Shown: one piece after another, positions 1-38,375 of the stretch
How the letters are laid out: the number at the start of each line of letters is the position of its first letter
Numbering within the stretch: the stretch's first letter is position 1
IMG/VR virus record: IMGVR_UViG_3300025127_000095
Span: 1 to 38,375 of that record
Source of the DNA: a virus
Direction: 5' to 3' (one strand)
DNA length: 38,375 bases
Notes under the pieces: model-generated
Seen by the model: only the letters and a program-made list of their open reading frames with translations
What the model was told of the DNA's origin: nothing
Database searches by the model: none
Position numbers and translations under genes: made by a program

Positions 1-636
1 ATAGATTTTGCTAAAGGAAAACAAGATTTGTCTTCTCCTGAAATGGGAATATCAGAAGCATTAGGTAAACAACTTATAGATTTGTTTGACCCTAGTTATC
101 TTAAATATATGGAAAGAAGAAAAAATTATTATAACCAAGGATTGTCAGATAGTTTATATACTATATCAGAAGGTGATATAGATGTTCCTGCTTTATTAGG
201 TATAAGAAGAACTAATCAAGACCTTTCTGCAGGAATAAGTAGAAACATATATACTCCTATATCTAAAATAAAAAAAGCTGACAATAGATTAAAACAAATA
301 TTAAATAATCCTAATGCTACACCTGAAGAAGTAGAAGAAGAATATATTAATGCACAAAAAATAAGGTTTGAAGGTTTTGAAGAATTACGTTCTGTGATAC
401 AATTATATAAAGATGTTGGTTATACAGTAGAAGGTTTAACACAAGATATAACTATGGGCGGTAAAAAAAGACAGCTACAACCTAGTGAATTAGAAATGTT
501 ATTTTCTGCAGACCAAAATGTTTTTGTTCCAACAGAACCTAAACCCAGAGAAACATTTCAAGGACCACTAACAACCATACCTGATAGTGTTTACAACTTA
601 TATCAGAGACTTTATAATACAAGGATAGAAAAATAA
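1..636 (+). CDS. C-terminal part of an unidentified, probably virion-associated protein (5' partial)
   Basis: The frame is open from the first base, so the visible 211 codons are the C-terminal part of a longer protein; a TTG at 28 is not a convincing start. The sequence is mostly helical and charged, with no membrane segment and no catalytic motif I recognise. It ends in TAATG, sharing one base with the next gene, so the two are probably translated together. It precedes the lysis genes in the late rightward arm, where podoviruses often place large internal virion or polyvalent proteins. That role is inferred from position only. Confidence 0.7.
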   Translation: MDFAKGKQDLSSPEMGISEALGKQLIDLFDPSYLKYMERRKNYYNQGLSDSLYTISEGDIDVPALLGIRRTNQDLSAGISRNIYTPISKIKKADNRLKQILNNPNATPEEVEEEYINAQKIRFEGFEELRSVIQLYKDVGYTVEGLTQDITMGGKKRQLQPSELEMLFSADQNVFVPTEPKPRETFQGPLTTIPDSVYNLYQRLYNTRIEK

Positions 637-1649
637 TGGCAAAGAAAAAAGGACTAGCAAGCTTAGTTAAAGCACCCCGTAATACTACTATTAAGGGACA
701 GCCTCATATGCTTGCCTATATTACAGGCTCAGAAGCAGATGCATTAAAACGTCTTGGTGGTTCTGGTGACCCCGGACCTATGGGTATTCCTGCTTTCTTT
801 TTTGATTTTGATGAAGGTGGTGTTACTGGTGAAGGTAAAGATGTTGATTATTCTCCCGGACCAGACGATGGTTCAAGAGGTGGTCAAGAACCTAATAGGG
901 ATACTGGAAGTAGTACTTCTTCTACGCCAACAACTTATGGAGATGCTTCAGAAGAAGAAGTTTTATCTGCTTTAGGTGGAAGAGGAGCAGATATAGAAGA
1001 TATTAAAGCTGGTAAAGCAACTGTTGGTCCTTTGGGTATGCAGGATGGTGACCCTTATTATGCTTATAGAGATAGAACAGATAGAGCAGAAGCTATTGCA
1101 AATTTACAAAGAGATATGGGAAGCAGTAACTTACCCGGATTAGCTGGAAAAGCTTTAAACTTTTTAGGTGATAGAAATAGAAAAGCAATGATTGATGCTT
1201 TAGAAAGAGGTGGTGTTCCTACTAATGTAACTAGTGCAGATGGTACAAGCTTTACAAGGTATGTAACAATGCCAGATGGTCGTATTGTAGGAACAGGTCC
1301 AAGTCCTATGGGTGACGGTGGTGATAGTGGATTAGCTAGTATAGCAGATGGAAGTGGTACATTACAAGCAGGAGAAACTGCAACACCTGAAGTAACACCT
1401 GATGATTACTATCAACGTGGTGTAGGTACTCAAACAATGGACTTGGCAGACGCTACACAACGTGATGCATTTCTTGCAGGTCTTTATGGTACAACACCAA
1501 GTCCAATAGGTTCAAGATTAGATAGAGAAAAAGGTTTATTATATCTTCCAGATGGTACAGTGGTAGATGTTAGAACTGGTAAAAAAATTAAAGAGCCACG
1601 TATATCAGGATTAGATATATTTAAACCACTTCAAACATATGTAAGGTAA
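636..1649 (+). CDS. Gly/Asp-rich hypothetical protein, possible virion protein
   Basis: This 337-residue protein has a short basic N-terminus (MAKKKGLASLVKAPRN), then a low-complexity stretch rich in Gly, Asp, Ser and Thr at about residues 40-110, and more Gly/Pro-rich segments towards the C-terminus. There is no signal peptide and no membrane segment. The ATG overlaps the stop of the preceding gene by one base (TAATG). I do not recognise a family. The composition and its place just before the lysis genes suggest a tail or internal virion protein, but that is inference. Confidence 0.75.
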   Translation: MAKKKGLASLVKAPRNTTIKGQPHMLAYITGSEADALKRLGGSGDPGPMGIPAFFFDFDEGGVTGEGKDVDYSPGPDDGSRGGQEPNRDTGSSTSSTPTTYGDASEEEVLSALGGRGADIEDIKAGKATVGPLGMQDGDPYYAYRDRTDRAEAIANLQRDMGSSNLPGLAGKALNFLGDRNRKAMIDALERGGVPTNVTSADGTSFTRYVTMPDGRIVGTGPSPMGDGGDSGLASIADGSGTLQAGETATPEVTPDDYYQRGVGTQTMDLADATQRDAFLAGLYGTTPSPIGSRLDREKGLLYLPDGTVVDVRTGKKIKEPRISGLDIFKPLQTYVR

Positions 1650-1660
1650 GGATATGCTAA

Positions 1661-1867
1661 ATGAACGAAACAATACCAGACAAGAAGACGTACCAGAAGA
1701 ACAGAAGGTACATGGCGTGGGTTGCACTTGCGATAATGATTGTGACAACGATAGCTGTGCTTGTAAGTCCGGGAAGGTTTGCCAGTGCAGAAGCAATACT
1801 GATGATGATGTATGGGAGCTTGTCAGCCCTAGTCGCATCTTATTTTGGGTTTAGTAATAAAAAATGA
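1661..1867 (+). CDS. Small holin-like membrane protein
   Basis: This 68-residue protein has a basic N-terminus (NRRYMAW), a first hydrophobic segment at about residues 19-36, a short turn, and a second at about 45-62, ending in FGFSNKK. Two membrane segments, small size and position directly before a lysozyme gene fit a holin that lets the endolysin through the inner membrane. An AAGGA lies about ten bases before the ATG. The stop overlaps the lysozyme start as ATGA, so the two are probably co-translated. A competing frame at 1654-1854 is rejected because it gives no coherent protein. A second holin-type gene follows at 2390. Confidence 0.8.
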   Translation: MNETIPDKKTYQKNRRYMAWVALAIMIVTTIAVLVSPGRFASAEAILMMMYGSLSALVASYFGFSNKK

Positions 1868-2349
1868 AGTATAGTGAATCACATTTTTTAGATAAGCTTA
1901 TAGAACATGAGGGAATGGTTCTTACTGTATACCAAGATACACTTGGAATAGACACAATAGGAATAGGTAGGAACTTAAAAGACCGTGGCATAAGCAAAGA
2001 AGAACTTGACTACATGGACTATCCTCATATGGATGCTGTCTATGAACATGGTATTACAGAAGCAGATGCACGTTATCTTGCAATGAATGATGTTAAGATT
2101 GTGGAACGTGAACTATGTGCAGTACATAAATGTGTAGAGGAATTAGATAGCACAAGACAACTTGTACTAATGGATATGGCATTTAATATGGGTGTTCCAA
2201 GATTATGTAAGTTTAAAAAAATGTGGAACGCAATATATGAAAAAAAGTGGGAAGCTGCATCAATAGAAATGTTAGATTCTAAATGGGCTAGACAAGTAGG
2301 AAGACGTGCTACAATTTTATCAGATGCTATGAAAAACGGAGAGTTTTAA
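1864..2349 (+). CDS. T4-type lysozyme endolysin (glycoside hydrolase 24)
   Basis: A muramidase that cuts the N-acetylmuramic acid/N-acetylglucosamine bond of peptidoglycan at lysis. The 161 residues match T4 lysozyme in length. The N-terminus has the family pattern: Glu16 in IEHEG, Asp25 in YQDTLG and Thr31 in DTIGIG correspond to the T4 catalytic triad Glu11, Asp20 and Thr26. The C-terminal WARQVGRRA block matches the Trp/Arg segment near the T4 C-terminus. There is no signal peptide, so release depends on a holin, and holin-type genes lie on both sides. The start overlaps the upstream stop by four bases. Confidence 0.93.
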   Translation: MKYSESHFLDKLIEHEGMVLTVYQDTLGIDTIGIGRNLKDRGISKEELDYMDYPHMDAVYEHGITEADARYLAMNDVKIVERELCAVHKCVEELDSTRQLVLMDMAFNMGVPRLCKFKKMWNAIYEKKWEAASIEMLDSKWARQVGRRATILSDAMKNGEF

Positions 2350-2389
2350 ATAATAGGTGTAGCAATATCAAAAGCAAGGGAGATAGGAT

Positions 2390-2773
2390 ATGTGGACAGC
2401 CCTTATAGGTCCAGTTTCAGAGTTGGCAGGAACTTGGTTAAAAGGTTCTGTAGAAAAATCAAAAGCAAAGACGGAAGCAAAAGTAGCTAAAGCAAAAGCT
2501 GAAGCTACAATAATGGAAAAGAAAGCCACTGGAGAAATTGATTGGGATTTGGAAATGGCTCGTGCCTCATCGTCAAGTTGGAAAGACGAGTGGTTAGTAA
2601 TACTGTTTTCAATCCCATTAATTTTAGCTTTCATTCCGGGTATGGAAGAAGTAGTTGCTAATGGTTTTAAACAATTAGAAATGATGCCTGAATGGTATCA
2701 ATATAGTTTAGGGGTTATCGTAGCTGCCAGCTTCGGTGTCCGTAGTGCTACTAAGTTCTTCGGTAAGAAGTAG
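2390..2773 (+). CDS. Holin of the GTA_holin_3TM type
   Basis: This 127-residue protein begins MWTALIGPVSELAGTWLKG, then has a Lys/Ala-rich helix at about 20-48, typical of the family called holin of 3TMs for gene transfer release. Hydrophobic segments follow at about 68-84 and 104-117; the N-terminal segment may be the third. It would form lesions in the inner membrane at lysis. GGGAGATAGG precedes the ATG. The last 66 bases are overlapped on the other strand by the small terminase gene, so two operons converge here without a clear terminator. This is one of two holin-like genes flanking the lysozyme. Confidence 0.85.
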   Translation: MWTALIGPVSELAGTWLKGSVEKSKAKTEAKVAKAKAEATIMEKKATGEIDWDLEMARASSSSWKDEWLVILFSIPLILAFIPGMEEVVANGFKQLEMMPEWYQYSLGVIVAASFGVRSATKFFGKK

Positions 2774-3211
2774 TTCGTCATCCTCTTCTTCATTATTAAA
2801 CTCATCTGGGAAAGCTTCTGCAAAAAGAAGAAAACATTGTTCAAAGCCTAGAGCTTGCATAATTCCTTTTATGTCTTCCTCTAGGCTTTCTGTTGTTTGG
2901 TCTTCTACGTCTGTATTATTACCTCTTACACGAGACAACAACTCCAAAGCTTTTAAAGCTGTTGTTCCGTGTCCACCATTACGAGCTACTTCATATTGCT
3001 TTTCAATCTCACTGACCACATCTACATTGGTCACCATTTCATTAGTAAGTTCTTTAAGCCTTTCTTGTATTCGTTCTTCTTGTAAAAGTCTATGACCTTG
3101 GTTATAGGCAGAGGACTCACTATATCCTGCAGCCTTTGCCGCTTTCGTAGCATTTCGACTGAGGACATAGTTCTGACAAAACTGTTCTTGCTTATCATTA
3201 AGCTGCGACAT
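2708..3211 (-). CDS. terS: Terminase small subunit
   Basis: The N-terminal 50 residues carry the small-terminase helix-turn-helix: LNDKQEQFCQNYVLSRNATK followed by AAKAAGYSESSAYNQG, as in terminase_2 family DNA-recognition subunits. The middle forms helices for oligomerisation and the C-terminus is very acidic (EEEDDELL). It would recognise phage DNA and hand it to the large subunit, whose gene is 21 kb away on the other strand at 23933. The start overlaps the end of the glycosyltransferase gene by 14 bases. The last 22 codons lie antisense to the holin gene. At 167 residues the length is normal. Confidence 0.87.
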   Translation of the reverse strand: MSQLNDKQEQFCQNYVLSRNATKAAKAAGYSESSAYNQGHRLLQEERIQERLKELTNEMVTNVDVVSEIEKQYEVARNGGHGTTALKALELLSRVRGNNTDVEDQTTESLEEDIKGIMQALGFEQCFLLFAEAFPDEFNNEEEDDELLLTEELSSTTDTEAGSYDNP

Positions 3212-5492
3212 TTAATAACTCTGAGTAATGTTTTTCTTTTCCACGCATTGAGTTTTCAAATACTTGAGCACATAGAGTACCTTCACCGTGGAATATAATA
3301 CCCATGTCAATCTCAGCTTGTTCAAATAACTTTTCACAGTCTTGAGCCATAGCAAGTAATTCTCCTGTTGTCCAGAAGTGTTTACCTGATAGTTCTACTT
3401 TCATATATTTAGGTTTAGTTTTTTCTGTGTCCGTAGTTTCTTTTTTCATTTCTTCTGTTACTTCATCTACAGAACAATCAAAACCAAACAACTCAAAGTT
3501 ACGAAAACCAAGTGTGTGTCCAATAGCAAGTGTTCTCATAGCTGCACAAGTACCCCCGGTGATAAGTGTAGCACCTTCATTAATACCTGTTTCTTTATCT
3601 ACAACAATTTTATTTTTAACATTCATATCACGTAGTGCATCTGAATATGCTTGCCATCCTTTTACATTTGCACCTTTACTAAGAAGATGTTTAGTAACTG
3701 AGGGGTCAGTCATAGAAGCTACAAGAAATATTGTATCTTTATCTACTTTTTTAAATAAATCTTTACGAACAATACCATGTGTACTAACACCCTCAATAGG
3801 TCGTGGGTCAAGAATAACACAGGCAAAAGGTTTAATACCATTTTTTAACAGTTTAGGATAGCTATGTTTAACACAAAAGACTTTATTGTTTGTTGCTTTA
3901 ATACGTTGCTTTAATTTTTTAAAGTCAATAGTACCACCAGAGACAATGATTGCTGTTTCATTATTAACTTTACTTGTTTTAATAAAATCAAAATCTTCTA
4001 TAAGTTCTGAGTTTGCTTTTACATTGTCAATAATTTCTTGTTTAGGACGTGAATCTTTAGGGGTTACCATAATAGGTACACGAGTTAATTCTTCAGGAAG
4101 CTTAGACAAACCTTTTTTGTTTGCTACAAAACAAAGATGTGTAATGCCACCACCAAGAACACCGTCAGCACTAGGTAATACGATTTTTCCATACGCTTCA
4201 ATCTCCTTCATAAGTTTGTTTACACCAAGATGTTCTTCTTTAGGAAGATTTCCTTCTTTGTCTTTTGAAAAGAAATCATCAAAGACAACAACAGGAATAT
4301 GTTTTTTAACTACTTCCCAATCTGATTTTACAGTTTCATAAGAGTGTCCACCATCTATATATGCAAAGTCTACTTTCTTTAAAGACTTACAAGCAGGTAA
4401 TGTTTTCTTACTATCACCTTTATGTAATTCAAAAGTAAACTCTTTGCCTGTCTTTATCATACGAACTTTAAAATCTTCTAATCTTTTTTTAACAGCCTCT
4501 ATTGTATTGTGTGCTTTACTATTCATTTCATATGCATCAGATTCTTCTGTTGCTTCTTCAAATAAATCAAAACCAATATAGTGAACCTTGTCTGTATTTT
4601 CAAAGGCAGCGAGAGACATTTCTACTGCACGTCCACCATTCCATGTACCTGTTTCAAGAATGGTACTTGGTTTATAGAAACGTATAATATCTGCAAGTTG
4701 TTTATATCTACGTGGGCCTGTTACATCTGGTGAAACTTCTGTATTACTAAGTTTCTTTTTTAGATTACCTTTGTAATGATTAAAATATTCTGACAAAGGT
4801 GACTGAGCAAAAGCTGCTAATCCTCTAGCGTGTTCAGATAAGTTTTTGGTAACCATCCCGTGGGCTTTGTAGATGTTGAGTAACCGTTCAAAGATAAATC
4901 CGTCATGCCATTCTCTATATGAAATGGTTTCTCCGATAGTGTATGCACCACGGAAATCAGCAATAATACTACAAGTATTATGAGAAGAGAGGTTAAAACC
5001 AAGGAAACTTGTTTCACTGTAATCTGCATCCTTTCTGCCAAGATGTACTAAGTCTGCTTTATCAGGAAGCCACTTAGGAAACTGCTTTATGTCTAGTCGT
5101 TTGGTGGTTACTGTATCTGCATCTAACCAAATCATCCAGTTGCTTTCGTCATACTCTTCTTCCATCATTTCAAATGCAAGGTCAGACAAAGCATATACTT
5201 TGTGACACCATTTAATTGCATCCATACGCCAGTTGTATGCTTGTGTACCACCGTTTGTACCGTCATGCTGCTTCATACGTTCACGGTATTGAAGCATCTC
5301 CTCAATATCATTAAGGTTTCTATACTCAATTGTTTCAGACTGAGGTGCATCAACAGAGTTAATATCAAAGTCATGGTAGTAAGCATAAAGCTTGAAGTGT
5401 TTTGGATTCCATTTTTCTACTACACTTTCAAGCATATTCTTAGCATACTCGTGGTATCCAGATTCACTAAATGATGTCACAAAAATATACAT
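3198..5492 (-). CDS. Tri-domain glycosyltransferase / methyltransferase / Maf (MptE-like) protein
   Basis: This 764-residue protein joins three domains. Residues 1-240 look like a GT-A glycosyltransferase with a DxD site (WLDAD, Asp124 and Asp126). Residues 260-460 are a SAM-dependent methyltransferase of the Methyltransf_24 type: ILETGTWNGG at 278-287, FAYIDGGHSYE at 376-386, and VVVFDDFF. Residues 510-740 resemble the DUF115/MptE-like domain of Maf flagellin glycosyltransferases: VSGG at 517, LDPRP at 561, GGTCAAMR at 646, LFGFDCS at 668. The likely role is building, methylating or transferring a sugar on a virion or host-surface target. TAATG overlap with the next glycosyltransferase gene indicates one operon. 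Domain calls are by motif; the substrate is unknown. Confidence 0.82.
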   Translation of the reverse strand: MYIFVTSFSESGYHEYAKNMLESVVEKWNPKHFKLYAYYHDFDINSVDAPQSETIEYRNLNDIEEMLQYRERMKQHDGTNGGTQAYNWRMDAIKWCHKVYALSDLAFEMMEEEYDESNWMIWLDADTVTTKRLDIKQFPKWLPDKADLVHLGRKDADYSETSFLGFNLSSHNTCSIIADFRGAYTIGETISYREWHDGFIFERLLNIYKAHGMVTKNLSEHARGLAAFAQSPLSEYFNHYKGNLKKKLSNTEVSPDVTGPRRYKQLADIIRFYKPSTILETGTWNGGRAVEMSLAAFENTDKVHYIGFDLFEEATEESDAYEMNSKAHNTIEAVKKRLEDFKVRMIKTGKEFTFELHKGDSKKTLPACKSLKKVDFAYIDGGHSYETVKSDWEVVKKHIPVVVFDDFFSKDKEGNLPKEEHLGVNKLMKEIEAYGKIVLPSADGVLGGGITHLCFVANKKGLSKLPEELTRVPIMVTPKDSRPKQEIIDNVKANSELIEDFDFIKTSKVNNETAIIVSGGTIDFKKLKQRIKATNNKVFCVKHSYPKLLKNGIKPFACVILDPRPIEGVSTHGIVRKDLFKKVDKDTIFLVASMTDPSVTKHLLSKGANVKGWQAYSDALRDMNVKNKIVVDKETGINEGATLITGGTCAAMRTLAIGHTLGFRNFELFGFDCSVDEVTEEMKKETTDTEKTKPKYMKVELSGKHFWTTGELLAMAQDCEKLFEQAEIDMGIIFHGEGTLCAQVFENSMRGKEKHYSELLNVAA

Positions 5493-6268
5493 TATATTAC
5501 TTCTCCTACAAGTTTATCCATAAATACTTTGCTTTTAAATGCTTGCCATTCTCCAGCATATTCTGTGTCTGATTTACGTTCACCTTTCCAATCCTCAAAC
5601 CAAGGACCACCTGTAGTAAAGTGTACATTTTTAGGCACAATAGCTTCTGGTGACCAACCATCTAACCAGTTCCATTCATGGTCAAGACAACCAATTTCAT
5701 CATCAGATAGCCAAGAAAAACCATGTAGCCAGCTTCCTGTCTTTGTATTTACATCATCCACAGTTAAGTTTAAATTAGAAGGATGTGAACAATTCCAAAG
5801 AATAAAGCTTGACCAGTTCTTGCGATTATAGTTCTGCTGTATCTGACCGTCCATTTTTAGTCCTTCTTTGGGTCTGTAATTATGTTTAACTACCTGTACA
5901 GCAAACTCCTCACGATTACCAAACTTTTCAAACAGTTCTTCAATATCCCAACGTACAAACATATCTGCATCCATAAACAATGCAAGACCATCGTACTGGT
6001 TAATAGCAGGAACTAAGAACCTAGTGAAGGTAAAGTCAGAACTAAAAGGTCTACCATCAAACTCATCTATCCTAGTGACAGACTCAGCATTACTATCAAA
6101 ACGAATAGTGCGCCTATACAACCCTGCTCTACGAAGGGCTGGTTGTACGAGAGGTATGATGTCAAACTTTTGATTGTATCTAAGAATTGATTTACGTAAT
6201 ACCTCATAGGCTTCATGCTCCCTTGAATCATATCCAACATAAATTACTGGTCTTTTTTCTATAAACAT
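5492..6268 (-). CDS. Glycosyltransferase (GT-A fold, GT8-like)
   Basis: This 258-residue enzyme starts with VIYVGYDSREHEAYEVL, a nucleotide-sugar binding beginning seen in GT8-like enzymes. It has the metal-binding DxD in LFMDADMFV (Asp100 and Asp102), and a late HFTTGGPW at 216-223, resembling the HxxGxxKPW block of GT8. There are no membrane segments, so it is cytoplasmic. It is the first enzyme in a leftward group with the tri-domain protein, one base overlapping, so the two probably act on the same glycan. Acceptor and sugar cannot be read from sequence. Confidence 0.87.
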   Translation of the reverse strand: MFIEKRPVIYVGYDSREHEAYEVLRKSILRYNQKFDIIPLVQPALRRAGLYRRTIRFDSNAESVTRIDEFDGRPFSSDFTFTRFLVPAINQYDGLALFMDADMFVRWDIEELFEKFGNREEFAVQVVKHNYRPKEGLKMDGQIQQNYNRKNWSSFILWNCSHPSNLNLTVDDVNTKTGSWLHGFSWLSDDEIGCLDHEWNWLDGWSPEAIVPKNVHFTTGGPWFEDWKGERKSDTEYAGEWQAFKSKVFMDKLVGEVI

Positions 6269-6272
6269 AATA

Positions 6273-6470
6273 TTACCTAAATATATTTAAAGGACTATGA
6301 TATCCTAAGTTTTTCATCTCTTCACGAATCATACGATTAGCATCTTCACGAGCAGCAAAAGCTGCACGAAGACCTGCCGTTTTCTTTTCACGATACTCTG
6401 ATCTAAGCTCTTTAAGTTGTGCTTCTGTTTCTTTAATTTGTTCTTCAAGCATTGATAAATCTTCCATCAT
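6273..6470 (-). CDS. Small coiled-coil protein
   Basis: A 65-residue, highly charged protein. Residues 5-32 (LEEQIKETEAQLKELRSEYR) have a heptad pattern typical of a coiled coil. A basic segment with AAFAAREDANRMIREEMKN follows. AAAGGAG is correctly placed before ATGATG; either Met could start. It is the first gene behind a consensus leftward sigma70 promoter (6499-6527) and heads the glycosyltransferase/small terminase operon. Function unknown; a regulator or assembly helper is possible. Confidence 0.75.
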   Translation of the reverse strand: MMEDLSMLEEQIKETEAQLKELRSEYREKKTAGLRAAFAAREDANRMIREEMKNLGYHSPLNIFR

Positions 6471-6480
6471 ATACTCCTTT

Positions 6481-6530
6481 CAATTGCAATTATCTACAAT
6501 TATACTCTATCATTTTATAATTGTCAATTG
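6481..6530 (-). promoter_or_regulatory. Consensus leftward sigma70 promoter with operator-like inverted repeat
   Basis: Read leftward, TTGACA (6527-6522) and TATAAT (6504-6499) are separated by exactly 17 bases; both boxes are perfect. A 9-bp perfect inverted repeat, ACAATTATA (6496-6504) and TATAATTGT (6516-6524), covers both boxes, and CAATTG palindromes sit at 6481-6486 and 6525-6530. The promoter reads into the coiled-coil, glycosyltransferase and small terminase genes. The symmetry suggests control by a repressor. Confidence 0.8.
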
Positions 6531-6646
6531 TTTTTTCTAAACCTATGTCTAAAGAAAACAATTAGGTTAAGCAGGGTGTTTACTGTAATCATTACAAGTA
6601 TCCACCACTGCCACCACAACAAGTCTAGTCCACTACATTCAATCAT
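6524..6646 (-). CDS. 40-residue single-pass membrane protein
   Basis: The sequence starts MIECSGLDLLWWQWWILVMI and has one long hydrophobic segment at about residues 9-32, then a basic tail RHRFRKNN, so the C-terminus probably faces the cytoplasm. The start overlaps the stop of the upstream gene as ATGA. The stop lies inside the -35 box of the leftward promoter. Size and context fit a small host-membrane-acting protein, but no family is recognised. Confidence 0.6.
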   Translation of the reverse strand: MIECSGLDLLWWQWWILVMITVNTLLNLIVFFRHRFRKNN

Positions 6647-6873
6647 TCTTGAACTAAAACTCTATGGTCTTCTATCCAATTATCAATTACATCAAGTCTA
6701 TCTTCATGCATAGCCATTTTATCCAACTCTGCTTGAATAGCTTCCATAATATCAGAGTGCTCTCCAATACCTGCAGGATTTTTTAAATATACTTCTATAT
6801 TCATTTTATGCAATTCAATATTACCATAAGCGTGTTTTTTTAATGCACTTAAAATATTTTCTCTCATGCTCAT
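6643..6873 (-). CDS. Conserved small helical protein, unknown function
   Basis: A 76-residue soluble protein starting MSMRENILSALKKHAYGNIE, with a KNPAGIGEHSDIMEAIQ block. I recall similar short proteins in marine myo- and podoviruses, often near nucleotide metabolism genes. It is acidic at the C-terminus and has no cysteines or membrane segment. The start overlaps the preceding stop by four bases (ATGA), and its own stop overlaps the 40-residue membrane gene the same way. No function is assigned. Confidence 0.8.
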   Translation of the reverse strand: MSMRENILSALKKHAYGNIELHKMNIEVYLKNPAGIGEHSDIMEAIQAELDKMAMHEDRLDVIDNWIEDHRVLVQE

Positions 6874-7517
6874 TCTTCATTCTCCGTTTTCCAAAAGTAT
6901 TCTTCAGTGTCTCCTAGTGTTCCCCAATCTGAAAAAGGATTTTCTACTTCATAATATTCTGTAGATACTTTAAAGTCTGGTATCTTAACATCTTTAGGTG
7001 AAAGAGATACATCATATATTCTCATTCTGTTGTTAGGATATAGACAATACTGTCCATTCTCAAGTTCAAGGCAGTTAAATGATTTATGTTCCTGTGGAAC
7101 TTCACTTACATTACAATCAATCTGTTGAATGTTTTCATGCAAATTATCCAGAGTAAAAAGATATTTACCACCTATCATTCCATGCCTCTTTGTTCGAGCT
7201 TGGAAACCCATAGAACCTATAAACTGCTTTTCAATGGCAGTTACACCATAGTCCATGCAGTTCCAGAACTGTAACTCATCCAGAGGAAGGTCAGGATCTG
7301 GTGTCTTAGGCTCTGATACAAATGCAGATATAGGAAGTTTATCATACATAGCTGCATATGCAGGAAGGTAAGTCTCAAAGTAAAAGGTTCTACCGGGTAA
7401 CGACTTTGCCGTTACCCAATACCCTTCTACAAATTCACCATATCCAGACTGATGGTCTGTCAGGTATTCTTTTCTCACCCAAACTTTACATGGTGGTATG
7501 TTTACAATGTTACTCAT
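6870..7517 (-). CDS. Conserved protein downstream of the ribonucleotide reductase, unknown function
   Basis: I place the start at MSNIVNIPPCKVWVRKEYL, 215 residues, because this ATG overlaps the nrdJ stop as ATGA; the open frame extends 14 codons further inside nrdJ. The protein is rich in aromatic residues, with segments such as GEFVEGYWVTAKSLPGRTFY and LQFWNCMDYGVTAIEK. It has no catalytic motif I can name. Tight coupling to nrdJ suggests a role in nucleotide metabolism or regulation, but the evidence is position only. Confidence 0.78.
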   Translation of the reverse strand: MSNIVNIPPCKVWVRKEYLTDHQSGYGEFVEGYWVTAKSLPGRTFYFETYLPAYAAMYDKLPISAFVSEPKTPDPDLPLDELQFWNCMDYGVTAIEKQFIGSMGFQARTKRHGMIGGKYLFTLDNLHENIQQIDCNVSEVPQEHKSFNCLELENGQYCLYPNNRMRIYDVSLSPKDVKIPDFKVSTEYYEVENPFSDWGTLGDTEEYFWKTENEE

Positions 7518-9454
7518 GCTGCATCTAAATCTACAACTTCGCAGACCCCTGCAGTACAAGCTAACTCACGTCCACCTGATGTTGTGTCTTCTTTTTCAAA
7601 GTCTGAAAGCAAAGACCAATTAATTTTTTCAGGCATCTTTATCTTGGCCTCGTCATACTCTATGCTTGTAATGTCCTGATAAGGTGCTTGCTGATATGTA
7701 TGCTCACTAAAAGGTAGGAAGCTAATACCTGATACCTCGTCAAAGTGTTCGTATACCCATGAACCTACGTCCATCCACTCTTCTTCTTTAACAGAGATTG
7801 TAACAGACGGTTTATGTTCGCACCAATGACGTTGATACATCAACCATAATTCAAGCTGTTCAATAGCTGTCATATCTGTACGGCATACAGCCCCTGCAGG
7901 TGACTGCATAGGGAAGCTAAAGACTGTTGTGCTATCAGGCTTCATTACATCTGGCTCTGCAGGAATACCCTGTGCAATCATAAACTGCGTAAGTGGGTCT
8001 TTATTATCACCACGTACAGTACGAATATAATATGGGTTGTGACGAGCATGAATACCTGATGCACTGTCTACCAACTGAGATACTGTACCTGATGGTTTGA
8101 CACAAGTAATTGCTGCAGCCTGTGGTATTCCAAGAGATTTAGACATATGTTTATTTGTCTCAATTGCTTTATCCTTTAGAGTTTGTAAAGTAGTTTTAAT
8201 ATTCATACCAAACATAGCACTCTTACCAGACATTAATTGATTGTCTAAAATACCTGTAAGAGATACACCAAGAAGTCTTTCTTCTTCTGTGTTATCCTTC
8301 CAGATTTTACGTATATATTTAAAGTCTGTCAGTGTAGCTTGAAATGTGCCAAGAATAGTTGCCAGACGAACTTTGTTTTCTAATGTTTCCAAGTTATCTG
8401 TAGCACGTACAACCACCTCTGAAAGATTACAGAACTGATAAGGACGTAGAATAATTTCTGAACAAGGGTTACAACCAAACTCATGGTCTGCATCTCTCCG
8501 TCCATTACTTGCTGCTTGCACCTTGGCTGATTCACGATTAAAGATACCACGTTCACCAGACTTAGATTCATATAGAGACAGCCACTCACGCATGAATGTA
8601 CCCATCTGAGGCTTTTCTTTATATGCTACAGAGTTATTTGCCAATGCACGTTGACCTTCATTTTCCCACCACTGTCCTGATTTAGCATGGCTCATCTGGT
8701 CATCGTTTAGATTGGACAGGCTGATAAGGGCTGACCTACGTACACCACCTACTACCACAACCTCACCAATCTTACACATCAGGTCATGGCACTCAATAGG
8801 ATATAGTCTACGTCCTGCTGCATTTTTAAAGATGTCAATGCAAAAATTAAACAGGTCAATCAAAGGGGCTGGACCTGATGCACGTCCACCAAAAGTCTTG
8901 AGCCTTGCTCCTGCAGGGCGTACCTCTGATACATCCCATTTAGGAATCTGACCAGCATATAGCATAGCAATCATTTCACGTAAAGATTTTGCCCAACCGG
9001 GTCTGCTATCACCCACCTTGATAACTGTATCTGTTTTATGAAATGCTTCGTTCACAATGGGAAGCTTGTCAATGTTGTTACGTTCAACTGAGAAGCCAAC
9101 ACCTGTACCACACATTAGGATGTACATACACTCGTCAAAGGCACGAGGACTGTCTACAGGAATGTAAGAACAGTTATAGCCACCAACATGACAACGGTCT
9201 AACGCTGGACCTGCAGTCATCAATGCTCTCATGGATGGCATTATTTGTTGTGTGAGCACGGCTTCCTCTAGTTCGTTGCGTAATTCGTCTTCAAGATTAT
9301 AGCCGTGCTTTTTGTTAAGATGGTCAGACATATAATCAAAGTATCTGCCAACTGTTTCAGGCCATGTTTCACGTCTTTGTTCGTCTTCTTTCCAACGAGC
9401 ATATCGTGACAAGGCAATAAAGTTTTGGTAATCTGTAGGTAAATAATTATTCAT
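7514..9454 (-). CDS. nrdJ: Class II adenosylcobalamin-dependent ribonucleotide reductase
   Basis: A monomeric B12-dependent reductase that makes deoxyribonucleotides for phage DNA synthesis, in the style of the Lactobacillus leichmannii triphosphate reductase. The GCNPCSEIIL block supplies Asn329, the thiyl-radical Cys331 and Glu333. Cys342 in FCNLSE lies 11 residues later, as Cys408 and Cys419 do in the model enzyme, and Cys95 (GGYNCSY) is its likely redox partner. The C-terminal CTAGVC is the cysteine pair recycled by thioredoxin. At 646 residues it is shorter than the Lactobacillus enzyme but has all core residues. A candidate promoter lies at 9490-9518. Activity depends on host cobalamin. 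Confidence 0.93.
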   Translation of the reverse strand: MNNYLPTDYQNFIALSRYARWKEDEQRRETWPETVGRYFDYMSDHLNKKHGYNLEDELRNELEEAVLTQQIMPSMRALMTAGPALDRCHVGGYNCSYIPVDSPRAFDECMYILMCGTGVGFSVERNNIDKLPIVNEAFHKTDTVIKVGDSRPGWAKSLREMIAMLYAGQIPKWDVSEVRPAGARLKTFGGRASGPAPLIDLFNFCIDIFKNAAGRRLYPIECHDLMCKIGEVVVVGGVRRSALISLSNLNDDQMSHAKSGQWWENEGQRALANNSVAYKEKPQMGTFMREWLSLYESKSGERGIFNRESAKVQAASNGRRDADHEFGCNPCSEIILRPYQFCNLSEVVVRATDNLETLENKVRLATILGTFQATLTDFKYIRKIWKDNTEEERLLGVSLTGILDNQLMSGKSAMFGMNIKTTLQTLKDKAIETNKHMSKSLGIPQAAAITCVKPSGTVSQLVDSASGIHARHNPYYIRTVRGDNKDPLTQFMIAQGIPAEPDVMKPDSTTVFSFPMQSPAGAVCRTDMTAIEQLELWLMYQRHWCEHKPSVTISVKEEEWMDVGSWVYEHFDEVSGISFLPFSEHTYQQAPYQDITSIEYDEAKIKMPEKINWSLLSDFEKEDTTSGGRELACTAGVCEVVDLDAA

Positions 9455-9489
9455 TGATATCCCTTTCTTGAACTGAGTTGGAATTTAAA

Positions 9490-9519
9490 ATTGTATCACA
9501 ATAAAGATAAAATTACAAT
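9490..9519 (-). promoter_or_regulatory. Candidate leftward sigma70 promoter for nrdJ
   Basis: Read leftward, TTGTAA (9518-9513) and TACAAT (9495-9490) are 17 bases apart, matching 4/6 and 5/6 of consensus. ATTGTA at 9490-9495 and TACAAT at 9514-9519 form an inverted repeat that covers the two boxes. It lies in the 66-base gap before nrdJ. Confidence 0.5.
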
Positions 9520-9520
9520 A

Positions 9521-9853
9521 CTATTCATGCCCCAAAACAGCATTAATTCTTTTTCTAACGTATTCAACCTCGCCTGACTTGAGAACCTTGAAAGCAAACT
9601 CTCTCATGTACACAGGATTAACTCCTGCATAGTCACATACAGAATGAAAATCTTCAGCAGTCACCCCGACTGATGCAAAGAACCAAGCTATAGCTCTTTC
9701 TCTTTCAAGAATAGAGTTAGTAGGTTCGCCATCATATCGGGGCTTTGTTGCGTCAAGTAGTGCTTGTAGTATGACAGTTAAGAATAAAGTCTTCTCTGCC
9801 GTTTTAAGCTCAACCTGCTCGTCTTCTGCTAGGATTATATCCTTTATTTGCAT
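9521..9853 (-). CDS. Conserved phage protein of unknown function
   Basis: This 110-residue protein contains ERERAIAWFFASVGVTAEDF followed by HSVCDYAGVNPVYMREFAFK, a pattern I recall from many marine phages, where it lies among replication genes. The VCDYAGVNPVYMREFA part has the shape of a small DNA-binding helix pair, but this is not established. The start lies inside the 3' end of the endonuclease I gene (44-base overlap), implying translational coupling. Confidence 0.8.
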   Translation of the reverse strand: MQIKDIILAEDEQVELKTAEKTLFLTVILQALLDATKPRYDGEPTNSILERERAIAWFFASVGVTAEDFHSVCDYAGVNPVYMREFAFKVLKSGEVEYVRKRINAVLGHE

Positions 9854-10250
9854 TTGTTCTCAACCATGCTTTTGGTATTCCCTCTCCACCTTTGCAGTAA
9901 AGAAACTCATATTTATCACACCAATCTCCATAAGTCATCTTACCGCCTTTGTATAGTTTTCTATTTGGATTATCAAAGACAAACCTAATATCATATTCAG
10001 GATGCTGGTCACGTATAAACAAATGTTTCTTTCTGTCTTCCAACATAAACCTTCCTTTGACTTCTAATATGATGCCGTTAGGAAGAATAAAATCAGGTAT
10101 GTACTTCTTATCCTCTTGCCACAAGTAAGGTATGTTGAATGTTTCATATTCAAACTCAACCTTATTTTTATTTAAAAAACAAGCACAGTTATATTCTGAA
10201 TTAGAACGATAGTTGTGCTCGTTTCTGTCTCTATTTTTTTTCTTACCCAT
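9810..10250 (-). CDS. T7-type endonuclease I (Holliday junction resolvase)
   Basis: A structure-specific nuclease that resolves branched DNA before packaging and degrades host DNA in T7. The 146-residue protein aligns well by eye with T7 gp3: NSEYNCACFL, FEYETFNIPYLWQEDKKYIP, DFILPNGIILEVKG, EDRKKHLFIRDQHPEYDIRF and KLYKGGKMTYGDWC. Glu19, Asp53, Glu63 and Lys65 match the T7 catalytic residues Glu20, Asp55, Glu65 and Lys67. The start overlaps the stop of the upstream nuclease by one base. Confidence 0.93.
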   Translation of the reverse strand: MGKKKNRDRNEHNYRSNSEYNCACFLNKNKVEFEYETFNIPYLWQEDKKYIPDFILPNGIILEVKGRFMLEDRKKHLFIRDQHPEYDIRFVFDNPNRKLYKGGKMTYGDWCDKYEFLYCKGGEGIPKAWLRTNANKGYNPSRRRAG

Positions 10251-11104
10251 TAGGCAACTTCTTTTACATCAGGTACTTTACCTACCTGCGTAAGATATCT
10301 AATACCATTAGAGTATTGGAACTTTCTAAGTCCTCGTCCACCATTAGCATCCTTCCAGCAATCTTCTTTAAAAGGACAGTAGACACAGCCAATAGCAAGC
10401 TTTCTGTTACCAGACTTACCATCCTCTTCATCAGGATAGCATCTTGCAGGTGGTATATCAGAACTAATAAAATTCTTAACCTTTCCTATTCTTTGCTTTG
10501 CATTTATCATTCTGATAGGTTCAACTTTCATAACAGTCATTTCACCAGATGATTTATCAATAGCAAAGAATGCAGCTTCTTCGTCTTTACCTGCTTCGGC
10601 ATAGCCAGATATCTGAGCTATATATCCGAATGGGTCATCAGTATGCAACGTGCCTTCTTTAAACTTCTTAAAGGCATAGGAAGAGGCAGACTTGATATCT
10701 ACCACAGTGCCATCTATACGACAGTCCTTGTGGCCTTTAACACCATCAATCTCTACTTCTTTCTGTTGCTCTGTTACTTTATGTCCTGACAGGTCAGTGA
10801 GTAGAATAAGAAGAGCCTCTAGGATATCTCCCATAATAAACTTTAGTTTAGTTTGACCGTCAATCGGTGCTGGCTCTACTGGACTTTTTAATTCATACCA
10901 AAGCTGTCTATCTGGCTTACCAATCTGTGACATACGTAGTGAGGTCATCTTCTCACGTTTTCCCTCACCTAATTGACGAGCAACAGAACTAGATATTTCC
11001 ATAGCAAAGTCACGAATCTTATCACGATTCTGAACAGTTGAAGTATTAATTCCTGTCTCTAACAGAGTATGTATATCTTCAATTAAAGTATCTATAGTTT
11101 TCAT
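10250..11104 (-). CDS. PD-(D/E)XK (Cas4/RecB-like) exonuclease with C-terminal Cys cluster
   Basis: This 284-residue protein has the RecB-family nuclease core: GDILEALLI (Glu96), then GHKDCRIDGTVVDIKSA, supplying His125, Asp131 and Asp136-Ile-Lys138, then QISGYAEA. Four cysteines follow at 222, 240, 243 and 249 (GCVYCPFKEDC), like the iron-sulfur end of Cas4/AddB-type nucleases, though the usual N-terminal cysteine is missing (IGKPDRQLWYEL). By position between SSB and endonuclease I it probably stands in for the T7 gp6 exonuclease in recombination and host-DNA breakdown. Strictly, only the nuclease fold is supported. Confidence 0.83.
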   Translation of the reverse strand: MKTIDTLIEDIHTLLETGINTSTVQNRDKIRDFAMEISSSVARQLGEGKREKMTSLRMSQIGKPDRQLWYELKSPVEPAPIDGQTKLKFIMGDILEALLILLTDLSGHKVTEQQKEVEIDGVKGHKDCRIDGTVVDIKSASSYAFKKFKEGTLHTDDPFGYIAQISGYAEAGKDEEAAFFAIDKSSGEMTVMKVEPIRMINAKQRIGKVKNFISSDIPPARCYPDEEDGKSGNRKLAIGCVYCPFKEDCWKDANGGRGLRKFQYSNGIRYLTQVGKVPDVKEVA

Positions 11105-11316
11105 TTGTTTTCCTTTTCTAAATACCTAGTTAGATACCATAAAGCTTTTGAAAGGTCTTGGTCTTTACCTTTATATTGTTCTCTCCAAGTATACTTAATT
11201 ACATTACCTTTACAAAAACCTCTAAACTCTTCTGGTGATAATGCTGATTCAATAGCTTGAATACATTGTATATCACCATTCTTATAATGTGGTGGATTAT
11301 TTACATAATCAGTCAT
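11101..11316 (-). CDS. DUF3310 protein (T7 gp1.7-like)
   Basis: A 71-residue DUF3310 domain with the characteristic NNPPHYKNGDIQCIQAIESA, then FRGFCKGNVIKYTWREQYKG and LSKALWYLTRYL. The domain occurs in the T7 gp1.7 nucleotide kinase, which acts on dGMP/dTMP, and as a stand-alone phage protein. Whether this short form is a kinase is unknown. It overlaps the downstream nuclease by four bases. A 95-base gap without a gene separates it from the SSB gene. Confidence 0.88.
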   Translation of the reverse strand: MTDYVNNPPHYKNGDIQCIQAIESALSPEEFRGFCKGNVIKYTWREQYKGKDQDLSKALWYLTRYLEKENK

Positions 11317-11411
11317 CTATAATATCTCCTTAATAATTGGCGTACCCACCCTACACTAGCCAACTCACTACCATATTACAATATGTGTAGCACCCTTGTT
11401 GATGTTATGTT

Positions 11412-11885
11412 TTAGCTACCAGTGTTACCAAAGGGGATATCGTCATTCAAGGTATCCACTGCACTATAACCGTCAGGCACAACATCAAAGTCATCAGACC
11501 CATCAGAGTATTCAATCAGGTTGGTAACCTGAACTTTTTGAAGCTCAGTACCCATACCAGTTTTACCTGCATACTCCCACTCAAAAGTCTTAAACAATAC
11601 GTTTACGTCTGAACCATTTCCTACGAGAGTATTGCCCATATTATTTTTATTCGAGTCAACAAGGTCAGGACGTTTGTTTTCAGAACCATCCTTACGATAT
11701 TGCTTACGTTTAATAGTAACAAAGTTACCACGGTCATCACCTTTATTTTTAATTGTCAATCCCAACTGACGAGCTTTATTAAGTTCGTCACCTTCGATAG
11801 CCAAGTCAATAGAATATACTGGCTCAAAAGTAGTATTAGGGTTTGCAATGCTTGCCCAATGGGCTTTACCTGAAAGTACTGGCAT
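11412..11885 (-). CDS. Single-stranded DNA-binding protein (T7 gp2.5/DUF2815-like)
   Basis: I start at MPVLSGKAHWASIANPNTTF (157 residues): AAGGAG lies nine bases before this ATG, whereas the upstream ATG is one base from the AAGGAG, and the longer frame would begin in the promoter. The protein has the OB-fold start seen in phage DUF2815 proteins and ends with an acidic, aromatic tip (NDDIPFGNTGS), as in gp2.5 and bacterial SSB, for contacts with polymerase and helicase. It would coat single strands at the phage fork. A near-consensus promoter precedes it, so it can be expressed separately from polA. Confidence 0.88.
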   Translation of the reverse strand: MPVLSGKAHWASIANPNTTFEPVYSIDLAIEGDELNKARQLGLTIKNKGDDRGNFVTIKRKQYRKDGSENKRPDLVDSNKNNMGNTLVGNGSDVNVLFKTFEWEYAGKTGMGTELQKVQVTNLIEYSDGSDDFDVVPDGYSAVDTLNDDIPFGNTGS

Positions 11886-11941
11886 AATTTTCATCTCCTT
11901 ATTTAGTTTACTGTGTGGTCTTAGCCACTTCTGATTTTGAA

Positions 11942-11970
11942 AGTATACAACATACATAATAGTATGTCAA
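11942..11970 (-). promoter_or_regulatory. Leftward sigma70 promoter for the SSB gene
   Basis: Read leftward, TTGACA (11970-11965, perfect) and TATACT (11947-11942, 5/6) are exactly 17 bases apart. A 6-bp inverted repeat, ACATAC (11950-11955) and GTATGT (11962-11967), fills the spacer and looks like an operator. The promoter explains why the 5' end of the open frame upstream of the SSB start is not coding. Confidence 0.78.
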
Positions 11971-11976
11971 CAAGTA

Positions 11977-13626
11977 TTAGTGTGTTTCTGCCCAATTGTT
12001 TCCAATTTTATATTCACTGTCCAGAGGACAATTAACTGATAGTGTTTTTTCTACCTGCTTCATTGCTCTCTGTGTAAGCTCACCAAATCTTTCTGCTTGG
12101 TCTACACGTACTTCAAACTGATACTCGTCATGTATAGACGCAACAAGATTGTAATCATAATCTCGTTGCGTCATTAAAGTTATTTGCCGCAACCATTCTT
12201 TGCAGATGATAGCACCTGCACCCTGTAACAATAGATTCATAGCTGCGTGTTGTTGTCGCACTTTTAGAAGTCTGCCATCAAGTCCACGAATATATCCAGT
12301 GCCTGATGCTCTATCAACTTTATCACGCAAAGTCTTTAGGGCTGGCATATTAGACATAAACTTGTCCATAATTTTCTTTCCTTCTTTAGCACCACCACCT
12401 ACGATACTACCAATCTTTGCTGGACCTGCACCGTAAATCAAAGCATAGATAAATGTCTTCGCTGAATCCCGGCTAGGTAGTCCTGCAGCTTTCTGATTTG
12501 CAGTGTGAATGTCACCACCCACTACCTCATCAGTAAATTTCTTGTCACCCATATAGTGTGCCAAGCATCTAAGTTCAAGCGAACTAGCATCACAACCTAA
12601 CAGCTTGTACTTATCACTGCTAGTCATCCAAACCTGTCTACATTCCTTACCGTAGGGAGAATAGACAGCAGGAACTTGAGCCATGTTTGGAGAGTTGTGA
12701 GCCATACGCCCTGTGATGGCTTTCAAAGTAATAACTCTACCATGAACCTTACCATCTTCTTCCACCACGTCAAGCCAAGACCTGACCTGTGAAACTCTCT
12801 TTTGTAACAGCAGATATTGTGCAATCTTCTGTGCCTCTGGTATGTTTACATCTTTCAGTGTACCTTCGTCCACAATTGGATGACCAGTAGGTGTGAAGTT
12901 CTTTGGCTTCCAGCCTTTCTCTATCAGACGTTTGCCTATCTGTTGTCTTGATGCAGGATTGAACACTTCTACATTGTCCTTTAAACGCTTTCCTGTCTTC
13001 TCTGAGTAGCGTTCTGTGACAATAGGTGGAAAGATACCCTGCATCTCTTCTTCGATAACTGTAGCCTCTTCTGAGAGCCTTGCAGCAAGGCATGAGGCTT
13101 CTTGTATGTTAAGAGTAAATCCATTCTCTTCTTGCTTGTCTACGATTGCTCGTACCTGATGTTCAAGTTCAATAGATTTACCAGAATACTTCTTCATTTG
13201 AGGAAGTAAATGTTCATATAGTTTTACAGTAACAACTACGTCTTGTTTACAATACTTCAACATCTCTTCAGAGAAATATGTAAAGTCATTAAACTCTATC
13301 TTTGGATAGCCAAGTCTTTGACCCCAAGCCTCAAGAGAATGTCCACCTTCAAGAGATGGGTCATAAAGCTGAGATAGAATTAATGTGTCACGTATCTTAC
13401 TCAAAGGTATATTGCTACCTGTTAAACGGTTTACTACTGGTGCATCAAAAGACACACCGTTATGCATGACAAAGACATCAACACTCTCTGACCATGCAGG
13501 AAAGTCCTTGATGGACTCCCCATACCATGTGTCTACTGCACCTGTATCTAAATCCTGTGCTACTATACAATGCACAACTGTTGCATCAATAGCATCTGTT
13601 TCGATATCAAGTACTACTCTTTTCAT
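11977..13626 (-). CDS. polA: Family A DNA polymerase (T7-like) with 3'-5' exonuclease
   Basis: The replicative polymerase, 549 residues. Exonuclease motifs: DIETD (Asp7, Glu9), HNGVSFD (Asn56, Asp61) and YCKQD (Tyr125, Asp129). Polymerase motifs: A in GCDASSLELR (Asp346), B in RDSAKTFIYALIYGAG (Arg386, Lys390, Tyr394) and C in SIHDE (Asp500). The end, NNWAETH, keeps the T7 C-terminal His. The distance from exonuclease Asp129 to motif A Asp346 is 217 residues versus 301 in T7 gp5, so the thioredoxin-binding loop appears to be missing. Tyr394 occupies the Phe762 position of E. coli Pol I, as in T7. The start overlaps the upstream stop by four bases. Confidence 0.95.
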   Translation of the reverse strand: MKRVVLDIETDAIDATVVHCIVAQDLDTGAVDTWYGESIKDFPAWSESVDVFVMHNGVSFDAPVVNRLTGSNIPLSKIRDTLILSQLYDPSLEGGHSLEAWGQRLGYPKIEFNDFTYFSEEMLKYCKQDVVVTVKLYEHLLPQMKKYSGKSIELEHQVRAIVDKQEENGFTLNIQEASCLAARLSEEATVIEEEMQGIFPPIVTERYSEKTGKRLKDNVEVFNPASRQQIGKRLIEKGWKPKNFTPTGHPIVDEGTLKDVNIPEAQKIAQYLLLQKRVSQVRSWLDVVEEDGKVHGRVITLKAITGRMAHNSPNMAQVPAVYSPYGKECRQVWMTSSDKYKLLGCDASSLELRCLAHYMGDKKFTDEVVGGDIHTANQKAAGLPSRDSAKTFIYALIYGAGPAKIGSIVGGGAKEGKKIMDKFMSNMPALKTLRDKVDRASGTGYIRGLDGRLLKVRQQHAAMNLLLQGAGAIICKEWLRQITLMTQRDYDYNLVASIHDEYQFEVRVDQAERFGELTQRAMKQVEKTLSVNCPLDSEYKIGNNWAETH

Positions 13627-14093
13627 AGTTCCACTAACTCCGCTTTCTGATATGGTATGTGGAAAAAGCTTTCACCTTTTACACGATAACTAAATAACTT
13701 CTTCACTTCTGATTCAGCAACAACAAAGTCTTTAATTCGCCATGCCATCTTTGCATCTGTTCTGATAACGTAGAAATTAAAGAAATGATTATCTGCTCCT
13801 AACTTTGCCATCCTGTTAATCAGTTTATGTTTACGATATGGTATCCTGATTTCCTTCCATGTCTCAGGCCAATCACCACTCCACTGGTTTTTCATCTCTG
13901 CTTCTGAGAAGTATGTATTATCTCCTTTTTTGCTCTTGATGTCAAACGAAAAGTTTTCCTGACTATCAAGTATCTCATGTCCATTCTTTATCAAGTAATT
14001 CATAATGGCTTCTTTTGCTTTGCCATCATTCTTCTCATACACCTCACGAATAAACCGTCTGTTGTATGCTCCATCAATCTTTGCTACCTTCAT
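13623..14093 (-). CDS. Putative PD-(D/E)XK-like nuclease, conserved unknown
   Basis: This 156-residue protein lies between primase-helicase and polymerase, overlapping both by four bases (ATGA). It contains FSFDIKSKKG and then EAEMKNQW, an arrangement (Asp, then Glu-x-Lys) that resembles a PD-(D/E)XK nuclease core, followed by EIRIPYRKHKLINRM. No Holliday-resolvase or exonuclease family is clearly recognised. A nuclease role fits its place in the replication operon but is only a motif-level guess. Confidence 0.75.
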   Translation of the reverse strand: MKVAKIDGAYNRRFIREVYEKNDGKAKEAIMNYLIKNGHEILDSQENFSFDIKSKKGDNTYFSEAEMKNQWSGDWPETWKEIRIPYRKHKLINRMAKLGADNHFFNFYVIRTDAKMAWRIKDFVVAESEVKKLFSYRVKGESFFHIPYQKAELVEL

Positions 14094-15748
14094 AGAAAGT
14101 CTCCTATATCTTCTGCGTTTGTGTCTACCTCAAATGGGTTCTCAATCTCTGACATTCTGCCAGTGTCTTTGTCGTACAGAAGATAGGTTGCCACACCTGT
14201 CTCACCTGCATAACGGTTCTTTAGCACCCTGACTGCAGTTGTATTTGCCTGTATAGGGTCTTGTGCTTGCTGGTCACGTTCCAATGCAATCACTGCGTCA
14301 CTAATCTGTGCAATAGAATGTGAGCCACGTAGCATGGACAGAGATATTTCTTTGCCCTGTTCCTGACCCTTATCGCCTGATGCTCTACGCAAGTGAGATA
14401 CAAGCAGCATTGCACATCTGGTTTCTTCTACCAGTGAACGTAGCTTAGTCATAAGCTGGTCAATGTTTCTGCGTTCATCCTCACCTTCCAAGCCCGATAC
14501 AAGGATAGACAGGTGGTCAATGATAATGAACTTACAGTCCAGAGCCTTAACCATGTAACGTACACGATTAAGTATCTCGTCTGTAGTAATAGAGCCAAAA
14601 TGGTCAAAGGCATAGAACCTACGAGTGCCAATGGTCTTTCTCTCAAAATCTTTGAGTTGTTCCAAACTGTACTTTTCTCGTATCTCTTTGATGTAGATAC
14701 GGTCATTAGCTTGAACTGACATCAGGTGAAACGCAGTCTGTTTGATGTTTTCTTCGAGAGAGAATACACCTACATTGTGCTCTGTATTCATCAACAGGTG
14801 ATGCATCAACTCACGCATCATACTGGACTTACCTGCACCTGTACCTGCAGTAACAGTAACCAGTTCACCTGTGCGAATACCAAATAGTTTCTCGTTCAGA
14901 CCATGATAAGGATACGGGCAAGTCTCCACATCTTCTTCTTCGTATAGCCTGTGTGATATGTCTGCAAGGTTGTGAATACCAGCAGGGGTGTACGGCTTTG
15001 CTTCCCACCATGCACGAGTAAACTCTTCACGCTTGTTCATCTTTAGATACTCGTTAGCATCCTTGTACTGTAAGTCCATGATTTTACAGCGATTTGGTTC
15101 AAATAACTGAGCAACTTTGTTGGCTGCAAGTTTACCCTGCTCGTCATTGTCAAAGCAGATAACGATAGTTTCAAACTGATTCAGATAGTCATAGCTACCC
15201 TTTACATCTTTTAATGCTGACTGTGCTCCATTCTTGATGGAAACCACAGGCCACTTAGACCCCATCAGTTCGTATGCAGACATGGCATCCAGTTCACCTT
15301 CACATATGGTAATAAACTTACCCTTCTGTCCGAACTTACTCTGACCAAATAGCTTTGCCTTTGGCAGTTGTCCTTCTGACATAAATCCTTTGTTATGTAC
15401 CTGACGAACCTTGTTGGCAACGTGTGTACCTGATTCGTCAAAGTATGGATAGATATGTTTTACAATCTGGTCACCAGAAGAGACAGTCTTTACGCCAAAG
15501 AACTGACAAGTCTGTTGACTAATCTTTCTGTCTGCTAGTCCTGTGACCTGACCATCAGAAAAGTTATTATGATATACACCCTGTACTGGTGCTGGCTTTG
15601 TATATTGCATATCTTCTGTATCCCCTTTCGTATATGCTGTACATGAGAAACAATAACTGTGACCATCTGAGTAAGCTATGTTTGCGTCTGACGAACCACA
15701 AGCATCACAACTTCCTCTGGAAACTTCTTTTGATTCTTCGTATTCCAT
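14090..15748 (-). CDS. T7-like bifunctional DNA primase-helicase
   Basis: A replicative helicase-primase related to T7 gp4, 552 residues (T7: 566). Zinc-binding cysteines 14, 17, 33 and 36 (CDACG and CFSC) recognise the priming site. The TOPRIM primase has Glu150 in TICEGELDA and Asp200/Asp202 in CFDND. The RecA-like helicase has Walker A GTGAGKSS (302-309), Walker B FIIIDH (407-412), LLVSHLRR (448-455) and a basic NRYAGETG loop. The acidic C-terminus ends DIGDFL, like the T7 tail that binds polymerase. It leads the replication cluster. Confidence 0.95.
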   Translation of the reverse strand: MEYEESKEVSRGSCDACGSSDANIAYSDGHSYCFSCTAYTKGDTEDMQYTKPAPVQGVYHNNFSDGQVTGLADRKISQQTCQFFGVKTVSSGDQIVKHIYPYFDESGTHVANKVRQVHNKGFMSEGQLPKAKLFGQSKFGQKGKFITICEGELDAMSAYELMGSKWPVVSIKNGAQSALKDVKGSYDYLNQFETIVICFDNDEQGKLAANKVAQLFEPNRCKIMDLQYKDANEYLKMNKREEFTRAWWEAKPYTPAGIHNLADISHRLYEEEDVETCPYPYHGLNEKLFGIRTGELVTVTAGTGAGKSSMMRELMHHLLMNTEHNVGVFSLEENIKQTAFHLMSVQANDRIYIKEIREKYSLEQLKDFERKTIGTRRFYAFDHFGSITTDEILNRVRYMVKALDCKFIIIDHLSILVSGLEGEDERRNIDQLMTKLRSLVEETRCAMLLVSHLRRASGDKGQEQGKEISLSMLRGSHSIAQISDAVIALERDQQAQDPIQANTTAVRVLKNRYAGETGVATYLLYDKDTGRMSEIENPFEVDTNAEDIGDFL

Positions 15749-15760
15749 TTCTTCTCCTAT

Positions 15761-15955
15761 TTAATTTCTGGCAAAGTATACAGTATCTAGTCTGCCATTG
15801 TCAAGCACATGAAGCAGACGATTAGTTCTTTTTGTTTCATATCCCATTGCACGACACAACCTTTCCCTGTCTTCCAGCCAATCCTCTAGCTGATAGTGTG
15901 GGATAGTTGTTACTACCTTGTCATCAAATCCTGTTGTAATGTAAACATCAATCAT
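15761..15955 (-). CDS. Small hypothetical protein
   Basis: The start MIDVYITTGFDDKVVTTIPH (64 residues) is chosen because AAAGGAG precedes it; the longer open frame runs back through the neighbouring gene. It overlaps the upstream stop by eight bases. It has a mixed strand/helix pattern with YQLEDWLEDRERL in the middle and no known motif. It is the last gene of the tiny-gene array before the primase. Confidence 0.72.
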   Translation of the reverse strand: MIDVYITTGFDDKVVTTIPHYQLEDWLEDRERLCRAMGYETKRTNRLLHVLDNGRLDTVYFARN

Positions 15956-16172
15956 CTTCACACTCCTTTTTTCCTGCACAATCTGTTGGATAACACTGAA
16001 TAAGTATCTTATAATACTTGTTCTGGTTCTCGTGATTCCACATCTCTTCATGCGATATGAACTCACACTGTTCTTGTGATAGGGTTTCTTTCATAATGGA
16101 TTGATTGCCAATAAACTCCCACTCCACACCTGTATGACCCCACATACTTATGACAAGGGCAAACTCTTTCAT
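15948..16172 (-). CDS. Small hypothetical protein
   Basis: A 74-residue protein starting MKEFALVISMWGHTGVEWEF, chosen because GAAAGGA precedes it and the ATG overlaps the stop of the small membrane gene as ATGA. Two cysteines near the C-terminus (CYPTDCAGKKEC) are followed by EDD. Function unknown. It overlaps the downstream gene by eight bases. Confidence 0.72.
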   Translation of the reverse strand: MKEFALVISMWGHTGVEWEFIGNQSIMKETLSQEQCEFISHEEMWNHENQNKYYKILIQCYPTDCAGKKECEDD

Positions 16173-16327
16173 CCAATTATCCTTTCTATAATACCTACTA
16201 TCGCTGTATAAAACATATATCCAAACGCAGACCAAATTACAATGAACCCAACAATGCTTGGGTCACAGTAGCCATAGTCATCCTTTAATCCTAGCTTTCT
16301 AAATAGTTTATCCATCGTGTTATTCAT
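16169..16327 (-). CDS. 52-residue membrane protein
   Basis: The sequence starts MNNTMDKLFRKLGLKDDYGY and has a hydrophobic stretch at about residues 25-47 ending IIERIIG. The polar, basic N-terminus suggests a single pass. Its start overlaps the upstream stop within eight bases (ATGAATAA) and its stop overlaps the downstream start (ATGA), strong evidence that it is translated. No family is recognised. Confidence 0.7.
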   Translation of the reverse strand: MNNTMDKLFRKLGLKDDYGYCDPSIVGFIVIWSAFGYMFYTAIVGIIERIIG

Positions 16328-16457
16328 CCTCGATTTCTAATACTTCTATGTCAGCATTGCTCCAATCAAGACAATCAACACCATTCATCTCTGCTTCTTC
16401 ATAGCTATCTGCCTCTATGTTTACCTCAATAGTAGCTATCACTTTATACATTTTCAT
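16320..16457 (-). CDS. 45-residue acidic protein
   Basis: The protein reads MKMYKVIATIEVNIEADSYE and ends ADIEVLEIEDE. It looks like a tiny beta-alpha-beta domain of the type seen in many phage early proteins, similar in style to the protein at 18358-18534. GGAGAAAGAAG precedes the ATG. It overlaps genes on both sides (14 and eight bases). Function unknown. Confidence 0.7.
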   Translation of the reverse strand: MKMYKVIATIEVNIEADSYEEAEMNGVDCLDWSNADIEVLEIEDE

Positions 16458-16593
16458 CTTCTTTCTCCTTTAATTTTCTCTTGCCATCCTGCCACCATTG
16501 AATACGTGCCTTGATAGCTTTCTCTTCACAATGACCACAGGTATGCGTCAGTTTGCCACGCTCATCGTATGTGCAGTCTTCGCACTTACTCAT
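16444..16593 (-). CDS. 49-residue zinc-ribbon-like protein
   Basis: Begins MSKCEDCTYDERGKLTHTCG and continues HCEEKA: two CxxC pairs (Cys4/Cys7 and Cys19/Cys22) form a compact zinc site, followed by a basic helix (IKARIQWWQDGKRKLKEKE). It could bind nucleic acid or a host protein. The start lies in an eight-base overlap (ATGAGTAA) with the preceding gene. Confidence 0.75.
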   Translation of the reverse strand: MSKCEDCTYDERGKLTHTCGHCEEKAIKARIQWWQDGKRKLKEKEDENV

Positions 16594-16870
16594 GCTCTCC
16601 ACCTGCACCCCGGCCTAATCCACCGAAATACTGTGGCCTACGCTTGGCTGTCTCAAACACACCAACTGTAATGAACACACCTGCTATCACAACTGCGTGT
16701 ATCATGGCACTGATACCAAAGGCAACAATGCTACCCAGATACATACTGAATATGATACACCACATCCATGCCAACACTTGCATAATCATGTGACGTGTAT
16801 TTACATCAGGTATGTTACGCAATGGGTTATGTCTACTGTCCATAATTAATTTGTATAAGTTATTCACCAT
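16586..16870 (-). CDS. Two-pass membrane protein, conserved unknown
   Basis: This 94-residue protein has a polar N-terminus with MDSRHNPLRNIPDVNTRHM, then hydrophobic segments at about 28-50 and 53-73, and a Gly-rich tail GGLGRGAGGEHE. I recall similar DSRHNPLRN proteins from marine phages. It would sit in the host inner membrane, but its role is unknown. It is transcribed with the replication operon, not the lysis genes, so it need not be a holin. Confidence 0.8.
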   Translation of the reverse strand: MVNNLYKLIMDSRHNPLRNIPDVNTRHMIMQVLAWMWCIIFSMYLGSIVAFGISAMIHAVVIAGVFITVGVFETAKRRPQYFGGLGRGAGGEHE

Positions 16871-17066
16871 GATTCTCCATGTACCAATCCTTGTAAGTTT
16901 TATATGCTAACAGCTTATATGCATACAGGTCTGCAAACTCCCAATCTGCAATCGGGTCATAGTCACCGTATGTAAACACTGTTTCTATTTCGTTCTCCAG
17001 CATGACCATCAATGCGTTGGCCTGTTCTGGTGTTAGTTCAAGTGTCTTTGTTTTTTTCTTAGTCAT
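16860..17066 (-). CDS. Small hypothetical protein
   Basis: The start MTKKKTKTLELTPEQANALM (68 residues) is set by an eight-base overlap (ATGACTAA) with the preceding gene. The rest is a helical, acidic protein with VMLENEIETVF and a Tyr-rich end. Unknown function. Confidence 0.72.
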   Translation of the reverse strand: MTKKKTKTLELTPEQANALMVMLENEIETVFTYGDYDPIADWEFADLYAYKLLAYKTYKDWYMENHGE

Positions 17067-17271
17067 CTGCTTTCTCCTGTGGATATAAATGCTCTGCCCA
17101 ATATCGAAGAGTTTCCCAATTAACACCTAGATTAGCATCATGTTTTATATCTACATAATATAATACATCATGTGCCTGTTCTTTAGTTAGCCACTTACAC
17201 TCTTCCATCACATCATCTACAGACCATATGATAGCAATCTCACCATCCTGAAGTTCAATAGTTTTAGTCAT
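17059..17271 (-). CDS. Small hypothetical protein
   Basis: A 70-residue acidic protein, MTKTIELQDGEIAIIWSVDD and so on, with KWLTKEQAHDVLYYV in the middle. It shares an ATGA overlap with mazG upstream and an eight-base overlap downstream. No family recognised. Confidence 0.72.
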   Translation of the reverse strand: MTKTIELQDGEIAIIWSVDDVMEECKWLTKEQAHDVLYYVDIKHDANLGVNWETLRYWAEHLYPQEKADD

Positions 17272-17603
17272 CTCTTATCTCCATCTCCACCAAGTTTACC
17301 ACGCCTTGCCCTGTCTGCTAGTTTATGCAGATTAGATTTAGCAATCTGTTCCAGACTTACATCGCAAGCCTTTGCCATTGCTGCGACATACCACAAGACA
17401 TCACCTAACTCATCTGCAATGTCCATCAGCTTAACAGCTAACTCCTCTTCTGTTGCACCATCCCGAATCAGTTTCTTTGCTTTGTTGGCAACCTCTCCTG
17501 CCTCACCTGCCAGACCTAATGCAGGGTAAGAATACTTTGCACTCTCTGGAAAGATTGCAGTCTTCATTGCTAGTTCTTGATATTCATTCAGCGTTATTGT
17601 CAT
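17268..17603 (-). CDS. mazG: MazG-like nucleotide pyrophosphohydrolase
   Basis: A 111-residue single MazG domain that hydrolyses NTPs or dNTPs to monophosphates; in marine phages it is proposed to alter (p)ppGpp or recycle host nucleotides. The metal-binding pattern is complete: Glu34 and Glu37 in GLAGEAGEVANK, Glu65 and Asp68 in DIADELGDVLWYVA. The C-terminal NLHKLADRARRGKLGGDGD is typical of phage MazG. It is expressed in the leftward early array and overlaps the gene on each side. Confidence 0.92.
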   Translation of the reverse strand: MTITLNEYQELAMKTAIFPESAKYSYPALGLAGEAGEVANKAKKLIRDGATEEELAVKLMDIADELGDVLWYVAAMAKACDVSLEQIAKSNLHKLADRARRGKLGGDGDKR

Positions 17604-17796
17604 TGTAGTTTACTCCTTTTGTCCAACGTCTTGCCCAATCCCTTGCCAGTTCCAAACCAAACTCGTCAAGGGGAAAGAATGTTTTGTGCTCTATCTTTCC
17701 ATCCTGTGCTAACAGAACTTCATAGCTTTCTTTAAACTCGTGGATGGTAGCTTCTTTGCCACCATCCCCAATCATCTCTTCTACAAGACTAGTCAT
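17584..17796 (-). CDS. Small hypothetical protein
   Basis: The start MTSLVEEMIGDGGKEATIHE (70 residues) is chosen because it lies in an eight-base overlap (ATGACTAG) with the preceding gene. The middle FKESYEVLLAQDGKIEHKTF suggests a small beta-sheet domain; the C-terminus is acidic. Unknown function. Confidence 0.7.
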   Translation of the reverse strand: MTSLVEEMIGDGGKEATIHEFKESYEVLLAQDGKIEHKTFFPLDEFGLELARDWARRWTKGVNYNDNNAE

Positions 17797-17974
17797 CCCC
17801 AAACTCCTCATAGGCAACAGACATAGCAAAGTCTTCGTACTCAGCCATCATATCTTCTGCCTCTTCTTTAGCCAGACGTTTAGCTTCTTTACTCTCGTAC
17901 CCTTCTTCCATATACTGATGGTATAATTCACGAAACAATTTCTTACGGTCTTTATTCCACAAATTATCAGACAT
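17789..17974 (-). CDS. Small Glu/Lys-rich helical protein
   Basis: A 61-residue protein, highly charged and probably all helical (ESKEAKRLAKEEAEDMMAEY), ending EEFGDD. AAAGGAG precedes the ATG. It has no motif that assigns a function. Confidence 0.72.
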   Translation of the reverse strand: MSDNLWNKDRKKLFRELYHQYMEEGYESKEAKRLAKEEAEDMMAEYEDFAMSVAYEEFGDD

Positions 17975-17977
17975 AAC

Positions 17978-18064
17978 TTATTCTCCTTTTCTTAGTCTAA
18001 GATATAACTTTAACATACCTATTAAAGTTATTATATATATTACTAGTTCCCAATTAATAATCAT
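17978..18064 (-). CDS. 28-residue membrane peptide
   Basis: MIINWELVIYIITLIGMLKL followed by YLRLRKGE: one hydrophobic helix and a basic end. GAGAGAAAG lies just before the ATG, and the stop is four bases before the next start. Its size makes translation uncertain, but the position and spacing match the gene array. Confidence 0.5.
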   Translation of the reverse strand: MIINWELVIYIITLIGMLKLYLRLRKGE

Positions 18065-18162
18065 CTTTCTCTCACAAATAAAATTAGATAGATAAATATA
18101 AGTAGGGGAATAGAATTAATTAATACCCCTACATATAAAAATAAATTTCCTATTGCTTCCAA
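18061..18162 (-). CDS. Possible 33-residue membrane peptide (TTG start)
   Basis: A hydrophobic frame starting at TTG (MEAIGNLFLYVGVLINSIPL and more) fills the gap after the 18165 gene and overlaps the 28-residue peptide as ATGA. The Shine-Dalgarno is weak and the start is not ATG, so this is tentative. A 7-bp hairpin, GTAGGGG at 18102-18108 and CCCCTAC at 18126-18132, lies inside it and could instead be a regulatory element. Confidence 0.35.
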   Translation of the reverse strand: MEAIGNLFLYVGVLINSIPLLIFIYLILFVRER

Positions 18163-18164
18163 AA

Positions 18165-18365
18165 CTATTCTACCCAAAAACCTGATTTGTATAGTCTTTC
18201 TGTGCATCGAGAACCTGCTTCATGCAAATCATCAGCAAGAATATCAAACCCTTGTTCTTTTAAAGACCTCATTGCATCCCAACGATAGGCAATCAGTGTT
18301 GATAAGTCTGAGGCAGACACCATAACTTTACGGTCTTCATAAGGTTCACGTTTAATCTTAGACAT
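18165..18365 (-). CDS. Small hypothetical protein
   Basis: A 66-residue protein, MSKIKREPYEDRKVMVSASD and so on, with DLSTLIAYRWDAM and FDILADDLHEAG: helical, with no membrane segment. The start lies in an eight-base overlap (ATGTCTAA) with the preceding gene. Unknown function. Confidence 0.72.
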   Translation of the reverse strand: MSKIKREPYEDRKVMVSASDLSTLIAYRWDAMRSLKEQGFDILADDLHEAGSRCTERLYKSGFWVE

Positions 18366-18534
18366 ATTTAATCTCCTTTACACTGTCTATAACATTAAAA
18401 ATATTTTCTACTTGAACAGGATCATACTCTTCTTCCCGTACCATGTCAATAGCTTCGTCAATATCTTCTGCGTCCACTATGTATGTATATTCCACAACCT
18501 CGTGTGCAATAATTTCGTATTTCTTTTCTACCAT
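18358..18534 (-). CDS. 58-residue acidic protein
   Basis: MVEKKYEIIAHEVVEYTYIV followed by DAEDIDEAIDMVREEEYDP: a small beta-alpha protein. The start is set by the one-base overlap (TAATG) with the preceding gene, which removes eight codons of the open frame. The fold resembles the 45-residue protein at 16320. Function unknown. Confidence 0.74.
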   Translation of the reverse strand: MVEKKYEIIAHEVVEYTYIVDAEDIDEAIDMVREEEYDPVQVENIFNVIDSVKEIKYV

Positions 18535-18824
18535 TAGCTTTCCATTCTTTCTACCCATTCTGGGTCTGCTTGGATTAGTTGTGGATTTAACTCAAGGATA
18601 TCAGATACATAGACATCCCCTCTCTCCCATGAACCATAGGTCATAGGTGACTGAACAGCACAGAACCATCTGCCATAGGGCTTGGACTGTTCTGATTTTC
18701 TGGTCTGCCATGCCTTCAATACTTTCCATTCAAAGTACATCCCATTGCTAGGATTTTCTACACGATAAGTTGCATATGGCTTCTCAATATCTCTAGTCTT
18801 TGCAAAATTATTAGGCATCTTCAT
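18534..18824 (-). CDS. Conserved hypothetical protein
   Basis: A 96-residue protein rich in aromatic residues (NGMYFEWKVLKAWQTRKSEQ, YGRWFCAVQSPMTYGSWERG), suggesting a small beta-barrel or SH3-like domain. It starts MKMPNNFAKTRDIEKPYATY. I recall similar phage proteins but no function. It overlaps the upstream zinc ribbon gene by 14 bases. Confidence 0.78.
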   Translation of the reverse strand: MKMPNNFAKTRDIEKPYATYRVENPSNGMYFEWKVLKAWQTRKSEQSKPYGRWFCAVQSPMTYGSWERGDVYVSDILELNPQLIQADPEWVERMES

Positions 18825-19017
18825 TCTCCTTTATTCTGGGTATAGTGCCACCCCCATTAACAGGCATACCTATATTCTCTACCGGATAGTATACATCTAC
18901 GGAACTACCACAATTTGGGCAGGACAAATTCGTAACCATACAATAATCTACATTTTCCTCTGATATATCATGGTCACTCCCCCATATCAGTTGCGTATTA
19001 CAGTGCCAACAATTCAT
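18811..19017 (-). CDS. 68-residue zinc-ribbon protein
   Basis: Two CxxC pairs, CWHC at residues 3-6 and CPNC at about 33-36, with Cys26 between them, form a zinc ribbon. The C-terminus is Gly/Pro-rich then acidic (IPRIKENEDA). The start overlaps the preceding 30-residue gene as ATGA. It could be a small regulator; no specific partner is evident. Confidence 0.78.
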   Translation of the reverse strand: MNCWHCNTQLIWGSDHDISEENVDYCMVTNLSCPNCGSSVDVYYPVENIGMPVNGGGTIPRIKENEDA

Positions 19018-19106
19018 TTATCTCTCCATCCTATGTATAGTAATATAAGTATACCTGTTAGGTATGTCAATAATAGTGCTATGTTAAACATCTCTTCACC
19101 TGTCAT
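19014..19106 (-). CDS. 30-residue membrane peptide
   Basis: MTGEEMFNIALLLTYLTGIL then ILLYIGWRDK: one hydrophobic helix with a charged C-terminus. The ATG follows the preceding stop by one base and its stop overlaps the next start as ATGA, which argues for real translation. No family is known to me. Confidence 0.6.
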   Translation of the reverse strand: MTGEEMFNIALLLTYLTGILILLYIGWRDK

Positions 19107-19107
19107 A

Positions 19108-19284
19108 TCACTCACTCCTATCGACAAACAACTCTTCTGCTACATCTGAAACTATTTTTAGCAACACCTCATAATCATGGTCATTACCTTTGTCTCTTAC
19201 TTTGTACAATAGGTCATCAACAGCCATACCCATAACCTCTTCATAGCATTGTTCCAATACCATTTCATTTACATGGTTGCTCAT
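19108..19284 (-). CDS. 58-residue helical protein
   Basis: MSNHVNEMVLEQCYEEVMGM followed by AVDDLLYKVRDKGNDHDYEV and a VSDVAEELF segment: an acidic, all-helical protein. The start overlaps the preceding stop as ATGA. Unknown function. Confidence 0.7.
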   Translation of the reverse strand: MSNHVNEMVLEQCYEEVMGMAVDDLLYKVRDKGNDHDYEVLLKIVSDVAEELFVDRSE

Positions 19285-19493
19285 TCCTTTTCTCCTTGCA
19301 TGATTACATATTTGGCACGATTAATAAACTGCCTTGCTCTATCAAAAGAGCCTATTGCAATACACTCTTGAGCATCTGACAGGATGGAAGTAGCCAACAT
19401 ATTAAGTCCACCCATATACGGTTGCTGTGCATCAGATATCAGAGTATCCAAGTCTGCTGTGTCACAGCCATACATAAGAATCATTTTGCTCAT
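19281..19493 (-). CDS. Small hypothetical protein
   Basis: A 70-residue protein, MSKMILMYGCDTADLDTLIS and so on, with SFDRARQFINRAKYVIMQGE at the C-terminus. Helical, two cysteines. It is flanked by ATGA overlaps on both sides. Function unknown. Confidence 0.74.
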   Translation of the reverse strand: MSKMILMYGCDTADLDTLISDAQQPYMGGLNMLATSILSDAQECIAIGSFDRARQFINRAKYVIMQGEKE

Positions 19494-19810
19494 TTGAACA
19501 TCTCCCTTTCCATAATATCTATATCTTCATCAGTCCATCCATCACCATCATAGTATAGGCTGTTCATATCTTCTTCATACTCAGTCTGAGCAGGGTTAGT
19601 GCCATGCTCCTCAAAATGTAAGAGCACATTGGCTAAGTCCTTGGCACTTAGATATCCATCTGGGGCGTCAGCCAATGGACTAAATGCCATTGCCTCTACC
19701 TGACCAGAGTTTGTATTACCCATGATGCCATGCTCACCACCATCTGCCTGTACGATAGATAGTAACTGGCCTTTGCTGTTACGAATTAGTATTTGATGTG
19801 TCTTAGTCAT
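19490..19810 (-). CDS. Conserved hypothetical protein
   Basis: A 106-residue protein starting MTKTHQILIRNSKGQLLSIV, with a beta-rich N-terminal half and an acidic C-terminus (DGDGWTDEDIDIMEREMF). It shares an eight-base overlap (ATGACTAA) with the preceding gene. No motif identifies a function. Confidence 0.75.
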   Translation of the reverse strand: MTKTHQILIRNSKGQLLSIVQADGGEHGIMGNTNSGQVEAMAFSPLADAPDGYLSAKDLANVLLHFEEHGTNPAQTEYEEDMNSLYYDGDGWTDEDIDIMEREMFK

Positions 19811-19952
19811 CGTTAAATCCCCAATCTTCTAGTTTATCAATTATTGCTATTGTTTCACCATCTAAAGTAGACACATGGTAAACGTGCCTACCATTCTCCA
19901 CAGTATATGTGGACAATTCAAAGGTCAGTTCTTCATAGATATCTTCCTGCAT
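19803..19952 (-). CDS. 49-residue hypothetical protein
   Basis: MQEDIYEELTFELSTYTVEN then GRHVYHVSTLDGETIAIIDK: a small antiparallel-sheet pattern. AGGAGAATAAA precedes the ATG. It lies between two genes of the array with an eight-base downstream overlap. Unknown function. Confidence 0.68.
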   Translation of the reverse strand: MQEDIYEELTFELSTYTVENGRHVYHVSTLDGETIAIIDKLEDWGFNDD

Positions 19953-19953
19953 T

Positions 19954-20214
19954 TTATTCTCCTATCCAGTTTTTTGCAGCATTAATTATTCTCTGTGAAT
20001 ACTTTATAGCATATCCAGTACCTGCCTGTAAATCCTCTTTAGATATAAGGTGTTTATGCATATGCTCTACACTATCCCAATTATCAAGTAATCGCTTGGC
20101 TAGTTGGTCAAAGTCCTCATCTGTAAGTACCTGCCTATCTTCTTTGTAGTATAGATAGCTAGACATCAGATAGAATGGTACTAGCCTGTTAATGGGTAAT
20201 GTTTCTACATTCAT
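19954..20214 (-). CDS. Small protein resembling NAD-ligase domain Ia
   Basis: An 86-residue protein with LMSSYLYYKEDRQVLTDEDF followed by DQLAKRLLDNWDSVEHMHKH. The YYxxDxxxxxDxxFDxL spacing resembles domain Ia of NAD-dependent DNA ligase, which binds nicotinamide mononucleotide, but the rest of a ligase is absent. It may be a stand-alone helical domain with a chance similarity. Confidence 0.72.
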   Translation of the reverse strand: MNVETLPINRLVPFYLMSSYLYYKEDRQVLTDEDFDQLAKRLLDNWDSVEHMHKHLISKEDLQAGTGYAIKYSQRIINAAKNWIGE

Positions 20215-20226
20215 TTGATTGCCCTT

Positions 20227-20637
20227 CTAATAGTTGATACCGTTGGTCTGCATGATTACAAACTCATACATATCTGCTTCACCATAATCATACTTGCCAC
20301 GCTTCATAATGAAATAATTGGCTGTAAATGTACATCCACAGCAATCATGTGAGCACCCACACCTCTCTTTATGAAACCATGCACGATATACTTTATCGAC
20401 ATATTCTTTTAGATATTCTTCATTTATTCTCTCATCCTTAACAAAGTAGAACTCTAGTTGAATAATCCTCTCTGGAATATCATCATAGGTTTTGTCTCTC
20501 AATAAATCTTTTACCTTTCCAAACTTTATTACGTTGAAATCTAGAGCAACGTCCACTCCAAAACTTTCTTTCATATCTTCAAGAGTGTCTGTTTCGATTT
20601 CTTCTAACCATTCTTTAACGTGTGGATTGATACTCAT
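20227..20637 (-). CDS. Hypothetical protein with a dense Cys cluster
   Basis: This 136-residue protein has an acidic N-terminal half (VKEWLEEIETDTLEDMKESF) and then CGCSHDCCGCTF at about residues 92-103: five cysteines and one histidine in 12 residues, a likely metal site. Then come ANYFIMKRG and a C-terminal VIMQTNGINY. I know no family with this arrangement. It overlaps the preceding gene as ATGA. Confidence 0.75.
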   Translation of the reverse strand: MSINPHVKEWLEEIETDTLEDMKESFGVDVALDFNVIKFGKVKDLLRDKTYDDIPERIIQLEFYFVKDERINEEYLKEYVDKVYRAWFHKERCGCSHDCCGCTFTANYFIMKRGKYDYGEADMYEFVIMQTNGINY

Positions 20638-20861
20638 TCGTCCATCCCTTCCAATGCTAATGATATAGACCGTTTGTTAAACCTTGCACCATCTGGTGTT
20701 ACCTTACCTTCCCACCAGTTTGTTAGTATCTCAACAGCCCTTATCATACCTTCACGCTGTACCAGATTATAGGCTGTCATGTACAGATTATATTCGTTGT
20801 TAATCCACAAGCTTACATTCCAACTATTCCAACTTGGGTATCCTTCATAAGGTATAGACAT
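20634..20861 (-). CDS. Conserved small phage protein (WNSWNVSLWINN type)
   Basis: A 75-residue protein with YEGYPSWNSWNVSLWINNEY, then LYMTAYNL and AVEILTNWWEG. I recall this aromatic pattern from a widespread family of small phage proteins of unknown function. It is soluble and helical and overlaps the next gene as ATGA. Confidence 0.8.
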   Translation of the reverse strand: MSIPYEGYPSWNSWNVSLWINNEYNLYMTAYNLVQREGMIRAVEILTNWWEGKVTPDGARFNKRSISLALEGMDE

Positions 20862-20864
20862 TTT

Positions 20865-21020
20865 TTATTCCTCTTCCTCTTCTTCAAGGTCTGCTAAACC
20901 AATTACATAATCACCACCACAGTAACGACAAAAGCCCCCACTGTCATAACTATAATGTTTCAGACTGTGGTAGCCATCATGCTCACCACCACAGTCCATG
21001 CATTTATAGATATCTTCCAT
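20865..21020 (-). CDS. 51-residue zinc-ribbon protein with acidic tail
   Basis: Reads MEDIYKCMDCGGEHDGYHSL, then CRYCGG: cysteine pairs at 7/10 and 31/34 make a zinc ribbon, and the protein ends in LADLEEEEEE. Its start overlaps the preceding stop by one base (TGATG). A small nucleic-acid mimic or host-binding protein is possible but unproven. Confidence 0.75.
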   Translation of the reverse strand: MEDIYKCMDCGGEHDGYHSLKHYSYDSGGFCRYCGGDYVIGLADLEEEEEE

Positions 21021-21223
21021 CACATCACCTCATAAGTTTCTTCATGCCCTGCTTTTACATCTGCGACTAATTCTTTAGCTTCCTCAATGCTAGGCTTGTC
21101 AAAGTAATATGTATTAATCCATTTACCATCAATCTTAGCAATCAGATTAAATTCATCACCATATTCCTCGTGCTCATAGAATGAAACACCACCGACTGTA
21201 AAAAGATATGTATGATTAGACAT
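21020..21223 (-). CDS. Small hypothetical protein
   Basis: The start MSNHTYLFTVGGVSFYEHEE (67 residues) is chosen because AGGAG lies about eight bases before it; the longer open frame crosses a hairpin. Strand-rich N-terminus, helical C-terminus (SIEEAKELVADVKAG). Function unknown. Confidence 0.74.
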   Translation of the reverse strand: MSNHTYLFTVGGVSFYEHEEYGDEFNLIAKIDGKWINTYYFDKPSIEEAKELVADVKAGHEETYEVM

Positions 21224-21243
21224 TTTTAATTCTCCTAAAGGTT

Positions 21244-21275
21244 TAAGGTGGACGCAGTCTATCACATCCACCTTA
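21244..21275 (-). promoter_or_regulatory. Leader hairpin upstream of the 21020-21223 gene
   Basis: A perfect 9-bp inverted repeat, TAAGGTGGA (21244-21252) and TCCACCTTA (21267-21275), with a 14-base loop lies in the gap between two leftward genes. There is no T-tract, so it is more likely an RNA stability or attenuation element than a terminator. Confidence 0.5.
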
Positions 21276-21286
21276 GATTAACAAGT

Positions 21287-21490
21287 CTACTTTTTCAGTG
21301 AGACAAACTGCCCGTTATATGGGCTACGTCCAACAACAATATAACCCTTGTTGTTATGGAATGTGCCGTTCTTACCGTGACGGTTCTGCTTGTCCATCCT
21401 ACGCACCTGCACATCTGCCACAGATACGTTTGCGAAAATGTTGATGTTTTCCTGTGGATCAACTGCCACGATTTTAGTTTCTACCTGCAT
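21287..21490 (-). CDS. Small basic hypothetical protein
   Basis: A 67-residue protein whose middle is basic (VQVRRMDKQNRHGKNGTFHN) and which ends PYNGQFVSLKK. GGAGAAAAAA precedes the ATG. It could bind nucleic acid, but no motif supports a specific role. Confidence 0.72.
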   Translation of the reverse strand: MQVETKIVAVDPQENINIFANVSVADVQVRRMDKQNRHGKNGTFHNNKGYIVVGRSPYNGQFVSLKK

Positions 21491-21499
21491 TTTTTTCTC

Positions 21500-21619
21500 C
21501 TATGATTTTGCAGTTAGTGTTTTCCAGACTAGCCTTTGCTTTTGTCTGGCTTGCTTTCTACGTTCCACCTTATGGTTTTTGGAACGGTAGACTTTCTTGA
21601 ATTTGATTTTATCTGCCAT
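21500..21619 (-). CDS. 39-residue very basic protein
   Basis: MADKIKFKKVYRSKNHKVER then RKQARQKQRLVWKTLTAKS: about 14 Lys or Arg in 39 residues. The start overlaps the end of the preceding gene by 11 bases. Probably binds nucleic acid; unknown family. Confidence 0.6.
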   Translation of the reverse strand: MADKIKFKKVYRSKNHKVERRKQARQKQRLVWKTLTAKS

Positions 21620-21863
21620 GATTTTTTCCAATCATTGCACCATGAAACATTCCACAAAGGTAGGCATACATTTCCTGTCCATCCCATTCTTCCTCATTGA
21701 ATAGAAATTTATTTCCTACCTTCAAACAATACAGCCAATCTTCATACATTGGCTCTGCGTCTGTAACAACGATTTCAAAATCTGTTTGATATTTATCGTT
21801 GAACTCTTTGACCTTTGCAGTCAAAAGTTTGCCCATTGGTGTATCTAAATTTCTTGATTGCAT
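21609..21863 (-). CDS. Conserved hypothetical protein
   Basis: An 84-residue protein, MQSRNLDTPMGKLLTAKVKE and so on, ending MFHGAMIGKNHGR. The first half looks like helix plus strand (FNDKYQTDFEIVVTDAE). AGGAG precedes the ATG. Unknown function. Confidence 0.74.
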   Translation of the reverse strand: MQSRNLDTPMGKLLTAKVKEFNDKYQTDFEIVVTDAEPMYEDWLYCLKVGNKFLFNEEEWDGQEMYAYLCGMFHGAMIGKNHGR

Positions 21864-21877
21864 CTTTTATTCTCCTG

Positions 21878-22477
21878 TTATTTGATGCCTAACCAATCAC
21901 AGTGAAGCTTTGAAACTGCTTCGCCTGTACCGTATAGCTCTGGAAATTTCTCAGTACCAATCAATTCGCACCAACTATTCCAAAGATATTCACATCCGCC
22001 TTGTTCCTCACAAGCTTGGATATATAGTTCTGCTTTCATCCGTCTAAGCTTGTCAGATGCAGTCTTACCAAACTTGAAAGTCTTTGCTTCCAGCCCGAAC
22101 CTTTGCAGGTTGTGAGTATCCATGCATCCAACCTCGCCAATGCATAACTGCATGATAAACCCTGCCTTTGCCAATCCGATACCGTTCATTCTGGACAATT
22201 CAACAAGACAATCAACAAGCTTTATTTTGCCAAGCTTGGCATCTTTCAGAACACGATAAATCTTTTTCTTGTTCTGCATAACGTAGTCATACGTTTGCTC
22301 TTTCATTCCCCAACAAAACTTTGAAGCTTTGCCTTTGTCCAGAATATCCCGATATTCATCGAATACCCTTGGCGTTTGAGTTTGTATCGTTGCCGATACT
22401 AGCAAACAGACCTTTGCGGTATTGTCTACAGACCGCATAGCCCATTTGCTGATTTTAGTTTGATGCGTTTTGAACAT
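21878..22477 (-). CDS. HhH-GPD-like protein, possible DNA glycosylase homologue
   Basis: A 199-residue protein whose middle resembles the helix-hairpin-helix core of base-excision glycosylases: LSRMNGIGLAKAGFIMQL (94-111), then GEVGCMDTHNLQRFGL, where Asp120 sits like the conserved Asp of the VDTHV motif. The position of the catalytic Lys of endonuclease III (GVGRK) is Ala here (GIGLA), so it would be a monofunctional glycosylase or only a DNA-binding relative. AGAAAGG lies upstream of the ATG. It is the second leftward gene after the regulatory region. Confidence 0.72.
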   Translation of the reverse strand: MFKTHQTKISKWAMRSVDNTAKVCLLVSATIQTQTPRVFDEYRDILDKGKASKFCWGMKEQTYDYVMQNKKKIYRVLKDAKLGKIKLVDCLVELSRMNGIGLAKAGFIMQLCIGEVGCMDTHNLQRFGLEAKTFKFGKTASDKLRRMKAELYIQACEEQGGCEYLWNSWCELIGTEKFPELYGTGEAVSKLHCDWLGIK

Positions 22478-22512
22478 GATTGATTGACCCTTTCTGGTCG
22501 GTTGTTTTTCCA

Positions 22513-22570
22513 GCGTTATAAGAATAATATAATATACCCTAAAGGGTATATGTATTATTCTAATATTTCC
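22513..22570 (-). repeat. Hairpin element 1 (GCGTTATAAG ... TAATATTTCC)
   Basis: GCGTTATAAG (22513-22522) and TAATATTTCC (22561-22570) flank a long stem: nine base pairs (21-29 with 53-61), a small internal loop, and nine more (32-40 with 43-51, counting from 22500). It shares its flanks but not its stem sequence with elements 2 and 3. The stop codon of the 58-residue gene lies in its right arm. Confidence 0.75.
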
Positions 22571-22731
22571 ATTGGTTTAGTATCGACCAAAAGCTTTATG
22601 TCTAAGCAATACGGTGATTGAACTAAATTTAATTCTTCAAGATGTTTTTTGATTATCTCAGTAATGACCATCTGGTCTTTCAGTTCTAAATCAGCCAACG
22701 TGAAAAGTCTTGTTGTTGATTTTTGCGTCAT
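22555..22731 (-). CDS. 58-residue hypothetical protein, first leftward gene
   Basis: MTQKSTTRLFTLADLELKDQ followed by MVITEIIKKHLEELNLVQSP, ending TKPMEILE. GGGAGA lies upstream of the ATG. It is the gene closest to the regulatory region and sits between hairpin elements 1 and 2, so it is probably the earliest leftward product. Soluble; no recognised motif. Confidence 0.65.
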   Translation of the reverse strand: MTQKSTTRLFTLADLELKDQMVITEIIKKHLEELNLVQSPYCLDIKLLVDTKPMEILE

Positions 22732-22763
22732 GGCTATGTCTCCCGATTGAAGCTCGATTTTTG

Positions 22764-22818
22764 GCGTTATAAGGATATCATCCCTTTACTTCGTAAAGGG
22801 TGATATACTAATATTTCC
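22764..22818 (-). repeat. Hairpin element 2
   Basis: GCGTTATAAG (22764-22773) and TAATATTTCC (22809-22818) flank a stem in which CCCTTTAC pairs with GTAAAGGG (22782-22789 with 22793-22800; loop TTC). It continues after one bulged base through a second helix of six or more pairs. It has the same architecture as element 3, with different stem bases. Confidence 0.78.
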
Positions 22819-22925
22819 GAGCAATCAAGCTTTTATTTTCAAGCTTTCAAAACGTCAAAATCGAATTGCGAAAATCTGATTTTAAATTTTTGAATTGAGC
22901 TTGAATTTTGAAGCCCCGATTTGGG

Positions 22926-22981
22926 GCGTTATAAGTATATCTATCCTTTACTACCGTAAAGGAAGATATACGTAATATTCC
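22926..22981 (-). repeat. Hairpin element 3
   Basis: GCGTTATAAG (22926-22935) and TAATATTCC (22973-22981) flank TCCTTTAC paired with GTAAAGGA (22944-22951 with 22956-22963; loop TACC). A bulged A at 22943 follows, then eight more pairs, GTATATCT (22935-22942) with AGATATAC (22964-22971). There is no T-tract after the stem on either strand. Confidence 0.8.
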
Positions 22982-23037
22982 AGCGATTTTGGGTGATTTT
23001 TGGGCAGTTTTTCTTCATCAAAAACCTCAGCATTTTG

Positions 23038-23055
23038 TGTGACATTTTTGCAACA
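23038..23055 (+). repeat. 18-bp dyad site 1
   Basis: TGTGACATTTTTGCAACA, an imperfect 7-4-7 dyad (TGTGACA and TGCAACA). Identical copies are at 23316-23333 and 23343-23360. Confidence 0.8.
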
Positions 23056-23102
23056 GCAGACTGGTAATGATGAAACAAAAAGACATGGGAAATTGTAACA
23101 AA

Positions 23103-23183
23103 ATTTTGGGAAAACCTAATGAATACAACGTGTAACTGCATAAATGGGGAGGGTAGGTGTGTCATAAATGCAACATTATACGG
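23103..23183 (+). repeat. 81-bp tandem repeat, copy 1
   Basis: Identical base for base to the copy that follows directly. It begins ATTTTGGGAAAACC and ends ATTATACGG, and contains the dyad variant TGTGTCATAAATGCAACA at 23158-23175. The length is 27 codons, so frames stay open through it on both strands. Confidence 0.93.
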
Positions 23184-23264
23184 ATTTTGGGAAAACCTAA
23201 TGAATACAACGTGTAACTGCATAAATGGGGAGGGTAGGTGTGTCATAAATGCAACATTATACGG
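23184..23264 (+). repeat. 81-bp tandem repeat, copy 2
   Basis: Perfect second copy of the 81-bp unit, with the dyad variant at 23239-23256. Perfect identity implies recent duplication or active homogenisation. Confidence 0.93.
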
Positions 23265-23315
23265 GGATATTGCCTAAGAATTGTGCAGAATCTCAGCAAA
23301 ACTGGGAAAAATCAG

Positions 23316-23333
23316 TGTGACATTTTTGCAACA
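23316..23333 (+). repeat. 18-bp dyad site 4
   Basis: Exact copy of TGTGACATTTTTGCAACA. Its start is 27 bases before the next copy. Confidence 0.8.
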
Positions 23334-23342
23334 AACTAAATC

Positions 23343-23360
23343 TGTGACATTTTTGCAACA
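23343..23360 (+). repeat. 18-bp dyad site 5
   Basis: Exact copy of TGTGACATTTTTGCAACA, followed 15 bases later by the second TTGCCTAA motif (23375-23392). Confidence 0.8.
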
Positions 23361-23669
23361 CTAAAAAGTATTGTTTGCCTAAAATTTGTGCAATCTTGAC
23401 AAGTTTTTACAAAACCCCAACCAAAAAAATGTCTGTCTATTTATATATATAATATACCCCTGACATAAATTTTCAAAAATAAAAGGGTCTTTCATCCGGG
23501 GGCTAATTAGTTAATATAAATAATACTAGTATAATAAGTATGAATATAGTATAATTAATTTGTAGGTGTGTCGGGTTTAGCTGGGTATGTATTTACCCCG
23601 GTGGGTCTAGATATAAGATAACATATTTATTTAGACTCTGCAATACCCCCATGCAAATATTTATTTTAC

Positions 23670-23687
23670 TGTTGCAATTATGCAACA
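23670..23687 (+). repeat. 18-bp dyad site 6 (perfect palindromic arms)
   Basis: TGTTGCAATTATGCAACA: here both 7-base arms are perfect complements (TGTTGCA and TGCAACA). It lies 22 bases before the first rightward gene, where a bound protein could block transcription or translation of the packaging genes. Confidence 0.75.
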
Positions 23688-23708
23688 CTTTACAGAAAGA
23701 AGATTAAA

Positions 23709-23933
23709 ATGTTTACAGCAGTAATAGTTGCTTGTCATATTGCTAGTGCAGATATGTGTATGACAATTGTAGATAATCGTGGACCATATGATACAGAAGA
23801 CAAATGTAAAGCACGTATTAGTGAGATGGCAGAAAACTTAATAGGTGTTTGGGTTTCCTTTCAAATGCCTATGGTATTTAAAATGACAAGTTGTGTACAT
23901 CCAGATAACTTTGTAGAAAAAACGCATACATAA
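23709..23933 (+). CDS. Small Cys-containing protein before the large terminase
   Basis: A 74-residue protein, MFTAVIVACHIASADMCMTI, then DNRGPYDTEDKCKARISEMA and TSCVHPDNF. The hydrophobic start and four spaced cysteines could mean an exported, disulfide-containing protein, but there is no clear signal cleavage site. AGAAAGAAG precedes the ATG. It ends with TAATG overlapping terL. I recall short proteins of this kind in marine phages, without known function. Confidence 0.75.
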   Translation: MFTAVIVACHIASADMCMTIVDNRGPYDTEDKCKARISEMAENLIGVWVSFQMPMVFKMTSCVHPDNFVEKTHT

Positions 23934-25498
23934 TGTTAGATAATATAGAAGAACAAGAAAGAACACCAGAAGAAATACATAATGTATCTATGTTTCTTGA
24001 CCTAAGAGACAAGATGACGCACTATGCAAACTTAAAAGCAAAGGAAGACTTTCTTACCTTTGTTAAAATATTTGCACCTACCATTGTGTCAGATTTTAAG
24101 ATGGGTAGACATATTGAGTTATTATGTAATAAGCTACAGGGTGTGCTTGATGGTAGAACAAAAAGACTTATGGTCTTTCTTCCCCCACGTTCTTCCAAGT
24201 CAGTAATATGTAGTAAACTATTTCCTGCATGGTACATTGGTAACTTTGCTAACCATGAGATTATGTCTGTCTCCCACAGTGACCAGCTTGCAAGTGATTT
24301 TGGTAGAACTGTACGAGACATTGTAAACACAGATAGGTTTCAAAAGATATTCCGTGGTGTGTCTCTACGTAGTGATGTTAAGGCAGCAGGTAAGTGGAAG
24401 ACAAATAAGAATGGTTCATATTATGCAGCAGGTGTAAGAAGTCAGGTTGCAGGTCGGGGTGCTCACGTAGCTTTGCTAGATGATGTAATGTCAGAGGAAG
24501 ACAGCTTTAGTGAAGCAGGACGTAGATATATTAAGGAGTGGTATCCTGCAGGTCTGCGTACTCGTATCATGCCTAATGGTTCAATCATTATTATTAATAC
24601 ACGATATCACTACGATGACCTGTGTGGTTGGTTATTAAAACAGGAACAGAACGCAGAGCAAACACCAAATCCTTGGGAAGTTATTAGTATACCTGCATGG
24701 CTTAATGAAGAAGCAGCAGAACTTCTTGGTCTTGAAGAAGGTACATCTTATTTTCCTGAGTGGAAACCAGATGAAGTTTTAAAGATTGACGAAATGGAAA
24801 TAAGAAGTTCTAATGGTAGTAGATACTGGAACTCTTTGTATATGCAAGACCCCAGCCCAGACGATGGTGGTATTATTAAAAAGAGATGGTTAAAGTGGTG
24901 GCAGTATGACGAGCCACCGCCATGTGACTTTATAATACAGACATATGATACAGCATTTAGCACTTCACGCACTGCAGACTATAGTGTAATACAAACATGG
25001 GGTATATTTAATTCTTTTGAAGAAGATGAATATGGTATAGAACAAATAACTTCTAATTTAATATTATTAGGTAATGTAAGAGGTAGATTTGAATATCCAG
25101 AACTAAGACGTAAAGCACAAGAACTATATGCAGATTATAGACCAGATGTTTGTATAATAGAAAAGAAAGCTTCAGGACAGTCATTAATCCAAGACATGAG
25201 ACGAGCCGGGCTTCCTGTTTTGGACTATCTTCCAGATAGAGATAAGGTTGCTCGTGTATATGCCTCTACTGCTTTGATGGAAGCAGGTCGTGTATGGTTA
25301 CCAGAAGGCAAAACATGGGCAGATGATTTATACGCTGAGTGTATGTCTTTTCCTGCAGGTTCACATGATGACCAAGTTGACTGTATGACAATGGCAATAC
25401 ATTATATGAAAGATAGCTGGAACTTAATTCATCCAGAAGACCCTAATTGGGAAGATGAACCAAGAACAAAAAAGAGGGTTGCATATTGGAGAACATAA
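23933..25498 (+). CDS. terL: Terminase large subunit
   Basis: The packaging motor and nuclease, 521 residues. The ATPase has a Walker A variant in FLPPRSSKS (83-90) and Walker B in HVALLDDVMSEED (178-190). The C-terminal nuclease has TYDTAFS (Asp339), CIIEKKASG (Glu410) and GSHDDQVD (Asp479/Asp480), the RNase H-like acidic set. It docks on the portal, whose gene is next. The small subunit is unusually far away, at 2708-3211 on the other strand. Confidence 0.95.
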   Translation: MLDNIEEQERTPEEIHNVSMFLDLRDKMTHYANLKAKEDFLTFVKIFAPTIVSDFKMGRHIELLCNKLQGVLDGRTKRLMVFLPPRSSKSVICSKLFPAWYIGNFANHEIMSVSHSDQLASDFGRTVRDIVNTDRFQKIFRGVSLRSDVKAAGKWKTNKNGSYYAAGVRSQVAGRGAHVALLDDVMSEEDSFSEAGRRYIKEWYPAGLRTRIMPNGSIIIINTRYHYDDLCGWLLKQEQNAEQTPNPWEVISIPAWLNEEAAELLGLEEGTSYFPEWKPDEVLKIDEMEIRSSNGSRYWNSLYMQDPSPDDGGIIKKRWLKWWQYDEPPPCDFIIQTYDTAFSTSRTADYSVIQTWGIFNSFEEDEYGIEQITSNLILLGNVRGRFEYPELRRKAQELYADYRPDVCIIEKKASGQSLIQDMRRAGLPVLDYLPDRDKVARVYASTALMEAGRVWLPEGKTWADDLYAECMSFPAGSHDDQVDCMTMAIHYMKDSWNLIHPEDPNWEDEPRTKKRVAYWRT

Positions 25499-25543
25499 GT
25501 ATATAATAACAATTAACTGGCTTTAACTACAAAGGAAAATAAA

Positions 25544-28042
25544 ATGGCTACTGAAAAGAATCCAAATGAACCTACTAATTCAGAAAATGTAATTCAACTA
25601 AATATAGAACAAAATGAAGAAGACTTTCCAAATGTAAACTTTGAAGTAGACCCTGATACAGGGGAACTAGAAGTAGAGTTTACATCTGAGTTTGATTTGG
25701 CTGATGTTGACAATGTAGTTGAGTTTAATATTGAAGACGAATTTTATTCCAACCTTGCCGAGCAAATTGAAGAAGATGAGCTTATACGTATCGGTGAGGA
25801 AGTATACGAAAAATACGAAGCAGATAAAGAGTCTCGTGCAGAATGGGAATCTATGTTTGAACGTGGCTTTGACCTGCTTGGTTTGAAACTGGAAGAAACT
25901 ACAGAACCCTTTGAGGGTGCAGCCACTGCTGTACATCCGCTTCTCATTGAGTCTGCAGTTAAATTCCAGAGCCGTGCATCCCAAGAACTTTTTCCTTCCA
26001 GTGGCCCAGTTAAAGCACAGGTTCTTGGTGATGTCACGGTTGATAAACAACGTCAAGCTAATCGTGTAGAAAACTTTATGAACTATCAAATGACTGAGCA
26101 GATGCCAGAGTACTTTGATGAGTTTGAACGTATGCTATTTCATTTACCACTTATTGGTAGCTCATTTAAAAAGATTTATTATGATGCATCAGTAGAACGT
26201 CCTGTTAGTGAGTTTGTACCTATTGACCAGTTTTATGTATCTTATTATGCAACAGACCTAAGACGAGCAGACAGATATACTCATGTTTTATATCGTAGCC
26301 CTCGTGAGATTGCAAGTGCAATGTATTCAGGTATGTATGCAGAGATTGACTTACCAGATGCATATATTCCAGAACAATCAGACCTTACACAAAAGATGGA
26401 TACAGTTCTTGGACTATCTCCTTCTTCAGACACAGATATGCAGTATGTTCTTCTTGAGCAGCACTGTTATCTGGATATTGAAGGTCATGGATATGAGTGT
26501 CCTTATATTGTAACTATTGAAGAGACATCACGTAAAGTATTGTCTATTCGTAGAAACTGGAATGAAGATGATAAAACAAAACAAAAGAAAATGTTCTTTA
26601 CTCACTATCGTTTTGTTCCGGGCTTTGGTTTTTATGGTTTGGGTCTTATACATTTCTTGGGTAATCTTACAATGTCTGCTACTGCAGCTATGCGTAACCT
26701 TATTGACGCTGGTCAGTTTGCTAACCTTCCCGGTGGTTTCAAAGCAAAAGGTGTACGTGTAGTAGGAGACAATGACCCTATTGCTCCGGGTGAGTTTAAA
26801 GAAGTAGAAGCAACAGGTATGGATTTATCTCGTTCAATTGTACCCCTGCCTTACAAAGAACCGTCAGGTACTTTATTCCAGATGTTACAGTTTGTCGCAG
26901 GTGCAGGTCAAAAGTTTGCTGATACAACAGAACAAGTTATTACAGAAGGTTCTAACTATGGTCCAGTTGGTACAACTATGGCTTTGCTTGAAGCTTCTAG
27001 CAAGTTCTTTAGTGCAATACATAAAAGATTACATAAATCACAACGTGATGAATTTAAAATTCTTGCACGTATAAACTACGAAAGCTTACCACCTAAGTAT
27101 CCATATGATGTTCCGGGTATTAGTGAAGCAGTATTTAAACGTGACTTTGATGGTCGTGTAGATGTACTTCCTGTTTCTGACCCTAACATTCCATCCTCTG
27201 CTCATAGATTAATGATGGCACAGATGGTTATGCAGCAAGCACAACAATCACCACCCGGTATGTTTAACATGGAAGAACTTAATCGTACATTGCTTAATGC
27301 AGCAAACATTCCTAACTTAGACAGGATACTTCCAGAAAAACCAAAGGCACAGCCTCTTGACCCTGTAACAGATATTGAAGCGGCAACTAAAGGTCTACCT
27401 ATCAAAGCATTTGCAGGACAGAACCATGATGCACATATTCAAATTAAAACAATGTTTTTACAAGACCCTGCTAATGGGGCTAATCCAATCATGCAACGTG
27501 TAGCTCCTATACTACAAGCTAATATTCAAGAACACGTAGTAATGAAGTATGAAGAACAAGTTAATGGTCTGACACGTCAAATGATGGCAGAAGCTCCACA
27601 AGGTGACCCAAATGCTCAGAACCCACAAGTAATTGAACAGGTAATGATGGCGGCTGCACAACAAGTTATGCAAGCAAACATGGCTGCTGCACAGGGTGGT
27701 CCAACACCTGAACAAGCAATGGTTCAAATGGAAGCACAGCGTCTGCAGATTGAACAGGAAAAGGTACAGGCACAGCTTGCTAAAGAAGCAAGTGAGGGTG
27801 CTTTAAAGAACCGTGACCTTGACTTAAAAGAACAGAAGTTGGCACTTGATGCATATAAGATTGGTGCAGAGGGTACACTCAAAGCCGATGAAAAAGAAAA
27901 AGACAGAAATGCTAAAGCAGCTATTAAAGCAGTAGAACTTCTTGCAGATATGGTAAAGCATGAAGATAATCTTGAAAGCTCAGAAGCTACTAAAGCAATT
28001 GACGTTATTAGTAAAATGATTGAAGATACAAAGAATAGATAA
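25544..28042 (+). CDS. Portal protein (P22-like podovirus type)
   Basis: An 832-residue head-tail portal, the ring through which DNA passes. The first 90 residues are acidic. The core includes FVPIDQFYVSYYATDLRRAD, FVPGFGFYGLGLIHFLGNLT and AAMRNLIDAGQFANLPGG, blocks shared by P22-like portals of podoviruses. The last 200 residues are Gln/Ala/Met-rich and then charged and helical, like the barrel of long podovirus portals. AAAGGAAAATAAA precedes the ATG, and the stop overlaps the next start (TAATG). Confidence 0.92.
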   Translation: MATEKNPNEPTNSENVIQLNIEQNEEDFPNVNFEVDPDTGELEVEFTSEFDLADVDNVVEFNIEDEFYSNLAEQIEEDELIRIGEEVYEKYEADKESRAEWESMFERGFDLLGLKLEETTEPFEGAATAVHPLLIESAVKFQSRASQELFPSSGPVKAQVLGDVTVDKQRQANRVENFMNYQMTEQMPEYFDEFERMLFHLPLIGSSFKKIYYDASVERPVSEFVPIDQFYVSYYATDLRRADRYTHVLYRSPREIASAMYSGMYAEIDLPDAYIPEQSDLTQKMDTVLGLSPSSDTDMQYVLLEQHCYLDIEGHGYECPYIVTIEETSRKVLSIRRNWNEDDKTKQKKMFFTHYRFVPGFGFYGLGLIHFLGNLTMSATAAMRNLIDAGQFANLPGGFKAKGVRVVGDNDPIAPGEFKEVEATGMDLSRSIVPLPYKEPSGTLFQMLQFVAGAGQKFADTTEQVITEGSNYGPVGTTMALLEASSKFFSAIHKRLHKSQRDEFKILARINYESLPPKYPYDVPGISEAVFKRDFDGRVDVLPVSDPNIPSSAHRLMMAQMVMQQAQQSPPGMFNMEELNRTLLNAANIPNLDRILPEKPKAQPLDPVTDIEAATKGLPIKAFAGQNHDAHIQIKTMFLQDPANGANPIMQRVAPILQANIQEHVVMKYEEQVNGLTRQMMAEAPQGDPNAQNPQVIEQVMMAAAQQVMQANMAAAQGGPTPEQAMVQMEAQRLQIEQEKVQAQLAKEASEGALKNRDLDLKEQKLALDAYKIGAEGTLKADEKEKDRNAKAAIKAVELLADMVKHEDNLESSEATKAIDVISKMIEDTKNR

Positions 28043-28233
28043 TGCTTATACAAGAAATAGATAAGATATTAGAAAAAGAAATAGAGTTAGTAAAAAATTC
28101 GCTTGCATCTGGAAGTGCTTCGGATTATCATACGTATATGAACTCTGTAGGCCGCATTTCAGGATTGGAATGGGCAAGGGCAGAAGTTAAAAATATTATT
28201 AACAAAGTTATGTATGAAGACGATGAGGAGTAA
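28042..28233 (+). CDS. Small helical protein, unknown
   Basis: A 63-residue acidic protein (LIQEIDKILEKEIELVKNSL and GRISGLEWARAEVKNIINKV). It lies between portal and co-chaperonin with a one-base overlap upstream. I recall similar short proteins beside marine-phage portals. A head-assembly role is possible from position. Confidence 0.78.
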   Translation: MLIQEIDKILEKEIELVKNSLASGSASDYHTYMNSVGRISGLEWARAEVKNIINKVMYEDDEE

Positions 28234-28235
28234 TT

Positions 28236-28652
28236 ATGAGAGCAGTAGCAATGGAAAAATCTATTCTTAATGATGCATGGAATACAAATGAAGAAACACC
28301 AGACCCAGAAGTACTACCAGTAGTTCCGGGCTATCATCTTCTTATACGTCCTGTTTCTGTAAAGCAAGAAACAAAGGGTGGTATTATTCTTCCTGATTCT
28401 ACAAAAGAAGATATTGCATATCTTACAACTGTAGGTAAAGTACTTGCAGTAGGTAAAGATGCTTATCAAGATACAACAAGGTATCCTAATGGTCCTTGGT
28501 GTAAAAAAGGTGACTATGTTTGTTACGGTAAACATTCTGGTCAAAAGTTTTTTTACAAAGGTATTAAGTTACTTTTACTTCTTGATGACCAAATTTCTAT
28601 GATTGTAGAAGACCCAAAAGAATTAGACCCTACATTTAATTTGTCTAACTAA
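28236..28652 (+). CDS. GroES-like co-chaperonin (Cpn10)
   Basis: A 138-residue protein with a Cpn10 domain from about residue 25: VVPGYHLLIRPV, then the mobile loop KGGIILPDST (47-56), whose hydrophobic GGIIL binds GroEL, then TVGKVLAVG, KKGDYVCYGKHSG and KLLLLLDDQISMIVED. The insertion KDAYQDTTRYPNGPWC makes it longer than host GroES. It would cap host GroEL to fold the capsid protein, as T4 gp31 does, and it lies near the scaffold and capsid genes. GAGGAG precedes the ATG. Confidence 0.92.
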   Translation: MRAVAMEKSILNDAWNTNEETPDPEVLPVVPGYHLLIRPVSVKQETKGGIILPDSTKEDIAYLTTVGKVLAVGKDAYQDTTRYPNGPWCKKGDYVCYGKHSGQKFFYKGIKLLLLLDDQISMIVEDPKELDPTFNLSN

Positions 28653-28951
28653 TGGCTAATAAACGTATACCAAGAAAAAAAGGACAACCAGCAGGTTCAA
28701 AGAAACACTCTGACCTTTACACAGATGAAAACCCTAAAGGAACAATTAGAGGTTTAAAGTTTGCAACAAGGGCAGATGCTGTAGCTTCTGTTGCTAAAAT
28801 TAAAAAATCTAACAGAACACACGCACACAAAACCCAAGCAGCAATTGCTATGGAACAACGTGCAAGGGTTGCAGGAAAAGCTTCTGCAGCTTCTGTGTAT
28901 AGAAATTTTATTGAACAACAGAAAAAAATAACAAAACAAAAGAAAAAATAA
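28652..28951 (+). CDS. Basic conserved phage protein (HSDLYTDENPKGTI type)
   Basis: A 99-residue, Lys-rich protein with GSKKHSDLYTDENPKGTIRG and SNRTHAHKTQAAIAMEQRAR, ending KKITKQKKK. I recall this pattern from small basic proteins in phages and some large DNA viruses, with no known function. One-base overlap with the co-chaperonin gene. It may bind DNA or the capsid interior. Confidence 0.82.
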   Translation: MANKRIPRKKGQPAGSKKHSDLYTDENPKGTIRGLKFATRADAVASVAKIKKSNRTHAHKTQAAIAMEQRARVAGKASAASVYRNFIEQQKKITKQKKK

Positions 28952-29045
28952 TATTAACCTATTGTATAAATAAACAGTATGTTGTAATATTATTTTAAAT
29001 GCGTAACTCGTCATAGTGTCGCAACTGACGTAAAAGGAGATATAA

Positions 29046-30038
29046 ATGTCTGAAGAATGGACAACGGTTGACACTTCTAACCCGGAAAATAAGGAGAATA
29101 AAGTTGAATATGAAATTGAAACAGAAGATGAAGTATCCACTAACACCAATCAAAGTGAGGACGAATCTGGGCAAAAAGATGCAGATACACTCAATGTTGG
29201 GGAACATGATACAAAACAAGAAAACAATCAAGAAGTTCAACAAGATGTGGAAGAACCGCAATCAGGAGCACAAAAACGTATTCGTCAACTAGTACGGCAA
29301 AAGAAAGAACGAGATGAGCAAATCCAAGAGCTTATGTCTCGTCAAGCAGAACTAGAAGAACGATTAAAGTCTCAACAACAAGAAATCAAAACTTCGTTAG
29401 AAAAGAATTTTGAATCTGCTGAAGCACAAATTAACAGTCGTATTGAATTGGCTGAAGATGCATATAGACAGGCACTTGAGTCTGGTGATACTGATAGAAT
29501 TGTAACAGCACAAAAAAATCTTAATAAAGCACAAGGTGATGCAACAACTCTTCAAGTAACACGTAACCAGTATCAACCTGTTGAGGCAGAAGAAGCCCAA
29601 CAACCACAACAACAACAAGTTGAACAACAACCAGCACAATATGATAAGTTGGCAGTTGAATGGGCAGGGCGAAACCCTTGGTTTGGACAAGACAATGTAA
29701 TGACAACATTGGCACTTGAAATAGACCAAGAGTTAAAAACAGAGGGCTATGACCCTACTGACGAAGATTTTTATAAAGAGATTGACACTCGCCTACGCAG
29801 TAAATATCCACAGCGTTTTGGTGAGGAAGTTCAACAAGAACGTGAGCAGGAAACGTCAACTCCTGCCCAAGTGGTCGGTGGAGCATCACGCACTTCATCA
29901 ACCTCTTCTGGCAAAAAAGTACGTCTTACTAAAGAAGATGTGCGACTTGCAGAGAAATGGGGTATACCTTTGGAACAGTATGCAGCCGAAAAGCTTAAAG
30001 TAGATAAAGCTGACGGTGAATACACTTCAGTATATTAA
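29046..30038 (+). CDS. Putative head scaffolding protein
   Basis: A 330-residue, soluble, strongly acidic protein. Residues 1-75 are low complexity and rich in Glu, Asp, Asn. About 78-170 form a coiled coil (RQLVRQKKERDEQIQELMSR), followed by a Gln-rich stretch at about 175-200. The C-terminus has a basic helix (KKVRLTKEDVRLAEKWGIPL). This layout and place between portal and capsid match podovirus scaffolds that direct procapsid assembly. AAAAGGAGATATAA precedes the ATG. Confidence 0.85.
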   Translation: MSEEWTTVDTSNPENKENKVEYEIETEDEVSTNTNQSEDESGQKDADTLNVGEHDTKQENNQEVQQDVEEPQSGAQKRIRQLVRQKKERDEQIQELMSRQAELEERLKSQQQEIKTSLEKNFESAEAQINSRIELAEDAYRQALESGDTDRIVTAQKNLNKAQGDATTLQVTRNQYQPVEAEEAQQPQQQQVEQQPAQYDKLAVEWAGRNPWFGQDNVMTTLALEIDQELKTEGYDPTDEDFYKEIDTRLRSKYPQRFGEEVQQEREQETSTPAQVVGGASRTSSTSSGKKVRLTKEDVRLAEKWGIPLEQYAAEKLKVDKADGEYTSVY

Positions 30039-30057
30039 TAGCGTGGAGGAAAATAAA

Positions 30058-30552
30058 ATGGCACGTAATAACACAGCATCACGTAATGCAGAGACTCGTG
30101 AACTCAATACAAGGGAACAAGACATGGAATATCGTGAACCAAGTATGTTGGATATTCCAGATACAATAGTAGAACGATTTTCTAATCAAGACCTTGCACT
30201 TCGTTGGATACGTATAAACCTTAAAGGTCAAGATGATTACAAAAATGTTGGCACTCGTATGCAAGAGGGTTGGCAATTTGTTTCAGTAGATGAAGTTCCT
30301 GAGTTGCAGCATACATCCTTCGTGAGGGATGAAGGTCGGTATATAGGAGCAGTCTGTCGTGGTGACTTAGCCCTAGCAAAAATGCCAATGGCAAAAGCAA
30401 AAAGCCGACAAGCATACTTTGAAAACAAAAGCAATGAGATGGTTGATGCAGTTAATCAACAACTTATGGGCCAAAGTGATTCAAGGATGCCAATTCGTAA
30501 TTCAAGTAAAACTAATGTTACTAAAGGACGTACTCCTAATTTTCAGGATTAA
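30058..30552 (+). CDS. Conserved head-module protein, unknown function
   Basis: I start at MARNNTASRNAETRELNTRE (164 residues) because GGAGGAAAATAAA lies directly before it; the open frame begins 14 codons earlier, inside the scaffold gene. It contains LRWIRINLKGQDDYKNVGTR and EGWQFVSVDEVPEL, a pattern I recall between scaffold and capsid genes of marine phages. Soluble; function unknown, probably head assembly. Confidence 0.82.
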   Translation: MARNNTASRNAETRELNTREQDMEYREPSMLDIPDTIVERFSNQDLALRWIRINLKGQDDYKNVGTRMQEGWQFVSVDEVPELQHTSFVRDEGRYIGAVCRGDLALAKMPMAKAKSRQAYFENKSNEMVDAVNQQLMGQSDSRMPIRNSSKTNVTKGRTPNFQD

Positions 30553-30587
30553 AGAATTTAGTAGTGCAATTTTAAAGGGAGATATCA

Positions 30588-31202
30588 ATGACTACAACTA
30601 AAGCATTGTCTGGCTTCCGTCCTTCTCGCAAACGAGGTAGTAGCATGAACAATGAGGGTTCAAATGAATACCCTATTGCTTCAGCTTACGATACAAACAT
30701 CTTTACAGGTGACCTTGTTCGCATTAATGCAGGGAACATAGAAGTCGTTACAACTGTTACTGAAGTTGTTCAGGGTGTATTCATGGGCTGTCGTTATGTA
30801 GAAGATGGAGAGCAAAAATTTAAAAAATTCTTTCCAGCTAATACATCATGTACTGATGCCTTTGCAATGGTCGCTGACGATTCAAGAACAGTATTTGAAG
30901 TTCAAGCAGACGCATCTGTGACTGCTGGTGACCTTCATGGTTCACAAAACTTTGCTGTTACACTTGGTTCAGGCTCTACCTTTACAGGTATGTCAGGACA
31001 TGGAGTGGAAGCAGCAACTCGTACAACAGGTATTGCAATGTGCCGTTCTCTTGACTTTGTTGATGAGCCGGGGAATGATGTCGCAGACGCAGATGAAAGA
31101 GCTTTTCTAAAGCTGAATGTTCAACTTATTCAGCATACAGATAACTTCTTAACTGCTGCTGTTACTGCACCTGCAACCATTACAGCATATCTGCTAGGTT
31201 AA
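30588..31202 (+). CDS. Putative head decoration or minor structural protein
   Basis: A 204-residue protein beginning MTTTKALSGFRPSRKRGSSM, then strand-rich (LVRINAGNIEVVTTVTEVVQ, GVFMGCRYVEDGE) and ending TAPATITAYLLG. It precedes the major capsid gene by 13 bases. Beta-rich proteins at this place are often capsid decoration or stabilising proteins. AAGGGAGATATCA precedes the ATG. Confidence 0.8.
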   Translation: MTTTKALSGFRPSRKRGSSMNNEGSNEYPIASAYDTNIFTGDLVRINAGNIEVVTTVTEVVQGVFMGCRYVEDGEQKFKKFFPANTSCTDAFAMVADDSRTVFEVQADASVTAGDLHGSQNFAVTLGSGSTFTGMSGHGVEAATRTTGIAMCRSLDFVDEPGNDVADADERAFLKLNVQLIQHTDNFLTAAVTAPATITAYLLG

Positions 31203-31215
31203 GGGAGACTAGAAA

Positions 31216-32160
31216 ATGGCGATAAATAGAGCAAGTATTGCAAAAGAACTTCTCCCCGGCCTAAACGCAGTGTTTGGAATGGAGTACGGAGAAGTTGCTG
31301 ATGAACACGCACCGTTGTTTGAGACTGAAAACTCAGACCGTGCATTTGAAGAAGAAGTGCTTTTCACAGGTTTTGGCACTGCACCTACTAAGAGTGAAGG
31401 TGCTGCTGTTACTTATGATGACGCACAAGAAAGCTTTACATCACGTTATACACACGAAACTGTTGCATTGGCATTTGCCGTAACAGAAGAAGCTATGGAA
31501 GATAATCTTTATGATACTTTCTCAAAGCTTCGTGCTCGTGGGTTAGCTCGTGCTATGGCAAACACTAAGCAGGTTAAAGCTGCAGATGTGTTTAATAACG
31601 GATTTAATACTGCCTTTGTAGGTGGTGATGGACAGCCGTTCTTCTCAACAACACATCCAACAGTTGGAGATGGTAACCAATCAAATAGCTTTGGTGCAAC
31701 TGATTTGTCAGAAGCATCTTTAGAATCTGCTTTGATTACTATTTCTAAAGCAAAAGATGACCGTGGTATTCTGATTGGTTTGCAAGCATCATCCTTGCAT
31801 ATTCCATCAGATTTGGCATTTACTGCTGATCAGATTCTGAATAGCACAATGTCAACAACCATTGGCGTAAATCCAACAACTGCAGCTAATGGTGCAACAA
31901 ATGTTAATGACATTAACTCAATTCGCAATCAAGGTTTGATTCCGGGTGGGTTCTATGTCAATAGACGTTTTACAGATACAAACGCTTTCTACATTAAGAC
32001 AGATTGTCCTAATGGTGCAAAGATGTTTGTACGTGCTCCACTGCAGACAAAAATGGAACCGGATTTTGATACTGGTAACCTTCGCTTTAAGGCTCGTGAG
32101 CGTTATAGCTTTGGTTTCTCAGATTGGCGTGGTTTCTACGGTGCTTCTGGCTCAAGCTAA
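31216..32160 (+). CDS. Major capsid protein
   Basis: A 314-residue protein with the pattern of the Mu gpT-like/HK97-fold capsid group: FETENSDRAFEEEVLFTGFG, the E-loop-like EGAAVTYDDAQESFTSRYTH, FAVTEEAMEDNLYD, FNNGFNTAFVGGDGQPFFST and a C-terminal YSFGFSDWRGFYGASGSS. It would form the capsid shell, guided by the scaffold and folded with the phage co-chaperonin. AAGGGAGACTAGAAA precedes the ATG. A strong terminator follows, as is common after capsid genes that need high expression. Confidence 0.9.
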   Translation: MAINRASIAKELLPGLNAVFGMEYGEVADEHAPLFETENSDRAFEEEVLFTGFGTAPTKSEGAAVTYDDAQESFTSRYTHETVALAFAVTEEAMEDNLYDTFSKLRARGLARAMANTKQVKAADVFNNGFNTAFVGGDGQPFFSTTHPTVGDGNQSNSFGATDLSEASLESALITISKAKDDRGILIGLQASSLHIPSDLAFTADQILNSTMSTTIGVNPTTAANGATNVNDINSIRNQGLIPGGFYVNRRFTDTNAFYIKTDCPNGAKMFVRAPLQTKMEPDFDTGNLRFKARERYSFGFSDWRGFYGASGSS

Positions 32161-32188
32161 GAAATACCAAAAAAATGTTAAAAAAAGG

Positions 32189-32218
32189 AGAGGGGTACTT
32201 TCGTATCCCTCTTTTTTT
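32189..32218 (+). terminator. Rho-independent terminator after the capsid gene
   Basis: AGAGGGGTAC (32189-32198) pairs with GTATCCCTCT (32203-32212), ten pairs with one G-T, loop TTTC, followed by a T-tract at 32212-32218. An A-rich run precedes the stem. Strong by all visible criteria; probably partial, since late genes follow. Confidence 0.92.
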
Positions 32219-32274
32219 GTGTATAATATATAATAATAGAATAATAACTAACTAACTAATTAACGGAGATTTCT

Positions 32275-32580
32275 ATGGCTTCAAATATTCGTAACGCATT
32301 TGTTACGGGTTCAGGTGCGTTATTGGACAGCCTGACAAGTGTAACAGTTGCAAATACACGTATTAAAAGTGTAACCTATTCAGGTGTAGGCACATTCACA
32401 ATTACAGGTTCTCAAACAGATGCTAATGGCAATGTTAATGGAAGTAATATAAAGTTTGTAGGTACAACTAATGTAGATGCAGGTGATATATACATTCCTG
32501 ACTTTGGCGTTAGAATGTATGGACCTGTTAAAGTATCTGCTCCTACATCAGCAGCTACAGTAGCAGTTTATTATGGCTGA
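32275..32580 (+). CDS. Small structural protein, beta-rich
   Basis: A 101-residue protein, MASNIRNAFVTGSGALLDSL, then Thr/Val/Gly-rich strands (SVTYSGVGTFTITGSQTDAN) and VRMYGPVKVSAPTSAATVAV. Probably a minor head or head-fibre component by position between capsid and adaptor genes. CGGAGATTTCT precedes the ATG. It overlaps the adaptor gene by eight bases. Confidence 0.78.
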   Translation: MASNIRNAFVTGSGALLDSLTSVTVANTRIKSVTYSGVGTFTITGSQTDANGNVNGSNIKFVGTTNVDAGDIYIPDFGVRMYGPVKVSAPTSAATVAVYYG

Positions 32581-33229
32581 TTATACATATCTTGTAGATG
32601 ATATTATTCAGGCTGCAGAAAATGAAGGTACAGAGTTTATAGACTATGTACCTAAAATGGTTAATCGTGCAGAAGAAAGACTAACTCGTGACCTTGATGA
32701 TTATGGGTTAGTTACTTATACGTCTGTTGCTGTATCTTCTGGTAACAATCAAATTACTTTACCATCAGGTACACGAATACTTAAAAACTTTAATATAGTT
32801 GCAGACTCAACACGAATCAATTTGTTGCCAAGAACAGATGAATATATCCGTGATTACTGGCCTGTAAGTGCAAGCACAGGAACTCCAGAATACTATGCAC
32901 GTAGAAATAATACAACGGTACTCATTGCACCTACTCCTGTTTCTACTTTCAATGGAGAAATTGTACACGTATCAAGGCCAACTACATTAGCATCAACAAC
33001 ACCTAACAATTATTTTTCAGATTTTTGTTATGATGCTTTATTTAATGCCTCAATGGTAGAGGCAATGATTTTTCAAAAAGATTATAATGCATCTAATCTT
33101 TTTGAAGCACGATATAACCAAGCCTTAGAATCATTAAGAAATCAGGCACGTAGAACAAGACGGGATGATATGCAAGCACCAGCAAGTCCAGCAGGTGCAG
33201 ACAATCCTGTGATACTAGGGAGTAACTAA
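32573..33229 (+). CDS. Head-tail adaptor protein (P22 gp4 / T7 gp11-like)
   Basis: A 218-residue connector that would attach below the portal and receive the tail. It has the family's start, LVDDIIQAAENEGTEFIDYV, then MVNRAEERLTRDLDDYGL, a sheet region with LPSGTRILKNFNIV, and a late helix with FQKDYNASNLFEARYNQALE. It follows the capsid genes as in other podoviruses. The eight-base overlap upstream and TAATG downstream indicate coupling. Confidence 0.85.
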   Translation: MADYTYLVDDIIQAAENEGTEFIDYVPKMVNRAEERLTRDLDDYGLVTYTSVAVSSGNNQITLPSGTRILKNFNIVADSTRINLLPRTDEYIRDYWPVSASTGTPEYYARRNNTTVLIAPTPVSTFNGEIVHVSRPTTLASTTPNNYFSDFCYDALFNASMVEAMIFQKDYNASNLFEARYNQALESLRNQARRTRRDDMQAPASPAGADNPVILGSN

Positions 33230-34554
33230 TGGCAAAAGCAGCAGCATTAAAAGCTTTTACAAAAGCAGTAACTAAGAAAAAAGGTAGACCTAAAGTTGAC
33301 AAGCGAAAAACAAAAGCTAAACGAAAAGCTCAATCAAAGGCACGTCAGGCTAAGTTCCAACAAAGTGAGGCAGCGAAGGCAGAAGCGCAAGGAACAACAA
33401 AGACTAAACTTGCGGAAAAACGAAGTATTGAAAGGAAAGCAAAAACTATCCGTGGTAAGGATATAGATGGTCGTACAAAAACTTTAGCTATTCGATTAGT
33501 AGAAGATAATCCTAAACTTACTGCAGACCAAGCTATTAAAAAAGCTAAAAATGTTGATAAAACTAAAATACAAAAAGTTATGTCAATGGCAAGAAAAGAT
33601 ACTGCAAGAATGAAACGAAAAGGACTTCTTTCAGGATTGTCTAAAGAACAATTAAAAGAACGTCAAAGACTTGTTACTCAAAAACTTAAAGAAATGAAAA
33701 ATGAAGGTAAAGAACGTCAAGTTATTGCTGGTCGTACCCTTTCTCTTACTCCTAAAGGTGAGCAAATTATTAAACAAAAAGGTGGTATTGATAAAATTTT
33801 AGAAAAACCTAAAACGTATCTTTATCAAACTATGAATGAATCACTTCCACCTAAAGGTGCTCTTTCTAAATTTGAAGGTGCAACAAAAGCAGAAACTCGT
33901 AAAAATATTAAATCAGCTTTTGAAGAAATGTCTAAACCACAAAAACTTGAGTTTATACAAAAAAGATTTGCTCCTGATTATACACCTAAACAGATAGAAG
34001 ATATTTTTTATCAAAGTAAATCTGCTGTTGATATTAGAGGTAAATCTAAAACACAGATTGAAGGACTTCGTAATCGTTTAAAAGATAAAGGTCTTCTTCC
34101 TTCTTTAGGTGAAACACGTAGAGGTAGAGGTACAAAGCAAGGTCAAGCTTTAGTAAAAGAAATACGTAAGATTAAAAAAGAAGCACAAAATATTCGTGAT
34201 AAAGATATTCCAAAAGTGCAAACACAAATTGATAGAGCACAAGATGCAATCAAAACTGCTAAGACAACAGAAGTTAAAAATAAACTTCGTAAAAATATTT
34301 CTAAACTAAAGAAAGAAAAAGAACGTCTTACAAATCTTGCAAACAATTATGAAAAAGGTAAAGTAACTAAAGCAAAGAAAACTCTTTCTAAAATGTCACC
34401 ACAAACTGGCTCTACTCAAAGTTTTTATACTACTACTAAAAAAGCTGGTGGTAAAGTGGGTATGTACAAGAAAGGTAAACAAATTAAATCTGGTCCTCGT
34501 GGATGCGGTGCAGCACTACGTGGCTATGGTAAAGCCATGAAAAGGAAAAAATAA
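33229..34554 (+). CDS. Large Lys/Arg-rich protein, unknown function
   Basis: A 441-residue, extremely basic protein (first 60 residues about 40% Lys/Arg) with several long helical or coiled-coil regions such as KNKLRKNISKLKKEKERLTN. It ends GPRGCGAALRGYGKAMKRKK, a tail motif I recall from other marine-phage basic proteins. It could bind DNA inside the head or act as an internal virion protein. No enzyme motif. TAATG joins it to genes on both sides. Confidence 0.82.
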   Translation: MAKAAALKAFTKAVTKKKGRPKVDKRKTKAKRKAQSKARQAKFQQSEAAKAEAQGTTKTKLAEKRSIERKAKTIRGKDIDGRTKTLAIRLVEDNPKLTADQAIKKAKNVDKTKIQKVMSMARKDTARMKRKGLLSGLSKEQLKERQRLVTQKLKEMKNEGKERQVIAGRTLSLTPKGEQIIKQKGGIDKILEKPKTYLYQTMNESLPPKGALSKFEGATKAETRKNIKSAFEEMSKPQKLEFIQKRFAPDYTPKQIEDIFYQSKSAVDIRGKSKTQIEGLRNRLKDKGLLPSLGETRRGRGTKQGQALVKEIRKIKKEAQNIRDKDIPKVQTQIDRAQDAIKTAKTTEVKNKLRKNISKLKKEKERLTNLANNYEKGKVTKAKKTLSKMSPQTGSTQSFYTTTKKAGGKVGMYKKGKQIKSGPRGCGAALRGYGKAMKRKK

Positions 34555-34766
34555 TGTTTGGTAAAAAAAGTAAAACAAAGAAAAAAGGTAAAATACGTGG
34601 TATCTTAGATAAAGGTATGGCTATGTATGCAGCAAGTCCAGCAGGTGTTATGGACATGGTTGACCTTATAGAAATGGGTGTTAAATTAGGTGGTATGAAA
34701 AAAGGCGGTAAAGTTTCTAAAGCTAAAAAGAAAACTAAACAGTCAGGTCACAATAGATTATATTAA
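34554..34766 (+). CDS. Small basic protein ending SGHNRLY
   Basis: A 70-residue protein with basic ends (MFGKKSKTKKKGKIRGILDK and KKGGKVSKAKKKTKQSGHNR) around a hydrophobic segment (MYAASPAGVMDMVDLIEMGV). It overlaps the upstream gene by one base. Probably part of the same virion-associated set; function unknown. Confidence 0.75.
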   Translation: MFGKKSKTKKKGKIRGILDKGMAMYAASPAGVMDMVDLIEMGVKLGGMKKGGKVSKAKKKTKQSGHNRLY

Positions 34767-34776
34767 GGAGAAAACA

Positions 34777-36246
34777 ATGTCAGTAGCATCACTTTTTAAA
34801 TATGGAGATGAAATATATAAAGTAATATCTCCTTTTATTAAAAGAAAAATAAAAGAATTAGGTGGAAAACCTGTTAGTAAAATACAAGCAGATAAAATTA
34901 ATAAAAGTCCATCTACTATTACAAATGTAAATCAACTTAATCCTAAGATTCGTACTGCTGCAGGTACGAAACCTTTTAAACCATTACCTCGTGCAGCAGG
35001 TACTCGTAAAGCAGGGCCAAAAGCAGGTGAAGTTAAAGTTAAACCTTCTACTGCAGTAACTATACGTAAACCAAGTGCTGTTACTGCACGAAAGCCTAGT
35101 TCTGTAGCTGTGCCTAAACCACGTCCTACAAGACCTACTATGCGTAATATTACTCCTAGTGGTAGTCAACGTGCATTACCTAAAGCTCCACCTTCACGTC
35201 CTTCACGTCCTATTCCTCAAGGACAACGTGTAGCTAATATAGGTAAAGCAGGTGCAGCAGCAATTACAGCCGCAACAACAACAAAAGAAAAATCTGGTAA
35301 ACCATCAGTTTCAAAAATAACGCCAACTGTTCCAAAGCCTCGTCCTAAAACTAAAGAGGGTGGTCCGGGTCGTAAGTTTGCTAAACCAGTAACAAAAGCT
35401 CCTTCTGGTGCAGGTAGTAAACGTGGTCCTTTTTCAGATATGACTACTCGTACTATGCCTAAAAAGTTTGATGGTAGTTATAGTAAAAAAACACAACGTC
35501 TTGTTAATATTACTATTGGTGGTAAGAAAGCTACTTATGAAATTCCAAAAGGAATGTCAACAAAAGAAGCAACAAGTCTTTTAAAAGGAACTGCTAAAAA
35601 GAGGGTAGGTGGTACACCGGGAAAAAGATCAAAACAACGTATGATAAAAGGTCCATCGGGATATAAACCTGTAAAAAAGAAAAATATGGTTACTAATCCT
35701 GAATACTTTAAAGCATCTAATCGTGCTGCTGAAAAAAACGTAGGTGCTAAAAATGTTCCTAAAAAAGTTAAAGGGTTTTCTAAACTACCAGAAAAAGTAC
35801 AAATGAAAATGAATCCTAGACTTGCTGCTAAATATGAAGTAGGCGGTTTATTAGACAGTATGAAAGGAAAGATTAAACCTGCACTTATGCCTACAATAAA
35901 GAAACAACCAAAACCAAAAATGGACTATTTACAAAAAGCAAAAGAAAGAGATACTGAAATAAAAACAAGAAAAAGTAAAGGTAAAAAGCTTCCAACTAAA
36001 AAAATGAAAAATGGTAAGTTAGTAGGTAAACCAGTACCTATGCCTAAAGTACCACCAGCAAATCCTAAATTTAAAGGTAAGCCTAAACCTATGCCTAAAA
36101 TGCCACCTCTTCATCCAGAGTTTAAAGCTAAACCAGCAATTAAAAAATATAAAAAAGTTTTACTTAAAGGCGGTGGCTCAGTAGGCAATGGTAAGGTTGC
36201 ACGTCAAGTAAAAGGTTTTGGAGCAGCCCGTAAACCTAAAAAATAA
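34777..36246 (+). CDS. Large Lys/Pro-rich repetitive protein
   Basis: A 489-residue, highly basic, mostly disordered protein. Residues about 95-145 contain short Lys-Pro repeats (IRKPSAVTARKPSSVAVPKP), and the end repeats PMPKVPPANPKFKGKPKPMP-type units before VKGFGAARKPKK. A YKPVKKKN segment and EVGGLLDSMKG lie between. AAGGAGAAAAC precedes the ATG. Composition resembles histone tails, suggesting DNA binding in the capsid; this is inference. Confidence 0.8.
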   Translation: MSVASLFKYGDEIYKVISPFIKRKIKELGGKPVSKIQADKINKSPSTITNVNQLNPKIRTAAGTKPFKPLPRAAGTRKAGPKAGEVKVKPSTAVTIRKPSAVTARKPSSVAVPKPRPTRPTMRNITPSGSQRALPKAPPSRPSRPIPQGQRVANIGKAGAAAITAATTTKEKSGKPSVSKITPTVPKPRPKTKEGGPGRKFAKPVTKAPSGAGSKRGPFSDMTTRTMPKKFDGSYSKKTQRLVNITIGGKKATYEIPKGMSTKEATSLLKGTAKKRVGGTPGKRSKQRMIKGPSGYKPVKKKNMVTNPEYFKASNRAAEKNVGAKNVPKKVKGFSKLPEKVQMKMNPRLAAKYEVGGLLDSMKGKIKPALMPTIKKQPKPKMDYLQKAKERDTEIKTRKSKGKKLPTKKMKNGKLVGKPVPMPKVPPANPKFKGKPKPMPKMPPLHPEFKAKPAIKKYKKVLLKGGGSVGNGKVARQVKGFGAARKPKK

Positions 36247-36261
36247 AAGGGAGTAAGGCAA

Positions 36262-36690
36262 ATGAAAAAACCTACTAAATCTCGTAATCCTATAGCTAAG
36301 TCTTTAGCTAACAGATTATACCAACCAAAAATAGTAAAACCTAAAAAAGGTAAAGGCTCTTATACTAGAAAAGGTATAAGAGCTTTATCTGCTGGCGGTA
36401 ATCCTAAATCTAAACTTAACAAAGTTATAAAAGGTTTAAAGAAAGCTTCTAAGTCTCATGCAAGTCAAGCTAAAACATTAAGTACTATAGAATTAAAATC
36501 TGGTAAACGCCCTAAATCTAAATCTACAGTAAATAAAGCAGGTAACTATACTAAACCTACCATGCGTAAAAGATTATTTGAACGAATTAAAGCAGGTGGA
36601 AAAGGTGGTGCTCCGGGTCAGTGGAGTGCTCGAAAAGCTCAAATGTTGGCTTCTGCTTATAAGAAAGCTGGTGGTGGATATACTAGTTAA
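36262..36690 (+). CDS. Basic protein with GGAPGQWSARKAQ C-terminal motif
   Basis: A 142-residue Lys-rich protein ending GGKGGAPGQWSARKAQMLAS then AYKKAGGGYTS. I recall this end motif from small basic proteins in phages and large DNA viruses; no function is established. GGGAGTAAGGCAA precedes the ATG. It overlaps the next gene by one base. Confidence 0.82.
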   Translation: MKKPTKSRNPIAKSLANRLYQPKIVKPKKGKGSYTRKGIRALSAGGNPKSKLNKVIKGLKKASKSHASQAKTLSTIELKSGKRPKSKSTVNKAGNYTKPTMRKRLFERIKAGGKGGAPGQWSARKAQMLASAYKKAGGGYTS

Positions 36691-37085
36691 TGGCTGCAAA
36701 ACTTAATGAAAATACAGAAGTTGCATTACCACTTCGTAATATTATAAGTATGGTTGCTGCTGCATCCTTGGCAACATGGGCATATTTTGGTATAATAGAA
36801 CGACTTAATCAAATTGAAACTAATATTACAATGATGAAAGCAGACTTAGAACATAATACAGAATTTAGAATTAAATGGCCTCGTGGTGAAATGGGCAGTC
36901 TTCCTGCAGATTCTGAGCAGTTTATGTTAATAGAACATCTTGCTGACCAGCTAGACGAACTAACTGCACAGATAGATGAGGGCAGAGCACCACATGACCA
37001 GCAGCAAAAATTAACATTAGAGTTTTATGAGAAACGTATAGGTGCAATAGAAGCACGTCTTGAGAAAATGACAAATGGTCACTGA
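36690..37085 (+). CDS. Membrane-anchored coiled-coil protein
   Basis: A 131-residue protein with one hydrophobic segment at about residues 15-33 (NIISMVAAASLATWAYFGII), followed by a coiled coil (RLNQIETNITMMKADLEHN) and a second at 100-128. It would be inner-membrane anchored with a large soluble part. Holin-associated or spanin-like roles are possible, but no lysis gene is adjacent. I recall similar proteins from marine phages. Confidence 0.8.
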   Translation: MAAKLNENTEVALPLRNIISMVAAASLATWAYFGIIERLNQIETNITMMKADLEHNTEFRIKWPRGEMGSLPADSEQFMLIEHLADQLDELTAQIDEGRAPHDQQQKLTLEFYEKRIGAIEARLEKMTNGH

Positions 37086-37293
37086 AACAATAACATTAAT
37101 ATTATACCTTTCAGGTAATGTAGCAGAACATACACCCTTTGAACAAATTTCAAAGTGTCTAAAAGCAAAACGTACTATTGAAAGAAACTTATATAAAGAT
37201 ACAGGAACAGTTAGATATTCTTGTGAAAATAAAATAGTTGAAATAGAAAAAGGTCCAGACGGTAAAAATTATATTGTTAAGATAGTGGAGTAG
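37075..37293 (+). CDS. Small hypothetical protein
   Basis: A 72-residue protein, MVTETITLILYLSGNVAEHT, then ISKCLKAKRTIERN and YSCENKIVEIEKGPDGKNYI. Two cysteines, soluble. The start overlaps the preceding gene by 11 bases. Its CxKAKRTIE part resembles the DKCKARISE part of the protein at 23709, a possible distant relation. Confidence 0.76.
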   Translation: MVTETITLILYLSGNVAEHTPFEQISKCLKAKRTIERNLYKDTGTVRYSCENKIVEIEKGPDGKNYIVKIVE

Positions 37294-37296
37294 CAA

Positions 37297-37731
37297 ATGT
37301 TAGCAGAAATAGCCGCAGCCAATGCAGCATTTGCAGTTATTAAAACCGCTATAAGAAATGGTAGAGAAATTGCTGATGTTGCATCTTCTGTAGGTAAGTA
37401 TGTTAATGCTACAGAAGAGTTACGTAGAAAAGGTGAAAAGAAAAGACGTGCAGGTGGTGCAGACTTAGAAGAGTTTATGCATCTTGAAAAATTAAGACAG
37501 CAAGAAGAAGAACTAAAACAAATTATGATATATTCAGGTAGACCCGGATTATGGCATGATTGGATTAAGTTTCAAGCAGAGGCAAGGAAAAAAAGAATGG
37601 CAGAAGCAGAAGCTAGAAGACGTAAAGCAAAGTTTATGGTAGAAGTAATAGGTATTTCTTTTTTGTGTATCTTAGGTTTATTTGGAATAGCTGCATTATT
37701 TTGGTGGGCTATTTTCTTAAAATCATTGTAA
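37297..37731 (+). CDS. Helical protein with C-terminal membrane segment, conserved in marine phages
   Basis: A 144-residue protein: helical N-terminus (MLAEIAAANAAFAVIKTAIR), charged middle coiled coil (EEFMHLEKLRQQEEELKQIM), basic stretch, and a membrane segment at about 118-140 (VIGISFLCILGLFGIAALFW). I recall similar proteins with the AAANAAF start in marine T4-like and podoviruses; function unknown. Confidence 0.82.
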   Translation: MLAEIAAANAAFAVIKTAIRNGREIADVASSVGKYVNATEELRRKGEKKRRAGGADLEEFMHLEKLRQQEEELKQIMIYSGRPGLWHDWIKFQAEARKKRMAEAEARRRKAKFMVEVIGISFLCILGLFGIAALFWWAIFLKSL

Positions 37732-37754
37732 ACATAAACATTTAATGATATAAT
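37726..37754 (+). promoter_or_regulatory. Rightward sigma70-like promoter
   Basis: TTGTAA (37726-37731, 4/6) and TATAAT (37749-37754, 6/6) are 17 bases apart, just before the next basic-protein gene. The stop codon of the preceding gene lies in the -35 box. It would boost late genes downstream. Confidence 0.62.
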
Positions 37755-37764
37755 AGGAACTATT

Positions 37765-38025
37765 ATGGCACTAAAAAAATCACAAAGGAGCTTAAAGGCT
37801 TGGACAAAACAAAAATGGAGGACCAAGAGTGGTAAGCCCTCTACACAAGGTCCAAAGGCTACGGGTGAACGCTATCTCCCCAGCAAGGCAATCAAGGCGT
37901 TATCCGCAAAAGAATATGCTAAGACTACGGCAGCTAAAAGAAAAGGAAGAGCAAAAGGAAAGCAATTTGTTAAGCAGCCTAAATCTATTGCAAAAAAAGT
38001 AAGGCGGCATAGAAAGGTAACGTAA
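37765..38025 (+). CDS. Basic protein with GERYLPSKAIKALS motif (DUF5872-like)
   Basis: An 86-residue, very basic protein with KAWTKQKWRTKSGKPSTQG, then GERYLPSKAIKALSAKEYAK and KGKQFVKQPKSIAKKVRRHR. I recall this pattern in phages and nucleocytoplasmic large DNA viruses and think it corresponds to DUF5872, though I cannot check the name. Probably DNA- or virion-associated. The stop overlaps the next start (TAATG). Confidence 0.8.
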   Translation: MALKKSQRSLKAWTKQKWRTKSGKPSTQGPKATGERYLPSKAIKALSAKEYAKTTAAKRKGRAKGKQFVKQPKSIAKKVRRHRKVT

Positions 38026-38375
38026 TGACTAGTAAATATCCCGGAGTAAAAAGATTACCATCAGGAAGGATTGAATATCGTGGTACAACATTTGCAGGAT
38101 TTAATAAACCTCGTAAGTCAACACGTCCAGAAAAGAAAGGGATGGTTCTTGCCAAAGAGGGAGATACAATTAAACTTATTCACTACGGACAAAAAGGATA
38201 TGGTCATAACTATTCTTCTACGGCCCGTAAATCATTTAAGTCTCGTCATGCAAAGAATATTAAAAAGGGTAAATTATCTGCTGCTTACTGGGCTAATAAA
38301 GTTCTTTGGGCTGGTAAGAGTGGGAGCAAGAAAAGCCCACCGAAAACTCAGAAGCATAAGAAACTAGGAAGGAAA
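38025..38375 (+). CDS. Basic protein (3' partial), viral FNKPRKS...VLAKEGDTIKLI type
   Basis: Read by hand: MTSKYPGVKRLPSGRIEYRG, then FAGFNKPRKSTRPEKKGMVL, AKEGDTIKLIHYGQKGYGHN and RKSFKSRHAKNIKKGKLSAA, YWANKVLWAG. All 117 codons to the window end are open, so the gene continues beyond. This domain (possibly DUF6321) occurs in many phages and giant viruses as a virion-associated protein of unknown role. TAATG couples it to the upstream gene. The competing frame starting at 38071 is a shadow. Confidence 0.85.
   Translation, partial: MTSKYPGVKRLPSGRIEYRGTTFAGFNKPRKSTRPEKKGMVLAKEGDTIKLIHYGQKGYGHNYSSTARKSFKSRHAKNIKKGKLSAAYWANKVLWAGKSGSKKSPPKTQKHKKLGRK

Follow-up and report, generated by a model that had tools for sequence, protein, structure and literature searches.

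The early leftward genes of an uncultured marine phage and of its relatives are preceded by bulged hairpins in which pairing, bulge and feet are maintained and sequence is not. These elements belong to the starts of promoter-proximal leftward genes, and copies of them are exchanged as units between genes and between genomes. Arms that change or are swapped together, with pairing kept, point to a structural control element that has gone unrecognised. Inverted repeats associated with phage gene starts have been without an assigned function since 2011, and the hairpins described here add an independent, marine case that spans several lineages. Evolution has nearly removed the sequence and left the structure, and the readable feature (paired length, bulge, feet, and distance to the Shine-Dalgarno sequence, SD) can therefore be defined without experiment.

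Three hairpins at the head of a leftward operon

The window, that is, the whole stretch of DNA analysed here, is a virus record in IMG/VR with a length of 38,375 bases. Its leftward genes include those for helicase-primase, DNA polymerase I, an endonuclease and RNR, its rightward structural genes those for TerL, portal and capsid, and a non-coding stretch of ~900 bp separates the two diverging sets. Only one good sigma-70-like site is found in that stretch; it points leftward and its core is conserved in relatives. The features that matter for what follows are collected in Table 1.

Table 1. Features at the head of the leftward operon; element parts are given in + strand coordinates
Feature	Position	Strand	Parts and remarks
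199-aa ORF	21878..22477	-	Downstream of E1; no Pfam or PHROG family
Hairpin E1 (site A)	22513..22570	-	Between the 58-aa and 199-aa ORFs; flank 22513-22522, left arm 22523-22539, loop TAAA 22540-22543, right arm 22544-22559, right flank 22560-22570; covariance model 68.8 bits
58-aa ORF	22555..22731	-	First gene of the leftward operon; stop codon within E1
Hairpin E2 (extra leader copy)	22764..22818	-	Flank 22764-22773, left arm 22774-22789 (bulge T 22781), loop TTC 22790-22792, right arm 22793-22807, right flank 22808-22818; covariance model 56.2 bits
Hairpin E3 (site B, leader)	22926..22981	-	Flank 22926-22935, left arm 22936-22951 (bulge A 22943), loop TACC 22952-22955, right arm 22956-22970, right flank 22971-22981; covariance model 47.2 bits
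Promoter-like site TTGAAA-16-TATTAT	23449..23476	-	Candidate promoter for the leftward operon; overlaps AGGGGTATATTATATATA (23444-23461)

A sequence-only reading of this DNA had described three hairpins with identical flanks at these positions, and the description holds. The motif GCGTTATAAG occurs exactly three times in the window, with no further copy at one mismatch, and each time it is followed by a hairpin and then by TAATATT(T)CC; the elements end in TAATATTTCC (E1 and E2) or TAATATTCC (E3). The pairs given there as examples, 22782/22800 and 22944/22963, are correct. The bulge position that it had seen in two elements extends to the third, since E1, E2 and E3 all have their unpaired base or bases on the left (+ strand) arm, with 7 bp between bulge and stem foot. 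The placement in the leader of the leftward operon, with one hairpin across a stop codon, is likewise supported: E3 and E2 lie downstream of the promoter-like site, and it is E1 that overlaps the stop of the 58-aa ORF. E2 lies upstream of that ORF, ~42 nt from its ATG, and E1 is similarly placed ~45 nt before the ATG of the 199-aa gene.

Folding z-scores of the three elements are about -4 to -6 on both strands. A strict Watson-Crick search for bulged hairpins with a score of at least 13 finds three in the window, namely E2, E3 and a hairpin within a coding region; of 30 Markov copies made from the whole 38 kb, 29 contain none and the remaining copy has one. E1 is missing from the strict set because it includes one G.T pair, which is a wobble on the + strand and not on the expected transcript. 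The covariance model R1, built from a padded seed after the MAFFT alignment A2 had mixed two hairpin architectures, has the three elements as its only confident matches in the window.

Several other features of this region deserve a record. The stretch AGGGGTATATTATATATA (- strand) is present in the leaders of close relatives, and partially in L223. It has AGGGGTATATTATAT in common with the bulged arm of the site-A hairpins of L125, L126 and L127, and either of the two, hairpin arm or promoter region, may be the source of the other. Dyads of the type TGTGACA-N4-TGCAACA and variants give eight pattern matches (six sites) at 23038-23687, vs 0.03 expected; they cluster round the leftward promoter-like site and just before the gene at 23709, are conserved in relatives, and are likely operators or iterons. 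At 23103-23264 an 81-bp segment is duplicated perfectly in tandem. Contig L049/L124, near-identical in other respects, has it once, and the duplication is either very recent or an assembly artefact. The 199-aa protein has a stretch, LSRMNGIGLAKAGF..GCMDTH, that by eye resembles helix-hairpin-helix/glycosylase sequences. The terminase small subunit (Pfam Terminase_2) is encoded at 2708-3211 on the - strand, ~21 kb from the large subunit.

Paired change and stem exchange among relatives

The close relatives have a terminase or a 199-aa protein 74-100% identical to that of the window. Every close relative with an intact region carries a hairpin at site A, between the first two genes, and another at site B, in the leader. 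Within the window clade the flanks, the 7-bp outer stem and the bulge on a fixed arm are conserved, and orientation is fixed. The stems at site A (AATAATA/TATTATT, TATAATA/TATTATA, ATAAATA/TATTTAT) differ by paired changes. In one relative (L054) the small ORF between the two sites has been replaced by unrelated sequence, and both hairpins remain. Further out, with a terminase 75% identical, L223, L231 and L218 have a hairpin in the same place with a different stem, the same feet TTATAAG...CTAATA, and a left-arm bulge 7 bp from the foot. The three elements of the window recur unchanged in a second assembly, L049. A second repeated element, centred around CCTAGGAT(A/T)..ATG(G/A)CAAGCCC, ~90 bp long and with arms of its own, occurs beside or between the hairpins in the leftward leaders of L126 and L054 only.

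A loose pattern scan of viral contigs returned 120 stretches, nearly all of them chance matches; the real ones are in L010, L024, L037, L049, L054 and L107. The exact element pattern gave 19 matches in bacterial and archaeal genomes, none of them a hairpin, and a nucleotide search among named phages gave no match. The nearest named relatives are the pelagiphages HTVC027P, HTVC023P and HTVC103P and phage 023Pt_psg01 (TerL 37-39%, or DNA polymerase ~47%), and the stretches read from these four contain no such bulged hairpins. HTVC027P and 023Pt_psg01 also have a 199-aa leftward gene at the corresponding place, a likeness of length and location alone.

More distant relatives have different hairpin families in the leftward operon, with up to 10 copies per genome. 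In G004 and G011 (records of 57 and 37.5 kb) all 10 of 10 hairpins each lie in that operon, 0.9-6 kb upstream of TerL, and none elsewhere; they share the feet TTAA...TTAA around very different inner stems. Three hairpins each were found in G005, L175 and L188; those of G005 have a 23-bp stem bulged by 4 nt, and those of L175 are AT-only, 24 bp long and bulged by 1 nt. Counted pairs per element range from 15 to 24 and bulges from 1 to 5 nt. In the leftward RNA, most groups carry the bulge in the 3' arm, and the G004/G011 and L175 types carry it in the 5' arm. The L188, L175 and G005 families show a one-armed asymmetry of 1-5 nt, and in G004-type stems the right (+) arm is 2-3 nt longer by way of short tandem repeats next to the loop. 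Among 48 distinct leader regions, 25 contain a hairpin with a score of at least 13, vs none in Markov copies. The element class is thus broader than the sequence-only reading saw: multi-copy, associated with start codons, and with stems swapped between genes. That reading had proposed looking in related phages for copies and for substitutions that break pairing; copies are present in close and in distant relatives and nearly all changes preserve pairing, so that the outcome of this search did not refute it.

Stems are kept while their sequence is free. In A6, an alignment of 14 distinct window-type elements that is model-fitted, and so biased to structure, but essentially gap-free in the outer stem, 97.7% of cells are paired. 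Each of the 16 stem pairs has at least one two-sided change, and one-sided changes number zero. Double-changed cells amount to 78 vs 22 in shuffles (0 of 500 shuffles reach 78), and in slid controls the paired fraction falls to 36-56%. An independent family, A5, brings together 18 elements of G004-type phages in an alignment made from sequence only; here 93.5% of cells are paired, with 66 double-changed cells vs 20 in shuffles. Wobble pairs are missing from both: A6 has no G.T and no A.C in 220 cells, and A5 has no G.T. A wobble tally from permissive folds was dominated by chance hairpins and was excluded. The earlier proposal that constant flanks with covarying stems reflect selection on structure is supported, as nearly all changes in the relatives keep pairing.

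Whole stems also move. The stem before a gene differs from the stems before its orthologues in other relatives, and the same stem is found ahead of several unrelated genes. The clearest case is the gene beginning MRKCCCC in L191 and L336, where the DNA on either side hardly differs, feet and loop match, and the two arms have been replaced jointly and still pair; the contigs concerned are metagenome assemblies, in which 43-bp repeats can be mis-joined. Intermediates are missing because of block exchange among copies, or of repeated copying of one arm from the other. The second of these processes belongs to a reading in which the palindromes maintain themselves with little or no function, quasi-palindrome template switching copying arm to arm and ectopic recombination moving stems. 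Purely double-sided changes, many of them A-T to T-A, would fit it, as would the finding of the same stem before different genes and of different stems before orthologous ones. However, arm copying would erase bulges and asymmetric arms, whereas these persist; feet and bulge distance are conserved between the window clade and L223; sites A and B are occupied in every close relative; and the association with start codons and the confinement to one operon are strong. We regard self-maintenance as the least probable of the explanations considered in this article.

A bolder proposal takes the start-site element to be structure-only and sequence-free, its whole stem a swappable cassette. Copies would be converted or exchanged within one phage genome or from one to another, with no change in feet, loop, bulge or neighbouring genes. 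The folded DNA or RNA hairpin would be read by a phage or host factor controlling each early gene, a mode of gene control undescribed for phages. We consider this unlikely. Whole-stem exchange with both arms together bears in any case on how palindromes evolve in phage genomes, and the hairpins supply natural compensatory variants for direct tests.

Position before start codons and candidate roles

Among 40 distinct hairpins with a score of at least 14, 29 are followed leftward, at a distance of 14-83 nt (mostly 14-43), by an SD and the ATG of an open frame; the controls gave 1 of 40 in the rightward direction and 22% at random positions. Genes with an upstream gap tend to carry a hairpin, and tightly coupled genes lack one. 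Hairpins also occur in leaders with no preceding gene, and are therefore tied to the downstream start and not to an upstream 3' end or stop.

Our preferred reading, offered tentatively, is that the start-associated bulged hairpins have their role in the leftward mRNA, where they may be processing sites of the RNase III type or insulating sites. A hairpin of 15-24 bp with a small one-armed bulge would stand in the 5' untranslated stretch of an early or replication gene, just before the SD. In the leftward mRNA it would form a bulged double helix of about two turns, recognised by a structure-specific factor. The simplest such factor would be host RNase III, cutting the polycistronic early message before each start site, as in T7; the downstream gene would gain a new 5' end, and the upstream message would keep a protective hairpin. 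Alternatively, the hairpins might insulate or stabilise each cistron. Covariation, the leftward SD and ATG placement, the confinement to one operon, and the fixed orientation and bulge arm in the window clade all argue for a role in mRNA. So does paired length, as the counted pairs correspond to about two A-form turns, within the helix lengths of RNase III sites.

Some facts pull the other way. The strongest is the near absence of wobble pairs. Stems selected as RNA usually contain some G-U, and pairing at the level of DNA, or arm copying, therefore fits at least as well. In addition, the bulge arm differs between groups, which does not match the geometry expected of a single strict RNase III site; the window-clade flanks are conserved in sequence, which an enzyme that purely reads length would not need; and about half of the sampled leader regions lack a strong hairpin.

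The main rival is accordingly a DNA hairpin: a palindrome, extruded or folded single-stranded, that is bound as a hairpin in replication, in recombination between copies, or in transcription from a folded promoter, the bulge marking the strand. Its probability seems to us rather low, below that of an mRNA role. The near absence of wobble applies to either strand, the palindromes are AT-rich, and both arms are replaced simultaneously between near-identical flanks. Loops with a 5'-C...G-3' closing pair, among them C-GAA-G and C-GGTA-G of the leftward strand, seem to us to resemble stable mini-loops known in DNA. Tight one-direction placement before SD and ATG would not be needed for replication or recombination, however, and candidate partners did not appear: no Y1 transposase or tyrosine recombinase in 11 records, and no match to a T7-type RNA polymerase in an RNA_pol family search run without a positive control. 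The largest ORF in G004 is 1267 aa and G001 and G008 have none larger, so these three contain no virion polymerase of N4 size.

The hairpins could instead mark promoter modules like the PeSLs (promoter-early stem-loops) or ESAS (extended start-associated sequences), a promoter with an inverted repeat, with or without a terminator stem, before each early gene. Placement and size match ESAS, the modular shuffling resembles descriptions of PeSLs, TATAAC/TATAAA follows the stem in the window clade, the E1 inner stem is terminator-like on both strands, and G004-type stems often end in T4-T6. Against this, only two sigma-70-like sites are found at 22400-23720, fewer than in shuffles (6.4), and the good one is 480-890 nt upstream of the hairpins. 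No hexamer stands at a fixed spacing across groups, and several families have AT-only stems or lack a T-tract. In G004-type copies the distance from stem foot to ATG is as little as 14-15 nt with the SD included, and therefore leaves no room for a -10 to +1 interval. Promoter modules are thus improbable.

The sequence-only reading had held that the hairpins lack T-tracts and are not ordinary terminators. For E2 and E3, which were not flagged as terminators, this is right; in E1 the inner stem was flagged as weakly terminator-like on both strands. Intrinsic termination, which calls for a GC-rich stem and then a T-run on the transcribed strand, was rejected for most copies; the stems of L175 are AT-only, and some G004-type stems do end in T4-T6. 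Sigma-70 promoters are disfavoured for most copies too, and the several roles that the reading had listed look alike in sequence.

Comparison with known systems

Several known elements were considered and set aside. No Rfam 15 family matched the window at gathering score, and a riboswitch was dropped from consideration. CRESS nonanucleotides have TAATATTAC in the loop, and here TAATATT is outside the stem. For integron attC sites, Phage_integrase was absent from the 11 records, and the feet are TTATAAG/CTAATA or TTAA/TTAA and not RYYYAAC/GTTRRRY. The folded promoters of N4 are 5-7 bp hairpins used by a virion RNA polymerase of ~3500 aa, far from stems of 15-24 bp and from the ORF sizes given above. 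REP elements and IS200/IS605 ends are similar as imperfect bulged palindromes with conserved feet and several copies per genome, but the hairpins here have a fixed orientation, keep to one operon and are tied to start codons. The Y1 (HUH) search that found nothing in the 11 records was positive in five control genomes, and a host enzyme could act in trans.

The intercistronic RNase III sites of T7 are bulged stems of about two helical turns, between or before early genes, with weak sequence demands. At T7 R1.1, RNase III cuts one bond (PMC4858673). The likeness, known here from comparison of genomes, lies in a two-turn stem with a bulge, intercistronic in an early operon; the differences are the feet conserved within a clade, the lack of wobble pairs, up to 10 copies per genome, and wholesale exchange of stems. 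Similarly, the PeSLs of T4-type phages, as described in a paper that cites them (PMC4503421), are stem-loop modules between small early genes and are associated with gene shuffling, a likeness in both respects. To the extent of that citing description, the present elements differ in that most copies are without a detectable early promoter and stems are exchanged while neighbouring genes stay. A PeSL couples a strong early promoter to a terminator stem-loop, and no promoter recurs consistently in the window or in the leaders inspected.

Among named elements, the ESAS of cluster K mycobacteriophages come closest. These multi-copy inverted repeats stand in one orientation before the start codons of non-structural genes, for the most part where the gap upstream of the gene is larger, and their consensus varies between subclusters (PMC3203893; PMC11373665). 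Within a genome the arms follow a sequence consensus (a 17-bp arm), and the repeats adjoin a 13-bp SAS at the start codon (PMC3203893; PMC11373665). In phage Adephagia they comprise putative SigA promoters plus an inverted repeat (PMC11373665). Our hairpins share the inverted repeat just upstream of non-structural gene starts and the single orientation. However, arms within one genome differ freely by double-sided changes instead of following a 17-bp consensus, sigma-70 type -35/-10 hexamers are lacking (by scan in the window, by inspection in leaders), the stems are bulged, and no SAS-like 13-mer was seen. As the arm consensus and the promoter features fail, we do not class the hairpins as ESAS; by analogy, they may nevertheless work like ESAS, PeSLs or the RNase III sites of T7.
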